A stretch of DNA of 64,000 nt. It comes from Acidimicrobiaceae bacterium. GTDB taxonomy: Bacteria; Actinomycetota; Acidimicrobiia; Acidimicrobiales; Aldehydirespiratoraceae. Under the pieces are notes generated by a model. The model did no database searches and was not told the DNA's origin. It was given only the letters and a program-made list of their open reading frames with translations. Positions 1 to 64,000 of this stretch are shown here, piece after piece (position 1 is the first letter of the stretch; each line of letters opens with the position of its first letter). The translations under genes were made by a program, and so were the position numbers. The stretch covers positions 1 through 64,000 of the forward strand of contig JAPOYA010000032.1 in assembly GCA_026706815.1 (NCBI GenBank). Reading direction: 5' to 3'.

Positions 1-2
1 CC

Positions 3-137
3 AGTGTCATCGAGACCTGGGCAGCGAACTGGAACCGGCACCCCGAACCGCTGCGATGGACCAAAACCGCCGACGAGATCATCGCCAAAACCAAACGAGC
101 CCGAACCGCCCCAACCAAATCCGCGACACACCACTAA
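3..137 (+). pseudogene. C-terminal end of an IS630-like transposase (cut by window edge)
   Basis: The frame is open from the window edge to a TAA and encodes 44 residues, including 'IETWAANWNRHPEPLRWTKT' followed by 'ADEIIAKTKRAR'. A W-x-x-x-W-N-R-x-P-x-P-x-x-W-T-K-T-A-D-E-I tail is what I recognise as the end of IS630/Tc1-type DDE transposases, just after the catalytic core. The catalytic residues lie outside the window, so I cannot tell whether the element is intact. No clear terminal inverted repeat is visible in the roughly 270 bases between this stop and the toxin gene, and I see nothing else in that stretch. It lies beside a toxin-antitoxin pair, a common setting for mobile DNA. Confidence 0.65.
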
Positions 138-412
138 TTGTACTCAACCACTATGACACGCCGTCGCCGAGACCTGCGGCCAAGTGGTTGAAGCTACGGC
201 GAAATCGCTTTCGAGAGGGGGCAGTTGGTGGTTCACGCCAGCTAGAGTTCTGACTTGAGACAGGAACCGACCTTAGTTCGCCTTCGCGATCCGGCGACCT
301 TGAATATTCTTCGCTCAAGTCCAAATCGCGCTCGGGGTGGGTCATCCGCTTGCAAGGTCGGGCCCCCTCCCCTTCTAAGAGAAACCGCGCGGTCAGTGCG
401 GGCCGTAACGAA

Positions 413-832
413 TCAGCTTGTGGGGTCTCGGAGGGTGATCAAGTGCGTGCGTGACACCCACTCTTGGATTGCCGAGTCGAAGGTCGCCAACTCCATACCG
501 GTCTGCACGGCGGTAGCAACGATCAGTTGGTCTGCTGGGTCGCGGTGGAATCCCGAATTCATCAACAGGACGGATTCCACAGCGAGATCGCCGTCAATGG
601 GGATCTCGCGTAAGCCAGACATGAGACGTTCCCGACGCCAGGTTGCCGGGTGGCATCCGAGATCGATACGTCGGTCATGATGCAGCCGGGTTGTCTCCAT
701 GAACGTGACCGCGGACACTGCGACGTTGCCGTCGTCTAGGCCAGCTTCGATGTCGTGCTTGAACGTCTTGCCGACGTGTCGGCTGTCGGACAGCAGCCGC
801 AGCAACACGTTGGTGTCCAAAAGCACGCTCAC
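413..832 (-). CDS. PIN-domain ribonuclease toxin (VapC-like)
   Basis: 139 residues, the normal size of a VapC-type toxin. The N-terminus 'VSVLLDTNVLLRLL' carries the first PIN aspartate (D6). An acidic residue in 'VTFMETTRL', the pair in 'RDPADQLIVATA' and the aspartate in 'ATFDSAIQ' complete the metal-binding set expected of a magnesium-dependent RNase. GTG at 832 was chosen because it overlaps the antitoxin stop as GTGA and removes a non-conserved N-terminal extension. The overlap implies translational coupling to the upstream antitoxin. By family knowledge such toxins cleave RNA when the labile antitoxin is lost; the target cannot be read from sequence. Confidence 0.85.
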   Translation of the reverse strand: MSVLLDTNVLLRLLSDSRHVGKTFKHDIEAGLDDGNVAVSAVTFMETTRLHHDRRIDLGCHPATWRRERLMSGLREIPIDGDLAVESVLLMNSGFHRDPADQLIVATAVQTGMELATFDSAIQEWVSRTHLITLRDPTS

Positions 833-1161
833 TGGTATCGCTCGGGGTTGAGCAATTCGTCGGGCCGGCCAATCACATCCCAATCTTGTTGTGGAATCGC
901 CGACTCGCCGTCGATGTCAGCCAATATCTGAAGCTGCTCCGCGCATGATCCGACCAGCTTGGGGCGCTCCGTGCGGATCGGGCTGATTCGCACGACCGGA
1001 CGACGATGTTTCGTCACAATGATCTCAGTGCCTGTCTCGTTCACCTCATCCATGAGGCGCAGACAGTTCGTCTTGAACTCGCCTGCCGGCACTAATCGCC
1101 CCTGAGGGAGGGATTGGGTCGAATCCTTCGTTTCTGAATCCATCTCAACGATGATAGCCAT
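829..1161 (-). CDS. Phd/YefM-type antitoxin
   Basis: 110 residues. The central 'VPAGEFKTNCLRLMDEVNET' plus 'IIVTKHRRPVVRISPI' is the Phd/YefM DNA-binding fold (the x-x-x-F-K-x-x-x-x-x-L-x-x-x-V pattern followed by a T-K-x-x-x-P-V-V strand). The C-terminal part, rich in acidic residues and proline, would bind and neutralise the PIN toxin encoded immediately downstream with a GTGA overlap. The start is uncertain: ATG at 1161 gives a leading 'MAIIVEM', and a second in-frame ATG at 1143 would fit better if the TATATT hexamer at about 1164-1169 is the -10 element. Antitoxins of this family normally repress their own promoter. Confidence 0.85.
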   Translation of the reverse strand: MAIIVEMDSETKDSTQSLPQGRLVPAGEFKTNCLRLMDEVNETGTEIIVTKHRRPVVRISPIRTERPKLVGSCAEQLQILADIDGESAIPQQDWDVIGRPDELLNPERYQ

Positions 1162-1200
1162 AAATATACGACCATGGCCATATTAAAACGACCAAGCCAC
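1162..1200 (-). promoter_or_regulatory. AT-rich promoter/operator of the toxin-antitoxin operon
   Basis: This short AT-rich island stands out from the GC-rich surroundings. Read on the minus strand it holds TAATAT, the palindrome ATGGCCAT, and TATATT just before the antitoxin start. Two similar CGACC-ending words occur about 20 bases apart on the plus strand. Autorepression by the Phd-like protein is inferred from family knowledge; the operator has not been defined. Confidence 0.4.
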
Positions 1201-1231
1201 CCATTCCTGGTCCAACGAGGTCTTCGGCGGG

Positions 1232-1879
1232 TCAGGCGGCTTCGCTGGTTCCCCCGTTCGACTCCGGGTCTGTGGCCGTGGGCAAACCGATCCTGAGGAT
1301 GCCTTCGATGCGTGCTAGCCGCTCGCGGGCATCGCCGAGGCTGGACGCCATGTTGTTGAGGCTCTTGATGACTGTGTCGTGATTGCGTTCGGTCACTCGT
1401 TTGTATTCGTTCAAATCGGTTGTCAGTGTCTCTGTCTTTTGCTCGATCAACGCGCACTCCCGCTCGACCAACTCACGATTCTTCTCTGTCACCTGCTCGA
1501 TCAACTCACGATTCTTCGCGCACTCCCGCTCGACCAACTCACGATTCTTCTCTGTCACCTGCTCGATCAACTCACGATTCTTCGCGCACTCCCGCTCGAC
1601 CAACTCACGATTCTTCTCTGTCACCTGCTCGATCAACTCACGATTCTTCGCGCACTCCCGCTCGACCAACTCACGATTCTTCTCTGTCACCTGCTCGATC
1701 AACTCACGATTCTTCTCGCTCGCCTGGGTGATGAGTTGGCGGGTTTGGGTGCTTTCGCGGTGTTGGACGCGTATTGAGCTGACCATGAGCGTGGTGAGCG
1801 TCGCGAACATCACACCGAAGGCCGCGCCGAGGGTCGTCAACACCGCTGTGTCGATTCCTGTTCCCGCCATGGATTCCAT
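1232..1879 (-). CDS. Membrane-anchored protein with eight 11-residue coiled-coil repeats
   Basis: 215 residues. Residues about 10-35 ('TAVLTTLGAAFGVMFATLTT') form one hydrophobic segment, probably a membrane anchor. From about residue 55 the chain is a perfect alternation of 'KNRELIEQVTE' and 'KNRELVERECA', four copies of each. It ends with a charged linker and a second helical part ('SLNNMASSLGDARERLARIE') before a disordered tail. An exact 11-residue period favours a hendecad coiled coil over the usual heptad. Each 22-residue pair contains one cysteine, giving regularly spaced thiols. ATG at 1879 was chosen because a TAGGGT box lies exactly 6 nt upstream, as in other leaderless genes here. 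No enzymatic motif is seen and the function is unknown. Confidence 0.7.
   Translation of the reverse strand: MESMAGTGIDTAVLTTLGAAFGVMFATLTTLMVSSIRVQHRESTQTRQLITQASEKNRELIEQVTEKNRELVERECAKNRELIEQVTEKNRELVERECAKNRELIEQVTEKNRELVERECAKNRELIEQVTEKNRELVERECALIEQKTETLTTDLNEYKRVTERNHDTVIKSLNNMASSLGDARERLARIEGILRIGLPTATDPESNGGTSEAA
1455..1714 (-). repeat. Four tandem 66-bp repeats inside the coiled-coil gene
   Basis: Units begin at 1455, 1521, 1587 and 1653 and are near-identical at the base level, including synonymous positions; only the end of the last unit diverges. Each 66-bp unit itself contains two related 33-bp halves (11 codons each). Base-level identity shows recent expansion or continuing homogenisation, so the copy number is probably variable between strains. 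Confidence 0.9.
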
Positions 1880-1885
1880 GGAGCG

Positions 1886-1891
1886 ACCCTA
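1886..1891 (-). promoter_or_regulatory. -10 box TAGGGT of the coiled-coil gene
   Basis: TAGGGT lies exactly 6 nt before the ATG at 1879, the leaderless spacing repeated across this window. No -35 element is obvious. Confidence 0.5.
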
Positions 1892-2023
1892 CACCACCAC
1901 CAATCACGGCACAACTTGAAACAACATAATAAGCCTTGTGAAACCCCGCCGATTCGCAGTTACGGCCTGTTAGGAATCCGAGGAGGTGGCCGCTGAGCGG
2001 CCCAGAGCTGCAGCAGCAAGCCC

Positions 2024-3202
2024 TCAGACAGCTCGCTGGGTCAACGCCAATCCGTTGCTGCGCATGATCTTGCGGATCTCCGAAGAGTCGAAGCCCTCCA
2101 GATCGTGAACAAAATCTGTGGGCTCCGGCAGGCCCTCGGCGTGGGGCCAGTCCGAGCCGAACAGCATGTGGTCGGCGCCGATCTTGCCTCGCAAGTCCAA
2201 CAGATCGTCCTCGTAGTAGGGCGACACCCAGACCTGACGACAGAACACTTCAATCGGATCCTCCGCGAACATGTGCTTCTGTTGCCGGTAGGTCTTGTCG
2301 AACTTCTTGAACAACGGCTGAACCCATTCTGAGCCGGTTTCGATGGTGGCGACCCGGATGTTGGTGTGCTCGCTCAACACACCCTCGCCTATCAAAGAGG
2401 CGAGGGCGTCGCTGATCGGCGAGTACGTGAGCAGTGACTTGAAAGCATTCTGGCGGAACGACTCGAACTCAGTGGTCATCCCCCAGTAGTCGCTCAAGAA
2501 CTCGTAGCCGGCGTCACCGGAGTGCATGGCGAGGGTGATGCCGTGCTGGTTCATTCTCTTCCAGAACGGGTCATGGGCGGGGTCGCCGAGCGAACGGCGT
2601 CCACCTCTGGAGTCGGGCACCGACGACGGGCGCATGTTGACCACACGCACATCCCGTTCGATCATCCAGTCGAGTTGGTCGAGAGCCCAGTCGACATCGG
2701 CGAGGGTGATGTATCCCGCCGCGAAGATCCGATTCTTGTAGGAAAACCCCCAGTCTTCGTGAATCCACCTGTTGAACGCAGCGAAAGCTGTCAGCACAGC
2801 TTCGGTGTCGTGGTCGAGAGAAGTCTCCATCCCCACCCCGAGGGTCGGGAACAGGAAGCACGCCTCCAGATTCTGGCGGTCCATCACCGACAATCGCTTG
2901 TCGCGATCACGGTACTCATCGGGGATCGGCACAAGTTCGCCGAAAGCGGCAACGATGTCGTCTTTGGCCACCTTGCCTCGGAAGTAGTCATCGAGACAGC
3001 CCGGTCGGGCCACGGGATCAAAGGTCGGGTTGGGGATGAACCGGTTGACCTTGCCCCCTACGAGCAGGCGCTTGCGACCGTTGATCTCGGCCCACTGCAT
3101 GCACCGCTTGTGCATCTTCGGGTCGACATGGCGGATGAAAGCGTCCTCCGCTTCGTAATAGTGGTTGTCGGCGTCGAACGCCTGGAAATCAAGTGCGACC
3201 AT
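2024..3202 (-). CDS. Amidohydrolase-family (TIM-barrel) metal-dependent hydrolase
   Basis: 392 residues, the usual length of the ACMSD-like/amidohydrolase-2 group. The N-terminal 'AFDADNHYYEAEDAF' is the D-x-x-x-H-x-x-E variant of the first metal-binding strand. 'LAMHSGDAGYEF' supplies the mid-barrel histidine, and 'HMLFGSDWPHAEGLPEPTDF' carries the C-terminal aspartate with the typical G-S-D-W-P-H. Related actinobacterial proteins occur in aromatic and steroid catabolic clusters as hydrolases or decarboxylases, and the following SDR, MaoC-type and CaiB-type genes suit such a role. The exact substrate cannot be read. ATG at 3202 has TAGAGT exactly 6 nt upstream. Confidence 0.85.
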   Translation of the reverse strand: MVALDFQAFDADNHYYEAEDAFIRHVDPKMHKRCMQWAEINGRKRLLVGGKVNRFIPNPTFDPVARPGCLDDYFRGKVAKDDIVAAFGELVPIPDEYRDRDKRLSVMDRQNLEACFLFPTLGVGMETSLDHDTEAVLTAFAAFNRWIHEDWGFSYKNRIFAAGYITLADVDWALDQLDWMIERDVRVVNMRPSSVPDSRGGRRSLGDPAHDPFWKRMNQHGITLAMHSGDAGYEFLSDYWGMTTEFESFRQNAFKSLLTYSPISDALASLIGEGVLSEHTNIRVATIETGSEWVQPLFKKFDKTYRQQKHMFAEDPIEVFCRQVWVSPYYEDDLLDLRGKIGADHMLFGSDWPHAEGLPEPTDFVHDLEGFDSSEIRKIMRSNGLALTQRAV

Positions 3203-3208
3203 GAAGCC

Positions 3209-3214
3209 ACTCTA
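3209..3214 (-). promoter_or_regulatory. -10 box TAGAGT of the amidohydrolase gene
   Basis: TAGAGT is followed by 6 nt and then ATG at 3202, predicting a leaderless transcript. Confidence 0.5.
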
Positions 3215-3585
3215 CGCACGTGGCACGAACGAGTGAAAATTGACACTGCAACGGAGATCGCGTCAAAAAGGGACTTGGGTCCGGCCAGCGGATTGTGCCA
3301 ACCGGACCCTGTTTTCCCTGGAGGGGGACGGGAATGAAGTTCCCAAGCCTGAAACATCCGGCCCTGCGCCCGGATGATCTCAAACTCATGTGCAACATTA
3401 GTACAAAATTCCAAACACGGTCAACATTTAAGCAAAGAAACCGCAATGAAAAAGTAAAGAACTGGGGAAAACTGTACACTAGTTTCATTGAAATACTATG
3501 AAACGAGGGGTATCCCGGTTGGGATCCCTATCGGAAATGCTTCACTCGCGTTTCGACAGACGCCACACAAGCCCAATGTGTCGGC
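3215..3585. other. Intergenic region with three nested inverted repeats, partly AT-rich
   Basis: No convincing gene is present. Three perfect inverted repeats sit within 100 bases: GGGTCCGG/CCGGACCC (3277-3284 with 3302-3309), GGGAA/TTCCC (3330-3334 with 3340-3344) and CATCCGG/CCGGATG (3355-3361 with 3370-3376). A further ATCCC/GGGAT pair lies near 3512-3525. The stretch 3380-3500 is distinctly AT-rich compared with its neighbours. The first repeat is followed by TGTTTT and could act as a terminator on the plus strand, but no plus-strand gene precedes it. Confidence 0.5.
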
Positions 3586-4380
3586 CTAAGTGTCGAAGAA
3601 CTCGCCGGCGTTCACCAACAGGCGTTGCCCGGTGATCATCCGCGCCCGGTCCGAAGCAAAGAACACCGCCGCTTCAGCCACATCCGCGTCCGTGGGCATG
3701 ACCCGCAGTGCCATTCCCTGCGCGATTTCGTCTCTCACCTCTTCTGCGGTGATACCTCTTTCAGACGCTTGCCACTCGCAATACATCCGGACGTTGGGTC
3801 CCCACATCCAGGTCGGGACAACGGTGTTGACTCGGATGCCCTGCGGTCCGAGCTCCGCGGCCATGTTCCGAGCCATGGCGAGCAGGGCGGACTTGGCGGC
3901 CGCATAGGCGAACTGCGGGATCGCAGGCACCGGCTTGAGCGACGCTTGCGACCCGATCAACACGATCGAGCCGCCGTGCTCATTCGCTGCGAGTGCGGGC
4001 GTGACCGAGCGGACCACGTTGACAGCACCCAGCGCGTTGATCTCAAGAACCGTTCGCAGACCTTCATCGTCAAGGTCGGCGAGAGTGCCCATCGTCGCAT
4101 CCATCGCGGCGACGTTGATCACCGCGTCCAGCCTGCCGAAGCGTTCCACACCAGCGCTGACCGCCGCATTCAGCGACTCCAGATCCATCATGTCGGCCCC
4201 GGCGACAAGTGTCCTCTCACCCGTGGGATCGAGTTCGGACGCCGTTTCCTGGAGTCGCTCCAGATTGCGAGCCACCGCGATCACGTTGGCGCCGTCGCAC
4301 AGTGATGCCGCGGCGCACGACCTGCCGAGTCCGGGTCCGACCCCGACCACCATCACTGTCGAGTCTTGAAGGATCATCAT
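3586..4380 (-). CDS. Short-chain dehydrogenase/reductase (SDR)
   Basis: 264 residues, classical SDR length. 'MVVGVGPGLGRSCA' is the N-terminal Rossmann glycine motif, 'INVAA' replaces the usual N-N-A-G, 'IVLIGSQAS' carries the catalytic serine and 'YAAAKSALL' the Y-x-x-x-K pair. 'RVNTVVPTWMWGP' and a C-terminal 'ITGQRLLVNAGEFFD' complete the fold. It should oxidise or reduce a hydroxy/keto group with NAD(P)H. ATG at 4380 (or the adjacent ATG at 4377, better spaced) follows a GGGAG ribosome-binding site and removes an unrelated N-terminal extension. The gene begins just after the stop of the upstream gene at 4389, so the two are probably co-transcribed. Confidence 0.9.
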   Translation of the reverse strand: MMILQDSTVMVVGVGPGLGRSCAAASLCDGANVIAVARNLERLQETASELDPTGERTLVAGADMMDLESLNAAVSAGVERFGRLDAVINVAAMDATMGTLADLDDEGLRTVLEINALGAVNVVRSVTPALAANEHGGSIVLIGSQASLKPVPAIPQFAYAAAKSALLAMARNMAAELGPQGIRVNTVVPTWMWGPNVRMYCEWQASERGITAEEVRDEIAQGMALRVMPTDADVAEAAVFFASDRARMITGQRLLVNAGEFFDT

Positions 4381-4388
4381 TTGCTCCC

Positions 4389-5192
4389 TTACCAGAGTTG
4401 ATCGGTGTAGGTGTCGGTCCCAACGATCGTCGGCAGGAACGGGGCGGCAAAAACCACTTCGCCGATTCCACTCGCCGCGAGATTGTCGGCGTAGGTGCGG
4501 AATCGATCCCAGACAGCGGTCGGCTCGTCGTCGAGAAAGAAGCACTGCAACTGTCGGTCTACGGGCCCTGGCGGCATGCCGAGATCCATCGGGGCGCGGT
4601 CCGTGTCGCCGCTGCCGGAATCTTGGTAGTGCCACGACGCCATGCTCGCGACCGGAGAGTCCTTCATCAGCGCCGGCAGGGCCTCGTCCTGGAGATGCGC
4701 CACCAACTGCTCCTCGCTCACATCCTCTGCAGGGTTCACCGCCACCACCGCCAGACCCTTGTAGGGGTGGTCCAAAGCCAACTCGATCGGAACAGGGTCA
4801 GCGTCGCGATAATGGCAACTAGGGCGTTCCAACAGCACGGTGTGCGCATGGACGCGGTTCGCGAACCCCCTGTCGTTGCTGTAGAGCCACACGACCTGAT
4901 CCACAGCCCAGGAAAAGTGTTCCACATGGCTTCCTTCGAGGACGTAATAGATCGCCAGATAGGAGCCAGCCTCAACTGGACTGGCCACCGGCGTGTCGCC
5001 GCGCGGGAAGCGCAGATCCTTCAGCTCTTTAGTGGCGACCCATCGCTTCCCCGCGAAGAGCTTCGGGCCGATCATGCAGCCGGCGTAGAAATGGTCGCGT
5101 TCATACCAGCGGTTGTACTCGACTTCGTAACCCCTCTCGGGGTCGACCATCGTGAACAACATGGAACCGACTCTGATGGGGTAGTCGTTCAT
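4389..5192 (-). CDS. Conserved hypothetical protein, possible two-part ferredoxin-like (Dabb/EthD-like) fold
   Basis: 267 residues. The N-terminal half contains 'YEVEYNRWYERDHFYAGCMI', reminiscent of the W-Y-x-x-D-H-x element of EthD/dimeric alpha-beta barrel proteins. The second half ('GLAVVAVNPAEDVSEEQLVA', then 'SMASWHYQ') looks like a second copy of such a domain. No signal peptide, membrane segment or catalytic motif is visible. It lies between a MaoC-type gene and an SDR gene transcribed the same way, 8 bases from the SDR start, so it probably serves the same CoA/lipid pathway. The family assignment is tentative. An AAAGG element precedes the ATG. Confidence 0.6.
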   Translation of the reverse strand: MNDYPIRVGSMLFTMVDPERGYEVEYNRWYERDHFYAGCMIGPKLFAGKRWVATKELKDLRFPRGDTPVASPVEAGSYLAIYYVLEGSHVEHFSWAVDQVVWLYSNDRGFANRVHAHTVLLERPSCHYRDADPVPIELALDHPYKGLAVVAVNPAEDVSEEQLVAHLQDEALPALMKDSPVASMASWHYQDSGSGDTDRAPMDLGMPPGPVDRQLQCFFLDDEPTAVWDRFRTYADNLAASGIGEVVFAAPFLPTIVGTDTYTDQLW

Positions 5193-5245
5193 CTCGTGCC
5201 TTTGTTCAGGGGACTTCAGCGTTCGTCGTGTGAGAGTTCACGCAA

Positions 5246-5716
5246 TCAGCCGTCGAATACAATCCTGGCGATCCATTCGGCAATCAGCGCAGGCTTGGCG
5301 GCTCCCTCAATCTCGACGGTGATCACCCGGGTGCTGTTGATCGCCGCTCCCTTCAACTCAACTTTGCTGATCACGCTGCCGGCGCGGACCCGGCTCCCGG
5401 AGACGACCGGATTGATGAACCGCACCCGGTCAAAGCCGTAGTTGATTCCCATCATCACACCGGTCAGCGGTGGGAGGTTCTGCTCAATGGAACCGGTCAG
5501 GTGCGTCAGCATCGACAGCGTCAGGAAACCGTGGGCGATAGTTCCGCCGAACATCGGCGTCGCACGCTGTGCGTCCATGTGGATGAACTGATGGTCGATA
5601 GTGCAGTCGGCAAACTGGTTGATCTGTTCCTGGGTTATCTCAAACCAGTCGCCGTGGCCCTCATCGACGCCCTCACCGGCTTTGAGAAGTTCGTAGGCGT
5701 TTGCTGCGTTGCTCAT
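5246..5716 (-). CDS. MaoC-type hotdog (R)-enoyl-CoA hydratase
   Basis: 156 residues, the size of a single-hotdog MaoC hydratase. 'QFADCTIDHQFIHMDAQRA' followed by 'FGGTIAHGFLTLSMLTHL' is the family signature: aspartate and histidine of the hydratase-2 motif and the G-x-x-x-H-G-x-x-x-x-S helix. It should add water to trans-2-enoyl-CoA. ATG at 5716 has GGAG six bases upstream; the alternative ATG at 5728 lacks such spacing. It is divergent from the inositol-phosphate synthase gene, about 110 bases away, and heads the leftward group with the hypothetical protein and the SDR. Confidence 0.9.
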   Translation of the reverse strand: MSNAANAYELLKAGEGVDEGHGDWFEITQEQINQFADCTIDHQFIHMDAQRATPMFGGTIAHGFLTLSMLTHLTGSIEQNLPPLTGVMMGINYGFDRVRFINPVVSGSRVRAGSVISKVELKGAAINSTRVITVEIEGAAKPALIAEWIARIVFDG

Positions 5717-5814
5717 CAGGATCTCCATGGCTTGTTGTCTGTTCGATTGTCTCGACCGTCGTGACTCTAGAGCGAACCCGCGCCGCGCAACACTTCGAGC
5801 AGCGCCAGTGCTCA

Positions 5815-5820
5815 TATGCT
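5815..5820 (+). promoter_or_regulatory. -10 box TATGCT of ino1
   Basis: TATGCT is followed by 6 nt and the ATG at 5827, predicting a leaderless transcript. Confidence 0.5.
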
Positions 5821-5826
5821 CAGAGG

Positions 5827-7124
<1,298 letters not shown>

Positions 7125-7128
<4 letters not shown>

Positions 7129-9590
7129 TCGCCCGCCGCCAGGTCGATCTCGAGCACGCCTCGGCTTATCAGACTCTCGATCTCGGCGTCGTCGAGGCCC
7201 AGCCATTCTGAAGCGATCTCGCGGGTGTGCTCTCCGAGTCCCGGCGCCGGGAAGATGTCGGGGGCGTCCATGGCTGAGGCATGGAACGCGGCTCCCTCGA
7301 AGATCATGTCGCCGATCGGCGGCTGATACATGTGATGCAGATAGCCGCGGGCCTCCAGATGGGCATCTGTGGATTGCGAGCCCGCGGTGTGCATGACCCC
7401 CGCGGGGACTCCCGCGGCCAGACAGACATCGACCACTTCCCCATTGGGCATGGTGCGGGTCCACTCGGAGATCTTCTCGTCGACAGCAGCTTCGCCGGCG
7501 CGGCGCTCCTGCTCCTCGGCGAGCTCTGGACTCGCGGCCCAAGCAGGTGACCCCATCACTTCGACCAGTGCTTGCCATTCGCGGTCATTGCGCACACAGA
7601 TCGCAACCCAACGGTCATCGCCTTCGCAAGGATACAGGCCCCATGGCGAGCCGTGGTCGGAATGATTGCCGCGGGGTCGCACTGAGCCGGGGACCAGCGA
7701 CTCCTTGGCCAGCAGGTCGCCGATCGCCGACACAGCTTGTTCAACTTGGCAAACCTCGACATGCGCCCCACCGGTGCCTCGCTGCGATTGTCGGCCCGAC
7801 AACAGCTGTTGTCCCAACAACTGGGCCATCGCAGCCACAGCACAGACCCGACCTGCGAAATGATCGGGGTGGATCACCTGGTTTCCCGCCGGTTCCGGGT
7901 GGTTCTCGTAGTTCCACAGGTGCGCTAGACCGCCAGTTACCTGGGTGTTCGGACCATATCCGAACCAGTCGGCCCAGAGCCCCCGCGAGCCCATGAGCTG
8001 ACTCGAGACCATCACCACATCAGGGTTCTCTGCAGACATTTCGCCGTACCCGAGCCCCATATCCTCCATCGTTCCGGTGGAGTTGTTCTCGATCACCACA
8101 TCGGCGTCTCGAACCATCCGCAGCAGCAGTTCGAGCCCCCGCTCGGTCTTGGCGTTGACTCCCAGGCTGCGTTTGGAGCGGTTCGACGAGGCGAACGAGG
8201 GGGACATCTCGCCTCCGAGCACAGACCGGATGAAGTCGACATAGCTGCGGCTCTCGATCTTGACGACATCCGCTCCGTACTCGCCGAACATGCGTCCGCA
8301 CTCCACACCGACCCCGCCGTGCCCGAAGTCCATCACCCGCAGACCCCTCAGCGGCAGAGCTTTGCCTTGCGGTTCGGCGGCTTGTGATCGGACCCACTGG
8401 CGGGCAGTCTCAGCGAATTCCAAGTCGCGGCTCTCTGTGCCCGTCCCGCAGCGGAGTGAGGCGAACACCTCCTCGGTGTGTTCGCCGACATGGGGAGGTC
8501 GGCCCACAGGCCCGCAACGCTCGCCGTCAATCTCGAACCAACCCGAGGGCAACTTCATTGTCCTGCCGTCGCTGATCTTCACGTGATCGAACGTATTGCG
8601 GCTCTCGAAGTGGGGATTGGCCAGAACATCGCCGGGCTTCAGGAACGGAGTGCAGACTATCCCCCGTGCTTGGGCCTGTTCGGACACCTCGGCCATGGTC
8701 ATGGACGAGAACAGTTCGGAGTACAGGGGATTGAGCACCGCATCGGCGATCATCAGGCGTCCGATGAAGGTGTCGAGTTCGGGGTCTTGGAGATAGTCGG
8801 GTTCCCCCAGCCATGAACGAATGGCGTGCCACTGGCGCGGGCTGAGCACAATCAGGCGGACGAAGCCGTCCGCGCACGGGATGATCGTGTAGACGACTCC
8901 CGGTCCGGCTCGCTGTTCAGGCGGCGGCTCACCGGCATCGGCTGAGCGGCTCCAATTCGACAGCGACCAGTCGGTGATCTGGGCGACGCACTCATTGGCG
9001 GACGCGTCGATCACCTGGCCGACGCCCGTGTTGTTGCGCTGCCAGAGCGCGCACAGGATCCCGAACGCTGTGGTGAACGAGGCTGTGTCATCGGCGATGT
9101 TGCCCGGCGGTAGGATCGGGCCCCCCTCATGGGTGCCTGCCTTGAAAGCCATCCCGCCGGTCGCGTCGACGACCGCGTTGGGCACATCACGGCCAGCCCA
9201 AGGCCCGGTTCGGCCATAGGCGGTGATGGAAGCCGCGATCAGGTGAGGGTTGTTTGCCGAGAGCTCTTCTGCGTCGAGTCCAGAATCGACATGGGTTCCC
9301 GGCTCTGCGGAGTCGATGACCACATCGCTCGCATGGATGAGCTCATGCAGCGAACTGCACTCGGCGTCGTTGGAAAGGTCGACCACCACGCTCCGCTTGC
9401 CGCAGTTGCGGAAGGTCCAGAACAGCGAATGGTCGGCGTCGATAGGCGCCATTGTGCGTGAGGGGGAACCGCCGGGAGGTTCGACTCGAATGACGTCTGC
9501 ACCCAGGTCGCTCAGAATGCGACCACAAAATTCACCGCGTTCAACGGTCAGGTCGACAACTCGAATCCCGGCAAGTGGACGAAGGACCAC
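7125..9590 (-). CDS. Tandem class III (CaiB/BaiF-type) CoA-transferase fusion
   Basis: 821 residues, twice the usual length, made of two complete CaiB-like units in one chain. Unit 1 starts 'PLAGIRVVDLTVERGEFCGR' with 'DVIRVEPPGG'; unit 2 starts near residue 408 with 'LRGLRVMDFGHGGVGVECGR' and 'DVVKIESRSYVDFIRS'. Each has the long insert and a C-terminal 'VARGIVC/AAGVPAGVM'-type segment. Such enzymes move CoA between carboxylic acids through an aspartyl-CoA intermediate; normal members dimerise as interlocked rings, so a covalent tandem may be a pseudo-dimer. GTG at 9590 was chosen because AAGGGGGG precedes it and the family begins right at P-L-x-G-I-R-V; ATG at 9635 or 9710 would add a non-conserved leader. 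Confidence 0.85.
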
Positions 9591-9767
9591 ATTCCCCCCT
9601 TGAAGCTCAGCGCTGATCGTAGCCGTGCCCCTCATCGCAGACGCAATGCCACGGTGGGTCCGTGCCTGAACCGCAGTAGTGCCGATTCCACTACATTGAC
9701 GATTCTCCATTCTTGACAAATGGGGTTGTTCGAGTTCCGTCAGGTCCGGTACATTGGCCGTATTCTT

Positions 9768-9810
9768 CCCCGCCTGCCCTGGTTCCAGGGCATGGCGGGG
9801 CTACTTTTTT
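9768..9810 (+). terminator. Strong intrinsic-terminator-like hairpin ahead of the NYN gene
   Basis: CCCCGCC-T-GCCCTGG, a two-base turn, then CCAGGGC-AT-GGCGGGG, followed by CTAC and six T. The stem has 14 GC-rich pairs with one small internal bulge. It points in the direction of the NYN gene and ends only 5 bases before that gene's GTG. No plus-strand gene lies upstream, so it can only affect a transcript that starts in this intergenic region, possibly from TTGTTC-N18-TACATT (9727-9756). This suggests attenuation or a short RNA. Confidence 0.7.
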
Positions 9811-9815
9811 GTCTC

Positions 9816-10448
9816 GTGCCTGGCGACCGCGTTGTTGTATTCATCGATTACCAGAACGTGTACCATCGCGCCCGCTCTTCGTTTTTCGAAGGTGCTAAAC
9901 CCCCAGTGCAAGCTGGACACGTCCATCCGCTGAAGGTCGGTGAACTGCTTCGCGATCTTGGCCGAAGCAAAGACTCCGGTAGGGTGCTGGCCGCCGTTCG
10001 GGTCTACCGGGCTGTTCCCGACATGCGCAGCGGCACCGACTTGGAACGGGCCACCAAAATCCAGATCGCCGGCTGGGAAACGGAAACAGGCGTCAAGGTG
10101 TGCACCCGGCCGATGGACTACATCGAGACAACAAGACGCGGGAAGCAGCACTGGGTGGGCCGCGAAAAGGGCATCGATGTCATGTTGGCGGTTGACTTGG
10201 TGGACATGGCCCGAACAGACACCTACGACGCCGCGGTCGTGTTCTCCGCCGACACCGACCTACTACCGGCCTTGGAGACCGCTGTCAGGATCGGCAAACG
10301 CATCGAAACCGCCACCTGGAGAGGCCCCGGCGACAACCGCGGGCCGCTGCGCATCAAACAGCACAACCTGTGGAACCACTACCTCGAACAGCCCCATTTC
10401 GACCTAGTGAGAGACGACACCGATTATCTGCGTCCGCCCTCTGATTAG
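9816..10448 (+). CDS. NYN-domain (PIN-like) nuclease protein
   Basis: About 210 residues from GTG at 9816. 'GDRVVVFIDYQNVYHRARSS' is strand 1 with the catalytic aspartate and asparagine of LabA/NYN proteins. 'EKGIDVMLAVDLVDMA' followed by 'DAAVVFSADTDLLPALETA' supplies the next acidic residues (D in G-I-D-V and the S-A-D-T-D pair). These are metal-dependent RNase folds. The start is uncertain: ATG at 9792 falls inside the terminator-like stem, and GTG just before the first strand is preferred. The gene is isolated, next to a broken BREX-type gene, so an accessory or defence role is possible but not shown. Confidence 0.8.
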   Translation: MPGDRVVVFIDYQNVYHRARSSFFEGAKPPVQAGHVHPLKVGELLRDLGRSKDSGRVLAAVRVYRAVPDMRSGTDLERATKIQIAGWETETGVKVCTRPMDYIETTRRGKQHWVGREKGIDVMLAVDLVDMARTDTYDAAVVFSADTDLLPALETAVRIGKRIETATWRGPGDNRGPLRIKQHNLWNHYLEQPHFDLVRDDTDYLRPPSD

Positions 10449-10504
10449 GTCGAACTGCAGCGGCAGCACCCCCTGGTGTTGTCCGATCATGTCCCTTCCT
10501 ACGT

Positions 10505-11236
10505 TTACCAGCGGGACCGGATGTACTCGATTGCGTCCCTCGCGTTATAGCGCCGGGTCGAGTTGCCCATTCGCACGTAGAACTCGGCGTCATCACCTAG
10601 GTAGACCGGTCTTGGGCTAGGCCGGACATCCAGCCTACAGACGTCACCCTCCGGGAATATCTCGAACGTCACGTCTACGAGGGTGGCTGCCGGCAACTTT
10701 CCGATCTCCCGGTCGAGCCGCGTGATCAGCCAGTTCTCAAAGCCGTCCCGGCCGTTGTTGCCAGTGGTTGCGTAGTCATCGGTCATGCCGGTCGGGTCCT
10801 GCCTGTCGTGCACGCCGATCAGGAGGACGCCCCCACCCGCGTTCATAAATCCAGCGACGGACTTCAAGACACTGTGTTCGAGCTTTTTGTCGACCTTGCT
10901 GGTGTAGGGGTTGTAGCGGGCGGTCTGTTTGTACTCGACAGTCTTGCTTTCGCCAGCCTCAATCAGCTCCGACGTCGAGCGGCGCTGCTCGTGCTCGACC
11001 TCGGCCACATCGATGTCGGGCTCGGTATCGAGTTCATCGGGTTGCTCTGGGACCTCGACCCAGATCTCGCGTCCCGTGTCGTTTTCTAAGTACGAGAACG
11101 CCGTCTTGGCGTAGTCGTGGAAAGCGAGCTTCTTGAGTTGCTCTTTGACTCGACGCCGACCCTCCATGGCGAACTCGAGGTACTCGCGGAGGTCGCCATG
11201 ACTCCACTCACCGTGCGGGTGCAGGATCTTCAGCAA
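10505..11236 (-). pseudogene. 3' part of a frameshifted BrxL-type protein, fused to an AlbA_2 domain
   Basis: The first part, 'LKILHPHGEWSHGDLREYLE' plus 'MEGRRRVKEQLKKLAFHDY' and 'FSYLENDTGREIWVEVPEQ', matches the region after the ATPase core of BrxL, the Lon-like protein of BREX phage-defence systems. Where longer BrxL forms carry a Lon peptidase domain, this chain has an acidic linker and then a complete AlbA_2 (Schlafen-type) domain: 'SKTVEYKQTARYNPYTSKVD', 'NAGGGVLLIGVHD', 'FYVRMGNSTRRYNARDAIEY'. The apparent ATG at 11236 is only where the frame reopens. Coding sequence continuous with the upstream ATPase half runs back to about 11292, where one base appears to be missing. Confidence 0.8.
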
Positions 11237-11949
11237 ACCAGAAACGGTCTTGCGTACCGCGCGCTCGTCTCGTGCCGACAGATGCGAACCGAGCGAGAAT
11301 CCGCGTCAATAGCCCGTACCTGGCTGTTCTTGCGGAGTTGGCGCATCGCTTCGGCGAAGTAGTCAGACACGAAACCGAAATGATCGGTAAACAGCCTCGC
11401 TTCGAGCTTCGGTGTCTCCCAACCGGGCAGGTAGTAGTGCAGCCGGTCGAGAAACGCAGGGTCGATCATCTGGGGTGGGAGATCCGCGAATAGGTGTGCC
11501 GCACGAACTAGCTCCTCATGGGGCTTCGAGGTGTTGCCGATGAAAACAACCGAGGCCTCTGTTGGGATTTCTTCCTTGCCCCGAGCAAACGACCCGGACT
11601 CCATGAAGTCCTTCAGCATGTTGACGACGGTCGAGTCCCCCATCTGGAGGCCAGCGACCTCGTCAAAGGCAACAACGTCCCAAGTACCGAGAAGACCGAC
11701 CCGGCCACTTGACATGTTCACGAACATCTGGGGGACGGTGACCTTGCCACCGGAAATGAGGATCGCGTTCGGGTTGGACTCCCGGTAGACGAAGGACTTT
11801 CCGGTGCCCCATGGGCCGAGTTCAATGAGGTTGTAGTTCCGCTCAACCATCGGGATCAGGCGCGTGAGCGCCACCAGCTTCCCGCGAAGGTCGTACTCGG
11901 TGGACTCGAGACCGATCGTGCGATCGCCAACGACGCCGGGCCGCACCAC
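11230..11949 (-). pseudogene. 5' part of the BrxL-type AAA+ ATPase, truncated and frameshifted
   Basis: Contains a Walker A ('LIELGPWGTGKSFVYRES'), a Walker B ('WDVVAFDEVAGLQMGD'), then 'MESGSFARGKEEIPTEASVV', 'VFIGNTSKPHEELV' and 'DRLHYYLPGWETPKL'. These are the order and wording of the BrxL ATPase core. The N-terminal domain before 'ESTEYDLRGKLVALTR' is absent; sequence further upstream belongs to an acyl-CoA dehydrogenase remnant. Near 11292 the frame slips: after 'KNSQVRAIDADSR' the alternative frame continues the family sequence as 'SARDERAVRKTVSGLLKIL'. A single missing base explains the break. The gene is therefore probably dead, unless slippage restores the frame. Confidence 0.8.
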
Positions 11950-12400
11950 GCGGCCGCCACCCGACCGAGATCACGCCGCAACTCGCTGGCATACATCTTC
12001 ATGAGTGCCTGCTCAGGGGCGGTACCACCCTTAACGAAGCGGGCGAAGCCTCGATAGCCGAGCGCTCGAGCGCATTGCGCTTCGACATAGAACCCGACAA
12101 TGTCGTCGGCTGCGAGCACCTGCTCGCGCTGGTCCAACGGAGCCATGATCTCAGGGGCCATCTCCAGCAGTTGTGCCATCGCAGACTCCACGCCCATCAC
12201 CGAGTTGAGCCACACCATCGAGCGCTCATGAGCCAACGATCCACCCGCCATCTTCCAACCGTCGCTCAGTTCGCCGACGAGGTTGGACACCGGAACGATC
12301 ACGTCGTCGAGGAACACCTCGGACAGATCGGGATACGGGAAAGCACTGCACGAACATTGTCCCTCAGATCAATCTGGTCGTCGCTCAGCTCCAAATCCAG
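11950..12400 (-). pseudogene. Remnant of an acyl-CoA dehydrogenase (internal deletion, 3' truncation)
   Basis: Directly after the thiolase stop, CTG at 12400 begins 'LDLELSDDQIDLRDNVRAVL', which is a typical acyl-CoA dehydrogenase N-terminus. After about 22 residues the sequence jumps, in another frame, to the middle of the same family: 'VFLDDVIVPVSNLVGELSDG', 'GGSLAHERSMVWLN' and 'ALMKMYASELRRDL'. Some 200 residues between these points are missing, and the C-terminal catalytic part is replaced by the BrxL-like gene near 11950. The likely history is a third gene of the thiolase/HMG-CoA-synthase-like operon, decayed by deletion and by arrival or rearrangement of the accessory gene. Confidence 0.75.
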
Positions 12401-12403
12401 GGG

Positions 12404-13597
12404 TCAGCCGGGTTCGGTGCCGTAGATGCCGACGAAGCTGACCATCTCGCCGGGGTACCCACCCAGATTGTGGGTCAATCCGAGAGTCCGGTCACCAGCG
12501 GGGATCTTGCGATCATCGGGAGCGGCGCCTCGCAGTTGCAGCCAGACCTCGTAGAGCATTCGCAGGCCCGACGCCCCCACCGGATGACCGAAGGACTTGA
12601 GGCCGCCATCGGTGTTGACCGGTAGCCGCCCATCCAGTGCGAAGGCACCGTCGAGCACATCACGATAGGCCTCACCCCGGTTGGAGAAACCGAGGTCTTC
12701 CATCAACACCAGTTCGGTCGGTGTGAAGCAGTCATGCACCTCAGCCATGGCGATCTCGGCTCTCGGATCAGTTACATCGGCCTGCGAATACGCATCCTCG
12801 GCCGCCCATTTCGACTCGTTGAGCGTGGTGTAGTCGTAGTCGGGATCAAGCGACCCGGCACCGGTTCCCGCGACAACCGAGAGCGCCTTGATGTACAGCG
12901 GGTCGTCGCAATACTTGTGAGCATCCTCCGCACGACACATGATCGCACCAGCGGCCCCGTCGGCCACGCCCGCGCAGTCGAACACCGACAGGCGTCCGGC
13001 CACTGCTGCCATCTGGCAGATCTGCTCCGCCGACGTCTCGCGCCGGAACTGCGCCAAGGGGTTGCGGGCGCCGTTGTAGTGGTTCTTCTCGGCGATCTTG
13101 GCTACCGCGTAACGAAGATCGTCTTCATCAATGGAGTACTTGGCTGCGTAGGCGGGAAGTATCAAGCTGAACATGGCCGCCGCGGTGAGGGTTCGCTGCG
13201 TGCCGTCGGTCGGAATCGGGAAGGCGTTGAGGCCCTGGTAGCCGCCGTCCTTCACTTTTTCGGCGCCCAAGGCCATCACCAGGTCATACGCTCCCGAGGC
13301 TACTGCGTAGGCGGCCTGGCGCATCGCCTCAGACCCGGTCGCGCAGTAGTTCTCCACACGGGTGATCGGCTTGCCGTGGATCTTGAGCGGACCGCCCATG
13401 GCCAAACCGGAGGCCGCCGACTGGGACGTTCCGAACCAGAAGGCGTCGATGTCGTCTTGGGCCACCCCCGCGGAGGCATAGGTCGCTTGAGCCCCGTCGA
13501 TGATCAGGTCGTCGAGCGAGGAATCCCAATGCTCGGCGAAGGGTGTGCAGCCCACGCCGATAATCGCCACCTGGTCCTTTATTCCGTGTGATCCCAT
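12404..13597 (-). CDS. Thiolase-family acetyl-CoA acetyltransferase (SCP-x-like)
   Basis: 397 residues. The nucleophilic cysteine lies in 'RVENYCATGSEAMRQAAYAV', the histidine in 'MAEVHDCFTPTELVLMEDLG', and the C-terminal 'SFGHPVGASGLRMLYE' is the G-H-P-x-G-A-x-G loop. The overall pattern is the lipid-transfer-protein/SCP2 thiolase subgroup, which cleaves or aldol-cleaves branched and sterol side-chain acyl-CoAs. ATG overlaps the stop of the upstream gene in TGATG, so translation is coupled to the HMG-CoA-synthase-like/OB protein, as expected for subunits of one complex. The decayed acyl-CoA dehydrogenase follows directly. Confidence 0.9.
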   Translation of the reverse strand: MGSHGIKDQVAIIGVGCTPFAEHWDSSLDDLIIDGAQATYASAGVAQDDIDAFWFGTSQSAASGLAMGGPLKIHGKPITRVENYCATGSEAMRQAAYAVASGAYDLVMALGAEKVKDGGYQGLNAFPIPTDGTQRTLTAAAMFSLILPAYAAKYSIDEDDLRYAVAKIAEKNHYNGARNPLAQFRRETSAEQICQMAAVAGRLSVFDCAGVADGAAGAIMCRAEDAHKYCDDPLYIKALSVVAGTGAGSLDPDYDYTTLNESKWAAEDAYSQADVTDPRAEIAMAEVHDCFTPTELVLMEDLGFSNRGEAYRDVLDGAFALDGRLPVNTDGGLKSFGHPVGASGLRMLYEVWLQLRGAAPDDRKIPAGDRTLGLTHNLGGYPGEMVSFVGIYGTEPG

Positions 13598-15039
13598 CAG
13601 CCCTCCCGTGGCGGGTCGGCACTGGCTGCGCCAACGCTGCGAACGGGCCTTGCTTTCCAGAAGTAGTTGTGGATCTCGTCGCTGGTGTACAACCGTCTAA
13701 AGGTCGGTTCGACCCGCTGACCAACCTTGACCTCGTCCGCGGCGATGTCTGTGAGTTCCAATGGAGCCCGTCCTCCCCCGTCGAAATCGACCACGGCGAA
13801 CACCACCGGGGGACTGGGCGAGTACACCAGTTTGTCGACGGTGAAACTGGCGATGGTGCCTTCGGTGTCGGCCATTGCCACCGGTTCCATGTCGTCCACC
13901 GCGCCGCCCTTCTCCGATACCCGCGCCGGCGGGAGATGAACCATCTGGCTGGAACGATCGCGGGTTCCAACGAAACCGAACTTCCACTCCCGTCGACGGT
14001 GAGCGGCACTCGCTGAAGGTCGATTGGGCATCGGTCGGTTCGGGGGCTCAACCGCAACCATCTGCCGCCACGACAGATACTTGCCGTAGCTCACCGACCC
14101 ACCCGCGGCTATCTGCGCCGAAACTGGCGAGGACGCATGATGGTCGACGATTGCTTCGGTGGTGCGCAGCACCACGGCTTCGGTGCCGTCAGCAATCACC
14201 ACCAACACGATGACCTCGCCCGGGCCGGCGTTCTCGAGCGCCGATGCGAGCATCAACGCGCCGTGAGCGGTGCCGGTATTGCCGACCGTGTCTGCAAGAT
14301 CGTCGACGATCTTGTTGTTGGGGACTCCGAGCCGAGTCCGGTTGCGCTTCACAACCCGGTTGTGCATGCCGGTCAGTACCAGGTGGTCAACGTCATCGGT
14401 GCTGACACCAGCGTCCGCCAGAGCCGCGGCGAACGCGTCTTGGATCAACGGGGCATAAGCGACCTCACCGAACCGCTCCTCCCAAACCCGAGAACGCGGC
14501 GCGCCCGGTATCCGCCAACGTTCCAGAATCTCATCAGTAGCGACCCCAGAACCAACGAACTCAGCGATCACTGTGCCCGCTGTCTCGTCACCCACCAACA
14601 GGGCCGCCGCACCATCGCCGCCTGTCGCTTCGTCGCCCGAGGTGGCCATGCCGTCGCGAATGTCCGATGACACGACCAGAGTTGTGCTCCGTCCCGTCAG
14701 CGCCGTGCGCAGCGTTCCGATACCAGAGCGAAGCGCTCCGCCCATATCGAGAGCGCCCACCGACGGCGCCAGACGCAGCGCCGCATGGATGGCCGTGGCA
14801 TTGGTCTTTTCGAGGTATGCGGGTGTGGACGTGGCGAACCACAGCGAGTCCACATCGACGTCTCCGGCGTTGCGCAGAGCGCTGCGAGCCGCCTCTGCCC
14901 CCATGGTTGTGGTGTCCTCGTCGTAAGACGCCACCGAGCGCGTCCCCCGTCCTCCACCCTGGCCGAACAGCGCTGTGATCTCTGATCGATCAAGGCGGTG
15001 ATATGGAATGTGGACCCCGGCGGCGATGATGCCACGCAT
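13597..15039 (-). CDS. HMG-CoA-synthase-like protein fused to a DUF35-type OB-fold domain
   Basis: 480 residues. Residues 1-310 are a thiolase-fold HMG-CoA-synthase/KAS-III-like domain ('GIIAAGVHIPYHRLDRSE', 'LADTVGNTGTAHGALMLASA'). Residues 345-480 are a short linker plus an OB-fold of the DUF35 acyl-CoA-associated type ('GTIASFTVDKLVYSPSPPVV', 'GQRVEPTFRRLYTSDEI'). At the place where a catalytic cysteine would stand the sequence is 'VGALDMGGALRSGIG' with no cysteine, so this domain may be structural or act differently. Coupled by a TGATG overlap to the SCP-x-like thiolase, the pair resembles the thiolase/DUF35 partnerships of steroid side-chain aldolases. ATG follows a GGAGAG ribosome-binding site inside the duplicated leader. 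Confidence 0.85.
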   Translation of the reverse strand: MRGIIAAGVHIPYHRLDRSEITALFGQGGGRGTRSVASYDEDTTTMGAEAARSALRNAGDVDVDSLWFATSTPAYLEKTNATAIHAALRLAPSVGALDMGGALRSGIGTLRTALTGRSTTLVVSSDIRDGMATSGDEATGGDGAAALLVGDETAGTVIAEFVGSGVATDEILERWRIPGAPRSRVWEERFGEVAYAPLIQDAFAAALADAGVSTDDVDHLVLTGMHNRVVKRNRTRLGVPNNKIVDDLADTVGNTGTAHGALMLASALENAGPGEVIVLVVIADGTEAVVLRTTEAIVDHHASSPVSAQIAAGGSVSYGKYLSWRQMVAVEPPNRPMPNRPSASAAHRRREWKFGFVGTRDRSSQMVHLPPARVSEKGGAVDDMEPVAMADTEGTIASFTVDKLVYSPSPPVVFAVVDFDGGGRAPLELTDIAADEVKVGQRVEPTFRRLYTSDEIHNYFWKARPVRSVGAASADPPREG

Positions 15040-15103
15040 GCGCTCTCCTGTGGCTTCAACAGCCCTCGCTCAGATGTGACAATGCGCCTCAGACCCTACC
15101 TGT
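15036..15103 (-). repeat. Duplicated leader, copy A (upstream of the HMG-CoA-synthase-like gene)
   Basis: This 68-bp segment covers the start codon, GGAGAG ribosome-binding site and upstream region with a TAGGGT box (15093-15098, minus strand). It recurs at 17233-17257 and 17475-17518: 30 bases match exactly (15074-15103 with 17489-17518) and the ribosome-binding-site end matches with a few changes. Both copies point leftward in front of genes. Confidence 0.8.
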
Positions 15104-15434
15104 TGGCACACAGCAACCCAGAATTACCGACTCACCCACGTCTCGGCGGTGGGGGATCACCTAACAGTCAACTCGGCAGCACGCGTAAAAAGAGCGTCCG
15201 CATATAGGTGGATGTCCGCTTGTCGTTGTGTTGTCCCTGAATTTGGTGCGGGTGTCTCAACAGTCAACGACAGGGTGGAGATGGTTCAAGCATGCTTGCT
15301 TTGGGCCTGGGGTGGTGGATGCGCTGTGGGTGGCTTTGGAGCCGCGGGTTCCGACTGTGAAATCAAGGGTTTCTTCACTTGTTGCCGGTAGGCCGTTCGG
15401 CTTAGATTCTACGGACACGGCGTTCTCATGGTTA
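15104..15434 (+). other. Gene-free stretch with a possible IS5-like transposase scrap
   Basis: No intact gene is seen. On the plus strand around 15310-15410 one frame reads 'VVDALWVALEPRVPT' and then 'AGRPFG', resembling the N-terminus of IS5-family transposases (D-A-L-W-x-x-I-x-P-L-L-P, later G-R-P). The match is short and the frame soon becomes meaningless, so this is only a weak suggestion of a relic. Confidence 0.3.
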
Positions 15435-15788
15435 TCACCCCTGAACACCGGGTAGTTGCACGCGGCAACTAGCTTCGATAGCCGCGCCGACCCGATCTCC
15501 GGCAGCCGCGACCGCGGCGTCCTCGGTTTCGCGCTCGATATCCAAGTTCTGTTCAAATGCAACCAACAAGTCAAGGTCAGCGTGCTGATTCGCTGGTGCC
15601 AAATCACGCAGCTTCGTCAACGCTGCCAGATAACCAGCGTTGGATCTGTCCTCATCGGTATCAGCGTCGCGAATGCTCCTTGAAGCAAAAAACTGCGCCT
15701 GCTCGCAGAACTCACTGTCAGTTGCGGTGTCGCTGCATGCAACCAGCACAGTCAGAAGTCCGGTCATCAAAAGAAGAGCTTTCAACAC
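15435..15788 (-). CDS. Small secreted lipoprotein
   Basis: 117 residues with a signal peptide 'MLKALLLMTGLLTVLVAC': the lipobox L-V-A-C predicts lipid attachment at Cys18. The mature part is acidic, with two further cysteines ('FCEQAQFF' and 'EASCRVQLPG') that could form a disulphide, and looks helical ('GYLAALTKLRDLAPANQHAD'). No family is recognised. It is the last gene of a three-gene leftward group with the secreted metalloprotease and a larger lipoprotein, 13 bases after the protease stop. An inhibitory, chaperone or anchoring role for the protease would be a guess from position only. Confidence 0.7.
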   Translation of the reverse strand: MLKALLLMTGLLTVLVACSDTATDSEFCEQAQFFASRSIRDADTDEDRSNAGYLAALTKLRDLAPANQHADLDLLVAFEQNLDIERETEDAAVAAAGDRVGAAIEASCRVQLPGVQG

Positions 15789-15801
15789 AGCGAAATTGAA
15801 C

Positions 15802-16362
15802 TCAAAGAGCGTCGTTAATGTGGCGCAAGTCGGCGCTAGTGAACGTCTCTGGGTTGTTCAGACGAAGAGCAGCCCAACTTCTCATGCACGACTCATTCGA
15901 ATTGACGTGCGCAATACTGCCGGTGTGGCCGAACTCGTGGCAGCCAACATGTCGCCAGAAGTTACGCTCATAGACGGAGTCCGGTGTGGTGTCCATGTCT
16001 CTCAGATTAAAATCGATTTGAAAGTGACCGCAGCGGCGGTTCCACCAAACGATCGTCGTGCAATAGACTCTGGAACCAGAATAGCCGCTGAGAATGCTGT
16101 CGTGACAGTGGATATCACTGTTGCCTTCTCTTGCAGTGATTTCGGACCTCTCAAGTTGGCTGGCCCCCCAGTCACACGCCATCTTGCCAGCTGGAGTTAG
16201 GTCGACATGCTCATATTCCTGAGTGTTGTTATCGCGGGTACGCAACCTGGTCGACTCATCGTCATGGTGAGCGCCCGCGGTGGTAGTCACAAGCGCCGCG
16301 ACCATCGACACAGCGAACGCTGAGCGGAGCGCGTTTCGAAACCGTCTCATTATCTTTTTCAC
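15802..16362 (-). CDS. Secreted zinc metalloprotease (HExxHxxxxxH type)
   Basis: 186 residues. An N-terminal basic stretch and hydrophobic segment ('SAFAVSMVAALVTTTAGAHH') form a signal peptide. The active site is 'HVGCHEFGHTGSIAH', i.e. H-E-F-G-H-x5-H, the zinc site spacing of metzincin/snapalysin-type proteases, with the glutamate as general base. A methionine-containing segment 'SNESCMRSWAAL' follows and may be the Met-turn. Five cysteines in the mature part suggest disulphides. The small size resembles snapalysin. The ATG overlaps the upstream lipoprotein stop as ATGA, so the two are translationally coupled. The substrate is unknown. Confidence 0.8.
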   Translation of the reverse strand: MKKIMRRFRNALRSAFAVSMVAALVTTTAGAHHDDESTRLRTRDNNTQEYEHVDLTPAGKMACDWGASQLERSEITAREGNSDIHCHDSILSGYSGSRVYCTTIVWWNRRCGHFQIDFNLRDMDTTPDSVYERNFWRHVGCHEFGHTGSIAHVNSNESCMRSWAALRLNNPETFTSADLRHINDAL

Positions 16363-17198
16363 AACGGTGTCTCCTGACCAGTTGTGTCATTACCGCCATT
16401 GTCGGAGGTACTGCCTCCGGGAGTCGAGGGTACAATGCCGTCACCGGGAGCGGAAGGTGTCCTGCCGCCGCCACTGTTGCCAGTATTGCCACGGGTGCCG
16501 CTGTCATCCTCGGCTTCGAGTTCTGCCAGCACCTCATAGATTGATTTCTGCGGCTGAATGTTCTCGCCCACTACGGTTGTCACCGACTGTCGGACACGGT
16601 TGGCGACACCGTCTGGGGCGAGTTCGCCCAAAACCTCGCCAAGAGCCGAGTGCGAGAAAACCTCCGCAGTTTCGTAGATCTGGGACTGCCCATCAACATG
16701 ACGGTGGGTTAAAATCCGTCCGTCAGGGACGATCTGGATGTAGCGGTCGTCCGGCTGACTCGAACTCTGCGCCAAGAAGTACACGCCCTTGTCACCTACA
16801 CGGCTCCAAGGCATCTCCGCGTATTCAAACGATGTGCCATCGTCAAAGTGACCCTCCTCCTCGATAACGACAGTCGCGCCGGGTGCTGTTCCCCTGAGAG
16901 TTTCAGCGATCGTGATGGTAACGTCGCGTACCGTTATCGTGGTGGACATTGGGTCATCAGCATTGAGCGTGCGGCCACGCTCAACCGCGGTCACTTCGCC
17001 CGAAACTACAAGGGAGGCAGTGGCCGCCATCTCCTCAAGGCTTGTGAAGTTATACATCCAGGTGCTCGCGAGAGCGATCGTGTCGGGTCTTTCGTCGTCG
17101 ACCGACACCTCATCAGCACCGCTGCAAGCCCCCACTAGCAGCAACGCCGCCGAAATGAGTAGGGAACCAACTTGCTTTGTCATTAATGCACGTCTCAT
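16359..17198 (-). CDS. Lipoprotein with Gly/Pro/Thr-rich tail
   Basis: 279 residues from ATG 17198, or 274 from ATG 17183 ('MTKQVGSLLISAALLLVGAC'), which gives a cleaner signal peptide. The lipobox is L-V-G-A-C. The mature protein has a beta-rich middle ('TASLVVSGEVTAVERGRT', 'VTITIAETLRGTAPGATVVI') typical of small actinobacterial surface proteins of unknown function, then a long disordered tail rich in G, P, S and T from about residue 240. It heads the three-gene secreted cassette. The 17198 start overlaps the stop of a 13-codon leader ORF as ATGA, which favours 17198. Confidence 0.75.
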   Translation of the reverse strand: MRRALMTKQVGSLLISAALLLVGACSGADEVSVDDERPDTIALASTWMYNFTSLEEMAATASLVVSGEVTAVERGRTLNADDPMSTTITVRDVTITIAETLRGTAPGATVVIEEEGHFDDGTSFEYAEMPWSRVGDKGVYFLAQSSSQPDDRYIQIVPDGRILTHRHVDGQSQIYETAEVFSHSALGEVLGELAPDGVANRVRQSVTTVVGENIQPQKSIYEVLAELEAEDDSGTRGNTGNSGGGRTPSAPGDGIVPSTPGGSTSDNGGNDTTGQETPL

Positions 17199-17236
17199 TC
17201 GTTCACTGCTCGTTCTTCAATTTTGAGTAAGAGCAT
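17195..17236 (-). CDS. 13-codon leader ORF in front of the lipoprotein gene
   Basis: ATG at 17236, well placed behind GGAGAG, opens a short frame reading 'MLLLKIEERAVNE' that stops in an ATGA overlap with the lipoprotein start. The ribosome-binding site and ATG come from the duplicated leader (copy B), so ribosomes recruited there would read this peptide and then couple into the lipoprotein. It could be a by-product of the duplication rather than a selected peptide. Confidence 0.4.
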   Translation of the reverse strand: MLLLKIEERAVNE

Positions 17237-17257
17237 GCGCTCTCCTATGGCTCTAAC
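17233..17257 (-). repeat. Duplicated leader, copy B, proximal part
   Basis: Shares the start-codon and GGAGAG region with copy A (15036-15060), with a G/A change and a CT/TC swap. It is separated from its distal part by an IS481-like fragment. Confidence 0.7.
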
Positions 17258-17473
17258 TGTAGTGGGCATAGAGGTTGGTAGCACGGTGGGGTGAGCCTCC
17301 TGTGTCAGTGTGGCGTTGACATCTGACACAGAAGGCTCGTTATGTCGCGTGCTGATGCAAGGTTCACGCCCGCTGGGCGGTTGTTGATGGCCCGGCGGGT
17401 TGAGGCGGGGCTGCCCCAGGCTCATGTGGCGGTTCAGATGGGTGTGTCTCGGGCCACGGCCGCGAAGTGGCGG
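17258..17473 (+). mobile_element. IS481-like element fragment (left end plus transposase N-terminus)
   Basis: From ATG 17342 the plus strand reads 'MSRADARFTPAGRLLMARRV', then 'AHVAVQMGVSRATAAKW', the N-terminal HTH of IS481-family transposases, and then stops abruptly. Upstream is an inverted repeat TGTGTCAG/CTGACACA (17301-17308 with 17323-17330). CTAAC occurs on both sides (17253-17257 and 17474-17478), like a target duplication. The catalytic domain and right end are missing, so the copy is dead. It interrupts the duplicated leader, copy B. Apart from this fragment and the leader halves, 17199-17557 holds nothing I recognise. Confidence 0.7.
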
Positions 17474-17474
17474 C

Positions 17475-17518
17475 TAACAGCCTCGCTCATGTGACAATGC
17501 GCCTCAGACCCTACCTGT
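17475..17518 (-). repeat. Duplicated leader, copy B, distal part
   Basis: Bases 17489-17518 are identical to 15074-15103, including the TAGGGT box on the minus strand. The adjacent AACAGCC-TCGCTCA differs from copy A by small indels. Confidence 0.8.
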
Positions 17519-17557
17519 CACCACCCCACACCCTAGCATTCGTTGTGCAACCCGGCA

Positions 17558-18403
17558 CTACAGGCTCGCGCGGAGTTCGCTGATCCGGCGGCGGGCGATC
17601 TCAAGATCAGCGGGATTGGTCACTCCGACCCACGCCTCGTCGGTGGGGATCACCTTCACCTTCAACTCCGAGGACGACATGAGCTCATCGACCAGCGAGG
17701 GAAGCAGAAACTCAGCATTCTCGTCATCGTCGTGTTTGCGGGCAAACCTCTCGAAGGCGGCTTCGAGTTGGTCGAAGATCTGCTCGTCGAAAGCCCAGAA
17801 GTTCATGGACGCGACCGCATCGGGGGTCAGCATTCCAGGCGGCTCGGCTGCGGTGATCGAGCCGTCTTGTCGCCGGCTGATGCCATGGGTTTCAACGAGT
17901 GAGACCAGTTCGTCCGCTTCAACTGTGCAAATGCCCCGGCTGACCTCGCCAACCTCGGGAAGGGTGCGTTCCAGACGAAACCCTCCGAGCAGGGCCTGTC
18001 CGGCCTCGAGCCCGCTGGTTCGGGCGACCACAGACTCATACGTCGAACGGCCGTAATAGTCGTCGGCGTTGCAGACAACGAACGGGCCGTCCACCTCCTC
18101 CGCTGCAGCCAGCACCGCATGAGCGGTGCCCCACGGTTTGGCGCGCGGCGGTCCGTGCTCATCCTGACAGACATAGCTGATTTCGAGATCCCCGTATCGG
18201 TCACCGATATGGCACTGCACGTCATCTTTGATGTCACTGCGGACGATCAGCACGACCCTGCCCACACCGGCGTCGACCGCGTCGCGGATCGCAAAGTCGA
18301 TGAAGGCCTCACCGTCAGCGCCGACAACTGCGAGTTGTTTCGTACCCCCGAATCGCGAGCCGAGACCCGCTGCCATTACGACTAAAGAGACCGGCCTGTT
18401 CAC
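17558..18403 (-). CDS. Sugar-phosphate-type nucleotidyltransferase (GT-A fold)
   Basis: 281 residues from GTG 18403. 'VSLVVMAAGLGSRFGGTKQL' is the nucleotide-binding loop of NTP transferases (G-x-G-S-R with a following K). 'FVVCNADDYYGRSTYESV' carries the metal-binding aspartates, and 'ASMNFWAFDEQIFDQLEAAF' and 'TDEAWVGVTNPADLEIARRR' complete the fold. It should transfer NMP to a phosphorylated sugar or polyol, but the substrate is not evident. GTG overlaps the phosphatase stop as GTGA, so the pair is translationally coupled; kinase/phosphatase partners of nucleotidyltransferases are common in sugar or inositol metabolism. Confidence 0.85.
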   Translation of the reverse strand: MNRPVSLVVMAAGLGSRFGGTKQLAVVGADGEAFIDFAIRDAVDAGVGRVVLIVRSDIKDDVQCHIGDRYGDLEISYVCQDEHGPPRAKPWGTAHAVLAAAEEVDGPFVVCNADDYYGRSTYESVVARTSGLEAGQALLGGFRLERTLPEVGEVSRGICTVEADELVSLVETHGISRRQDGSITAAEPPGMLTPDAVASMNFWAFDEQIFDQLEAAFERFARKHDDDENAEFLLPSLVDELMSSSELKVKVIPTDEAWVGVTNPADLEIARRRISELRASL

Positions 18404-19008
18404 CAATCGATCAGATCCCGTACGTGGTGCGTCTCGTTGATAGAGCGAACCGACCGAATACCGACAAAAGCTGCCTGCACCCGGGTGATGCTGCAATAGT
18501 CGACAATCATCGCCAGTGGGTCCGGGAACTTGAGAATGGACCTGAGGAACACCATCGTGGTCATCCCATGGCAGAACGCCACAACCGTCTTGGACCGGTT
18601 GCTGTCAATCACCTGGTTGAAACCGCGAAGCACCCGCTCCTCGAAGGCGTCGAACCCGTCGCTGAAGAGGTTCTCGTGGATGTCACCTTCTAGGATTCTG
18701 GCGGCCTCCTCGCCGTCGGCGTCCATCTCCTCGACCGGCACGTACGCCTTGCTCTTGTGGTCCGACTCTTTGAGGTCGTCGATCAGTTCGATTTCGAGGC
18801 CGAGCAGGTCAGCCAACGGCATCGCCGTTTGGTGCGCACGCTTCATGGTCGACGCGACAATGTGGTCGATTCCCTCGTTCTTCAAGTATTCGGCGGTCCG
18901 CTGGGCTTGCTTTCGGCCGAGTTCTGACAGTGGCGGATCAGCAGTCTCGTGCTCACCGGCAACCTCATGACGCGTCGGGCGGGCGTGTCGAACAATAATC
19001 AAATCCAC
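18400..19008 (-). CDS. Histidine phosphatase superfamily protein
   Basis: 202 residues. 'LIIVRHARPTRHE' is the R-H-G/A catalytic motif with the phosphorylated histidine. 'IVASTMKRAHQTAMPLADLL' holds the second arginine, and 'TVVAFCHGMTTMVFLRSIL' the C-terminal histidine. It is expected to remove phosphate from a small metabolite or protein. GTG at 19008 is preceded by TAGGGT 8 nt upstream, consistent with a nearly leaderless transcript. It is the first gene of a two-gene unit with the nucleotidyltransferase (GTGA overlap). Confidence 0.85.
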   Translation of the reverse strand: MDLIIVRHARPTRHEVAGEHETADPPLSELGRKQAQRTAEYLKNEGIDHIVASTMKRAHQTAMPLADLLGLEIELIDDLKESDHKSKAYVPVEEMDADGEEAARILEGDIHENLFSDGFDAFEERVLRGFNQVIDSNRSKTVVAFCHGMTTMVFLRSILKFPDPLAMIVDYCSITRVQAAFVGIRSVRSINETHHVRDLIDW

Positions 19009-19120
19009 GTATATGCACCCTACGGCGACAACCCTCGATCAGCGAAACCCAGACTCGCAAACAGGCTGAGCGACGTCCTCTGGCAAAACCCGGCCGGGGT
19101 CCGACGGGACCATCCGGGGC

Positions 19121-19972
19121 CTATGGCCAGCCGGCTCCGGAGACCTCCACCCGGACTGTGTCGATGCGGCCCTGACCTGTACCACCTACGCGATCCGGAT
19201 GAGAATCGGGTGCCGTCACCAGGAATAAAGTTCGTCCGTCCTCTCCGCCCAACATGCAGGCGAAGCAGCTCTGCTCGGTCTCCACTCGATGGGTGATCTC
19301 GCCGCCCTCCAGTACGCGCATCGCCGCACTGCCGACGGCGTCAGCGAACCAGATTCCGTCTTCAGCGTCGTAACAGCAGCCATCGGGGGCGGTGCCGTGG
19401 ACCTCGGCCCAGACCCTTTGGTTGGAGAGGCGCCCGGCTTCGCCGATGTCGAACGCTTGGAACTCTCCGCCGAAACTCTCGCCCACGATGAGGGTGCTCT
19501 GATCAGGGGTGATGACCGACCCGTTGGGGAACCTCAGATCGGCAGCCGCGGCCTCGACCGTGCCGTCGGGTTGCACCAAGGCCAACGTGGCCGAGACGAG
19601 TTCAGCCCCGGCATGGAGATCGGAGCCGAAATTGCCCACGTAGGCGCGTCCTTGGGCGTCGACGACCATGTCGTTGCAGTGGAAGGTGGCCACCTCGGAC
19701 AGATCGGCGTGCTCGTGCAATTCGGCGCCGTCGTAGCGAAGCAGTTTCCGGTCCAGCATCGACACCAGCAGCAGATCGCCGTTTGGAAGCCAGCCCAAGC
19801 CTGACGGCTGTCCCGACATCTCGAGCACAACCTCGACCGAACCGTCTAACGAGACCGCCTTCACAGCGTTCTGGTAGAAGTCTGAGAACCACAGGCGGCC
19901 GTCGTGCCACCGCGGCCCCTCGCCGAAGTCGATTCCTCCAGCCAGCGGTTCAGGTCGCTCAAGAATCTGCAT
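19121..19972 (-). CDS. SMP-30/gluconolactonase-like calcium-dependent lactonase
   Basis: 283 residues from ATG 19972; in-frame ATG 19996 and TTG 20005 (immediately after the HNH stop) are alternatives. 'IDFGEGPRWHDGRLWFSDFY' carries the metal-binding glutamate of the six-bladed SMP-30 propeller. 'FHCNDMVVDAQGRAYVGNFG' has the N-D pair, and 'APDGCCYDAEDGIWFADAV' the catalytic D-G element. Such enzymes hydrolyse sugar or aromatic lactones. It follows the HNH endonuclease gene head to tail and may be co-transcribed with it, although no functional link is apparent. Confidence 0.85.
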   Translation of the reverse strand: MQILERPEPLAGGIDFGEGPRWHDGRLWFSDFYQNAVKAVSLDGSVEVVLEMSGQPSGLGWLPNGDLLLVSMLDRKLLRYDGAELHEHADLSEVATFHCNDMVVDAQGRAYVGNFGSDLHAGAELVSATLALVQPDGTVEAAAADLRFPNGSVITPDQSTLIVGESFGGEFQAFDIGEAGRLSNQRVWAEVHGTAPDGCCYDAEDGIWFADAVGSAAMRVLEGGEITHRVETEQSCFACMLGGEDGRTLFLVTAPDSHPDRVGGTGQGRIDTVRVEVSGAGWP

Positions 19973-20005
19973 TCCCGCACCATAGCGGCGGGACATCTCA
20001 GTCAA

Positions 20006-21127
20006 TCATTGTTGACTCAGGGAGTCGAGGACCGCCGCCCGCCCTCTGTTCCCCAGCGGTTGAATACCGCTGGACCCGTTCCACACTCCGGCAGCAGGGT
20101 TGAGCGCGCTGTAAGTCTGCATAGCAACCGCTCGGACACGATCGAAGTCGGTAGGCCATCCGAACTCTTCTGCGCATTGACGGATCTCCGAAGCGTTCAA
20201 GTCAACAAAATCAAGCCATTTGTCCACCATCTCGGGGGACAACAGAGTGTCTGATTTCTTGCTGTTCACACTTTTGGTGGTGACGAGAAAATTCTCGATC
20301 TGCGACAATCGAGCGCGGGACCATGGAATCACGTGATCCAGTGAACTCCCGCTGCTCTGCAGTCGTTCACCGGTAAGGATGCAACAGCCCCCTTGGATGT
20401 TCACCAGTTCTCTTCGCATCGCTTCCGGTGGCATGAAACGGGCCTTGCCGAACAGGTGCGAGTAGACGTCTTCAGTGTCGAAGTCAAGAACTCCACGGTT
20501 GATTCGCATTACTGTCTGAACAAATCTGAATTCGATCAAGGGGCGCAGGATCCCGGCATACCTCACAAGAGCTTCAGCTACACCGGGCAGAAGTTTCAGT
20601 TCATCTGCGTCATATTCATACAAAAAGCAGTCCGGGTCACCTGGCAGTTTCTGGAGAAGCTGGACTGGGTTCTTCCAAAGAGCCTTCTCGGTTTCCTTGA
20701 TGGATTGTCTCAGCTTCCTCTTCCATGCGCGACCTAGCGGAGTGCCATCGCCAACACGGCTCTTCACTACCACAAGGGGCTTGTCGTGGAGACCGCTTGA
20801 TTCTGCTTTGAGCATCTCGCGAAGCTTGTGAACCTCCTGCATTACCGTCGTGTCGGTAGCTGCGGTGCCGTCCTTTCGCAATTTATGCACTGAACTCTGC
20901 TTGAGGGCGACGTCTCCGAAGGGTCGGCCGTGCTCCCAATGGATCTCGAAGTAGCGCTCCGCAAGTTGGCGTCGAGAAATTGTCCTCTCCTCTTCCAGCG
21001 CAGGAAGCAAGTCGAGCAGCGTGAGCAGCAAACCGAGTTTGTTGGTGCCGGTCATTGCGGCACGGTCCAGTATTTCGAGCACACCCTGTACCGGGTCCAA
21101 GGACTGGCCACCCGTGGAAGCGCTCAT
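20006..21127 (-). CDS. HNH endonuclease-domain protein
   Basis: 373 residues from ATG 21127. The C-terminal third holds the HNH core: 'GGCCILTGERLQSSGSSLDH' and 'HVIPWSRARLSQIENFLVTT', then 'KSVNSKKSDTL' (D-H, N, N/K positions). The N-terminal 250 residues ('MTGTNKLGLLLTLLDLLPAL' and 'SISRRQLAERYFEIHWEHG'-type helices) resemble the recognition part of lone restriction-like HNH proteins, but I do not recognise a specific family. No methyltransferase gene is nearby. ATG 21127 is supported by TAGTGT 7 nt upstream, giving it its own leaderless promoter at the end of the menaquinone operon. Possibly a defence nuclease. Confidence 0.8.
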   Translation of the reverse strand: MSASTGGQSLDPVQGVLEILDRAAMTGTNKLGLLLTLLDLLPALEEERTISRRQLAERYFEIHWEHGRPFGDVALKQSSVHKLRKDGTAATDTTVMQEVHKLREMLKAESSGLHDKPLVVVKSRVGDGTPLGRAWKRKLRQSIKETEKALWKNPVQLLQKLPGDPDCFLYEYDADELKLLPGVAEALVRYAGILRPLIEFRFVQTVMRINRGVLDFDTEDVYSHLFGKARFMPPEAMRRELVNIQGGCCILTGERLQSSGSSLDHVIPWSRARLSQIENFLVTTKSVNSKKSDTLLSPEMVDKWLDFVDLNASEIRQCAEEFGWPTDFDRVRAVAMQTYSALNPAAGVWNGSSGIQPLGNRGRAAVLDSLSQQ

Positions 21128-21134
21128 CTCGCGG

Positions 21135-21140
21135 ACACTA
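21135..21140 (-). promoter_or_regulatory. -10 box TAGTGT of the HNH gene
   Basis: TAGTGT, 7 nt, then ATG 21127. It lies just downstream of the menC stop at 21144, so the HNH gene need not depend on the men operon. Confidence 0.45.
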
Positions 21141-21143
21141 CAA

Positions 21144-22238
21144 CTAGCATTTCGAAGGTGCGACCCCGAGGCCGGGGAGGTCGGCAAGAATCAGTTTGCC
21201 CGACTCGATCCCAAGCCGAGGACCAACGTCTTCGTTGAGCATGTCTGACGTGGCGAGTCCATGAACCTGTCCCGGCAGAGAGGCGGCGGCGACATGGGCT
21301 GCGTGAGCGACTCCCACGGCGCTGTCGATCATGCTGGTCACCACTGCAGTAGCGCCGAAGTCCTCGGCCAGAGCTATCGCGGACATGGCGAGGTCGGAAC
21401 CCCCCAAGGCTTGTGGTTTCACGATCACCACCCTGATCATGTTCGTCTTCAGAGCGGCGACTATGTCGTCGGGGGTGGCAGCAGACTCATCGACCGCCAC
21501 CGGCACCACACCTGCAGCTCCAACAGCGGCGATGCCGTCAATGCCGGAGGTCGGTTCTTCGCAGAAGGCCACGTTGCAGCCGGCCATCTCTCGCAGGGTG
21601 GAAATCGCGGTTTCGACGTCCCAGCCGCCGTTGGCGTCAAGCCGGAGTTCAATGTCGTCGCCTATCGCTGACCGTGCCGCCGACACTCGGGCCACGTCAG
21701 TCTGTGGGCCAGCGGCAGCAACCTTCAACTTGACAGCCGAAACACCCTCCGCGACCAAGGCCGCTGCCGCTGCACCCACCTTTGCGGGGTCGCCGTGCGA
21801 GATCAAACCGTTGAGCAACACTGATCGGGACAACGGCGAACCAGACGCATGAGACGCCGAGGAGAAGCGGCTCCTCAGAAAACCGGCAAGGCTGACCCCT
21901 TGACGTCGGGAGGACAGATCGAAGACTGCCCCCGCCAGGGCCGCACGGGCATGAGGCTGAGCTTCGAGTTCCGCGAGGATCGCGGCTAGACGGAGATCGC
22001 CGAGGCTGTCCAGCTGTGCCAACCGGGGAGCAACCGAATCCAGCGTTCGCCTGCTGTCAGTCAAGGACTCTTGCGACCAGCCCGGCAATGGCGCCGCTTC
22101 ACCCCAGCCGACGTCGACGCCATCGCTGATCGAGAACAGCACTCCCTCTCTCTGCTTCACAACCCCGTGAGCCGTCACCAGCGGCGACGCCAGCGCGAGC
22201 CGATAGTCCCGCAGTTCGGCGATGAGGGCCACAGTCAA
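21144..22238 (-). CDS. menC: o-Succinylbenzoate synthase
   Basis: 364 residues of the enolase superfamily. The KxK pair is in 'GVSAVKLKVAAAG', and the three metal ligands are in 'ELRLDANGGWD', 'CNVAFCEEPTSGIDG' and 'VPVAVDESAATPD', with the second lysine in 'VVIVKPQALGGSDLA'. It dehydrates SHCHC to o-succinylbenzoate in menaquinone synthesis. The ATG overlaps the menH stop as ATGA, so it is the last gene of the merR-menF, menD, menH, menC order. Length and motifs look intact. Confidence 0.93.
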   Translation of the reverse strand: MTVALIAELRDYRLALASPLVTAHGVVKQREGVLFSISDGVDVGWGEAAPLPGWSQESLTDSRRTLDSVAPRLAQLDSLGDLRLAAILAELEAQPHARAALAGAVFDLSSRRQGVSLAGFLRSRFSSASHASGSPLSRSVLLNGLISHGDPAKVGAAAAALVAEGVSAVKLKVAAAGPQTDVARVSAARSAIGDDIELRLDANGGWDVETAISTLREMAGCNVAFCEEPTSGIDGIAAVGAAGVVPVAVDESAATPDDIVAALKTNMIRVVIVKPQALGGSDLAMSAIALAEDFGATAVVTSMIDSAVGVAHAAHVAAASLPGQVHGLATSDMLNEDVGPRLGIESGKLILADLPGLGVAPSKC

Positions 22239-23065
22239 CCCAAGCCCATCTGCCTGCGGATCACTGCTGCGACCGCGTCGGGTTGCTCGAGATGCGCAGC
22301 GTGGCCCGCATTGGCCATCACAACCGCATCAGCCCGCGGCATTCGGGAGGCGGCTTCACTGGCTATACGGGTGAACTTCGGGTCTTCGGCGCCGCTGACG
22401 AACACGGTGGGGACAGTGCATGACTCAAGGTCGTCGTGCAGTGGCGCCATCGCCCCGGCGCCGGCGGCGCGCAAGCTCCGAGCCAAACCTGACGCCGAAC
22501 AGCGAAGCCGCTGCGCCCGCGAAGCAGCCAGGAAGCCCTCCCCGAGGCGTGCCTGCGTGGCGAAGAGCGGGTTCGCCATCCAGTCGTCGACGAACCGCTC
22601 AAGACCGTCACGCTCAATGCTCTGCGCCAACGCTTCGTCGGCCTGTCGACGCGCAGCTCGTTCACTGTGGCCCGCCAAACCTGCCGATGCCCCGATGAGC
22701 GTCAGCGATCGCAGCAGCTCCGGACGTCGACAAGCGAGTGTCAGCGCTACCCGTCCGCCCATCGAATAGCCCACAAGATGAAACGGCCCGATTCCAGTTG
22801 TCTCACCGACTGCTGCAACTTGTGCGGCCATCGCTTCGACGGAATAGTCCCCCACGCTTGGAGGCGAGCAACTTCGACCATGACCGACCAGGTCGGGTAC
22901 AACCACCTCAGCTTCAACCTCCAGCCGCCGAGCCAGGCCAGCCATCGTGGTGCCGTCACCGGTGAAGCCGTGCAGGAGAACCACAGTCGGTCCGGTCCCC
23001 CGCCGCTCGACATGGAGATCCACCCCCGTGGACGCCGGCACTGTGCCTGCCGAATGAGGGTTCAT
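22235..23065 (-). CDS. menH: SHCHC synthase-type alpha/beta hydrolase
   Basis: 276 residues from ATG 23065. 'TVVLLHGFTGDGTTMAGL' is the oxyanion strand, 'FHLVGYSMGGRVALTLA' the nucleophile elbow (serine in G-Y-S-M-G-G), 'VSGAEDPKFTRIA' the acid and 'NAGHAAHLEQPDAV' the histidine. The context between menD and menC identifies it as the enzyme removing pyruvate from SEPHCHC. The frame is open into menD (ATG 23104 possible), but 23065 avoids a 25-base overlap and starts just before the conserved region. It ends in an ATGA overlap with menC. Confidence 0.88.
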   Translation of the reverse strand: MNPHSAGTVPASTGVDLHVERRGTGPTVVLLHGFTGDGTTMAGLARRLEVEAEVVVPDLVGHGRSCSPPSVGDYSVEAMAAQVAAVGETTGIGPFHLVGYSMGGRVALTLACRRPELLRSLTLIGASAGLAGHSERAARRQADEALAQSIERDGLERFVDDWMANPLFATQARLGEGFLAASRAQRLRCSASGLARSLRAAGAGAMAPLHDDLESCTVPTVFVSGAEDPKFTRIASEAASRMPRADAVVMANAGHAAHLEQPDAVAAVIRRQMGLG

Positions 23066-23078
23066 GAGCGGACGATGT

Positions 23079-24851
23079 TCACGAGACGGCAACTTTGACG
23101 GCATCAGCAATGGCTCGGTGTTGAGCCAGGTCGGCGTCGGGATCCACCGAGACCAGTACGACGTCCACACCGGGCGTGTCGTGCTCACAACTTGAGCGCA
23201 GCGCTTCGGCGAGCTCGGACCCTGTGGTCACCTCGTTGATGCGGACCCCGCCGACGCCGCTGAAGTCAGCCAAGTCGAGTCCGTGGGGAGTCCGAAAGAG
23301 CGTCTCGAAGTCCACCTCGTCGCTGCGGGATGCAATTGGAAGCGACGCGAAGACGCCTCCGCCGTTGTTGTCGACACACACGACCGTCAGATGCAGGCCG
23401 CAACGAGCCGCCCCGAAGAGCGCGCCGAGATCGTGCAGCAGGGCAAGATCGCCCACATAGAGCACCACGGGACCGTCGTGTTGTGATGCCAGACCCAAAG
23501 CCGTTGAGGCGATTCCGTCGATTCCGCTGGCCCCGCGGTTGCCGACGAAATCAATGCGCGGGCCCTCGGTCGTGACGAACGAGTCGAGCTCGCGTACGGG
23601 CATTGAGTTGGAGGCCATCACCAAAGTTCCAGCGGGCACCGTCTCGACCAACACCGAGGCGACACGCGCGCTGAGCAACGGACCTCGCCCGATCTCGACG
23701 CTGACAGCCCGACCCGCGAGCCGGTCCAACTCCCTCCAACGATCACACCAGAGCGACTCTTGGCGCACCGCGCCCCCAACCGCGGTCAGCGCCGCTACCG
23801 GGTCCGCCGCCACATGACGCGTGACCATGAACGAGGGGTCGTTCCAGCGATTTGCGGGGTCGATCAGAAGCACATGCTCGGGCCGGTGAGCTTCAAGCCA
23901 CAACCGCAGAGGTTTCGTGGTCGGGGTTCCTCCGAGCCGAATCACCACATCAGGGCGAAGTTCCTCGGCAACGGCGGCGTGGCAAAGTATGTGGTCTGCG
24001 TTGGCAATCACGGTCGCGGGCGAATCGCCACGGGCGCGACGGGTGCCCGCGATCGGTTCGCCGATTACAGGCCACGCGGTGGCCGCGCTCAGCGCCAGCG
24101 CCGCTGAAACGACTTCATTCTGGGCTTCGATTCCCCTGGCAGCATCGGGGCCCACGATGATCACACCCCGCTCGTAAGAGATCAGAGCTCTCAGCGCGGT
24201 GCTTTCGCCGGGCACAGCCGGAGCCCCCCACACGCCGTCATAGCTGCTGCCGGGCACAGCCGGAACCCCCCACACGCCGCCGCCGGGCGTACGTGGGTCA
24301 ACCACGGGAACAGCAGCGACTGGTTCCAGTGGTTCGCGCAGGGGCCAGTTGAGATGGACCGGCCCGGGATCGATCCCCGCCGCGGACACCACAGCACGAT
24401 GGGCGACGAGTCGGGCCTGAGTTCCAGACCACTCACCAGCGACCGCCAGATCGACCGCCCAACGGGTAGCCGCACCATAGAGCTTGACTTGGTCGATGGT
24501 TTGGGGGGAACCCCAGTCTCGCAGCTCAGGGGGGCGGTCAGCGGTACAGACGATCATCGGAACGCCCGCGTGGTGCGCTTCTATGACAGCCGGGAGGTAG
24601 TTCGCCGCCGCGGTGCCCGAAGTGCTCACCAGCACCGAGGGCCGACCCGTGCGGCGGGCCTGGCCGAGCGCAAAGAACCCTGCTGATCGCTCGTCGACCT
24701 GAATCCAAGTGCGGAGTCCGGGTTGGGCATGCAGAGTGAGGGCCAATGGCGTCGACCTCGAGCCGGGGCTGATCACCACGTCAGTCACCCCCTGCTCGAC
24801 CAGTCCCGCAGCAAATGAAGCCACGGTGTCGTAGACGGGATCAACGGCCAT
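23079..24851 (-). CDS. menD: SEPHCHC synthase
   Basis: 590 residues, thiamine-diphosphate enzyme. 'VVISPGSRSTPLALTLHAQP' and 'QVDERSAGFFALGQA' are MenD-specific N-terminal segments, and 'VYVGDLALLHDLGALFGAA' with 'VCVDNNGGGVFASLP' is the thiamine-binding G-D-x-x-x-x-x-D-x-x-x-N-N region. It condenses 2-oxoglutarate with isochorismate. The start ATG lies inside the end of the upstream fusion gene (11-base overlap), coupling the isochorismate producer to its consumer. An in-frame 14-residue tandem duplication lies near residues 190-215, in an inter-domain segment where it is probably tolerated. Confidence 0.95.
   Translation of the reverse strand: MAVDPVYDTVASFAAGLVEQGVTDVVISPGSRSTPLALTLHAQPGLRTWIQVDERSAGFFALGQARRTGRPSVLVSTSGTAAANYLPAVIEAHHAGVPMIVCTADRPPELRDWGSPQTIDQVKLYGAATRWAVDLAVAGEWSGTQARLVAHRAVVSAAGIDPGPVHLNWPLREPLEPVAAVPVVDPRTPGGGVWGVPAVPGSSYDGVWGAPAVPGESTALRALISYERGVIIVGPDAARGIEAQNEVVSAALALSAATAWPVIGEPIAGTRRARGDSPATVIANADHILCHAAVAEELRPDVVIRLGGTPTTKPLRLWLEAHRPEHVLLIDPANRWNDPSFMVTRHVAADPVAALTAVGGAVRQESLWCDRWRELDRLAGRAVSVEIGRGPLLSARVASVLVETVPAGTLVMASNSMPVRELDSFVTTEGPRIDFVGNRGASGIDGIASTALGLASQHDGPVVLYVGDLALLHDLGALFGAARCGLHLTVVCVDNNGGGVFASLPIASRSDEVDFETLFRTPHGLDLADFSGVGGVRINEVTTGSELAEALRSSCEHDTPGVDVVLVSVDPDADLAQHRAIADAVKVAVS
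24207..24290 (-). repeat. 42-bp in-frame tandem duplication within menD
   Basis: Two adjacent 42-bp units (from 24207 and 24249) share GCCGGGCACAGCCGG and a run around CCCCCCACACGCCG. They encode 'GVWGVPAVPGSSYD' followed by 'GVWGAPAVPGESTA'. The divergence is small, so the event is fairly recent. Confidence 0.85.
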
Positions 24852-26871
24852 TCGAGGCTTCCATCACATCTAGCAGGGCGCGAAGCTTGACGCCGGTTTC
24901 CGCCAGTTCGTCGTCTGGAACCGACTCGGACACCACCCCGGCACCGGCAAACAGCACAGCGCCCGAATCACCCATCAGAGCGGATCTCAGCGCAACGCAC
25001 AACTCTCCGTTGCCGTCGAGATCGCACCAGCCGACCGGCGCCGCGTACCAACCCCGATCAAACCCCTCACGCTCGAGGATCCAATCAACAGCCGTCTCGG
25101 TCGGGGTTCCCGCAACCGCAGGCGTGGGATGCAATACACTGGCGACACGCAGCACGTCCATGTCGCTTACGCCACCCGTTCTCCGCTGAACCTGCGCAGT
25201 TATCGGAGTGCGAAGGTGCTGCACCCGAGCCAAGCGCATGACCTCCGGTTCGGGGTGATATCTGCCCTGCAACCCAAGCACTTCGAGTCGTCCGATGATG
25301 TCGTCGACCACAAACTGGTGCTCGGCCCGTATCTTGGACGAACTCATCAACTCAGCGGCCAGACTCTCATCGGTCCGGTCTATTGCGCCGGTGCTGATCG
25401 TTCCGGCGACCGCTTCGGTCCGGACTTCAGGCCCGTCGAGGGCGACGAGTTGCTCGGGACTGGCACCGAGAAATTGCTGATCACCGACCGCAACGGAGAA
25501 CACCGCGCAGTTCTGGTAGCGATGCCGAAGCCGATGCAGCACATCAATGGGATCGACGACGGCTTCTTCGTGGATCCGCGCCAGCACCACCTTGCGAAAC
25601 TCTTCGTCAGCGATTGCCTGAGACGCATCGTCGACGAGGTTCAGGTAGCTCTGGTCGTCGGCAACGACTTCACCCGCGGCAACTTCAAAGGAGCCGGTCA
25701 GCGGCGCCGGCAAATCAGCTGCGAAGACGTCAAGGCGCTTGTCGAGCGCAGCGGTGACTCGCGCCTCGTCTTCACCGTCGCCCACTTTGGCGGCTGCCAA
25801 CAGCCAAGTGCCGTCGGGGCGGTCGACAACTGTGATCTCCGGAAGCACCCAACATGCATCTCCGAAGCCAGTCCAATCAGGACTTCCGGTTCGCCCATCG
25901 GTGGGTAGCTCTACGGACTGCTCCGCGCACGTAAACGAGAATCCGCCGACGAGAACCGGGACGGGGGCGTCTCTGGGGCCGACCCGCTGGGTTCGAGCCG
26001 CGAGAGCTGCCCGCGCCGCCGAGGCTGCCGAGAAGCGTCCGTCACCAACTGGGGCGATGGTCTCGACTGCTCCGAGCGCCACCAAGGAGAGATCGAAATC
26101 CGGGCGAATCCAAAGAGTCCGATGGTGTTCAGACGAGGCAGCGAACACCGCGATGGGATCAAGCCGTCTGGCGAGCCGCCTCCCAACGACAACGATGCCC
26201 CCGCCAATGGCCGCGTCATCGTTGAGGCGGGCGAGCGCGCGGCTTACCAGGGTTTGCTCGAAATGGCGGGCAACGAGCCCGGAAACAACGGGGACGAGAC
26301 GTGCCAGCAACGCCACGAGTTCATCACGATCACCACCCTGGTGGTCTGAATGACGTTTGAACAGTTCAATCGAGTCATCGATTACGTCTTCTACGTGAGT
26401 GGCGTGGCGCATCGCCAGAGCCGTCAACTCTTCGAAACTCACACCTGAGGCAACCAGGGTGCGGGCCGCGGCAAGCATCTCGACTGCGTCGGGTGAGAAG
26501 CGTTGCCCAGCCCCCTCACCGGTGGGCGTGATCAAACCGGCTCCGACCACGATGTCGATCATGAACTCGGGGATTTCTGCTCGTCGTGCCAGTTCAGCTC
26601 TGTCCAGATCAGGGTCAGCGGCGTTGCGGTCTGCCAGATCGGCAAGAAGTCCAGAAGCATCGCCGGTGGACAGTTCCTTGATCTGGGCCAGCGTGAAACC
26701 GCGTTCGGAGAGGTCGTGTATTTGGCGCAGGCGGGCCAGGTGGGAGTCGCTGTAAACGGCGATGCGACCCTGGCGTGTCGGGGGTGCGAGCAGTTTGCGA
26801 CGCTGGTAGTAGCGGATCGTGTCGACGCCGACATCGGCAGCTTCAGCCAGTTCTTCAACTCGGTAGTTCAC
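24841..26871 (-). CDS. menF: MerR-type regulator fused to isochorismate synthase (MenF/EntC-type)
   Basis: 676 residues from GTG 26871. Residues 1-70 are a MerR winged helix ('VEELAEAADVGVDTIRYYQR' and 'RIAVYSDSHLARLRQIHDL'). Residues 75-205 are the second helical/HTH part common in actinobacterial MerR proteins ('SPDAVEMLAAARTLVASGVS'). From about residue 215 a complete isochorismate synthase follows: 'EEFRKVVLARIHEEAVVDPI', 'FLGASPEQLVALDGPEV', 'AVAGTISTGAID', 'VLHPTPAVAGTPTETAVDW', 'WYAAPVGWCDLDGNGELCVA'. No stop, restart or broken motif is seen at the junction. The enzyme supplies isochorismate to MenD, whose start it overlaps by 11 bases. GTG 26871 is chosen because CGAGAG precedes it and because the TTG at 26907 would lie inside the -10 box. 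A regulator covalently joined to the first enzyme of the operon suggests feedback control. Confidence 0.9.
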   Translation of the reverse strand: MNYRVEELAEAADVGVDTIRYYQRRKLLAPPTRQGRIAVYSDSHLARLRQIHDLSERGFTLAQIKELSTGDASGLLADLADRNAADPDLDRAELARRAEIPEFMIDIVVGAGLITPTGEGAGQRFSPDAVEMLAAARTLVASGVSFEELTALAMRHATHVEDVIDDSIELFKRHSDHQGGDRDELVALLARLVPVVSGLVARHFEQTLVSRALARLNDDAAIGGGIVVVGRRLARRLDPIAVFAASSEHHRTLWIRPDFDLSLVALGAVETIAPVGDGRFSAASAARAALAARTQRVGPRDAPVPVLVGGFSFTCAEQSVELPTDGRTGSPDWTGFGDACWVLPEITVVDRPDGTWLLAAAKVGDGEDEARVTAALDKRLDVFAADLPAPLTGSFEVAAGEVVADDQSYLNLVDDASQAIADEEFRKVVLARIHEEAVVDPIDVLHRLRHRYQNCAVFSVAVGDQQFLGASPEQLVALDGPEVRTEAVAGTISTGAIDRTDESLAAELMSSSKIRAEHQFVVDDIIGRLEVLGLQGRYHPEPEVMRLARVQHLRTPITAQVQRRTGGVSDMDVLRVASVLHPTPAVAGTPTETAVDWILEREGFDRGWYAAPVGWCDLDGNGELCVALRSALMGDSGAVLFAGAGVVSESVPDDELAETGVKLRALLDVMEASNGR

Positions 26872-26906
26872 ATCGACTCTCGGGGGCTGTCCAACAGGGC
26901 GAGTCA

Positions 26907-26940
26907 ATTATAAGAGTCTTTACTCCCTGAGTCTCTACTC
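26907..26940 (-). promoter_or_regulatory. Promoter and two-box operator of the menaquinone operon
   Basis: On the minus strand a perfect TATAAT (26912-26907) stands about 36 nt before GTG 26871. Directly upstream are two palindromes, GAGTAAAGACTC (26925-26914) and GAGTAGAGACTC (26940-26929), with 15-base periodicity, filling the -10/-35 spacer and the weak -35 region. This is exactly where MerR-type activators bind, and the first gene encodes a MerR domain, so autoregulation is the natural reading. Confidence 0.75.
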
Positions 26941-26957
26941 AGACAATTGGGAATGTC

Positions 26958-27213
26958 AGGTGGAGACTAGTTCGACCGTGTCTGGGTGCAACGCCGCAAG
27001 CCCTCGGTCAATCGCCCATAGATGCTCTGAGCGGTCACGGATGCGGCCTCCATATCCGATTGATCCGACAGGCGCGTTGCCTCCCAAGCCATGGAGGTCC
27101 AGCAACAATTCGCTCGAACCCCACGTCAGAGGCACCGGCTAGGGCCAATGGAAGCCCTGAGACTGGATTGGACCGGGACGGCAAGCCTTCGGCCGCTCCG
27201 GTTCCAGCAATCA
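26958..27213 (-). pseudogene. Possible decayed coding remnant between the men operon and the YacP-like gene
   Basis: A GTG overlapping the YacP-like stop as GTGA opens a frame reading 'VIAGTGAAEGLPSRSNPVSG' and 'LPLALAGASDVGFERIVAG', which soon stops. Another frame continues with coding-like sequence 'LLLDLHGLGGNAPVGS' and 'SEHLWAIDRGLAALHPD' to a TGA near 26958. Together they look like one gene broken by a frameshift and internal loss. I do not recognise the family. Confidence 0.3.
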
Positions 27214-27603
27214 CCAGCCGAGCCGGCGGCGGAACGACCGGGCGCCCTCACATCGGGCGCCCAGTTGCTCGGCCCGGGAGATCAGGGCACGGTCTGACGA
27301 CACAACGGTGACAGGCTGGTCCTCTCTGCTGTCAGATTCGCCGCAGTTGAGTTCCGCGAGCAGCGCGATGATCTCGTCGTCGGCAGCATCGGGGTCCGAA
27401 CGCCCTGCGTAGCGCAACTCGACATTGCCTCGAGTGCCGGACGGCAGCCCGGGAACCGGGCGGCCGTCGGCGACCACCACAACCCACTGATCGAAGTCGA
27501 AAGCCACCAGCGCGTCGACCAAACGAGCCAGCGCGCCGCCTCGGTCCTTCCACCAGCCGTCCGGCTTCGACCCGATCACATTCATGGCGTCAACCACGAT
27601 CAT
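27211..27603 (-). CDS. NYN-domain (YacP/Rae1-like) RNase-fold protein
   Basis: 130 residues. 'MIVVDAMNVIGSKPDGWWKD' is the first NYN strand with the aspartate-asparagine pair, 'QWVVVVADGRPVPG' the second acidic strand, 'DAADDEIIALLAEL' the third, and 'VTVVSSDRALISRAEQLG' the last aspartate. The length and W-W-K-D sequence fit small YacP-like proteins, some of which cleave ribosome-bound mRNA. It is divergent from the AddB-like gene with 41 bases between starts. ATG is preceded closely by GGGGA. This is the second, unrelated NYN protein in the window. Confidence 0.85.
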   Translation of the reverse strand: MIVVDAMNVIGSKPDGWWKDRGGALARLVDALVAFDFDQWVVVVADGRPVPGLPSGTRGNVELRYAGRSDPDAADDEIIALLAELNCGESDSREDQPVTVVSSDRALISRAEQLGARCEGARSFRRRLGW

Positions 27604-27644
27604 TCCCCAACCGTGTCACACAGCGTGCGTACCATCGACTCCTG

Positions 27645-30600
27645 ATGCCGATAACTCTCGAAACCACCGGTTACGGAGACAGCGCTCACGCAGCACTCGC
27701 AAGCGCCGTCGCACGCAGCAAACAGGGCAACCCTCTCAGCCCTGTCAGCATCATCGTGCGCTCCAACTACATGGGAATCGCCGCTCGTCGTGCGCTCGGG
27801 CGTCAGGGAGCAGCGGCCGTCGCTTTCCTCACCCCCTACCGACTCGCTGAACTGTTGGGATCTGCCGCTGTAGCCGCTCTCGGCAAGAAGCCGATCTCCA
27901 CCCCGGTTCTGGCCGGTGCTGTGCGCGCGGTGCTGAGCCGCGAACCGGGTCGTTTTGAAGGAGTCCACAACCACCCGGCTACAGAGAAGGCATTGCTCAA
28001 GGCTTACCGCACCCTCTCAGAGATCCAGCCATCGACACTGAGAAATCTGTCCGGCGCTTCCGCTCGTGCCGCGGATGTGGTTCGCGTCTACCATGCTGTC
28101 AACAGCGAAATCGAAGACGAGTACTCCAACGAGCAGGATCTGGTCGATGCTGCGATCGAGGCGATCCGCGTCGGCGGCCCGACTTCGGAGGGTCTGGGTC
28201 CGGCGATCCTCTTCCTGCCGCAGCGCATGGGCGTCAACCAGACCCGCTTGCTCTCAGCGCTGGGCGCACAGCGGCGGCTTCACATCATCGCCGCAGTGTC
28301 GGGCACACCAGAAGCCGATGCCCCAGTGCAGCTTGCCGTCGAGCAGATCGGAGGCGAATGGCCGCCGTTGCCGACGGCATCGAACAAGACGCCGACCGCC
28401 GATCGGGCCCTTAGCGTTTCCGACGCCGACGACGAGGTGCGCCATGCGGTTCGCAGCATCATCGACGCATCGCTTCAAGGAACACCCTTCAACCGCTGCG
28501 CGGTGCTCTATGGCAGTCACGAACCGTATGCCAGGATGATCTCAGACGCCTTCGACGCCGCCGGCATCGAGTGGTTCGGACAATCCGTGCGGAACACCGA
28601 ATCATCTCTGTTGGGCCGCGCACTGCTCGGCATGCTCAAACTGGGCGATCACGACTTCTCGCGTCACGACGTGTGCGCCTGGTTGGCGAGCGCGCCGGTC
28701 CGCCGCCCCGACAACAGACCGGTTCCCGCCGCTGCTTGGGAAAGGGTCTCGCGGGCGGCGGGCGTGGTGTCCGGGCTGGATCAGTGGAGCAGCCGCCTGG
28801 CCCGGCTGGTCGAGGACTCGAATGCCGACGCTGCACGCTTCGAGCGGAACGAAGACAGCGAATGGCGCGTTCAACGTCTGCGCAACGATGGCGCACACGC
28901 ATCAGAGCTGGCTGAGTTCATCGCCAAACTGGCAGACGACCTGCATCCCGGCAGTCAGAAGTCATGGTCTGCGACAGCTCGCTGGTGTCGCAGGCTGATC
29001 CGCGCCTATCTCGGCGGCAAAGAATCACGCGAGGACTGGCCGACCCATGAGCAGCGAGCTGCCGAGCGCGTCGACGCGGCTGTCTTGAAGATCGGCGACC
29101 TCGACGGAATTGACCCCAACCCCAGTCCGGCTGCTTTCCGCAGGGCATTGGAACTCCAACTGGGAGACGATCTGGGGCTCCAAGGCGCCTTCGGTCATGG
29201 AGTCCTCGTAGGGCCTGTCGACTTGGGGGTCGGACTGGAACTGGACCGGGTGATCGTGCTGGGTCTCGCCGAGGGGACAATGCCCTCACGTCGACGCGAC
29301 GACCCGCTGATACCGGATCATGTCCGGATTGCCGCAGGGCCTGGCCTTCCAACCCGCACAGAGCAAGCACAGGACGCCCACCGAGCACTGCTGGCAGTGA
29401 TGGCAGCCGCGAAGCACACCATTTTCACATTTCCCCGCGGGGATCTCCGCAAGAACGCGCATCACTCCCCGAGCCGCTGGCTGCTCGACACTTGCGAAGC
29501 ACGCGACGGCGTGCGTCCGTCGGCGGAAGACCTCGCCCCCAGCACTGGCGACTGGCTTGTTGAGGTTCCTTCCTTCATCGCCGGACTGAGGTCCATTTCA
29601 TTCCCGGCGCACAACCAGGAATACGATATGCGCGCAGTTCTCGACTGGGTAGAAGACGGACACAGCATCTTCGATTCAAAGCCAGTTGTGCAACGTCGAG
29701 AACTGCGCCGCGGGGTGGACCTGATAGCGAGTCGACGTTCAAATCGCTTCACGCGTTTTGACGGGAACCTCAAGCACAGCCTCAGCGCAGCTGAGCAAGA
29801 GTCGTTGAAGGCCAGGGTAGAGGTGACTTCTGCAAGCAGGCTCGAACTCTGGGCGAGGTGTCCACATGCCTATTTCGTGCGTCACGTCCTCGGCGTCAAC
29901 CCCGTCGAGGACCCCGAAGAGCAGTACCGAATAAGCCCTCTGGAACTCGGCAAGCTCTTCCATCTGGTGCTTGAACGCTGGATTGAGGAGGCGCGAGCCG
30001 ACAAGGTTCTCCCCGCAGCAAACAAGCCGTGGAACGTGAGAGAAGTCAACCGCCTGATCGAGATCGGAGTCGAAGAAGCCAGACGCCTCGAACAACGTGG
30101 TTTGGTCGGACGAGCGATCTATTGGCAACGGGACAAGCAGATATTCCTTGACGATCTCGGCAAGTTCACCCGGTTCGACTTCGAGCAACGCTTCGACCGC
30201 GGTGCAAGCTCGATTGCTTCTGAACTGCAGTTCGGTCTGCCCGCAAGCGATCATGCTGCCGTCACCATCGCTTTGCCCAATGGCCGAACCGTCAGGCTGC
30301 GAGGCGCCATCGACCGTGTCGATGGGCACACCGAAGGAGACCTGCTCGTCATCGACTACAAGACGGGATCGTCACGCAACTACCAGAACCTCGATGATGA
30401 CCCGCTGGGGAATGGCACCAGCCTGCAACTCTTGCTCTACGCCTTAGCCGCTCGGCAATTGCTGAATCGGCCCAATGCCCTTACCTCCGGCGCCTATTGG
30501 TTCGTCACCCGCAAGGGCGGTTTCGAATCGCACGGTTATGCGATCACGCCCGAGTTGGAAGCAGACGGGCTGGGCACAGTTGCCGACATCATCGACGGCA

Positions 30601-30779
30601 TCGAATCCGGATTGTTCCCAGCACACCCCGCGCATCCGCAATTCCGGCCTTGGATCGATTGCCACTTCTGCGAACCCGACGGTCTGGGACTCTCACACCA
30701 ATACTCAGACTGGTTGCGCAAGAGCAGCGACCCCGAGATGGATCCCTATCTGAAAATCAGCGGAGAGGCGCATGAGTGA
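27645..30779 (+). CDS. AddB-like subunit of a helicase-nuclease (PD-(D/E)XK family)
   Basis: 1044 residues. The N-terminal two thirds have the helicase-like layout ('SPVSIIVRSNYMGIAARRAL', 'GVGLELDRVIVLGLAEGTMP', 'RTEQAQDAHRALLAVMAA') but no Walker A G-K-T, as in the inactive motor of AddB-type proteins. The C-terminus is a RecB-type nuclease: 'LWARCPHAYFVRHVLG' (about 737), 'LELGKLFHLVLERW', and 'DLLVIDYKTGSSRNYQN' (about 902) with D-x-K. Cysteines at about 737 and in 'WIDCHFCEPDGLG' (about 1004) recall the AddB iron-sulphur latch, but I see only three of four. It overlaps the helicase gene by 8 bases, so they form one complex for double-strand-break end processing. Confidence 0.88.
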   Translation: MPITLETTGYGDSAHAALASAVARSKQGNPLSPVSIIVRSNYMGIAARRALGRQGAAAVAFLTPYRLAELLGSAAVAALGKKPISTPVLAGAVRAVLSREPGRFEGVHNHPATEKALLKAYRTLSEIQPSTLRNLSGASARAADVVRVYHAVNSEIEDEYSNEQDLVDAAIEAIRVGGPTSEGLGPAILFLPQRMGVNQTRLLSALGAQRRLHIIAAVSGTPEADAPVQLAVEQIGGEWPPLPTASNKTPTADRALSVSDADDEVRHAVRSIIDASLQGTPFNRCAVLYGSHEPYARMISDAFDAAGIEWFGQSVRNTESSLLGRALLGMLKLGDHDFSRHDVCAWLASAPVRRPDNRPVPAAAWERVSRAAGVVSGLDQWSSRLARLVEDSNADAARFERNEDSEWRVQRLRNDGAHASELAEFIAKLADDLHPGSQKSWSATARWCRRLIRAYLGGKESREDWPTHEQRAAERVDAAVLKIGDLDGIDPNPSPAAFRRALELQLGDDLGLQGAFGHGVLVGPVDLGVGLELDRVIVLGLAEGTMPSRRRDDPLIPDHVRIAAGPGLPTRTEQAQDAHRALLAVMAAAKHTIFTFPRGDLRKNAHHSPSRWLLDTCEARDGVRPSAEDLAPSTGDWLVEVPSFIAGLRSISFPAHNQEYDMRAVLDWVEDGHSIFDSKPVVQRRELRRGVDLIASRRSNRFTRFDGNLKHSLSAAEQESLKARVEVTSASRLELWARCPHAYFVRHVLGVNPVEDPEEQYRISPLELGKLFHLVLERWIEEARADKVLPAANKPWNVREVNRLIEIGVEEARRLEQRGLVGRAIYWQRDKQIFLDDLGKFTRFDFEQRFDRGASSIASELQFGLPASDHAAVTIALPNGRTVRLRGAIDRVDGHTEGDLLVIDYKTGSSRNYQNLDDDPLGNGTSLQLLLYALAARQLLNRPNALTSGAYWFVTRKGGFESHGYAITPELEADGLGTVADIIDGIESGLFPAHPAHPQFRPWIDCHFCEPDGLGLSHQYSDWLRKSSDPEMDPYLKISGEAHE

Positions 30780-33700
30780 CAGCCGGAGCACTTCAGAAGC
30801 GCTCTGCGCACCAGACGCCGACGAGGCTCGCCCTCCTGCCGACGAAGAACAGCGGCGCCGGACCCGTATTGAGCGGACGAAGAACCTTTTCGTCGAGGCC
30901 GGAGCGGGCACGGGCAAGACCCGAGCCCTTGTCGACCGGGTGGAGGCATTGGTGCTCGACGATGGAGTGCCCATGGAGACCATCGCCATGATCACCTTCA
31001 CCGAGAAAGCAGCGACAGAGTTGCGCGACCGAATTCGCCAACGCTTCGAACAGTCCGACCATGCCCGTGCGTCGGCCGCGATCGAGCAACTGGACGGTGC
31101 TGCTGTCAGCACACTCCACTCGTTCGCAGCGCGCATCCTCACCGAGCACCCGGTCGAAGCGGGGCTTCCCCCGGGAATCGAAGTCCTTGATGAGATCAGC
31201 TCCCAAGTCGAGTTCGAGCACCAATGGCAGCAGTTCCTCAACGAATTCCTCGAAGACCGATCAGTGGCACGCTCTCTGCTGTCTCTGGAAGCCGCGGGCG
31301 TGAGGATCGACCACCTCCGGGCTCTTGCCTTGCAGCTGTCGGACAACTGGGACTTGGTCGAGGAGCGCCTTGATCTCGCTCCTCCTCAACCCGAGCCGAT
31401 CGACGCCTCCGGCCTGCTCAGCAGTTTCGACGAGGTGCTTGAGCTTCGGAGATTCTGCACAAGCCAATCAGACAAGCTGTTGGAGCACCTAGATCGGGTC
31501 GCGCGCAACCGGGACGAACTGTCTAACGCATTCGACCACATAGAGGCGCTCTTTCTCGCCGCCGACATGGGCCGCGAGAAGAGCGGCGCCAGCAGAGCGG
31601 TCAAGCCGGGAACGGTCGGCAAAGCTGCGAACTGGCAGATCGATGTGGCGCTGGTGAGAAGAGCGGTAAAGGAGTTGGGCGAACAATGCGACGGAGCTGT
31701 CCGCAAGGTCACATCTGCGTCGCTTGATTACGTGGGAGCGCGGATTGGCAGGTTCGTCCTCGCCACTGTCGAAGAGCGGCGCAGAAGCGGATGCCTGCAG
31801 TTTCACGACCTGCTGGTACAGGTGCGTCAACTCTTACGCGACAAAGATGTGGGCGGCGAGGTTCGGGCTTCACTCCATCAAAAATACACCCACCTGCTGC
31901 TTGACGAGTTCCAGGACACCGATCCGATTCAGATTGAGATCGCCGTGTTGATAGCCACGACCGACAGTGAAGTCGAGGGGCGCGAATGGAACGACCTTGA
32001 GGTAGCCCCCGGGCGACTGTTCTTAGTCGGCGACCCCAAACAATCGATATATCGCTTCCGGAGAGCTGACATCGGTTTATACCTCGCGGCCCGCGAGCGC
32101 TTCAGCGACCGTGCTGCGCTCACAGTCAATTTCCGCACAGTCGAACCGATCATTGCTTGGATCAACGATGTGTTCTCCAAGCTGATCATCGCCGAGCCTC
32201 AGAGCCAGCCAGAGTACGTTGCGCTGTCCCCACATCGCCTCGGCGCCGACACAGTAGGTCCTGCAGTCGCCATTCTGGGCGCCGAACCGATCGAGGATGA
32301 CATTAGAGCCGATGACCTGCGCGCCGAGGAGTCCCAAGACGTTGCCGCCACGCTGGCCGAAGTTCTAGGAGGAGCAAAGCCCTGGCAGATCGAAGACCCC
32401 GACGAAGGATGGCGCGCGGCGCGCCCCAGCGACGTCTGCATCCTTCTGCCCACCCGAATCAGCCTGGCAAGCCTTGAACGCGCCCTTGATGCAAACGGCA
32501 TTCCCTACCGAGCCGAGACGTCCAGTCTTGTGTACGCCACACGGGAAGTCCGCGAGCTCATGCTCACACTCCGCGCTGTCTCTGACCCAACCGATGAACT
32601 CGCTGTCGTAGCAGCCTTGCGATCATCCGTCTACGGCTGCGGCGACGACGACCTCGCCAGTTGGCGCCTCAAGCACAACGGCCGCTTCTCTTTGCTCAAG
32701 CCGATCCGGGAGAGCCAAGACCATCCTGTCGCCGAAGCCATTTCACATCTTGTGAAGCTCCACAATGAACGGCATTGGCTGACTCCGGCGGGGCTGCTGG
32801 AGCGTGTTGTCCGCGAGCGGGCCGTGCTTGAGAGCGCTGTCGCAACGGGTTCTCCGAGAGACGTCTGGCGGCGCTTGCGATTCGTGGTCGATCAGGCTAG
32901 AGCATGGTCTGAAGCAGGGGGCACCGATCTCCGCGCCTACCTGGAGTGGACGCGCCGACAGGGGGTCGACAACGCCCGAGTGTCTGAGACGGTTCTTCCC
33001 GAAACCGACGACGACAGCGTCCGCATCATGACGATTCACGGCGCCAAGGGCCTGGAGTTCCCCATCACCGTGATGGCAGGCCTGACAACCATGTTCACAA
33101 ACCCTCAACGCGGCCCCTCGGTCAGTTTTCCACCCGGTCAACCCGCTCTGTTGAAGGTCTCGAGCCGGGTCGCGTCGGAACGCTATGACGACTGGAAACC
33201 GTTCAATGACACAATGGACCAACACGAGAGGCTGCGCCTGCTCTATGTGGCCGCAACCCGCGCCCGCGACCACCTGATCGTCTGCTTGCATCGGGCCACG
33301 GGGCGTAGAACCACGAACGCATCAGTGCTGGCAGACCATGCTCTGAACTCGGAGTCGGCTACACGGTTCGTGCCTGAGCACGCCGGAACAACTCCTCTCG
33401 AAAGGGCCTTCCGCCAACCGTTGCTCGACAAAGGGCAATGGGCTGCCCAACGATCCGAAGCGACCCTCAACTCAAGTCGACGCACTGTGGTCTCCGCTAC
33501 AAGACTGGCGCGGGAGGTGACTGAGGCGGCTGATCTCGACCCCGGACTCAACAAACACCCCCGCAACCTTGATCTTCCGCCCTGGCTCAAGGGACGCTAC
33601 GGGAGTGGCTTCGGGCGCGCCGTACACGGCGTTCTGCAAGTGGTCGACCTCGCCACTGGAGACGGGTTGCGCGAAGCCGCGGCGGCCCAGGCGGCGGCCG

Positions 33701-34152
33701 AGGGGGTGAACAGCCAACGATCCGCCGTTGAACGGGTAGCCAGGTCTGCCATCGGCTCACAAGCAGCCCGACAAGCCTCGAGAACCGAGTGCTGGCGCGA
33801 GGTCTGGGTTGCCGCCACGGTGGGCGATTGCCTGGTGGAGGGCTACATCGATCTCCTCTACCGACACGGCTCCGGCTTGGTTGTCGTCGACTGGAAGACC
33901 GACCGCGTCGACGATGACGACGACATCGCCGTCAAACTAGACCGTTACCGATTGCAGGGCGCCGGCTACGTTGCCGCATTGGAAGCCGCTACCGCGCTCA
34001 CTGTCGAACGTATGGTTTTTGTGTTTCTCCGCGAAGACGGTGCGATCGAACGAGAGCTTCCCAGCCTGCGCAGCGCTGTTGCCGAGGTGCAGCAACGGAC
34101 ACAGGAACTAGCCGAGCTGTCAGGTCTCAACGCACAGCACCCGGATCTGTGA
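30772..34152 (+). CDS. AddA-like UvrD/RecB helicase-nuclease subunit
   Basis: 1126 residues. The Walker A is 'VEAGAGTGKTRALVDRV' (about 43-50), motif Ia 'MITFTEKAATELRDRI', the Walker B 'LLLDEFQDTDPIQIE' (about 374), motif IV 'GDPKQSIYRFRRADIGLYL' and motif V/VI 'MTIHGAKGLEFPITVMAGL' with 'RLRLLYVAATRARDHLIV'. The C-terminal nuclease has 'GRAVHGVL', 'VEGYIDLLYRHGSGLVVVDW' and K-T-D at about 1037. It is thus an active motor with a nuclease, partner of the AddB-like protein just upstream. ATG sits behind GGAGAGG and overlaps the upstream stop (ATGAGTGA). The layout could also be described as AdnAB-like. Confidence 0.9.
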   Translation: MSDSRSTSEALCAPDADEARPPADEEQRRRTRIERTKNLFVEAGAGTGKTRALVDRVEALVLDDGVPMETIAMITFTEKAATELRDRIRQRFEQSDHARASAAIEQLDGAAVSTLHSFAARILTEHPVEAGLPPGIEVLDEISSQVEFEHQWQQFLNEFLEDRSVARSLLSLEAAGVRIDHLRALALQLSDNWDLVEERLDLAPPQPEPIDASGLLSSFDEVLELRRFCTSQSDKLLEHLDRVARNRDELSNAFDHIEALFLAADMGREKSGASRAVKPGTVGKAANWQIDVALVRRAVKELGEQCDGAVRKVTSASLDYVGARIGRFVLATVEERRRSGCLQFHDLLVQVRQLLRDKDVGGEVRASLHQKYTHLLLDEFQDTDPIQIEIAVLIATTDSEVEGREWNDLEVAPGRLFLVGDPKQSIYRFRRADIGLYLAARERFSDRAALTVNFRTVEPIIAWINDVFSKLIIAEPQSQPEYVALSPHRLGADTVGPAVAILGAEPIEDDIRADDLRAEESQDVAATLAEVLGGAKPWQIEDPDEGWRAARPSDVCILLPTRISLASLERALDANGIPYRAETSSLVYATREVRELMLTLRAVSDPTDELAVVAALRSSVYGCGDDDLASWRLKHNGRFSLLKPIRESQDHPVAEAISHLVKLHNERHWLTPAGLLERVVRERAVLESAVATGSPRDVWRRLRFVVDQARAWSEAGGTDLRAYLEWTRRQGVDNARVSETVLPETDDDSVRIMTIHGAKGLEFPITVMAGLTTMFTNPQRGPSVSFPPGQPALLKVSSRVASERYDDWKPFNDTMDQHERLRLLYVAATRARDHLIVCLHRATGRRTTNASVLADHALNSESATRFVPEHAGTTPLERAFRQPLLDKGQWAAQRSEATLNSSRRTVVSATRLAREVTEAADLDPGLNKHPRNLDLPPWLKGRYGSGFGRAVHGVLQVVDLATGDGLREAAAAQAAAEGVNSQRSAVERVARSAIGSQAARQASRTECWREVWVAATVGDCLVEGYIDLLYRHGSGLVVVDWKTDRVDDDDDIAVKLDRYRLQGAGYVAALEAATALTVERMVFVFLREDGAIERELPSLRSAVAEVQQRTQELAELSGLNAQHPDL

Positions 34153-34183
34153 GTTCCCAACCGATCAGGGAACTGCCGCGTGT

Positions 34184-34774
34184 CTAGCGACGGCGGACTC
34201 GCTCACTCAGTTCTTCGGAGAGTCGGGCAATCCGCACACCCAGTTCGGTGCGCTCTGCCACATCGATCTCTCCAATGTCGAGATCGAACGCGTCCAGCAC
34301 CAACTCCAAGGACGAACGGGCGAGTTCCGCGCCTGCGCTGGTCAGTTCAATGAGAACCCGGCGTTTGTCGTCGGGATCAGCGATGCGTCGAATCGACCCG
34401 CGATCCTCAAGGCGACGAATGGTTTTCGTTGTGCCTCCTGTTGTTTGCACCAGTCGATCAGCAAGCTCGCCGGCGGCGAGACGGTGGGGTGGGTCCTCCA
34501 AGCGAAGTGCGCTCAAAAGGGTGAACTCTGAAGTGTCAAGGCCTTCGTTCAACAGGATGTCTGACAACAGAGCTTCAAGTTGACGGCCAGTTCTGAATGC
34601 CCATACCAAGACTACGAAGGTGGCGCGGTGTCGCTCCCCGACCATGGGCGCCAACGATTCCAGTGCGGTGCTCCAAGTGTGACCGCCAGCCGACCGCGTC
34701 TTTCGCTCACCCGCAGATGGACCCAGAGAACCCAGTAGTTCGGCGGTCAGTTCATCTGAGGTCAAGTCCGACAC
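34184..34774 (-). CDS. MarR-family transcriptional regulator
   Basis: 196 residues. 'TSEFTLLSALRLEDPPHRLA', 'LADRLVQTTGGTTKTIRRLE' and 'DRGSIRRIADPDDKRRVLIE' form the winged helix, with the D-x-R-x wing expected of MarR proteins. The N-terminal 50 residues are an unusual polar extension. It is divergent from a P450 gene. Four related palindromes in the 149-base intergenic region are the probable binding sites, so it likely represses the P450 and perhaps itself, responding to a lipid or aromatic ligand. GTG 34774 has TAATCT exactly 6 nt upstream. Confidence 0.9.
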   Translation of the reverse strand: MSDLTSDELTAELLGSLGPSAGERKTRSAGGHTWSTALESLAPMVGERHRATFVVLVWAFRTGRQLEALLSDILLNEGLDTSEFTLLSALRLEDPPHRLAAGELADRLVQTTGGTTKTIRRLEDRGSIRRIADPDDKRRVLIELTSAGAELARSSLELVLDAFDLDIGEIDVAERTELGVRIARLSEELSERVRRR

Positions 34775-34780
34775 ATCCGC

Positions 34781-34786
34781 AGATTA
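34781..34786 (-). promoter_or_regulatory. -10 box TAATCT of the MarR gene
   Basis: TAATCT, 6 nt, then GTG 34774 on the minus strand: leaderless spacing. Confidence 0.45.
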
Positions 34787-34835
34787 GCCCGTTTCCAGCG
34801 GTCGACCCGAGAGACGGGCTCGCGTCTCCAGAATT

Positions 34836-34910
34836 TTGACAACTTCCAGGAAGGCTGTTGACATTGCTTCCCTGAAAGATATAATACTTCCTAGAAAGGT
34901 TCTCAGGAAG
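34836..34910 (+). promoter_or_regulatory. Consensus promoter with four MarR-type palindromes (P450 control region)
   Basis: TTGACA (34858-34863), 16 nt, TATAAT (34880-34885): nearly perfect sigma-70 consensus, exceptional in this window. Palindromes with CTTCC-N-GAAG character lie at 34843-34853 (CTTCCAGGAAG, perfect), 34867-34878, 34887-34898 and 34900-34910, covering the -35 region, the spacer and the start site. A second TTGACA at 34836 may serve an alternative start. A regulator bound here would block the promoter, consistent with repression by the divergent MarR protein. Confidence 0.75.
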
Positions 34911-34923
34911 GTACAGTTCGGAC

Positions 34924-36273
34924 ATGGCCGGCGACTCCACGTCAACATCTGATGTTCGCTTCGAAGACATCGACTTGACCGATCTTGGTGTTTTTGCCGA
35001 TAGGTGTCCTCATGACTGGTTCAGCTTCCTGCGTGAGAACGCCCCGGTCTGGCGACACCCGGCCAATGAGCGGTCCAACAATGAGCCGTTCTGGTGCGTG
35101 ACCTCATATGAGCACATCCAGCAGGTGCATAGATCCGGCACTTTGTTCAGCCATCAGACCGGGCCGGGCCGCAACGGCGCCGGCGGCATCACCTTGAACG
35201 ACCAACAACCCGAGCAGGGGCCGGGCCTGCAGATGGCGATGACCGACCCGCCTGCCCATACTCGCTATCGCAAGCTGGTCAACAGGGGGTTCACCCCGCG
35301 GGTGGTGTACCGCCTGACCGACGCCTTCCGGTTGCGCACCACAGCCATTCTGGATCAGGTGACGCCGCTGGGATCATGCGACTTCGTCACAAAGATCGCT
35401 GCGGAGCTTCCCCTGATCGCCATCGCCGAGATCGTCGGCGTGCCTCAAGAAGACCGCCATCTGCTGTTCGAGTGGACCAACCGGGCAGTCGGCGGTTCCG
35501 GCGACACCGACGACGCTCACGCCGCCCTGTTCGAGATGGGGGTCTACGCCCATGGCCTGACCGAGCGCAAACGCAGGGAGCCCGCTGACGACCTGTGGAC
35601 CAAACTCACCGACGCCGTGGTCACAATGGAGGACGGCTCCAGGGTCGAGCTGACCGAAACCGAACGAGACCTCTTTTTCATTCTGTTGATCGTCGCGGGC
35701 AACGAGACAACTCGAAACAGCCTCTCCAAAGGCATGCTCGCCTTCTTCGACAACCCAGGCCAATGGCAGCGCTGGCAGGCGCATCCGGAACTGGCCGACA
35801 CGATGGTCGACGAAGTGCTCCGCTACACCAGCCCAGTGAACTTCTTTCGCCGGACCGCTACAGCAGACACCGAACTCGGCGGTCAACGCATCTCAGCCGG
35901 CGAGAGGGTTCTGCTGTGGTATCCGTCGGGCAACCGCGACAAGGCTGAGTTCGGGCCGACCGCAGACGAATTCGACATCGGACGCACCCCCAACCATCAC
36001 ATGGCCTTCGGCGCCGGCGGAGCACACTTCTGTTTGGGGGCGAACCTGGCGAAACTCGAGATCAAGATCGTCTTTGAGGAACTCGCCAAACGAATCCCCG
36101 ACATTCGCCTGGCTGGAGACGTCACACGGCTCCGCACCAACTTAGTCGACAGCATCGGCCGCGTCCCAGTCGAGTTCACGCCCAGCCCCGCGGTGCTCGG
36201 GTCGCCGAGCTCCGATGTGCCGCGACCGCTAAACGATCTTGCCGGTGCGGTCTGCCCAGTAGGGGTCCTTTAG
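34924..36273 (+). CDS. Cytochrome P450 (CYP125/142-like)
   Basis: 449 residues. The I-helix 'LFFILLIVAGNETTRNSLSK' has the oxygen-binding A-G-x-E-T, 'MVDEVLRYTSPVNFFRRTAT' gives the E-x-x-R, and 'HMAFGAGGAHFCLGANLAKL' the haem-cysteine loop. 'MAMTDPPAHTRYRKLVNRGF' is the C-helix region. The sequence resembles actinobacterial sterol or fatty-acid side-chain hydroxylases. It lies behind a MarR-controlled consensus promoter. Its last 45 bases overlap the convergent acyl-CoA synthetase gene, an unusually long convergent overlap, and its C-terminal tail beyond 'VPVEFTPSP' is not conserved. Confidence 0.9.
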   Translation: MAGDSTSTSDVRFEDIDLTDLGVFADRCPHDWFSFLRENAPVWRHPANERSNNEPFWCVTSYEHIQQVHRSGTLFSHQTGPGRNGAGGITLNDQQPEQGPGLQMAMTDPPAHTRYRKLVNRGFTPRVVYRLTDAFRLRTTAILDQVTPLGSCDFVTKIAAELPLIAIAEIVGVPQEDRHLLFEWTNRAVGGSGDTDDAHAALFEMGVYAHGLTERKRREPADDLWTKLTDAVVTMEDGSRVELTETERDLFFILLIVAGNETTRNSLSKGMLAFFDNPGQWQRWQAHPELADTMVDEVLRYTSPVNFFRRTATADTELGGQRISAGERVLLWYPSGNRDKAEFGPTADEFDIGRTPNHHMAFGAGGAHFCLGANLAKLEIKIVFEELAKRIPDIRLAGDVTRLRTNLVDSIGRVPVEFTPSPAVLGSPSSDVPRPLNDLAGAVCPVGVL

Positions 36274-37791
36274 CCTGCGCTTGTACAGCTTGCCGTTGGG
36301 ATCGCGGGGCATCTCAGTCGTGTAGTCGATGGACCTGGGCAATTTCTGCTTGGCGATCTGGCCGCTGAGCCAACCCATGATGGCCTCGGTGGTCTCATCA
36401 TCAGGCTCCCAGCCGGCAACAAGCTCCACGGTCGCCTTGACCTCCTCCCCCGTATCGGGGTCGGGGACCCCGAACACAGCCGCATCGGCTACGGCTTCGT
36501 GCTGTACCAGCACGCCTTCGATCTCAGCGGGATAGATGTTGACCCCGCCGACGATGATCATGTCGTTGGCTCGATCGTTGAGGAACAAGAACCCGTCATC
36601 ATCGAGATAGCCGATGTCGCCTACCGTGAAAAACCCTCGCAAGCGGCTCTTCTGGGTCTTCTCCTCGTCGCCTTTGTACTCGAATACGTTGCCCGGCATC
36701 TTCATGTAGACGGCTCCTGACTCAAAGGGCGCAAGCTCGTCCCCCTGTTCGTCTACGACTATGACTTCAGAGCCCGGCCAGGGCTTCCCGACAGTGCCGG
36801 GTTTGGCGAGCCATTCTCGGGGGCCGACGATGGTGCCGCCTCCTTCGGTAGCCGCGTAGTACTCCCAGACGGTGTCGCCCCACCAATGGATCATCTTGCG
36901 CTTTGTCTCGATCGGACACGGAGCCGCAGCGTGAACCATGCGTCGCAACGACGAGACGTCGTACGCTTCTCGGACCTCGGCAGGAAGCTGCAACAGTCGG
37001 TTGAACATGGTCGGGACCATGTGCGAATGGGTCACCCGGTAACGCTCGATTCGCTCCAACAGGCCTTCGGGCGTCCAGCGATCCATGAGGACCACTGTGT
37101 GGCCCATGTGCAGAGACATGGTGGTCCAGTTGTTGACAGCGGTGTGATAAGTCGGCGCCTGGGTGATCTGTACGTTGTCATCGTGCGGCAATGTGCCGAA
37201 GAGCCTGAACAACCCGCCGGAGCCTGCGGAGATCTCGTCGACGTCTCCGTCTGCCAACGCACGTCTCACACCTTTGGGACGCCCGGTGGTGCCCGAGGTG
37301 TAGAACATGTAGGAACCGGGATACAGCTCGTCGGGGCGCTCCCCTGACTGGGAGCCGATCAGATCCGCAAACGGCCTGAATCCTGCCACCGGACCCACCG
37401 AGAATCGGTTCGCGTCCGGGGTGACGCAGTCGCCGAGCACGCGCACAGCCTCAGCCTCGAAGCGGCTTGACACGATCAGGGCCTTCGTCTCGGCGTCGTT
37501 GACGATGTAGCTGATCTCCGGTCCGACAAGATGCCAGTTGATCGTCGTTACGAAAAAGCCCCCTTGGAAGGCCGCAAGGCAGACCGCCACCTGCTCAAAG
37601 CTGTTGGGCAGCACGGTTGTGACCTGATCACCCCGTTGCAACCCGGCGGCTCGCAGACCATGGACAATCCTGTTGGTCAGTTCATACAACTCGCCGTAGG
37701 TCATCTGGTTGTGATCCGGGTCGACCAGAGCGAGATGATCAGGATCCGCTTCGGCGATTTTCCAGAATCCGGTTAGGTCGGTGTCGGCCAT
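36229..37791 (-). CDS. Acyl-CoA synthetase (ANL superfamily, FadD-like)
   Basis: 520 residues from ATG 37791. 'SYMFYTSGTTGRPKGVRRAL' is the AMP/ATP loop, 'WEYYAATEGGGTIVGPREWL' the acyl-adenylate motif, 'GDIGYLDDDGFLFLNDRAND' plus 'MIIVGGVNIYPAEIE' the hinge, and 'MPRDPNGKLYKRRLKD' the C-terminal catalytic lysine. It activates a carboxylic acid, here probably a sterol- or fatty-acid-derived one given the two P450s and the enoyl-CoA hydratase. The open frame extends 290 bases further upstream but into the divergent hydratase promoter, so ATG 37791 is preferred. Confidence 0.92.
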   Translation of the reverse strand: MADTDLTGFWKIAEADPDHLALVDPDHNQMTYGELYELTNRIVHGLRAAGLQRGDQVTTVLPNSFEQVAVCLAAFQGGFFVTTINWHLVGPEISYIVNDAETKALIVSSRFEAEAVRVLGDCVTPDANRFSVGPVAGFRPFADLIGSQSGERPDELYPGSYMFYTSGTTGRPKGVRRALADGDVDEISAGSGGLFRLFGTLPHDDNVQITQAPTYHTAVNNWTTMSLHMGHTVVLMDRWTPEGLLERIERYRVTHSHMVPTMFNRLLQLPAEVREAYDVSSLRRMVHAAAPCPIETKRKMIHWWGDTVWEYYAATEGGGTIVGPREWLAKPGTVGKPWPGSEVIVVDEQGDELAPFESGAVYMKMPGNVFEYKGDEEKTQKSRLRGFFTVGDIGYLDDDGFLFLNDRANDMIIVGGVNIYPAEIEGVLVQHEAVADAAVFGVPDPDTGEEVKATVELVAGWEPDDETTEAIMGWLSGQIAKQKLPRSIDYTTEMPRDPNGKLYKRRLKDPYWADRTGKIV

Positions 37792-37875
37792 GCTGCAAAT
37801 GATCTTGCCCGCAACACAATCGCGCCAATTCGCTACTGACCACCGGCAATTCGACCACTCACCTACGCGGGTGGC

Positions 37876-37881
37876 TACTGT
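37876..37881 (+). promoter_or_regulatory. -10 box TACTGT of the enoyl-CoA hydratase gene
   Basis: TACTGT, 7 nt, then ATG 37889. Confidence 0.4.
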
Positions 37882-37888
37882 GAAATCC

Positions 37889-38716
37889 ATGGCCGATGAT
37901 CGCCCGCTCGAAGAACAGATCCGCCTGACGTATCGAGGGAAGGTGGCCTGGGTGACTATTGACCGCCCCGAAGTCGGCAACGCGCTCAATCCTCCGTGCC
38001 GGGACCGCCTCCGCGACATTTTCAAGGCCTTCAACTCCAACCATCGGGCGCGCGCGGTCGTGTTGACCGCCACCGGCGACAAGCTCTTCTGCCCCGGCGC
38101 CGACCTCAGTCACAAATACCAAAGCGATCGGGCCGACGATCTCCCCGAGCGTGTGATCGGCGATCCGCGTCAAATGATGCTAGACGGACAATACACGCTG
38201 TTCCCTGCCATCCTCGACTGCGAAATCCCGGTGATCGCAGCAGTCAACGGCACCGCAGCGGGAATGGGAGCGCATCTCGCCCTCGCCTGCGATCTGGTGA
38301 TCTGCTCTGAGAAAGCCAAGTTCGTCGAGGTGTTCGCCCGTCGAGGGTTGGTGCCTGATGCTCTCGGGCCGTGGCTGTTGCCACGCATCATCGGTGTGCG
38401 CCGCACCATGGAGCTCATGCTCTTCGCCGAGGACCTGCTTCCGGATCGGGCACTCGAATGGGGGCTCGTGAACAAGGTGGTCAGCCCCGACGAGTTGGAA
38501 CCTTCGGCGAGCGACTGGGCCCAGCGGCTTGCCGCCGGTCCCACGCGATCATTCGGCTTCACCAAATGGCTGGTGAACCAGAGCCTCGACAGCGACCGAG
38601 CCACAATGGCCCAGAACGAAGCCATGGCAGTGGAGCTGAACACATATACCGCCGATTCTGAAGAAGGAGTGGCCAGTTTCCGCGAACGCCGAGAACCGAA
38701 ATGGAAGGGCTACTGA
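37889..38716 (+). CDS. Enoyl-CoA hydratase/isomerase family protein
   Basis: 275 residues from ATG 37889. 'AWVTIDRPEVGNALNPPC' starts the crotonase fold, 'KLFCPGADLSHKY' and 'IAAVNGTAAGMGAHLALACD' form the oxyanion hole, and 'AKFVEVFARRGLVPDALGPW' carries the second catalytic region, where hydratases have glutamate. It is divergent from the acyl-CoA synthetase with about 100 bases between starts, so both act on the same type of acyl-CoA. It overlaps the convergent P450 by 7 bases. Confidence 0.9.
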   Translation: MADDRPLEEQIRLTYRGKVAWVTIDRPEVGNALNPPCRDRLRDIFKAFNSNHRARAVVLTATGDKLFCPGADLSHKYQSDRADDLPERVIGDPRQMMLDGQYTLFPAILDCEIPVIAAVNGTAAGMGAHLALACDLVICSEKAKFVEVFARRGLVPDALGPWLLPRIIGVRRTMELMLFAEDLLPDRALEWGLVNKVVSPDELEPSASDWAQRLAAGPTRSFGFTKWLVNQSLDSDRATMAQNEAMAVELNTYTADSEEGVASFRERREPKWKGY

Positions 38717-39909
38717 AGCTCCACGACGAGACGCTCAACCCCGCGAATTGTGATGCGCGGCCTCCACACTTCCTCGCCGACAGACCAACTCTGGTACCGA
38801 CTCAGCAGGCGTTCGAGAACCACCTGTCCCTCAAGCCGGGCCAGAGCCGCTCCGAGGCAGTAGTGGATGCCGGAGCCGAACGAGAGCAGTTGGGTATCGC
38901 TGCGGGTGATGTTGAAGCGGTCGGGATCCGCGCAAACGAATGGGTCGCGGTTCGCTGCGGCCAGCAACATGAGTGTCGTCGAACCCGCCGGGATTGTGAT
39001 GTCGCCGACTTCGACGTCTGCGAAGGTGTAACGGCCGTCGACCTGAACGGGCGGGTCGTAGCGCAGCACCTCTTCCACCGCAGCAGGAATGAGGGAATGA
39101 TCGTTTCGCAGCAACTGCAGCTGATCCGGGTGAGCTGCCAAGGCTCTCACCATGTTGCTGAGCAACTGCGTGGTCGTCTCAAAGCCGGCCGCGTAGATCA
39201 ACAACACGTTTGATATCACTTCGTCCTCGCTCAACCGGTCTTCACCGTCACTGGCCTGAATCAGGCCCGTGAGCAGATCATCTAGCGGGTCGGCTCGCCG
39301 AACCTTGATCAACTCTGACAAGTACTCCCGGACTTGCAGCGATGCCGCTTCTGCTCTGTCGATCTCTTCCGGGGTCGAAACCGGTTCAAGTGAGGCAGTC
39401 AAATCAGCAACAAGAGGCCGGAGCCAGTCACGGTCGGCTCTCGGCACGCCCACCAGTTCGCTGATCACGTTTGCCGGTAGCGGAAAAGCCACGACGTCGA
39501 CGAAGTCACCGCTCCCGTCGAGCTCATCGAGGAGCACATCGGTCATCGCCGCCACCTCGGGACGCAACCGCTCGACTCTGCGTGGTGTGAACGCTCGGCT
39601 GACAAGACCTCGAATTCGCGTGTGGTCCGGTGGGTTCAGAAACAACATCGAAACGGTGTCTTGGTCGACCTCCCGACGAGGGCTGCCGTCGATCGACACC
39701 GGTCCCACGGATGACTGGTCCGGTGGGCTGCCGCAACGAGGGTCTCTCAACAAGTTTCTGGCGTTTTCAAATCCAGAAATCACCCAAGTACCGCTTGTCT
39801 GGGTCTGAAACAACGGTGCCGTCTCGCGAAGCTGCCGGTAGAGCGGGTACGGGTCAGCTATCGCAGACGGGTCGCCTATCAAGGTCATCAACAGGTCGTC
39901 AGGAGTCAC
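38710..39909 (-). CDS. Cytochrome P450
   Basis: 399 residues. The I-helix is 'LLIYAAGFETTTQLLSNMVR', 'AAVEEVLRYDPPVQVDGRYT' gives E-x-x-R, and 'LLSFGSGIHYCLGAALARLE' the haem-binding cysteine. 'MLFLNPPDHTRIRGLVSRAF' is the C-helix. It is a soluble bacterial class I enzyme, needing ferredoxin and a reductase not encoded in the window. GTG 39909 is the outermost start; ATG 39888 ('MTLIGDPSAIADPYPLYRQL') is possible. The gene is convergent with the hydratase and 20 bases downstream of psuG. Confidence 0.92.
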   Translation of the reverse strand: MTPDDLLMTLIGDPSAIADPYPLYRQLRETAPLFQTQTSGTWVISGFENARNLLRDPRCGSPPDQSSVGPVSIDGSPRREVDQDTVSMLFLNPPDHTRIRGLVSRAFTPRRVERLRPEVAAMTDVLLDELDGSGDFVDVVAFPLPANVISELVGVPRADRDWLRPLVADLTASLEPVSTPEEIDRAEAASLQVREYLSELIKVRRADPLDDLLTGLIQASDGEDRLSEDEVISNVLLIYAAGFETTTQLLSNMVRALAAHPDQLQLLRNDHSLIPAAVEEVLRYDPPVQVDGRYTFADVEVGDITIPAGSTTLMLLAAANRDPFVCADPDRFNITRSDTQLLSFGSGIHYCLGAALARLEGQVVLERLLSRYQSWSVGEEVWRPRITIRGVERLVVELQ

Positions 39910-39929
39910 TGCCGGGAAACGCTACTGGT

Positions 39930-40847
39930 TTATCGAGCCAGTGCCGCAGCGATCTCCGCGGCGACGCGGGCGTTGTCTTGGGCCAGAGCAAGGTTGGCCT
40001 CGACGCTGACCCCGTCGGTCGCCGCGGCTATAGCGTCGAGGAGCACAGGCGTGACCGCCGGACCGCGCAAACGCTGCCGTTCTACAAGGGTCAGTGCCGA
40101 GTCAAGCGCCCGGTCTATCGGTTCAGGGTCCAGTTCGGCGCCCACCGGTATCGGATTGGCCACGAGAATACCTCCCGGATGACCAACGGCTGCCGCAGCC
40201 CTCAGCATGGCCGCCACCTCATCGCCGTTGTCGACCACAGTCGGAACGTCGAGTCCGCTGTCGCGCACATAGAACGCGGGAAAGCGATCTGTCTGCCAGC
40301 CGACCACCGGCACCGCCAGGGTCTCCAGGTGTTCCAGCGTGCGCGGCAAGTCCAGAAATGCCTTGGCGCCGGCGGAGACCGCGACCACCGAATGACGAGA
40401 CAGGGCGACAAGGTCTCCGCTCACGTCGCCAGTGACCCCTGCTCCGCGGTGGACCCCGCCGATTCCACCCGTGGCAAAAACTTCGACGCCTGCACGCGCT
40501 GCCAAGGTCAGCGAAGCGCTGACGGTCGTGACTCCGACGTCAAGGTCGCCCGAAACAGCCCGGGCCAAGTCTCGAGCCGCAACTTTTTGGGTACCGGAGA
40601 GGACTCGATCGAGGTCATGTGTTTCGACGCCAACGACCGCCGCACCGTCGACCACCGCGGTCAGTGCCGGGACTGCACCCCCATCACGTACCGCGGCCGC
40701 ACACCGGTAAAAGCACTCTCGATTGGCTGGAGACGGCAGGCCCAAGCCGCTGAAGATCGTGGACTCGAAAGCCACTACCCGTCGATGACCCGCCAACGCC
40801 GCGGCTATTTCGTCTCCAACTCGAAAGAACTTTGAGCCTTCAACCAT
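39930..40847 (-). CDS. psuG: Pseudouridine-5'-phosphate glycosidase
   Basis: 305 residues. 'VVAFESTIFSGLGLPSPANR' is the family start (E-S-T-I-x-S), 'VLSGTQKVAARDLARAVSG' carries the catalytic lysine, 'GVEVFATGGIGGVHRGAG' and 'VVAVSAGAKAFLDLPRTLE' are the phosphate- and ribose-binding strings, and 'GGILVANPIP' follows. It splits pseudouridine phosphate to uracil and ribose-5-phosphate. No PsuK kinase is next to it. ATG 40847 has TAGGCT exactly 6 nt upstream. Confidence 0.92.
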   Translation of the reverse strand: MVEGSKFFRVGDEIAAALAGHRRVVAFESTIFSGLGLPSPANRECFYRCAAAVRDGGAVPALTAVVDGAAVVGVETHDLDRVLSGTQKVAARDLARAVSGDLDVGVTTVSASLTLAARAGVEVFATGGIGGVHRGAGVTGDVSGDLVALSRHSVVAVSAGAKAFLDLPRTLEHLETLAVPVVGWQTDRFPAFYVRDSGLDVPTVVDNGDEVAAMLRAAAAVGHPGGILVANPIPVGAELDPEPIDRALDSALTLVERQRLRGPAVTPVLLDAIAAATDGVSVEANLALAQDNARVAAEIAAALAR

Positions 40848-40853
40848 GGCAAA

Positions 40854-40859
40854 AGCCTA
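40854..40859 (-). promoter_or_regulatory. -10 box TAGGCT of psuG
   Basis: TAGGCT, 6 nt, then ATG 40847. Confidence 0.45.
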
Positions 40860-40934
40860 CGGCCTTCATCCCAAATGGGCAGATACTCCCACCGAGGTAG
40901 GCAGACGCCCTCAAAGTGCGCTATCAATAACCCC

Positions 40935-42692
40935 GTGATCGAGACACTCAAACAGACATGGGCAGAAATGACCGAGGAAGGCGCTCCTTTCGCATGGTCG
41001 ACTCAAGAGGTTCGCGGCATACCAATGCGGGTCTTCGACAACGCCCCTCCGAACATGCGATTCGTTTGGGAGATGTCGGCTCAACATGCCGACCGGACCT
41101 ACATCGTGTTTGAAGACGAGGTCATCACCTACGGCGAAGCCCACGCAATGGTCCGGTCACTGGCCCATCACCTGGTCGACCAGCACGGCATCGGTTCCGG
41201 CGACCGGGTTGCGATCGCCATGCGCAACTACCCTGAGTGGGCTCTGGCCTACTGGGCGACGATCGCTGTCGGCGCTTGCGCGGTGGGGATCAACGCCTGG
41301 TGGACAGCGTCCGAACTCGAATACGCACTCAACGATTCACGTCCCAAGCTGCTGATCGCCGATGACGAACGCCTTGAACGAGCGCTGGAGGTGCTCCCGG
41401 CGGTGCGAGCCGAAGCGCCCATGCACATTATTTCGGTGCGAAGCGAACGCGACTTGCCCGACGACGCCTCGCGCTGGACAGACCATGTCGTCATCACCGG
41501 TGCGCCGGATGACCTTCCGACCGCTGAGATCGACCCCGACGACGACGTCTGCATCTTCTACACCTCCGGGACTACCGGCTTCCCCAAGGGAGCGCAGTTG
41601 ACCCACCGCGGTTCGGTGCACAACGTCATGAACCTCGCTTTCGCCAGCACCGTCGCTTCGGCGGCCACCGCCAAGGCTGCCGCGGCCTCGAGCAATGCTG
41701 CCGCCGCCGATGGCGACGACGAAACCAGCAGCCCAGGCCAAGTCGACGATCTGGGCCAAGCGGTCGTAATGGTTCCCACACCTTTGTTCCATGTGACGGC
41801 CAACAACTGTGTGCTTCATCCTGTGACCATCGGCGGCGGCAAGATAGTGATGTTGTACCGCTGGGACGCCGGACGGGCGATCGAGTTGATTGAGCGCGAG
41901 AGCGTGAACATGTTCACCGGCGTGCCGACCATGAGCCGCGAGATTTTGGCACACCCCGACTGGCAGACCCGCGACACGTCCAGCTTGGAATCGTTGGGCG
42001 GCGGCGGCGCGGCCGTCCAACCAGACCTCGTTGAGAAAATCGACAAAACACGCGGAAACGTGAAGCCGGCGACCGGCTATGGGCTCACCGAAACCAGCGG
42101 CGTCATCACAGCAGTGAGCAGTGCCTTCTTCTTGGCTCGGCCAACCTCGGCCGGCCTTGTCATGCCTACTTTCGAGTACAAGGTGATCGACGCCGCCGGC
42201 AACGAGGTGCCATCAGGCGAACGCGGTGAGTTGTGCGTCAAGGGGCCTGCGGTCGTCAAGGGCTACCTCAACCGCCCGGAGGCGACCGCCGAGGCTATCC
42301 AGGACGGCTGGTTCCGCACCGGCGACATCGTGTATTTCGACTCCGACGAGTTCGTCCACATCGTCGACCGAGTGAAGGACATGGTGCTGCGCGGCGGCGA
42401 GAACGTCTACTGCGCTGAAGTCGAGGCGGCAATCTACGAACACCCCGATGTGGCAGAGGCCGCCGTATTCGGCGTTCCCGATGAGCGGCTCGGTGAAACG
42501 GTCGGCGCCGCGATCTACCTGACAGACGGCAGCACCCTCGACGAATCTGAGCTGGCCGCCCACTTGGCGCCGCTCATCGCCAAGTTCAAACAACCCGATC
42601 ACGTCTGGTTCGTCGACGAACCACTGCCTCAGAACGCCAACGGCAAGTTCGTGAAGCGCCAGCTCAAAGAACAGCTCCTCACCGATCAATAG
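40935..42692 (+). CDS. Acyl-CoA synthetase with an Ala/Asp-rich insert
   Basis: 585 residues from GTG 40935 ('VIETLKQTWAEM'). The signature loop is 'CIFYTSGTTGFPKGAQLTHR', then 'TGYGLTETSGVITAVSSAFF', 'GDIVYFDSDEFVHIVDRVKD', 'MVLRGGENVYCAEVE' and the catalytic lysine in 'NANGKFVKRQLKEQL'. Between the signature loop and the next core strand lies a low-complexity insert of about 40 residues ('ATAKAAAASSNAAAADGDDE'), absent from typical members. The upstream ATG 40875 would add 20 non-conserved residues. It is a single gene divergent from psuG. The substrate is unknown, probably medium- or long-chain fatty acid. Confidence 0.9.
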   Translation: MIETLKQTWAEMTEEGAPFAWSTQEVRGIPMRVFDNAPPNMRFVWEMSAQHADRTYIVFEDEVITYGEAHAMVRSLAHHLVDQHGIGSGDRVAIAMRNYPEWALAYWATIAVGACAVGINAWWTASELEYALNDSRPKLLIADDERLERALEVLPAVRAEAPMHIISVRSERDLPDDASRWTDHVVITGAPDDLPTAEIDPDDDVCIFYTSGTTGFPKGAQLTHRGSVHNVMNLAFASTVASAATAKAAAASSNAAAADGDDETSSPGQVDDLGQAVVMVPTPLFHVTANNCVLHPVTIGGGKIVMLYRWDAGRAIELIERESVNMFTGVPTMSREILAHPDWQTRDTSSLESLGGGGAAVQPDLVEKIDKTRGNVKPATGYGLTETSGVITAVSSAFFLARPTSAGLVMPTFEYKVIDAAGNEVPSGERGELCVKGPAVVKGYLNRPEATAEAIQDGWFRTGDIVYFDSDEFVHIVDRVKDMVLRGGENVYCAEVEAAIYEHPDVAEAAVFGVPDERLGETVGAAIYLTDGSTLDESELAAHLAPLIAKFKQPDHVWFVDEPLPQNANGKFVKRQLKEQLLTDQ

Positions 42693-42718
42693 CAATCAAT
42701 CAATAGCAATCAACAGTG

Positions 42719-43474
42719 TCAACGGTCCTGCATGAAGGGGAAATCCTTGCGGACTCTGGCTACAACAGCGGGAGAGACCTCAGAACAGATCGTCGTTTCC
42801 GCATCCGGGGCTGCTTCAACCATCTCCCCCAGCGGGTCAATGATGCGGCTGTCGCCTGAGTAGTCGAGGCGTCCAGTCGAACCCACTCGATTGACGCCGA
42901 TCACATACGCCTGGTTCTCGATTGCACGGGCCCTCAGCAGCGTCATCCAGTGCTGGCGGCGGGCTTTGGGCCAGTTCGCCGGCACCACGAAGCAGTCGGT
43001 TGCGGCCGCCTGGTCCCAGAACAAGTCGGCGAAACGCAGGTCGTAGCAGATGAGCGGGGTCACCTTCACGCCTTCGACATCGACTGTGACCGTTCCACGT
43101 CCAGCGGCGTAATGGCGATCTTCTCTCGCGTAGGTGAAGGGGTGGATCTTGGAGTAGCGGTGGTCCTCTCCGCCGGGTCCGGCAAGCAGCAGACGGTTGG
43201 TCGGAAGGGCATAGCCTTCAGTGTGCTCGGGGAATGACCCTGTGATCCACGCACCGGTCGATGCGGCCAGTTCGTGCATGAAAGTTGCCGTGGGACCGTC
43301 GGGAGCTTCGGAGATCTCGGCCGAGTTCATCGAGAATCCGGTCGACCACATCTCACTCAGCACAACCAGCGAGGCGCCTTCGGAGACCGCTGCTTCGACA
43401 CGAGGACGCAGCCGTTCGAAGTTGCGTTGCGGGGCCTCCCACTCAATGTCGTGTTGAACTGCCGCAACCAACAT
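42719..43474 (-). CDS. Carbon-nitrogen hydrolase, omega-amidase-like
   Basis: 251 residues. The catalytic triad of the nitrilase superfamily is clear: E41 ('VVLSEMWSTGFS'), K109 ('HRYSKIHPFTYA') and C143 ('PLICYDLRFADLFW'). The 'EMWSTGF' and 'CYDLRFP/A' wording is that of the omega-amidase/YafV branch, which hydrolyses 2-oxoglutaramate or 2-oxosuccinamate. Its ATG overlaps the stop of the aminotransferase gene (TGATG). Such aminotransferase/omega-amidase pairs transaminate with glutamine and then remove the amide, driving the reaction forward. Confidence 0.9.
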   Translation of the reverse strand: MLVAAVQHDIEWEAPQRNFERLRPRVEAAVSEGASLVVLSEMWSTGFSMNSAEISEAPDGPTATFMHELAASTGAWITGSFPEHTEGYALPTNRLLLAGPGGEDHRYSKIHPFTYAREDRHYAAGRGTVTVDVEGVKVTPLICYDLRFADLFWDQAAATDCFVVPANWPKARRQHWMTLLRARAIENQAYVIGVNRVGSTGRLDYSGDSRIIDPLGEMVEAAPDAETTICSEVSPAVVARVRKDFPFMQDR

Positions 43475-44658
43475 CAGCTCGCCCCGTTCGTTCGGTCTCT
43501 GAGCCGGGCGAGTCGGCGGCTTGCCTCGTCGAGGATCTCATCGCGTTTGCAGAAGGCGAAACGCACAAGCTGTCGGCCGGCCTCGGCATCGTCGTAGAAG
43601 ACTTGTGTTGGAACCGCCACCACACCGCAGCGCTTGGGAAGCGACATGCAGAAGTCGATACCGTCTCTCTCGTCCAGAGGGCCGATGTCGGCAGTGACGA
43701 AATAGGTGCCTTGTGGGACGATCACGTCGAATCCGGCCGCATCAAGCCCGTCTACCAGTCGGTCCCGCTTCGACTGCATCTCAGCGGTGTAGCAGCCGAA
43801 GAAGTCATCACCGAGACGCAACCCGACCGCGACCGCCGGTTGCAGAGGCGCACCGCTCACAAACGTCAGAAACTGTTTGGCGGTGCGTACCGCATTGACC
43901 AGTTCAGCAGGGCCGCAGGCCCAACCGATCTTCCAACCGGTGAACGAGAAGATCTTCCCGGCAGACGAAATCGTGATGGTTCTCTCAGCCATCTGAGGCA
44001 ATGTGGCCAGAGGTATGTGCTCGGCGTCGTCGAACACGAGGTGTTCGTACACCTCGTCGGTCACCGCGATGACGTCGTTCTCGATGCAGAGACGGGCGAT
44101 GATCTCGAGTTCTGCGCGCGAGAAGACCTTGCCGGTCGGGTTGTGCGGCGAGTTGAGCAGCATCAGCTTCGTGTTGGGGGTGAACGCGGCCTCAAGCTCA
44201 TTCGGGTCGAACGCGAATTCGCGGCCCCGCAGTGTCACGACCCTGCGCTGCGCGCCGCTCATGGCGATCCCGGCCGCGTAGGAGTCGTAGTAGGGCTCGA
44301 ACGTGACGACCTCATCGCCTGGCCCCGTCAACGACAACATCGCCGCTGCCAGAGCTTCCGTGGCACCGGTGGTGATCAGCACCTCGCCGGCGGGATCGAA
44401 TCTCTGGCCGCGGAATCGAAGACGGTGCTCCGCAACTGCGATGCGCAACGGTTCGATCCCCGGCAGAGGCGGATACTGGTTGTGGCCGGCCTTGATAGCG
44501 TCGATCGCCGCTTGAGAAACCGCTACCGGACCGTCGCTGTCGGGGAATCCCTGCCCGAGGTTGACCGACTCGGTCTCAACGGCGAGGGCCGACATAGCCG
44601 TGAAGATCGTCGTGCCGAAGCCTTGCAGGCGTTGCGTGAGATACGGCACCGGTTCCAT
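43474..44658 (-). CDS. Class I/II aminotransferase (glutamine/methionine transaminase-like)
   Basis: 394 residues, PLP fold type I. 'ESVNLGQGFPDSDGPVAV' and 'NQYPPLPGIEPLRIAVAEH' form the N-terminal substrate arm, 'LLNSPHNPTGKVFSRAEL' the N-P-T-G segment, 'VIAVTDEVYEHLVFD' the PLP-ring aspartate/tyrosine, and 'ISSAGKIFSFTGWKIGW' the Schiff-base lysine. This wording is the kynurenine/glutamine transaminase K and YbdL branch. The coupled omega-amidase supports use of glutamine as amino donor, for example to recycle 4-methylthio-2-oxobutanoate to methionine. ATG 44658 has TAAGAT 7 nt upstream. Confidence 0.9.
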   Translation of the reverse strand: MEPVPYLTQRLQGFGTTIFTAMSALAVETESVNLGQGFPDSDGPVAVSQAAIDAIKAGHNQYPPLPGIEPLRIAVAEHRLRFRGQRFDPAGEVLITTGATEALAAAMLSLTGPGDEVVTFEPYYDSYAAGIAMSGAQRRVVTLRGREFAFDPNELEAAFTPNTKLMLLNSPHNPTGKVFSRAELEIIARLCIENDVIAVTDEVYEHLVFDDAEHIPLATLPQMAERTITISSAGKIFSFTGWKIGWACGPAELVNAVRTAKQFLTFVSGAPLQPAVAVGLRLGDDFFGCYTAEMQSKRDRLVDGLDAAGFDVIVPQGTYFVTADIGPLDERDGIDFCMSLPKRCGVVAVPTQVFYDDAEAGRQLVRFAFCKRDEILDEASRRLARLRDRTNGAS

Positions 44659-44665
44659 CGGCGCG

Positions 44666-44671
44666 ATCTTA
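44666..44671 (-). promoter_or_regulatory. -10 box TAAGAT of the aminotransferase/omega-amidase operon
   Basis: TAAGAT, 7 nt, then ATG 44658. Confidence 0.45.
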
Positions 44672-44761
44672 GGCCCCTAACCCTCCAATCGGAGCGGTCA
44701 TGACCGGACCCCCTTTTTTGGTCCGTTTGTTGTGAGAGTTTTGGTTGGTTGTTGTTCGCCC

Positions 44762-44890
44762 ATTGATCTTGAACTTGCGGCCCGAAGCGGTCACGTCGAA
44801 CTGGAAGTCCAGCGCCCACACATGGCCCGGGTGCACAGCACACAGGCCGGCAGGGAGCTGCAACGTGTTGACAACCTTGTTCCAACCTGC
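44762..44890 (-). pseudogene. IS3-family transposase fragment
   Basis: On the minus strand the frame reads 'HPGHVWALDFQFDVTASGRK', the beginning of the integrase (rve) core of IS3-type OrfB proteins, including the first catalytic aspartate in W-A-L-D-F-Q-F-D. Nothing recognisable follows and the preceding part is short, so this is a scrap of some 40 codons. It lies in the spacer between the aminotransferase promoter and the end of the M1 peptidase gene. A perfect palindrome CGGTCATGACCG (44695-44706) and a GGACC/GGTCC pair around six T stand beside it. Confidence 0.65.
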
Positions 44891-44904
44891 ATTCTCTGTC
44901 CGTC

Positions 44905-46269
44905 CTACAACGGCGGCATGGGGTCGTCGTACAGCCACGACTCTACTAACTCGGCTGCGGCGGCACCGGCGAGTTGTGTCACCACCGCGAGGAACTCGGC
45001 GGTGTTGGTGTTGCTGTTGGCGCTCTGTTCGTAGTGGGTTCTCAGGATGTCGCTGAACACGGTCTCGCCCACGAGTCCCCGCAACGCGTGCAGCGTCAGC
45101 GCGCCGCGCAAGTAGACCGAAACGTCGAACATTTCAGAATTCTCGATCTCCATCGGCGGTATTGAGCCGTCGGCAGTCAGGTACTCGTGCCACTCGTCCG
45201 TCTGCTCGTTCAGGTCCCATTCGTGGTGTTCAGACATGTACATGATCGACAGGTAGGTGGCGAACCCTTCGTGCAGCCAGGTCTCGCTCCAGTCGTCGAG
45301 CGTCGACGAATTGCCGAGCCACTGGTGGATTATTTCGTGGGCGATGATCATGGGGTCGATCGTGTAGCGGCCGTGCACCGACAGCGTCTGGTTCTCGAGC
45401 GCGAAACCGAGCTCGAGCGGCAACACGATCGTGCCGTAGGCGTCGAACGGGTAGGGGCCCAGCAGATCCTCGAAGTAGCTGATCGCCTGTGGGGTGATGG
45501 AGAGGGCTTCGACGATCTCTGCTGGGCTGTTTCGGGGAACGTAGTCGCGGATCAGCGGACTGCCGGGCTGTCTGGTCTCGATGCGCTCGAAGTCCCCGAC
45601 GTAGACGGCGGCCAGATAGCTGGCCATCGGATCGTCCATTCGCCAAGTAGTGGTTGTGTAGCCGTTGGCGCTGATCTCCTCGACGAGGACCCCGTTGGAC
45701 GCCGCGGTCGACGTCGCGGGCACAGTGATGCGGATCTCGAAAGTCGCCTTGTCGGTGGGATGATTGTTGGAGGGGAACCAGCTCATCGACCCGGACGGCT
45801 CGCTCACGGTGTAGATCGTGTCTTCGCTGTGGTGCCAGCCGAGCCCGAACGGAACACCCGGGTCGACGACCGGCTCGGGTGACCCTGAATAGCTGACCGA
45901 CGTTGAGAACTCTGTGTCCGACGCGAGAGAGCTGGCAGGCTCGATGACGAGTTCGGTACCGCTGCGGGAGAACTCGGCGTCCGACCCGTTGACCTGTACT
46001 TCTGCAACGGTCAGCCCCGACAAGTCCAAGTTGAACGCCGAAAGGTCCTGGGTGGCCCGTGAGGTGACTGTGGCGAGCGCCTGAATCGTGTTGGCTGCCG
46101 GATCGATATCGAGGTCGATCTCATAGTGGAGGACGTCGTACCCGCCGTTGCCCATATTCGGATAGAAGCTGTCATCCAACCCCTGAGCGCCTGGTTCTCC
46201 GTCCGTGCTGCTACAGGCACTCCCCACCAGCGCGACGGCCAAGACAACGAGCGTCACAAGGCGGTTCAC
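44905..46269 (-). CDS. M1-family zinc aminopeptidase, lipoprotein
   Basis: 454 residues. The signal peptide 'LVTLVVLAVALVGSAC' ends in a lipobox (L-V-G-S-A-C region), so the enzyme is membrane-anchored outside the cell. The zinc site is 'IAHEIIHQWLGNSSTL' with the third ligand in 'ETWLHEGFATYLS' (H-E-x-x-H-x18-E). The substrate-binding G-A-M-E-N is altered to 'GFALENQTL', a known type of variation. The N-terminal beta domain is present, while the long C-terminal helical domain of large M1 enzymes is short, as in compact members. GTG 46269 has TACACT 7 nt upstream. Confidence 0.9.
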   Translation of the reverse strand: MNRLVTLVVLAVALVGSACSSTDGEPGAQGLDDSFYPNMGNGGYDVLHYEIDLDIDPAANTIQALATVTSRATQDLSAFNLDLSGLTVAEVQVNGSDAEFSRSGTELVIEPASSLASDTEFSTSVSYSGSPEPVVDPGVPFGLGWHHSEDTIYTVSEPSGSMSWFPSNNHPTDKATFEIRITVPATSTAASNGVLVEEISANGYTTTTWRMDDPMASYLAAVYVGDFERIETRQPGSPLIRDYVPRNSPAEIVEALSITPQAISYFEDLLGPYPFDAYGTIVLPLELGFALENQTLSVHGRYTIDPMIIAHEIIHQWLGNSSTLDDWSETWLHEGFATYLSIMYMSEHHEWDLNEQTDEWHEYLTADGSIPPMEIENSEMFDVSVYLRGALTLHALRGLVGETVFSDILRTHYEQSANSNTNTAEFLAVVTQLAGAAAAELVESWLYDDPMPPL

Positions 46270-46276
46270 TCCCGCG

Positions 46277-46282
46277 AGTGTA
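46277..46282 (-). promoter_or_regulatory. -10 box TACACT of the M1 peptidase gene
   Basis: TACACT, 7 nt, then GTG 46269. Confidence 0.45.
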
Positions 46283-46356
46283 GTTCAGGTCGCGTGAGCT
46301 GAGGTGGTAAGAGTTGAGCGTCAATTCGCTCGCACCATTCATGGAGAGGACGACTG

Positions 46357-46521
46357 ATGAGTGGATCCTCAAAGAAGAGGGAATTGATAATCCGCGAACA
46401 TTACAACCGGTTTTATAGATCGCTGATCCACGAAATTCCTTTCTCACTCTTCGTCGTCCGGTTGGCGCGAACGGCTTTCTGGGTGCCTATCACGGTGAAA
46501 CATTGTCCGCCGCTCCCATGA
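46357..46521 (+). CDS. Small ORF with a strong ribosome-binding site (54 residues, unknown)
   Basis: ATG 46357 stands 7 bases after GGAGAGG, one of the best ribosome-binding sites in the window, and opens 54 codons: basic N-terminus 'MSGSSKKRELIIREHYNRFY', a hydrophobic middle 'EIPFSLFVVRLARTAFWV', and a TGA. Base composition is more AT-rich than the neighbours. The hydrophobic stretch could associate with the membrane. No homologue is recognised. The rest of 46270-46639 shows no other gene. It might be the surviving start of a lost larger gene. Confidence 0.4.
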   Translation: MSGSSKKRELIIREHYNRFYRSLIHEIPFSLFVVRLARTAFWVPITVKHCPPLP

Positions 46522-46627
46522 AGCACCATAACCAAAGGCTATGACACAGTGCCCAGCCCAAGCTGAATTTAGGCCGATTTCACAGATGACAAGACCACAG
46601 AGTAATCGAGGTGATGGCAAGCGCCGA

Positions 46628-46633
46628 TAGGGT
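46628..46633 (+). promoter_or_regulatory. -10 box TAGGGT of surE
   Basis: TAGGGT, 6 nt, then GTG 46640: a clear leaderless arrangement. Confidence 0.55.
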
Positions 46634-46639
46634 CGTTCG

Positions 46640-47464
46640 GTGCGCATTCTGGTCACAAACGACGACGGCATCGACTCGATCGGACTGCATGTGCTCGCTC
46701 GGACCATGCGGCCCTTCGGTGATGTGGTCATCGCCGCTCCCGATTCCGAGTACTCCGGCTACAGCGCCGCAATCGGCTCCATCTGGCATATGGAACCCGA
46801 GGTGCATCGCACCAAGATCGACGGTATCGACGAAGCATGGTCTGTGACCGCGGCACCAGCGTTGTGCGCCATGTTCGGACGGCTCGGCGCGTTCGGCGAC
46901 ATCGATCTCGTTGTCTCCGGTATCAACCCCGGCGCCAACGTGGGGCGAAGCGTCTACCACTCTGGGACGGTCGGGGCGTGCCTCACTGCCCGCAACGGGG
47001 GAATCAACGCGGTCGCGGTCAGCCAGTCCATCGACGACTGGGGCGTTGAAGGCCAGGGCTGGCAGGCCATGCTCGCCAACCAGCATTGGCAAGGCGCCGC
47101 CGATGTCGCCGCGGTCGTAGTCGAACAGTTGACCAAAGACCTGCCGACCGACCCGGTGGTGCTCAACATCAATGTTCCGAACCGTCCCGCTGCCGAGATG
47201 GAGGGCTGGAAACGCACAAGAGTCTGCTCGGCTCCGCCACGCTCAATAGCTTCAGCGTCGCTCGTCTCCAAACCGGGCCACGACGGCACCTTCACCGTGG
47301 ACATGTCTTGGGGCGAGCCGATCGACACTCCAACCGAGGACGACACCGGTGCTGTCATGGCCGGTTACGCCTCGGTGACCTGGCTGAGCCGCCTCGAAGG
47401 GGAATCACCCGTCGCCGCCATTGCCTCTTGTGCCGAATCGGCACTTGATGATTTCTTCGGCTGA
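46640..47464 (+). CDS. surE: 5'/3'-nucleotidase SurE
   Basis: 274 residues. 'MRILVTNDDGIDSIGLHVLA' carries the metal-binding D-D pair, 'VIAAPDSEYSGYSAAIG' the serine, 'LVVSGINPGANVGRSVYHSG' the asparagine loop and 'TVGACLTARNGGINAVAVSQ' the next conserved strand. These are the hallmarks of SurE phosphatases acting on nucleoside monophosphates. The GTG start is fixed by the family N-terminus, which begins right at the start codon, and by the TAGGGT box. The following ABC-F gene starts 6 bases after the stop, so both are likely on one transcript. Confidence 0.92.
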   Translation: MRILVTNDDGIDSIGLHVLARTMRPFGDVVIAAPDSEYSGYSAAIGSIWHMEPEVHRTKIDGIDEAWSVTAAPALCAMFGRLGAFGDIDLVVSGINPGANVGRSVYHSGTVGACLTARNGGINAVAVSQSIDDWGVEGQGWQAMLANQHWQGAADVAAVVVEQLTKDLPTDPVVLNINVPNRPAAEMEGWKRTRVCSAPPRSIASASLVSKPGHDGTFTVDMSWGEPIDTPTEDDTGAVMAGYASVTWLSRLEGESPVAAIASCAESALDDFFG

Positions 47465-47470
47465 AGTTCG

Positions 47471-49375
47471 GTGCTCACCGCGTCGGGCTTGGCCAAGTCA
47501 TATGGCCCTCGTGAACTCTTCCGCGACGTAACACTGCTGCTCACTGCAGGACGACGGATCGCTCTGGTCGGCGGCAACGGCACCGGAAAGACCACCCTCA
47601 TCGAGATCCTCATGGACACAAACCGGGCCGACGCCGGATCGGTCACCAAACCCCGGGACATGACCTTGGGTTATCTCCCCCAGGATCTTGTCGACGCCTC
47701 GGACAGAACGGTTATTGCCGAGGTGATCAGCGGGGCCGGAGAGTTGGCGGTGCTCGCCGAACGACTCAACGATCTCGAAACTCAAATGAGCGACCCCGAC
47801 TTGGACCAGGAGCAGATTCTCAACGACTACGGGGAGACCCAGAGCCGGTTCGAATCGATGGGCGGTTACGCCCTCGAGGCCGATGCCCAGAAAGTGCTCG
47901 CCGGACTCGGCTTCGCCGAAGGTGACGCACACCGCAGCGTGGCTGAACTCTCCGGCGGTTGGCGCATGCGCGTCGCATTGGCCCGCCTGCTGTTGGCCAA
48001 ACCCGACGTGTTGATCCTCGACGAACCGACGAATCATCTCGATGTCGACTCGGTTGCCTGGCTCGAACAGCAGCTCGCCGCCTGGCCCGGCGCCCTGCTG
48101 TTCGTCAGTCACGACCGCGACTTCATCGATGCCGTAGCCGACCGGGTGGTTGAACTGGCCGAAGGCACCGCTCTCGAATACACGGGCGGTTTCGCCGAGT
48201 TCGTGGTCGCCCGTGAAGAACGCCTGACGCGGATCGAAGCCGCGGCAGCCAGCCAGGCTCGCGAGGTGGCCAAAGTTGAGCGTTTCATCAACCGGTTCCG
48301 CTACAAGGCCTCCAAGGCCCGCCAGGTCCAGAGCCGGGTCAAAACCCTCCAGAAGCTGGAGATGATCAAGGTCCCAGACCGCAAGGAACTGGTGGCCCGG
48401 TTCGCGTTTCCAGAGCCGCCCCGGTCGTCGCGGGTCGTGGCGGAGTTCCACAACGCCTCCGTCGGCTACGACGACATGCCAGTCGTGTCAGATGTGTCGC
48501 TGACCGTGGAACGAGGCGAAACGGTGGCCCTCGTCGGACCCAACGGCGGCGGGAAAACCACCCTTCTGAAACTCATCCTGGGGCAACTCGAACCCACTGA
48601 GGGAACTGCTCAGCTGGGCAACAACGTGAGCGTGGCCGCGTTCCATCAACATCAGGCAGATGAACTCGACGGCACCAAGACCGTTGTCGAGTTGTTCTCC
48701 GGCGGGATCGACCCGGGCAAACGGAACCTGCGTACCGTGCTCGGCTCGTTCGGCTTTCCGGGTGACGCAGCGGATCGCCGTGTGCGGGACCTCTCCGGGG
48801 GTGAGCGCACCCGTTTGGCTCTTGCTCGAACCATGATCGAGCCGGTCAACCTGCTGGTCCTCGACGAACCCACGAACCATCTGGACCTGCCGAGTTGCGA
48901 TGTTCTCGAAGACGCTCTGACGGCCTACCCGGGCACGGTTCTGCTGGTCACCCACGACCGTCACCTGATCCGCAACGTGACCGACGCCGTCATTGAAGTG
49001 CGCCACGGCAAAGCCCAATGGCACGCAGGCGTGCCAGACGAAGTTCTCACTCCCGCGGACCCCCACAAGTTCGGAACGGCGAAACCGGCGCCGAAGAAGT
49101 CGTCGAACCCTCGCGCACGGCGTCGCCGCGAGACGGCGCAGGCCCGCCAGGCCACCGCCGAGCTCCGCAAGCAGGTGTCCCGCCTGGAACGCAACCTGGC
49201 AAAGGCCGATTCAGTCGTCGCCGACCTGAAACAGCGTTTGGCAGACCCGGCGATCTGCGATGATCCCGAAGAGCTCCAACGACTTGCTGCGCTGTATGAC
49301 GAAGCCACCGCCCAAGCCGCCGCCTTGATGCAGAACTGGACCGAAGCCGCCGAACAGCTCGAAGCCGCCGACTGA
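47471..49375 (+). CDS. uup: ABC-F family ATPase (Uup-like)
   Basis: 634 residues without membrane segments. There are two ABC cassettes: 'ALVGGNGTGKTTLIEIL' (about 35) with 'SVAELSGGWRMRVALARLLL' and 'LILDEPTNHLDVDSVAW', then 'ALVGPNGGGKTTLLKLI' (about 355) with 'VRDLSGGERTRLALARTMIE' and 'LVLDEPTNHLD'. Between them is the charged ABC-F linker ('RFRYKASKARQVQSRVKTL'). The C-terminal coiled coil ('RKQVSRLERNLAKADSVVAD') is the Uup-type extension. ABC-F proteins act on ribosomes or branched nucleic acids rather than in transport. Translation is closely linked to surE. Confidence 0.9.
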   Translation: MLTASGLAKSYGPRELFRDVTLLLTAGRRIALVGGNGTGKTTLIEILMDTNRADAGSVTKPRDMTLGYLPQDLVDASDRTVIAEVISGAGELAVLAERLNDLETQMSDPDLDQEQILNDYGETQSRFESMGGYALEADAQKVLAGLGFAEGDAHRSVAELSGGWRMRVALARLLLAKPDVLILDEPTNHLDVDSVAWLEQQLAAWPGALLFVSHDRDFIDAVADRVVELAEGTALEYTGGFAEFVVAREERLTRIEAAAASQAREVAKVERFINRFRYKASKARQVQSRVKTLQKLEMIKVPDRKELVARFAFPEPPRSSRVVAEFHNASVGYDDMPVVSDVSLTVERGETVALVGPNGGGKTTLLKLILGQLEPTEGTAQLGNNVSVAAFHQHQADELDGTKTVVELFSGGIDPGKRNLRTVLGSFGFPGDAADRRVRDLSGGERTRLALARTMIEPVNLLVLDEPTNHLDLPSCDVLEDALTAYPGTVLLVTHDRHLIRNVTDAVIEVRHGKAQWHAGVPDEVLTPADPHKFGTAKPAPKKSSNPRARRRRETAQARQATAELRKQVSRLERNLAKADSVVADLKQRLADPAICDDPEELQRLAALYDEATAQAAALMQNWTEAAEQLEAAD

Positions 49376-49460
49376 CGCAGCCCGAACCTGTCGTTACAGC
49401 ACTGTCCACCCTATGATTACGGGTATCCGAGCGAAACCGATTCTTGCTTTATCCTAGGTC

Positions 49461-49769
49461 ATGTTGAGTACGGCTGAGTCAGAAACCGCGTCAAGCGTCT
49501 GGCACATTGATGTCGGGAAGCGCTCGCTGCCGATTCGTGTGTTGCGCACCGTGTCAACCCTGATTATCGCCCTGTTGACCATGGGCGGAGCTGTGTCACC
49601 ATCGAATCGCGTGTGGAAGATCGTCGAAACCGATACCGGTCGTGTTTTGACCACCGTGAAGGGCACGTACGGCGACGAAGGCGATCCTGGTGCCGCCTTA
49701 GAGGCCGATCTCGAAGTGTTTTCGCCGGCCGAGTTCGCCGCGCGTTGGGGTTTCGCCGCGGACATCTGA
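49461..49769 (+). CDS. Small hypothetical protein preceding the ABC-exporter unit
   Basis: 102 residues. A hydrophobic stretch ('VSTLIIALLTMGGAV') near residue 33 may be one membrane segment or a buried strand. The second half ('VWKIVETDTGRVLTTVKGTY') looks like a small beta domain. No family is recognised. Its TGA is 7 bases before the membrane protein gene, so it probably belongs to the same operon. TATCCT lies 5 nt before ATG 49461, a slightly short leaderless spacing. Confidence 0.6.
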   Translation: MLSTAESETASSVWHIDVGKRSLPIRVLRTVSTLIIALLTMGGAVSPSNRVWKIVETDTGRVLTTVKGTYGDEGDPGAALEADLEVFSPAEFAARWGFAADI

Positions 49770-49776
49770 CGACTTC

Positions 49777-51150
49777 GTGCTGCGCTCCTCGCTCCAAAGT
49801 GTGCTGTGGCCCGCGTACCTGTTCTTCGTGGCCTGGCTATTCCTACCGGGCTATGCCCAACTGCTGGCCGAGGCACTCCCAATCAACGACACCGATGTCG
49901 ACCGGATCCTGTTGTCCGCCACAATTCTGGCAGGACCGCTCGCCTTCTGGTCCGGCATCAGGGGCGGTCCGCTGTTGTTGTCGGAACCTACTGTCATATT
50001 CGATTTGGTCTTGGACCGCGGACCAGCGCCTCTGGGCGCGGCTATCGTGCGCCAAGCCTTGCTGACATCTGGTGTCGGAGGTATAGCTGGCGCGTGTATC
50101 GCTTCGATGAGCCTCGACAACGAATACGCGCTCGAGAAGATCGTGTCAGCCACAGTTCGTGGTCTCGGTGTCGGAATGATGGTCGTGGCACTGGCCGTGC
50201 TGTGGAGCACAACTGGTGAACGATGGTTCGCAGATCGCGTGCTGGCCGTAGTGTGCTCAGCATTGCCCGTGGCTGGAATCGCGCTGGCCCCGTCGCGAGG
50301 CGCCGTGGTTTCGCTGTCCGCGTTGGCAGCAGGGTTTGTCGCGACCGGTATCGCTGTGTGGCGCAGCGTCTCTATTCCCGTGCCGGTTCTGTGGACGCGG
50401 TCTCAAGGTTTGACTGATCTGAGGGTGAGTGCTGGTTTGTTGGATGTGCGCAGCGTTCTCTCCGAATTGCGCTTCTTTCGGGACGGACCTCGGCTCTACC
50501 GCCGAATTGGTATTTTCGAACCACAACGTCCGCTCTCCGTTTGGCGGTCTGTGCGATCCTTCTCAAGCGCCCCTGCGGTCGCTTTGGTCCGAGTGGTCGT
50601 GATCGCCCCTCTCATCGCGCTGGTCTTCGCAAACATAAGCGGAGCCAATGCCGGGTTCATGCTGGGCGCAACCCTTTTGTTCATCGCTGGTATCGACATT
50701 GGCACTCCCTTGGCATCTCTCTCCGCTGAGCCAAGGCTGTCGCACATTAGCGCTGCGAGGTGGACCATGTTTTTGGGCGGACATCTAGCAGTGAGTTTGG
50801 TAGCGGTGGGTTCCTTGGCGCTGGCCGGTTGGGCTCTGGCCAACCTTCGGGGCACCGCGCCCCCTCTGTGGCCTTGGCTCGGTCTTGCCGCAGGCGTAAC
50901 AGTTGCCACTTCTCTGCAGGCCCGTAACGGACCACCCAACATCGAACAAATACTGGACACAGTCGGTTTTTCCGGACTCGGCGGCACGCTCGCGGTACGT
51001 AGCCTCATCCCCTTCATCGTCGCCGGGGCCGCTGTCATAGGCATGAGCCGCTGGGCTCAAAACGAGACGACACTCATCGACGGGCTGTGGATCGCGGGCG
51101 TTAGTTTCGCCGTGTTAGCGGTGCTCAAGCCGATAAAGGTCACACAATGA
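49777..51150 (+). CDS. Polytopic membrane protein, probable ABC permease (DUF6297-like)
   Basis: 457 residues, mostly hydrophobic, with about ten or more candidate membrane segments (for example 'VLWPAYLFFVAWLFLPGY', 'GVGMMVVALAVLWSTTG', 'LVALVFANISG'-type stretches, 'SLIPFIVAGAAVIGM'). It overlaps the ATP-binding subunit gene in ATGA and is therefore its permease partner. The resemblance is to DUF6297 proteins of actinobacteria, which are uncharacterised. The start GTG/TTG at 49777 lies just after the small hypothetical gene. The transported substrate is unknown. Confidence 0.75.
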   Translation: MLRSSLQSVLWPAYLFFVAWLFLPGYAQLLAEALPINDTDVDRILLSATILAGPLAFWSGIRGGPLLLSEPTVIFDLVLDRGPAPLGAAIVRQALLTSGVGGIAGACIASMSLDNEYALEKIVSATVRGLGVGMMVVALAVLWSTTGERWFADRVLAVVCSALPVAGIALAPSRGAVVSLSALAAGFVATGIAVWRSVSIPVPVLWTRSQGLTDLRVSAGLLDVRSVLSELRFFRDGPRLYRRIGIFEPQRPLSVWRSVRSFSSAPAVALVRVVVIAPLIALVFANISGANAGFMLGATLLFIAGIDIGTPLASLSAEPRLSHISAARWTMFLGGHLAVSLVAVGSLALAGWALANLRGTAPPLWPWLGLAAGVTVATSLQARNGPPNIEQILDTVGFSGLGGTLAVRSLIPFIVAGAAVIGMSRWAQNETTLIDGLWIAGVSFAVLAVLKPIKVTQ

Positions 51151-51794
51151 ACTCGCTCTCCTCCAAGGTCGAACTCTCGATCCATGATCTCACCGTGCGT
51201 CACGGAACTCACCTGGCGCTGTCCGTCCCTGATGAGATGCTGACCGGACCGGGCCTAGTCGCCCTCGTGGGCCCCAACGGTGCCGGTAAGACCACGCTCC
51301 TTCAGGTGCTGTCTGGATTGGCAGTTCCAAAAACAGGTACCGTGACCCTCGACGGCCACAACGTACAACAAGGTCCGACCCGCGCCACGATCGCGTTCGT
51401 GCCCGATCGCCCAGTCTTGTTCGACGACATCACGTTGGCCGACACGCAGAATCATGTCGTCACTCTCGCGCGCTGCCAATCTCCAGATCTTCTCGGTGCA
51501 GAGCTTTGGGAAGGGTTCGCGCTCAGCGAGGTAGCTAAACGCTTCCCATCCCAACTCAGTCGCGGCCAACGGCAGAAAGCAACGCTTGCTATCGCGCTCT
51601 CGCGACCCGCCGATCTCGTGCTGCTCGACGAACCGACCATCGCCTTGGACGACACCGCCCGGTCAGTCCTAGTCAGCGCTCTCAACACAGCAGCCCAAAG
51701 GCGCCTCATAATCTTCGCTACTCATGACGAAGACTTGGCTTCCACAGCACAACTGACCCTTCAACTGCGAGACGGCAAACTCATCGATGACTGA
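51147..51794 (+). CDS. ABC transporter ATP-binding subunit
   Basis: 215 residues, a single cassette. The Walker A is 'ALVGPNGAGKTTLLQVLSGL', signature 'FPSQLSRGQRQKATLAIALS' (L-S-R-G-Q in place of L-S-G-G-Q), Walker B 'ADLVLLDEPTIALDD' and H-loop 'LIIFATHDEDLAS'. The Q-loop region is 'TIAFVPDRPVLFDDIT' with aspartate in place of the usual glutamine. It is small, as in exporters of the heme/antibiotic type. The ATGA overlap with the permease gene shows one complex. Confidence 0.9.
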   Translation: MNSLSSKVELSIHDLTVRHGTHLALSVPDEMLTGPGLVALVGPNGAGKTTLLQVLSGLAVPKTGTVTLDGHNVQQGPTRATIAFVPDRPVLFDDITLADTQNHVVTLARCQSPDLLGAELWEGFALSEVAKRFPSQLSRGQRQKATLAIALSRPADLVLLDEPTIALDDTARSVLVSALNTAAQRRLIIFATHDEDLASTAQLTLQLRDGKLIDD

Positions 51795-51875
51795 CCGAAC
51801 AACTCTGGAACGCTGATTGACCAGCCACCCGATCGTGCTGTGTGAGCCATTGCGAATCTGTCTCAGGGCCGGTGG

Positions 51876-51881
51876 TATGGT
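51876..51881 (+). promoter_or_regulatory. -10 box TATGGT of the acetoacetyl-CoA synthetase gene
   Basis: TATGGT, 6 nt, then GTG 51888. Confidence 0.5.
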
Positions 51882-51887
51882 GCCGCC

Positions 51888-53873
51888 GTGAACACCTCTG
51901 GATCGCCGTTGTGGGTGCCGTCGGCAACCCGCGCCGGCTGCACCAACATGGCTGAGTTCTGTGCTCGCCGCGGGTTTGGGACATATGAGGAGTTGCATGC
52001 CTGGTCAGTGGCGAAACCGGCTGAGTTTTGGGCTGCTGCGTGGGATGATCTGGGAACGATCGGCGACCGGGGCGAACGGATCATTGAGGAGGCCGACTCG
52101 TTCTGGAAGACACGGTTCTTCTGCGACGCCTCGCTGAACGTCACCGAGAACCTGCTGGGTTCTGTCGCTAGCGACCAGCCGGCGTTGATGTCGTTCTGCG
52201 AAGACCCCTCGTTCTATAAAGAGATCAGCGGCAGCGAGCTCCGGCTGCTTGTCGGGCAACTCCAAGTCGCCATGCGCCGCGCGGGCGTGGGGGCCGGAGA
52301 CTGTGTCGCCGCATGGCTGCCACACATCATCGAGACGGTCGCGGTGATGTTGGCGGCTGCTTCGATCGGGGCGGTGTTCACCTCGACCTCGCCCGATTTC
52401 GGTGTCGACGGAGTCGTCGACAGGTTCGGTCAGGTCAAACCGAAACTGCTCTTCGTATGCGATGCCTACAGCTACAACGGCAGGACGCACGACCGGCTCA
52501 GATTGCTTGACGAGGTCGTCGCTGCGTTGCCGTCGGTGGAGCGGACCGTCGTTGTCCCGCATCTGGGCGAGGGCGGCCAGGTAGGTAGCCTCAAAGGTGC
52601 AGCCGAGGCCGTCACGCTCGACGAATTTGTCAGCGACATCGAGCCGACCGAGCCGACATTCACTCGTTTCGGTTTCGATCACCCCTGGTACGTGCTGTTC
52701 TCTTCAGGAACCACCGGAAGGCCGAAGTGCATCGTCCACCGCAGCGGCGGCGTCCTGCTGAAACACCTGGTTGAACATCAACTGCACTGCGACGTCAGAC
52801 GCGGCGACCGTGTCTTCTACTACACGACCGCAGGCTGGATGATGTGGAACTGGCAGGTTTCCAGCCTCGCCTCCGGGGCGACGCTCGTGCTGTACGACGG
52901 GGCGCCCATGTTCGGTGACGGCAACCGGCTCTTCGACCTCGCCGACAGAGCTGAGATCACTCTCTTCGGCACCTCCGCGAAGTTCATCGAAGCCCTCGGC
53001 AAGTCTGACCTGCGTCCGGTCGAGACACATGACCTCACCAGCCTCCGGACCATGACCTCCACCGGTTCGACACTCGCACCCGAAGGGTTCCGCACCGTTT
53101 ACGAACGAGTGAAACCAGACCTGCATCTGGCCTCGATTTCCGGTGGTACCGATCTTTGCGGTTGTCTCGTGGCAGGTGATCCGACCAGTCCAGTCTATGC
53201 CGGTGAGATCCAGCGTGCCGCGCTGGGACTCGATGTCAACGTGGTCGACCAACTCGGCAACACCCTGGGCGCTGGGGTCCGAGGCGAACTCGTGTGTCGC
53301 AATGCGTTCCCGTCGATACCTCTCGGGTTTCACGACGATTCCGACGATGCCCGCTACAAGGCCGCCTATTTCCAGCGAATCCCGGGCGTCTGGCACCAAG
53401 GTGACTTCGCCGCGCGGACCGAGCACAGCGGGTTCATTATCCACGGTCGTTCCGACTCCACCCTCAATCCAGGGGGCGTCCGCATCGGCACAGCGGAGAT
53501 CTACCGCCAGATCGACAAAGTCCCGGAAGTGGTCGACAGTGTCGTCATCGGCCAGAGCCATGAGGGCGACACCCGTATCGCCTGTTTCGTCGTGCTGACC
53601 GAGGGATCATCGCTGGATGAAGAACTCGCGAACCGGATCAAGACCACAGTAAGGACCGGCGCAACTCCACGGCATGTGCCGGCGGTAATCGGTCAGGTAA
53701 GCGAGATCCCCCGCACCCGTAGCGGCAAGATCGTCGAGTTGGCGGTCAAGGCCGTCGTCAACGGCGACGAAGTCACCAATACCGAGGCCTTGGCCAACCC
53801 GGAGGCTCTGGACGAGTTCCGCGATCACTCGGCATTTGAATCGTCCGCTTGGATTAGCCCCCAGGCACAGTAA
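51888..53873 (+). CDS. Acetoacetyl-CoA synthetase
   Basis: 661 residues, the length of this ANL subfamily. The N-terminal 'PLWVPSATRAGCTNMAEFCA' and 'VAKPAEFWAAAWDDLG' are typical of acetoacetate-CoA ligases. The core has 'WYVLFSSGTTGRPKCIVHRS', 'TTAGWMMWNWQVSSLASGAT', 'FGTSAKFIEALGK' and 'ISGGTDLCGCLVAGDP', and the C-terminus 'GRSDSTLNPGGVRIGTAEIY' with 'EIPRTRSGKIVELAVKAVVN' (catalytic lysine). It activates acetoacetate at the expense of ATP, feeding ketone-body carbon to thiolysis or polymer synthesis. The GTG start is supported by the leaderless TATGGT. Confidence 0.93.
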   Translation: MNTSGSPLWVPSATRAGCTNMAEFCARRGFGTYEELHAWSVAKPAEFWAAAWDDLGTIGDRGERIIEEADSFWKTRFFCDASLNVTENLLGSVASDQPALMSFCEDPSFYKEISGSELRLLVGQLQVAMRRAGVGAGDCVAAWLPHIIETVAVMLAAASIGAVFTSTSPDFGVDGVVDRFGQVKPKLLFVCDAYSYNGRTHDRLRLLDEVVAALPSVERTVVVPHLGEGGQVGSLKGAAEAVTLDEFVSDIEPTEPTFTRFGFDHPWYVLFSSGTTGRPKCIVHRSGGVLLKHLVEHQLHCDVRRGDRVFYYTTAGWMMWNWQVSSLASGATLVLYDGAPMFGDGNRLFDLADRAEITLFGTSAKFIEALGKSDLRPVETHDLTSLRTMTSTGSTLAPEGFRTVYERVKPDLHLASISGGTDLCGCLVAGDPTSPVYAGEIQRAALGLDVNVVDQLGNTLGAGVRGELVCRNAFPSIPLGFHDDSDDARYKAAYFQRIPGVWHQGDFAARTEHSGFIIHGRSDSTLNPGGVRIGTAEIYRQIDKVPEVVDSVVIGQSHEGDTRIACFVVLTEGSSLDEELANRIKTTVRTGATPRHVPAVIGQVSEIPRTRSGKIVELAVKAVVNGDEVTNTEALANPEALDEFRDHSAFESSAWISPQAQ

Positions 53874-53876
53874 AGT
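53871..53876 (+). promoter_or_regulatory. -10 box TAAAGT overlapping the upstream stop codon
   Basis: TAAAGT contains the TAA stop of acetoacetyl-CoA synthetase and stands exactly 6 nt before GTG 53883, so one trinucleotide serves as both stop and promoter. Confidence 0.5.
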
Positions 53877-53882
53877 CACTGT

Positions 53883-54776
53883 GTGGCCAGCGTCGAAGTA
53901 TCTAACGGGATAACCATCGAATACGACCTGCGAGGGGAAGGCGAGCCGATCCTCTTCGTAATGGGGCTCGGCGGACAGCTCATCGACTGGCCTGAAGAGT
54001 TCGTTGACCTGTTCGCAGACCGCGGCTACCGGGTCATCCGCTTCGACAATCGCGATGCTGGCCTGTCATCTCAAGCCGACTGGGAGCCGCCATCGATTCA
54101 CAAGTCCATGATGTCGATGCTGAGCAGACGGCCTCTGCGAGGCGTGGGCTACACAGTTGAGGACATGGCTGTCGACGCCGCCCAGCTATTGGGCGTTCTC
54201 AACATCGATTCGGCGCACGTCGTTGGCATCTCTATGGGCGGCATGATCGCCCAGGCAATGGCTGTCAACCACCCGAACAAAGTGCGCAGCCTCTGTTCGA
54301 TCGCCAGCAAACCCGGAGATCGAAGGTCCGGAGGTATTGCCCTGTCGCTGATCCGCAAGCTCCGGAAACGACCAGAACCGACGATCGAAAATGCGGTGGA
54401 CGAGTCGGTAAGGATGTTCCGAGCCATCTCGGGCGATCATTTCGACGCAGAGAGGCACCGCTTGAACGCGACCGCCTCAGTGCAGCGGAGCTTCACTCCC
54501 ACCGGTGCAGCGCGCCAAGCTGCAGCTATCGGCGCCAGCCCGGATCGTACCAAGCGACTCGCTCAGGTGACCGTGCCTACGCTGGTTGTCCATGGCATGA
54601 AAGACCCGCTCGTCAAACCCAGCGGCGGTATCGCCACAGCCCGGGCGATCCCCAGTTCCCGCCTGTTGATGCTGCCCGACACGGGCCACGATCTTCCCCG
54701 CCCGCGCTGGCAGGAGCTTTGCGACACGATCATTGCCAATATCGATCGCGCCCACGCACTCACACCGACGCCCTGA
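53883..54776 (+). CDS. Alpha/beta hydrolase
   Basis: 297 residues. 'GEPILFVMGLGGQLIDWPEE' is the oxyanion strand, 'AHVVGISMGGMIAQAMAVNH' holds the nucleophilic serine, 'VVHGMKDPLVKPSGGI' the aspartate and 'PDTGHDLPRPRWQ' the histidine. It belongs with the haloperoxidase/lactonase-type hydrolases, and the substrate cannot be read. It lies 9 bases after acetoacetyl-CoA synthetase but appears to have its own leaderless promoter. It is convergent with the RarD-like transporter. Confidence 0.88.
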   Translation: MASVEVSNGITIEYDLRGEGEPILFVMGLGGQLIDWPEEFVDLFADRGYRVIRFDNRDAGLSSQADWEPPSIHKSMMSMLSRRPLRGVGYTVEDMAVDAAQLLGVLNIDSAHVVGISMGGMIAQAMAVNHPNKVRSLCSIASKPGDRRSGGIALSLIRKLRKRPEPTIENAVDESVRMFRAISGDHFDAERHRLNATASVQRSFTPTGAARQAAAIGASPDRTKRLAQVTVPTLVVHGMKDPLVKPSGGIATARAIPSSRLLMLPDTGHDLPRPRWQELCDTIIANIDRAHALTPTP

Positions 54777-54818
54777 GTGCCCGCACTTACAACCCCGCAA
54801 CCCCTCAGAGGTCCCACT

Positions 54819-55727
54819 TCAGGCTGACGGACGCGGGGCTGTGGGACTCGTCAATCGTCTGGCGCGGCGGATCTGGACACCGGTATCGGCCACGAACACA
54901 ATGAGCGCCAGCCAGATACAGACGAAACCGACAGCCTGTCCGCCGCTCCAGGATTCATCCCACAACAAGGCGCCCAGGAAGAACTGGATCGTCGGCGCGA
55001 GGAACTGAAGCATGCCGACGACCCACAATTCGATACACCGGGTCGAAGCCGCGAACAGCAGCAGCGGAGCGACGGTCATCGCGCCCGCGCCCAACAGCCA
55101 AATGTCGAGACCGACATCGGACAGACCGAATACTCCGTCACCGCTGAGCGCTCTGAATACCAGCAGAAACACCACAAACGGCAGCAGTACGAGCATCTCA
55201 AGGGTCAAACCATCAATGGAGCCCGCGGGCGAAGTCTTGCGGAACAGGCCATAGACCGCGAACGAGCCTCCCAAATAGATCGCCGCCCAGGGAATCCCGC
55301 CGACATCAAGGGCCAGCACAAGCACTCCGCATGCGGCTGCGCACACTGTCAACATCGGCACGAGCCGCAAGCGTTCCCGCAGCACCACCACGCCGAGCAC
55401 AACGTTCATCAGCGGAGTCATGAAATAACCGAGGCTGACCTCTAAAACTCGCTCGGATCCCACCAACCAGATAAATGTGACCCAGTTGGAGGCCAACAAC
55501 AGAGAAGTCGCCGCGAACATCAGACGAGCTCGCGGTTCGGCAGCCAACGACCGCAACCTCGTCAGCGACCCCGCGGCCGTCTGCCAGCAAACCAACATCG
55601 CAGCCGCGGCCGCAGTACGCCACAAGATCACGTCGAACAAAGGCACGTCGCCTTCGATTCGCCAGTAGATAGGCGACAGACCCCACAACAGATAGGCCCC
55701 GGTGCCGAGCAGAACTCCCCTGTTCAC
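54819..55727 (-). CDS. rarD: EamA/RarD-type drug/metabolite transporter
   Basis: 302 residues with about ten hydrophobic helices. 'GTGAYLLWGLSPIYWRIEGD' at the N-terminus is the RarD wording (L-W-G-x-x-P-x-Y), 'SLGYFMTPLMNVVLGVVVLR' ends the first EamA repeat and 'LQFLAPTIQFFLGALLWDES' the second. It is an inner-membrane permease of unknown substrate. GTG 55727 has TAGCGT exactly 6 nt upstream. It is divergent from the molybdopterin oxidoreductase gene, with about 50 bases between starts. Confidence 0.88.
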   Translation of the reverse strand: MNRGVLLGTGAYLLWGLSPIYWRIEGDVPLFDVILWRTAAAAAMLVCWQTAAGSLTRLRSLAAEPRARLMFAATSLLLASNWVTFIWLVGSERVLEVSLGYFMTPLMNVVLGVVVLRERLRLVPMLTVCAAACGVLVLALDVGGIPWAAIYLGGSFAVYGLFRKTSPAGSIDGLTLEMLVLLPFVVFLLVFRALSGDGVFGLSDVGLDIWLLGAGAMTVAPLLLFAASTRCIELWVVGMLQFLAPTIQFFLGALLWDESWSGGQAVGFVCIWLALIVFVADTGVQIRRARRLTSPTAPRPSA

Positions 55728-55733
55728 CGGCTC

Positions 55734-55739
55734 ACGCTA
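55734..55739 (-). promoter_or_regulatory. -10 box TAGCGT of the RarD-like gene
   Basis: TAGCGT, 6 nt, then GTG 55727. Confidence 0.45.
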
Positions 55740-55778
55740 CGCTGAATCGCCAGTCGAAACGCAAGGATCGAAAAAACT

Positions 55779-58064
55779 ATGAGCCACTCGAGTTCCGCGA
55801 ATAGAAGTAGTGCCAAGGGCGCAAGCGAGTGGCATCAGACGGCCTGCATGCTGTGCAGCATCAACTGCGGCGTGGAGATCAAGATCGACGACCGGCGAAT
55901 CACCCGGGTGCGCGGCGACAAAGCCCACCCAGGCTCTAGGGGTTATACCTGCGAAAAAGCGCTGCGCTTGGACCACTACCAAAACGGCAGGGATCGCCTG
56001 AGCGCTCCGCTGCGACGCCGGGCCGATGGAACATACGAGGAGGTCGATTGGGACACGGCCATTCGCGAAGTGGCCGCCGGTCTAGCCGAAGTCCGTGATG
56101 AGCATGGCGGGGAGAAGATCTTCTACTACGGAGGAGGTGCTCAGGGCAATCATCTCCCCGGCGGGTTCTCCGGGGCGACTCGCAAAGCTCTCGGTATGCG
56201 ATACCAGTCCAATGCGCTGGCCCAGGAGAAGACCGGTGAGTTCTGGGTCGACGGCCAGCTGTACGGTGCGATGTCGTGCCACACTTCTCCCGACTTCCAC
56301 CACACCGACTGCGCCGTCTTCGTGGGCAAGAATCCCTGGCACAGCCACGGTTTCCCGCGGGCCCGAGTGACCCTCAAAGAAATCTCCAACGATCCCGACC
56401 GGCACCTGATCGTTATTGATCCACGCCGCACCGAAACCGCCGATTTAGCGGACATTCATCTTCAGGTACGTCCTGGCGGTGACGCCTGGCTGCTCGGCGC
56501 CATGTTGCAGATCCTTGTCAGCGAAGGGTTGGCAGACCGCAAATGGCTGGCGCGCCACGCCAACCGCTTCGATGACCTGATCGAGATGTTGTCGATCGTC
56601 GACGTCGAACAGTGGTGCGAGAAAGCCGGCGTGCCCAGCGCTGAGGTCCGACGCGCCACGACCACGATCGCCAACGCCCGGAGTTGCGCCGTCTTCGAAG
56701 ACCTCGGTATCCAGATGGCCCCTCACTCGACCCTCAACTCCTGGCTTGAGAAGTTGATTTACATCCTCACGGGCAACTTCGGGAACAAGGGCGGGATGAA
56801 CCTTCACACCCGAATGGGCAAACTTGCCGGTGGCGGCAGCAAAGGCCAAAGTCCCGTGGGCGGCCACCGGATCCTCGGCGGCCTTATCGCCTGCAACAAC
56901 ATTCCAGGCGAGATCCTCACCGATCACCCCGACCGTTTCCGGGCGATGATCGTCGAATCCAGCAATCCAATCCACTCCCTAGCCGACTCTCAGCGGATGC
57001 GCGAAGCCTTCGGCGCCCTCGATTTCGTGGTGGTCATCGATGTCGCCATGACCGAAACCGCCCGCGAGGCCGACTACGTGCTCCCAGCCTGCTCCCAATA
57101 CGAAAAATGGGAAGCTACATTTTTCACTACCGAGTTCCCCGACAACTACTTCCACCTGCGCCAACCAGTCTTCGAACCGCTCGAGGGCACGCTGACAGAA
57201 GCGGAGATCCACCGCCGGCTCTGCCGCGAGCTCGGCGCATATGACGACGAGGACCTGGCGCCTCTCAAAGCCGCGGCCGCGCAGGGCCGAGAAGCCTACG
57301 GCGAGGCCTTCTTCGCCACGCTCGCCGACAACCCCGAACTCGGCAAGTACACACCTGTCGTGCTCTACGAAACGCTCGGTCCGGCTTTGGGCGAGGGCAA
57401 CGAAGTTGCTGCGGTGATGTGGGGGCTGTCCCAGATTTTCGCGTCCCAAGATCCCGAAGCTGCGCGACGTGCCGGTATTGAAGGCGAGGGACTTGCGCTG
57501 GGAGACGCCCTTTTCGAGAAGATCTTCACCTCCGCCAGCGGCATGGTCTTCTCGACCGATCCCTACGAACAGACCTGGGAACGGATGCGAACGCCCGATC
57601 ACAAGATCAACCTGATGATCGAAGAACTGCGAGAGGAGTTCGTTTCGTTGGCGACGACCGATCCCCGCGACCAGAGCGACGATTATCCGTTTGTCCTGTC
57701 CGCCGGCGAACGCCGCTCCTACACCGCCAACACCGCCATTCGAGATCCGCAGTGGCGTCGCAAAAAACCGGGCACGGGTCTGCGTATCAACCCCGAAGAC
57801 GCTGAAAGTCTCGGTCTGGAAGACGGAGGAAAGGTGCGGCTCTCGACCAAGCGCGGAGAGACCGTCACCGAGATTGAGATATCTTCAACGTTGCAACCCG
57901 GCCATGTGTCACTGCCCAACGGCCAGGGACTCACTTATCCCAGCGTTGCCGATGACACCGATCTGGGCATTTCCCCCAACGAACTGACCTCCGAAGAAGA
58001 CCGCGACTGGTTCGCGGGGACCCCTTGGCACAAGCACGTGCGGGCCCGACTAGAGAAGGTCTAG
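55779..58064 (+). CDS. Molybdopterin-dependent oxidoreductase (formate dehydrogenase-like)
   Basis: 761 residues. The N-terminal 'TACMLCSINCGVEIKIDD' with a later 'GYTCEKALRL' is the C-x2-C-x3-C-xn-C site for a [4Fe-4S] cluster. 'FYYGGGAQGNHLPGG', 'FVGKNPWHSHGFPRARVTLK', 'LIVIDPRRTETADLADIHLQ' and 'GNFGNKGGMNLHTRMG' are the molybdopterin-guanine-dinucleotide-binding parts of the DMSO reductase superfamily, and the C-terminal 'PNELTSEEDRDWFAGTPWHK' closes the cap domain. A cysteine in 'GAMSCHTSPDF' is a candidate metal ligand. No electron-transfer subunit or chaperone lies next to it, and there is no Tat signal, so it is cytoplasmic. Confidence 0.9.
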   Translation: MSHSSSANRSSAKGASEWHQTACMLCSINCGVEIKIDDRRITRVRGDKAHPGSRGYTCEKALRLDHYQNGRDRLSAPLRRRADGTYEEVDWDTAIREVAAGLAEVRDEHGGEKIFYYGGGAQGNHLPGGFSGATRKALGMRYQSNALAQEKTGEFWVDGQLYGAMSCHTSPDFHHTDCAVFVGKNPWHSHGFPRARVTLKEISNDPDRHLIVIDPRRTETADLADIHLQVRPGGDAWLLGAMLQILVSEGLADRKWLARHANRFDDLIEMLSIVDVEQWCEKAGVPSAEVRRATTTIANARSCAVFEDLGIQMAPHSTLNSWLEKLIYILTGNFGNKGGMNLHTRMGKLAGGGSKGQSPVGGHRILGGLIACNNIPGEILTDHPDRFRAMIVESSNPIHSLADSQRMREAFGALDFVVVIDVAMTETAREADYVLPACSQYEKWEATFFTTEFPDNYFHLRQPVFEPLEGTLTEAEIHRRLCRELGAYDDEDLAPLKAAAAQGREAYGEAFFATLADNPELGKYTPVVLYETLGPALGEGNEVAAVMWGLSQIFASQDPEAARRAGIEGEGLALGDALFEKIFTSASGMVFSTDPYEQTWERMRTPDHKINLMIEELREEFVSLATTDPRDQSDDYPFVLSAGERRSYTANTAIRDPQWRRKKPGTGLRINPEDAESLGLEDGGKVRLSTKRGETVTEIEISSTLQPGHVSLPNGQGLTYPSVADDTDLGISPNELTSEEDRDWFAGTPWHKHVRARLEKV

Positions 58065-58119
58065 CGAGTACCGGAACCGAATCTGCGCCGAACCGCTGCG
58101 ATTGAGGCAGACTTGGTTC

Positions 58120-58377
58120 ATGCCCGACACCGTTTCGACCCCGACGATCACCCCGACCGAAGAATCCGTCACCAACCCGGTGACCGACGACGGTGATCAC
58201 GACCGGTTCTCTCACTATGCGCGCAAGAACGACGTGACCCGCGCCACGGTGGAGGGCACACCCGTGGTCGCGATATGCGGAAAGGTCTGGGTACCGAGCC
58301 GCGATCCGCTCAAATACCCGATCTGCAAGACTTGCGCCGAAATCAAAGCCGAACTCGACGCCCGCAGATCCAACTGA
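58120..58377 (+). CDS. DUF3039-family protein
   Basis: 85 residues from ATG 58120. 'HYARKNDVTRATVEGTPVVA' and 'ICGKVWVPSRDPLKYPICKT' followed by 'CAEI' is the strongly conserved DUF3039 sequence of actinobacteria, with a possible metal site from the C-G-K and C-x-x-C cysteines. The function is unknown. The 35 N-terminal residues are disordered and rich in T and P. It sits between the molybdopterin enzyme and a small peptidoglycan-binding-like protein, all in the same direction. Confidence 0.88.
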   Translation: MPDTVSTPTITPTEESVTNPVTDDGDHDRFSHYARKNDVTRATVEGTPVVAICGKVWVPSRDPLKYPICKTCAEIKAELDARRSN

Positions 58378-58405
58378 CCGCTCAGCGAGTACCCGGCCGA
58401 CACGA

Positions 58406-58831
58406 ATGGACACCCACATACGAGGAGTAGCACTGCTGATTCTCCTAGTTGCAGCGTTGTGGGGCGCCGTGAAACTCGCCGGTCCCGTCTTCGATGAAGC
58501 TTTCGGAGATGAAGGAGCGATAATCGCCCGAAGCCCCGACGACGACAGCGACAGCTTGAGGATCGGCGAGGCACCCGAAAACACCGAGGCGCCGTTGACA
58601 TTCGACGAGATCAGCACACTCCAATGGCTCCTGGGGGTCGAGGGTTTCCTCGACCCTGACTCCGATGTCGACGGTCTGCTCGGGCCGATTACCGAAGCAG
58701 CCATTGTGCGCGCAAAGGCAACCTTCGCGATCCCGACGGCGAGTGATCGCATCCTGCTGTCTCTGTTGGAAGGGCGCAACACAGACCTCTTCGGCACCAT
58801 CGTTTCAGCGGAGGCAGCTCCCGTTCAGTAG
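58406..58831 (+). CDS. Membrane-anchored protein with a peptidoglycan-binding-like domain
   Basis: 141 residues. One N-terminal membrane segment ('IRGVALLILLVAALWGAVKL') is followed by an acidic linker. A C-terminal helical domain ('TLQWLLGVEGFLDPDSDVDG' then 'LLGPITEAAIVRAKATFAIP') has the L-Q-x-x-L-x-x-x-G-x-x...D-G-x-x-G-P-x-T-x-x-A pattern of PG_binding_1 domains. It would place the domain outside the membrane against the cell wall. It is short and enzyme-free, perhaps a scaffold. It lies 28 bases after the DUF3039 gene. Confidence 0.7.
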   Translation: MDTHIRGVALLILLVAALWGAVKLAGPVFDEAFGDEGAIIARSPDDDSDSLRIGEAPENTEAPLTFDEISTLQWLLGVEGFLDPDSDVDGLLGPITEAAIVRAKATFAIPTASDRILLSLLEGRNTDLFGTIVSAEAAPVQ

Positions 58832-58891
58832 ACTCGAATCGGATAGGCCGCTTGCGCATTGGTCGCTAAAGTGCTTCGTTTGGGAGTGAGG

Positions 58892-59677
58892 ATGACCCCG
58901 ACGGCAATCGAATCTCGAAGCTCTACTGACGCCGACGAGCCACGCACCCGCTCACGGTGGGGCTGGCCGCTCGCCCGGGAAATCACGATCATCGCCGTCG
59001 GTCTAGTGCTGTACCGGTTCGTCCGTCTCCTGGCGATGGACGAAATCGACACTGCATTGCTCAACTCGCAGCGGATCGTCGACTGGGAACGAGCGCTGGG
59101 CATATTCAACGAGGTCGGACTGCAATCTTTGGTCCTGGGCAACGACGCCTTGATCTGGGTGCTGAACCGCTATTACTTCTTGGGGCACTTCTTGGGAATG
59201 GCAATGCTCCTGACCTGGCTGTACGTCGCTCAATACGACTACTACGGGCGAGTTCGCCGCGTGCTGTTCACCTCGACGATGGCCGCGTTGATCATCCACG
59301 TGAGCTTCCCCCTCGCACCACCGCGTTGGTTCCCCCAGCACGGATTCGCAGACACACTCCAGATCTATGGTCCCAAGATCTACGACAGCGAGATGATCGC
59401 CAACACAGCCAACCAGATCGCTGCCATGCCTTCGCTTCATGTCGGCTGGGCATTGATCGCGGGTTGGGCGATCACCGCTTCGATCAAGAGTCGTTGGCGT
59501 TGGCTCGGCTACGCCCATCCAATCGCAATGACGCTGGCGGTCGTGGTCACCGCCAATCATTGGTGGCTCGACGTGGCTGCGGCAATCGCGCTGGTTTGCG
59601 CGGCTATCTGGGCTGATCGGCCGATTCAGAACTGGCTTGAACGCCGAAAACTCAAATCGTTGGCCCTCTCGGTGTAA
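58892..59677 (+). CDS. PAP2-superfamily integral membrane phosphatase/transferase (AUR1-like)
   Basis: 261 residues from ATG 58892, with GGGAG five bases upstream and a TAAAGT box at 58866-58871. There are six or so membrane segments. The PAP2 motifs are 'FPLAPPRWFPQHGF' (altered C1), 'AAMPSLHVGWALIAGW' (C2, P-S-L-H) and 'TANHWWLDVAAAIAL' (C3, H-x3-D). This wording is the inositolphosphotransferase-like PAP2 group common in mycobacteria, which act on phosphoinositol lipids. The inositol-phosphate synthase elsewhere in the window fits such a lipid, but the link is inferred. Confidence 0.85.
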   Translation: MTPTAIESRSSTDADEPRTRSRWGWPLAREITIIAVGLVLYRFVRLLAMDEIDTALLNSQRIVDWERALGIFNEVGLQSLVLGNDALIWVLNRYYFLGHFLGMAMLLTWLYVAQYDYYGRVRRVLFTSTMAALIIHVSFPLAPPRWFPQHGFADTLQIYGPKIYDSEMIANTANQIAAMPSLHVGWALIAGWAITASIKSRWRWLGYAHPIAMTLAVVVTANHWWLDVAAAIALVCAAIWADRPIQNWLERRKLKSLALSV

Positions 59678-59804
59678 CAAGCGCCGCTGCCAACGGACCC
59701 GACCAGAAATCCCACTCTGGCGGTCGCCCAGCGGTATTCCGCTCAGGACCATAAATGGCTGAGATCTTCTTGGAAGCGAACGCGAATTTTGGTCGTGCCC
59801 TCTC

Positions 59805-60542
59805 CTATGACCATCCTGAACTGGCCCCGGTAACCATTCCAAAGGGCCCTGACGGCCAGCGGAAACAGTCTGTCATCAACTGGTCGACTTGGCTTCGGTC
59901 CGCGATCCCCTCACTGACGACTCGGTTCGCTTCACGCACCATGGCGAAATACACGCGGTTGGTGACATAGCCCCAAGTGGTGTCTGTGTCATTGACAACC
60001 ACCGGGTTCTTCCCCGCAGCAGCCGCCAACCGCACGACGGTGTCGACAGTGTCAGACGACGTCAACGGACCCCTGACAATCTCCGCGAGTTTCATAACCG
60101 GAGCAGGTGAAGCCCAATGCCAGCCGACCATGCGATCCGCTCTGTCGGTGGCCGCACCCAATGCCGCAATAGAGAACCCCGAGGAATTGCTGGCGAAAAT
60201 CGTGTGGCTGGGGGCGATCGAATCGAGCTCTCGCCAGAAGCGAATCTTCAGAGCGAGGTCTTCGGGAATCGCCTCGATGATGACGTCGCAGTTGACGGCC
60301 TCTTCAAGATCGGTCGTGAAGGTGATGCGACCCAGAGCTGCGTAGGCTTGTTCGTTGGTGAGCTTCTGACGCTCAACCGCGCCGCGGACTCCGAAACGAC
60401 CGCTGTCCACAGAGGTTCGGGCAACGTTGAGAACCTCTCTGTTCAGATCGCGGCAAACAACCTCGTGCCCCGCGATAGCCATGACTTGGGCAATGCCCGA
60501 ACCCATGACTCCTGCTCCCATTACTGCAATTCGTTCTGGCAT
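59805..60542 (-). CDS. 3-Hydroxyacyl-CoA dehydrogenase (short C-terminus)
   Basis: 245 residues from ATG 60542. 'IAVMGAGVMGSGIAQVMAIA' is the NAD-binding glycine loop, 'DVIIEAIPEDLALKIRFWRE' the acidic turn, 'FASNSSGFSIAALG' and 'MVGWHWASPAPVMKLAEIV' the N-x-S-S and H-x-x-x-P catalytic strings, and 'TWGYVTNRVYFAMVREANRV' enters the helical C-domain. The chain ends after 'GPFGMVTGASSGWS', some 35-40 residues earlier than usual, so the dimerisation end is truncated or diverged. The longer open frame upstream is antisense to the MFS remnant and is not used. Confidence 0.8.
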   Translation of the reverse strand: MPERIAVMGAGVMGSGIAQVMAIAGHEVVCRDLNREVLNVARTSVDSGRFGVRGAVERQKLTNEQAYAALGRITFTTDLEEAVNCDVIIEAIPEDLALKIRFWRELDSIAPSHTIFASNSSGFSIAALGAATDRADRMVGWHWASPAPVMKLAEIVRGPLTSSDTVDTVVRLAAAAGKNPVVVNDTDTTWGYVTNRVYFAMVREANRVVSEGIADRSQVDQLMTDCFRWPSGPFGMVTGASSGWS

Positions 60543-60643
60543 TCTGCGATTCTGTCCGATTGCTGTGACATCGGCTACCTCGCCAGATAAAGACATGCCC
60601 CGTCGACTAGCGAAAAGTGCTCGCAAGGGTGTAGTTGTCTGTG

Positions 60644-61050
60644 GTGACCGCTGACACGACCACCCGTTCCCCGTGGCGCATTTTCGGGCTGGTGACGGGA
60701 TCCGTGGCATTGGCGCTCTGGTCCTCGACGCCTTCCCCAAGCGGATGCGCTCAACCGCGGTCGGCGCCATGGGCGCCGCTGGAGGGGTGGCCGCGGCGTT
60801 GGGGCCTCTTGTCGGTGGTGCGCTGGTCGAGGCTCTGGGCTGGAGGTGGGCTTTCTTCTGCAATGTGCCTGTCGGGATCGTGGTTCTGGCACTCGTGGGA
60901 CCGCGCCTTCCTGCCAACCGGGTGCATTCGGCCCGCAAGACCCCAGACCTGCTCGGCGTGCTCCTGTTGATGTTCGGCGTCGGTTCACTGGCTCTGGCAA
61001 TCGTGCAGAGCGACGACTGGGGTTTCGGTGACAACCGCGGACACGCCTAG
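60644..61050 (+). pseudogene. Remnant of an MFS (DHA2-type) drug exporter
   Basis: GTG 60644 begins 'VTADTTTRSPWRIFGLV', like an MFS N-terminus, and runs out in that frame. In another frame the text continues as 'GIGALVLDAFPKRMRSTAVG' and 'GVAAALGPLVGGALVEALGW' to 'RWAFFCNVPVGIVVLALVG', the transmembrane 4-6 region of EmrB/QacA-type exporters, ending in 'SLALAIVQSDDWGFGDN'. Helices 1-3 and everything after helix 7 are missing. It is a relic joined by deletion and frameshift, between the dehydrogenase and the helicase gene. Confidence 0.7.
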
Positions 61051-61086
61051 GCGGCGTACCGTACAGCCGATGCTTGGAGCACCGCG

Positions 61087-63945
61087 ATGATCGCCTGCGG
61101 ACACTGCGGCGGACGGCATTCAACGGTCGAAGAGGTGCGCACCTGTTCGCTGGATGCGACATCGGCTGACGCACGCTCAGAACCTTCGCCGCCGAGACCG
61201 GCCGAGTTCCCGGCGGGCCGTTCAGAACACCCCGAGGAGTGTCGCCCTGTGGTGCTGGAGCCGGATTGGCGGCGCCTGGCCGGACCCGAAGCTCTCGGGC
61301 GCAACCTGGTGGTGAATCCCGGTCAAGCCGTTCCCGAACCCTGGGCCGGTTGTGAGCGCATCGTTGTGGATGGGCAGCCGGGCGCGATCAACCGACTACG
61401 CGAGTGCCGAACGACCCGTTCGCGAGCCGTGATCGAGTTGCGTGCCGATCCTGATGGTGACGACCCCGTGCTCGACGTTCCGTATTGGTATCTCTCACCC
61501 GATACCGATCTTGAGGGCGAGCCCCTGCGGCATCTCGTATTCGACCATGCGGTTGATGCACGGAATGCCGACAAACCCACGATCTGTGCAGTTTCGAGAG
61601 CGCTGAGCGCAGGAGCAACTCTTGTCGACAACGGGCCAGGAGACGTCGCAACCAACCAAGGTCCAGCCTGGTGTGACGGTGGGCCGCTGGACTGGTTCGA
61701 CGACGTCGAGCTCGGCGCTCCGGCTATACCGGCTGTGCATCTCGCCATAGGCTCCTTGGCTGCGATCCGCAACATCGCGCCGAGTGCCGACCTCGCCGAC
61801 GATCAGCTCAAGGCGGTCGCGCACAGCGGCGGAGGCGCCAGGATCATCGCCCCGGCAGGATCGGGCAAGACCCGGGTGCTGACAGAGCGAGCCCGGCACC
61901 TGATCCGCGATCGCGGCATCGATCCCTCGACCGTCTGCCTGGTCGCGTTCAATGTGCGCGCGCGCCAAGAAATGCAAGAACGAACCGGTGACCTGGCAGG
62001 CCTGCAGATCCGCACCCTCAACAGCTTGGCTCTGGCGATCCTGTCCGGCGCGGGTCCCTTCCGCTCCCCTGCTCACCGTCACCGTCCCGAAGTGATCGAC
62101 GAACACGAGGTCCGCCGAATTCTCGGCGATCTTGTGGGAGGACGACGCGTGGCCATGGCCGATCCCCTGGCAGTCTGGATAGAGGCGCTCACCGCCACAC
62201 GTCTGGGATTGCGTTCGCCCAGTGCCGTTGAGCAAGAGTTCGGCGGTGACGTTCGCGGCTTCGCTGATGTGGTGCCGCAGTTCCGTGAACGCTTGGCGGA
62301 CGCCGGAGTAGTGGACTTTGACGAGCAGATCCTGGGAGCGATCGAGGTGTTGTGCACCGACCCCGAGGCGAGGGCGACCGCTCGGAGGGTCTGCGGCCTG
62401 CTGCTCGTCGACGAGTTCCAGGATCTGACGCCGGCCCACATTCTGTTGATCCGCCTGCTGGCGGGTCCGGCCGCACAGGTCTTCGGAGTCGGCGACGATG
62501 ATCAGACGATCTACGGCTACGCCGGAGCCTCGCCGTCCTGGCTGATCGATTTCGCAGATCTCTTCCCGGGCTCTGCCGCTCATGACCTGCAGGTCAACTA
62601 CCGCTGCGGACCGAGCGTGGTGGACGCGGCAGCAACGCTGTTGACCCACAATCGCCGTCGGGTCGACAAGACCGTCAGCGCTCGTCCCGGCCGAGCCGCT
62701 TCCGAACCCGAGATTGAGGTGCTGGTCAGCGACAACCCCATGAGCAGCACAATCGCTCGGGTATCAGAACTGCGCGACCAAGGCATTCCACTGAGCGCCA
62801 TCGCCGTGTTGGCTCGCGTGAACGTGACTTTGCTGGGACCGATGATTCTGCTCGAAGAAGCTGGAATTCCCACGAACAAACCCGTCGGGCCCGGCTTCAC
62901 GGAGAGAACCGGCGTTGCCGGCGCGTTGGCCTGGTTGCGCCTCGCTGTCGCCGCCGAAAATGCCCTTCCGGGCGACGCGCTCGAAACAGCGGTGCGCAGG
63001 CCACCAAGAGGAATCAGTCGTCGCTTGGCGGGCTGGGCAGGTGAGCAGAGGAGCCTTCGGCAACTCAAGGCTCTGGCCAAAAGGCTGAAACAGGAACGCG
63101 ACCAACTCAAGATACTGGAGTTCACCGCTCAACTTGAAGCACTCCGGAAGCTGGCTGACCGCAATGCCGACACGGTGAGACTCCTAGTCGCGATCCGTGA
63201 CGATATCGGGCTGGGACGAGCGCTCGACAACCTCCTCGATGCCAGCCGACGGTCGGTCGACCGCTCGACCCACGGTGATGATCTGGCTGCGCTGCTCGCC
63301 GTGGCCGAACGCTGCGAAGACCCGGCTGAGTTTCCCGGCTGGTTGGCTGAGCGACTCGCGGCGCCCAGATCCAATCAGCCTGGAGTGACGCTGAGCACCA
63401 TTCACCGGGTGAAAGGACGCGAGTGGCCCCATGTGATCGTCCACGACGCCAGCGAGGGATTGATGCCGCACCGACTCTCATCGGACACTGAAGAGGAACG
63501 GCGGGTGTTCCATGTGGCCATTACCCGCGCCGGCAAGAGTGTCGCTATCACTGCCGGCCGTCCAGCATCGCCGTTCATCGCCGAGATGCGCTCGCCCAGA
63601 CAACCTGAGCCCGAATCCCGGGCTCCCGTCTCGGCGAGTGCGGACTCCGCAGAACCTCCTACTCCGACCCGCCGCACACGTCCCACGCCTGTTGTCCCAC
63701 CTGTGGTCTCCACCCTCGACGAAGTGCGGCTGCGCGAACAACTGAAGGCGTGGCGCTCAACTACGGCCAGAGCAGCCGGTGTGCCGGCATATGTGGTGTT
63801 CAACGACGCGACGCTCTACCAGATCGCAGCTCTGCGACCGCAATCTGACGACGATCTGCTGTCGATCAGCGGGATCGGCCCGGTCAAGCTCGAAAGATAC
63901 GGCGAAGACATCCTCGCCATAGTCGAAACGGCTGGCGACAACTAG
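61087..63945 (+). CDS. UvrD2-like DNA helicase with N-terminal extension and HRDC domain
   Basis: 952 residues. Residues 1-20 contain 'CGHCGGRHSTVEEVRTC', a C-x-x-C-x-x-x-H-xn-C candidate zinc site, and about 230 residues precede the motor. The SF1A motor has Walker A 'IIAPAGSGKTRVLTERA' (about 256), 'LVAFNVRARQEMQER', Walker B 'LLLVDEFQDLTPAHI' (about 440), 'GVGDDDQTIYGYAGASPSWL' (about 470), 'VTLSTIHRVKGREWPHVIVH' and 'VFHVAITRAGKSVAI'. The last 80 residues ('LREQLKAWRSTTARAAGVPA' to 'SISGIGPVKLERYGEDIL') are an HRDC domain, as in mycobacterial UvrD2. ATG 61087 has GGAG seven bases upstream. Confidence 0.9.
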   Translation: MIACGHCGGRHSTVEEVRTCSLDATSADARSEPSPPRPAEFPAGRSEHPEECRPVVLEPDWRRLAGPEALGRNLVVNPGQAVPEPWAGCERIVVDGQPGAINRLRECRTTRSRAVIELRADPDGDDPVLDVPYWYLSPDTDLEGEPLRHLVFDHAVDARNADKPTICAVSRALSAGATLVDNGPGDVATNQGPAWCDGGPLDWFDDVELGAPAIPAVHLAIGSLAAIRNIAPSADLADDQLKAVAHSGGGARIIAPAGSGKTRVLTERARHLIRDRGIDPSTVCLVAFNVRARQEMQERTGDLAGLQIRTLNSLALAILSGAGPFRSPAHRHRPEVIDEHEVRRILGDLVGGRRVAMADPLAVWIEALTATRLGLRSPSAVEQEFGGDVRGFADVVPQFRERLADAGVVDFDEQILGAIEVLCTDPEARATARRVCGLLLVDEFQDLTPAHILLIRLLAGPAAQVFGVGDDDQTIYGYAGASPSWLIDFADLFPGSAAHDLQVNYRCGPSVVDAAATLLTHNRRRVDKTVSARPGRAASEPEIEVLVSDNPMSSTIARVSELRDQGIPLSAIAVLARVNVTLLGPMILLEEAGIPTNKPVGPGFTERTGVAGALAWLRLAVAAENALPGDALETAVRRPPRGISRRLAGWAGEQRSLRQLKALAKRLKQERDQLKILEFTAQLEALRKLADRNADTVRLLVAIRDDIGLGRALDNLLDASRRSVDRSTHGDDLAALLAVAERCEDPAEFPGWLAERLAAPRSNQPGVTLSTIHRVKGREWPHVIVHDASEGLMPHRLSSDTEEERRVFHVAITRAGKSVAITAGRPASPFIAEMRSPRQPEPESRAPVSASADSAEPPTPTRRTRPTPVVPPVVSTLDEVRLREQLKAWRSTTARAAGVPAYVVFNDATLYQIAALRPQSDDDLLSISGIGPVKLERYGEDILAIVETAGDN

Positions 63946-63983
63946 TGGATTGCCACGACCGGATCGCCGTCTGGCTACTGGCA

Positions 63984-63999
63984 TCGAACATACGTTTGC
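63984..63999. promoter_or_regulatory. LexA (SOS) box-like sequence
   Basis: TCGAAC-ATAC-GTTTGC matches the actinobacterial LexA palindrome TCGAAC-N4-GTTCGA in the whole left arm and in the first three bases of the right. It lies 39 bases after the helicase stop and probably serves a gene beyond the window. Confidence 0.45.
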
Positions 64000-64000
64000 C

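What the first reader, a model, noticed from the sequence alone, without database searches (positions are those of the whole stretch)
10505..11949. BrxL-type AAA+ core fused to an AlbA_2 (Schlafen-like) domain, broken by one base
The ATPase core of BrxL, part of BREX phage defence, is followed in the same reading direction not by a Lon peptidase domain but by a complete AlbA_2 domain. A one-base loss near 11292 splits the coding sequence, and the N-terminal domain is missing, so this copy looks dead. The intact parent, a BrxL motor coupled to a nucleic-acid-binding AlbA_2 module, would be an unusual defence architecture.
Basis: partly seen in the sequence, partly recalled or inferred. Interest (0 to 1): 0.75.

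Follow-up and report, generated by a model that had tools for sequence, protein, structure and literature searches.

The report
Dead copy of BrxL–Schlafen fusion protein
The window holds a broken leftover of a gene from the BREX phage-defence system in which the usual Lon-like tail of the ring-shaped motor protein BrxL is replaced by a Schlafen-type (AlbA_2) domain; intact versions sit at the end of complete BREX operons in related bacteria, and the swap has happened at least twice.

Summary
Window 10508-11922 (minus strand) encodes residues 194-665 of a BrxL whose C-terminal Lon-like domain is replaced by a complete AlbA_2 domain. It is broken by a one-base length difference at about 11299-11300 and by loss of the first 193 residues; the upstream end is fused into a deleted acyl-CoA dehydrogenase gene, so the copy is a relic. 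No BrxC and no convincing PglZ remain in this genome.

Intact parents exist: at least 15 distinct single-ORF proteins (BrxL core + AlbA_2) in Actinomycetota (Acidimicrobiia, Solirubrobacteraceae, Mycobacterium). Where the DNA suffices they close operons in the order (brxB-)brxC-pglX-pglZ-brxL. The BrxL tree gives one main clade plus an independent acquisition in another BrxL lineage (one origin rejected, p-AU 3e-43). The Glu-Glu-Asp triad that is catalytic in Schlafen13 is present in all 17 AlbA_2 domains checked, the relic included.

NCBI and PADLOC models name these proteins 'Lon-related BrxL', hiding the swap. A 2026 BREX survey describes only Lon-like or HKD-nuclease tails in its BrxL section. 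Best reading: a third BrxL tail type, probably a Schlafen-type nuclease effector on a DNA-loaded ring; nuclease activity is inferred, not shown.

The parts
10508..11922 (-). Relic of brxL-AlbA_2: residues 194-665 of the G004 homologue, N-terminus lost, reading frame broken once
   Evidence: tblastn 87.5-91% identity to the intact G004 protein in two frames meeting at 11299; DNA 85% over 1,419 bp
11299..11922 (-). BrxL AAA+ ATPase core with Walker A GPWGTGKS (11794-11817) and Walker B VAFDE (11659-11673)
   Evidence: PF13337 E=4e-84; TIGR02653 E=4.6e-86; PADLOC BrxL PDLC02506 E=1.1e-94
11299..11300 (-). Frame break: one base shorter than all three relatives, in a short T run of the coding strand
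   Evidence: four-way DNA alignment, only indel against G004 in the MAFFT alignment
11090..11298 (-). C-terminal lid of the BrxL ATPase domain, in the frame of the AlbA_2 part
   Evidence: PF13337 positions 266-313, E=1.5e-8; profile 242-313 by genome search
10547..10951 (-). SLFN_AlbA_2 domain, complete; acidic triad codons at 10949-10951 (E), 10934-10936 (E), 10805-10807 (D)
   Evidence: PF04326 E=1.4e-15, profile 1-117/118; triad
11915..12335 (-). Fragment of an acyl-CoA dehydrogenase gene joined to the 5' end of the brxL relic; its C-terminal codons are lost
   Evidence: 96% DNA identity to G001 where the gene is intact; PF00441
12335..12400 (-). Start of a second acyl-CoA dehydrogenase gene, joined at 12335 after loss of about 1.7 kb present in G001 and G005
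9720..10448 (+). NYN-domain gene converging on the relic; also at this site in G003 (truncated), absent in G001/G005; not shown to be part of BREX
   Evidence: PF01936 E=3e-13; synteny

Best explanation
The feature is a degenerate remnant of the last gene of a type-1-like BREX operon. The gene encoded a BrxL in which the Lon-peptidase-like C-terminal domain is replaced by a Schlafen-family AlbA_2 domain. In the intact relatives the N-terminal and AAA+ parts most likely do what they do in solved BrxL: assemble ATP-dependently as a ring on DNA. The AlbA_2 domain takes the place of the Lon-like domain and most likely acts as a metal-dependent nuclease effector of Schlafen type, using the conserved Glu-Glu-Asp triad, brought to or switched on at phage DNA when BREX detects missing methylation. 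Shown here: domain order, operon context, two independent origins, triad conservation, relic status in the window. From published work: ring assembly of BrxL on DNA; triad catalysis in Schlafen13. Inferred: that AlbA_2 cleaves nucleic acid in this protein, its substrate (phage DNA, or RNA/tRNA as in Schlafens), and when it fires.
For: Intact proteins of 664-684 aa with BrxL_N, BrxL_ATPase and AlbA_2 in G007, G004, G049 and in eight more genome-contig loci, L013-L020. Order (brxB-)brxC-pglX-pglZ-brxL in L006/L011, L008, L014-L020 and L160, with L013 from pglX on; G277 has the same brxC-pglX-pglZ-brxL order. Tree: AlbA_2 rows form a 100/100 clade of 16 rows (15 distinct proteins) plus G277 in another lineage whose sisters have Lon-type tails; one origin rejected, p-AU 2.7e-43. 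Triad E/E/D at fixed spacing (5 and 43) and Walker A in all intact copies and the relic. The profile of the tail aligns with SLFN14 (E=2.3e-6) and SLFN11 (1.9e-5) over the active-site strands; SLFN13 E205/E210/D248 are catalytic (PMC5862951). The AlphaFold model matches BrxL 8emh/8emc over about 480 residues (Z 46) with AlbA_2 as an extra confident domain. Relic: no BrxC in the genome; the one weak PglZ hit is a 371-aa protein with only 18 bits to PADLOC PglZ; empty-site comparison.
Against: The E-x4-E-[FYLW]-[KR] motif is general to the AlbA_2 modules seen here, so its conservation could be structural. The same AlbA_2 subfamily caps proteins that already carry nuclease or restriction domains (GmrSD_N, MTES_1575, type I R domain), which fits an accessory or binding role as well as a nuclease. 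In solved BrxL the C-terminal domain joins two rings (PMC10164562), so a scaffold role is possible. No activity data exist; the AlbA_2 part was not folded and searched alone. On the window branch substitutions still favour third codon positions (17/4/54), so decay is recent.
Confidence: 0.6

Rival explanations
1. The AlbA_2 domain is only a nucleic-acid-binding or dimerisation module that replaces the structural role of the dead Lon-like domain; restriction is done by PglZ and the BREX complex.
For: The BrxL C-terminal domain mediates ring dimerisation and lacks protease activity (PMC10164562; PMC12839542); AlbA_2 also caps proteins with other nuclease domains.
Against: All three acidic residues, not only the fold, are present in the 17 domains checked, including the independently acquired one in G277; swaps of the same slot to HKD nucleases are known.
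Confidence: 0.3
2. The fusion is a local accident of decay in this genome, or an assembly artefact, with BrxL and AlbA_2 separate elsewhere.
For: The window copy is rearranged and frame-broken.
Against: At least 15 distinct homologues from many separate genomes have one open frame across the joint; most are inside BREX operons.
Confidence: 0.02
3. The window copy is a living gene: the frame break is a sequencing error or programmed, and a shortened BrxL-AlbA_2 or a standalone AlbA_2 protein is made.
For: Both parts stay open apart from the one frame break; third-position bias persists on the window branch; one-base difference in a short T run.
Against: 193 N-terminal residues are gone, the 5' end lies inside an acyl-CoA dehydrogenase fragment that is itself deleted, and no BrxC is found in the genome.
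Confidence: 0.06

Closest known systems
BrxL of type-1 BREX (Acinetobacter, PDB 8EMC/8EMH)
   Same: BrxL_N and AAA+ domains, 49% identity over about 480 aligned residues
   Different: C-terminal Lon-like domain replaced by AlbA_2
BrxL with C-terminal HKD endoDNase (NAR 2026, gkag035; 1030 of 2913 type-1 taxa)
   Same: Same slot exchanged for a nuclease-type domain
   Different: HKD nuclease domain there; Schlafen/AlbA_2 domain with an E-E-D triad here
Schlafen RNases (SLFN11, SLFN13, SLFN14) and standalone Schlafen-family RNases linked to BREX loci
   Same: AlbA_2 domain and acidic triad
   Different: Here fused to the BrxL ATPase instead of a histidine-kinase-like/wHTH tail or a second Schlafen lobe
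AlbA_2-capped restriction proteins of Actinomycetota (GmrSD_N, AAA_12+MTES_1575, type I R-like)
   Same: Same AlbA_2 subfamily as the C-terminal module
   Different: Different partner; no BrxL

Membership tests
BrxL | BrxL_N (PF20442) plus BrxL_ATPase (PF13337) | tested here: met
   Intact relatives: BrxL_N E 1e-38 to 1e-45, BrxL_ATPase E 1e-119 to 1e-134; the window relic keeps only ATPase positions from 37 on
BrxL | Lon-like C-terminal domain (LonP) | tested here: not met
   TIGR02653 aligns only to 482-494 of 675; Pfam finds AlbA_2 instead. LonP is not universal in BrxL (HKD and tail-less forms), so this makes it a variant, not a non-member
Type-1-like BREX system | brxB, brxC, pglX, pglZ next to brxL | tested here: met
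   For intact relatives L006/L011, L008, L160; not so for the window relic (no BrxC)
Type-1-like BREX system | brxA | tested here: inconclusive
   A conserved upstream ORF (ORF_up in L008, L011, L160) has no PADLOC or Pfam match in L008
Schlafen / AlbA_2 | PF04326 domain, near full length | tested here: met
   Profile 1-117/118 in the window and 1-116 or 1-117 in relatives
Schlafen / AlbA_2 | E-E-D catalytic triad of SLFN13 | tested here: met
   Present in 17 of 17 copies; profile alignment to SLFN14 at the same motifs
Schlafen / AlbA_2 | RNase activity | not testable with these tools
   Needs purified protein

The most novel reading that the evidence does not exclude
BREX in some Actinomycetota has its restriction ATPase physically coupled to a Schlafen RNase, so that loading of BrxL on unmethylated phage DNA triggers tRNA or RNA cleavage and growth arrest, a route acquired at least twice by exchanging the C-terminal slot of BrxL.
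Probability: 0.3. Interest if true: 0.75.

Novelty: new variant of a known kind. Interest (0 to 1): 0.55.

Why it matters
What BrxL does in BREX is still open, and its Lon-like domain is catalytically dead. A lineage that replaced this domain, twice, with a Schlafen-type domain whose active-site residues are intact shows that the BrxL tail is an exchangeable slot (Lon-like, HKD, AlbA_2, and in one genome a protein kinase). It offers a direct test: mutate the triad and see whether restriction depends on it. Standard models call these proteins Lon-related BrxL, so the variant is hidden in annotation.

Tried and rejected
Local accident or assembly artefact as the origin of the fusion: rejected by the intact single-ORF homologues. 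A Fusobacterium record that seemed to match 91% of the fusion turned out to have no AlbA_2. Viral contigs: 22 BrxL relatives, none with AlbA_2. Plasmids: only one record covered 80% of the query, and it was that Fusobacterium record. Pseudomonadota and Chloroflexota samples (349 and 301 genomes; 14 and 30 with a BrxL_ATPase match): none of the loci examined had AlbA_2. A single origin of all AlbA_2 tails: rejected by the AU test. The structure search lists only BrxL and then MCM-type and related AAA+ chains because they fill the list; the AlbA_2 domain was not folded alone, so the link to Schlafen rests on sequence profiles and Pfam. The second model (G277) was of lower confidence (mean pLDDT 68.5) and was not searched. 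Papers with BrxL and AlbA_2 together: none held; supplements of the NAR 2026 survey could not be read.

Full report
What is in the window. On the minus strand, 11922 to 10508, the DNA encodes most of a BrxL protein with an AlbA_2 tail. The BrxL ATPase core (PF13337 positions 37-242, E=4e-84) lies in ORF 11230-11949. The last part of that domain and a complete SLFN_AlbA_2 domain (positions 1-117 of 118, E=1.4e-15) lie in ORF 10505-11236 (also with NCBIfam and PADLOC). Against the closest intact homologue (G004, same genus) the DNA is 85% identical over 1,419 bp, and the only length difference in the four-way alignment is one base at 11299-11300. Residues 1-193 of the homologue are missing.

Why it is a relic. 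From 11915 upstream the sequence is a fragment of an acyl-CoA dehydrogenase gene, 96% identical to genome G001. In G001 two acyl-CoA dehydrogenase genes are intact, and between the CaiB-type gene and that dehydrogenase homology G001 has 163 bp where the window has 9623-11914. The window also lacks about 1.7 kb at 12335. The flanks 3583-9622 and 12335 to about 18.2 kb are largely collinear with G001, so the relic sits in normal chromosome context. Read evidence for the joints was not available. The genome has no BrxC; its one PglZ-like hit is a 371-aa protein with 18 bits to PADLOC PglZ, unlikely to be a BREX protein. Substitutions on the window branch still prefer third codon positions (17/4/54), so decay is recent.

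Intact parents. Three relatives in the same family, G007, G004 and G049, have one ORF of 664-684 aa with BrxL_N, BrxL_ATPase and AlbA_2. A scan of 84,980 species genomes gave eight further full-length fusions (L013-L020) and one cut by a contig end (L021): Acidimicrobiia, a Solirubrobacteraceae MAG, Mycobacterium yunnanensis and Mycobacterium sp. E2733. In 396 Actinomycetota genomes 23 have a BrxL ATPase match and 7 of these, counting the window's own, have the AlbA_2 tail. G312 carries an in-frame stop between the parts. In samples of Pseudomonadota and Chloroflexota, in viral contigs and in plasmids none was found.

Genome context. In the fused loci with enough DNA the order is brxC-pglX-pglZ-brxL, with brxB before brxC where the DNA reaches it (G049, G007, G231); neighbouring genes overlap or nearly touch. 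This is the type-1 BREX set except that BrxA was not recognised; a conserved unknown ORF lies upstream of brxB. In G007 the BREX cluster (1.54 Mb) and the counterpart of the window locus (2.21 Mb) are at different places, which suggests that the cluster moves between sites.

Two origins. A tree of 82 BrxL cores (81 distinct) puts 16 AlbA_2 rows (15 distinct proteins) in one clade (100/100). G277 lies in another lineage whose sisters carry Lon-type tails. Holding all AlbA_2 rows together is rejected (p-AU 2.7e-43). G277 has a long branch, but a likelihood difference of 192 units is large.

How it probably works. Published structures show BrxL rings on DNA, with the Lon-like domain holding two rings tail to tail and lacking a protease site (PMC10164562; PMC12839542). 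The AlphaFold model of the G004 protein matches those structures over about 480 residues and adds AlbA_2 as a separate confident domain (pLDDT mostly 80-93) after a low-confidence linker. The tail profile aligns with SLFN14 and SLFN11 across the active-site strands. In SLFN13, E205, E210 and D248 are needed for RNA cleavage (PMC5862951). The matching residues (518, 523 and 566 in G004) are present with fixed spacing in all 17 copies, including the relic and the independent one. I therefore favour a Schlafen-type nuclease effector delivered by the BrxL ring. The substrate is open. A structural or binding role is the main rival, because the motif is general to these AlbA_2 modules and the same modules cap proteins with other nuclease domains.

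Known or new. The 2026 BREX survey describes BrxL tails as Lon-like or HKD endoDNase and lists Schlafen RNases only as separate neighbours; its supplements could not be read. No held paper joins BrxL and AlbA_2. NCBIfam TIGR02653 names the main-clade proteins 'protease Lon-related BrxL' above its cut-off although only positions up to 482-484 of 675 match. I rate it a new variant of a known kind.

Noticed in passing
L154:1012-3480 (G382:C21), also L165: BrxL_N + BrxL_ATPase fused to a Ser/Thr protein kinase domain (PF00069 E=1e-33) in a BREX cluster: another exchange of the BrxL tail.
   Followed up: partly
L113, L115, L120, L125, L131: The same AlbA_2 subfamily forms the C-terminal part of GmrSD_N, AAA_12+MTES_1575 and type I R-like proteins in Actinomycetota.
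   Followed up: partly
window 11915-12400: Two neighbouring acyl-CoA dehydrogenase genes collapsed by a deletion of about 1.7 kb relative to G001 and G005; G003 also lacks the pair at this site.
   Followed up: partly
window 1232-1879: ORF with near-identical tandem repeats (LIEQVTEKNRELVERECAKNRE), probably a coiled coil, apparently with fewer repeats in G003.
   Followed up: no
window 413-1161: Likely PIN-type toxin-antitoxin pair: PIN-like ORF 413-883(-) and antitoxin-like ORF 829-1161(-), judged from translations only.
   Followed up: no
L163 (G312:C69): A brxL-AlbA_2 gene with one in-frame TAG within a BREX cluster: a second decaying copy, or an error.
   Followed up: no
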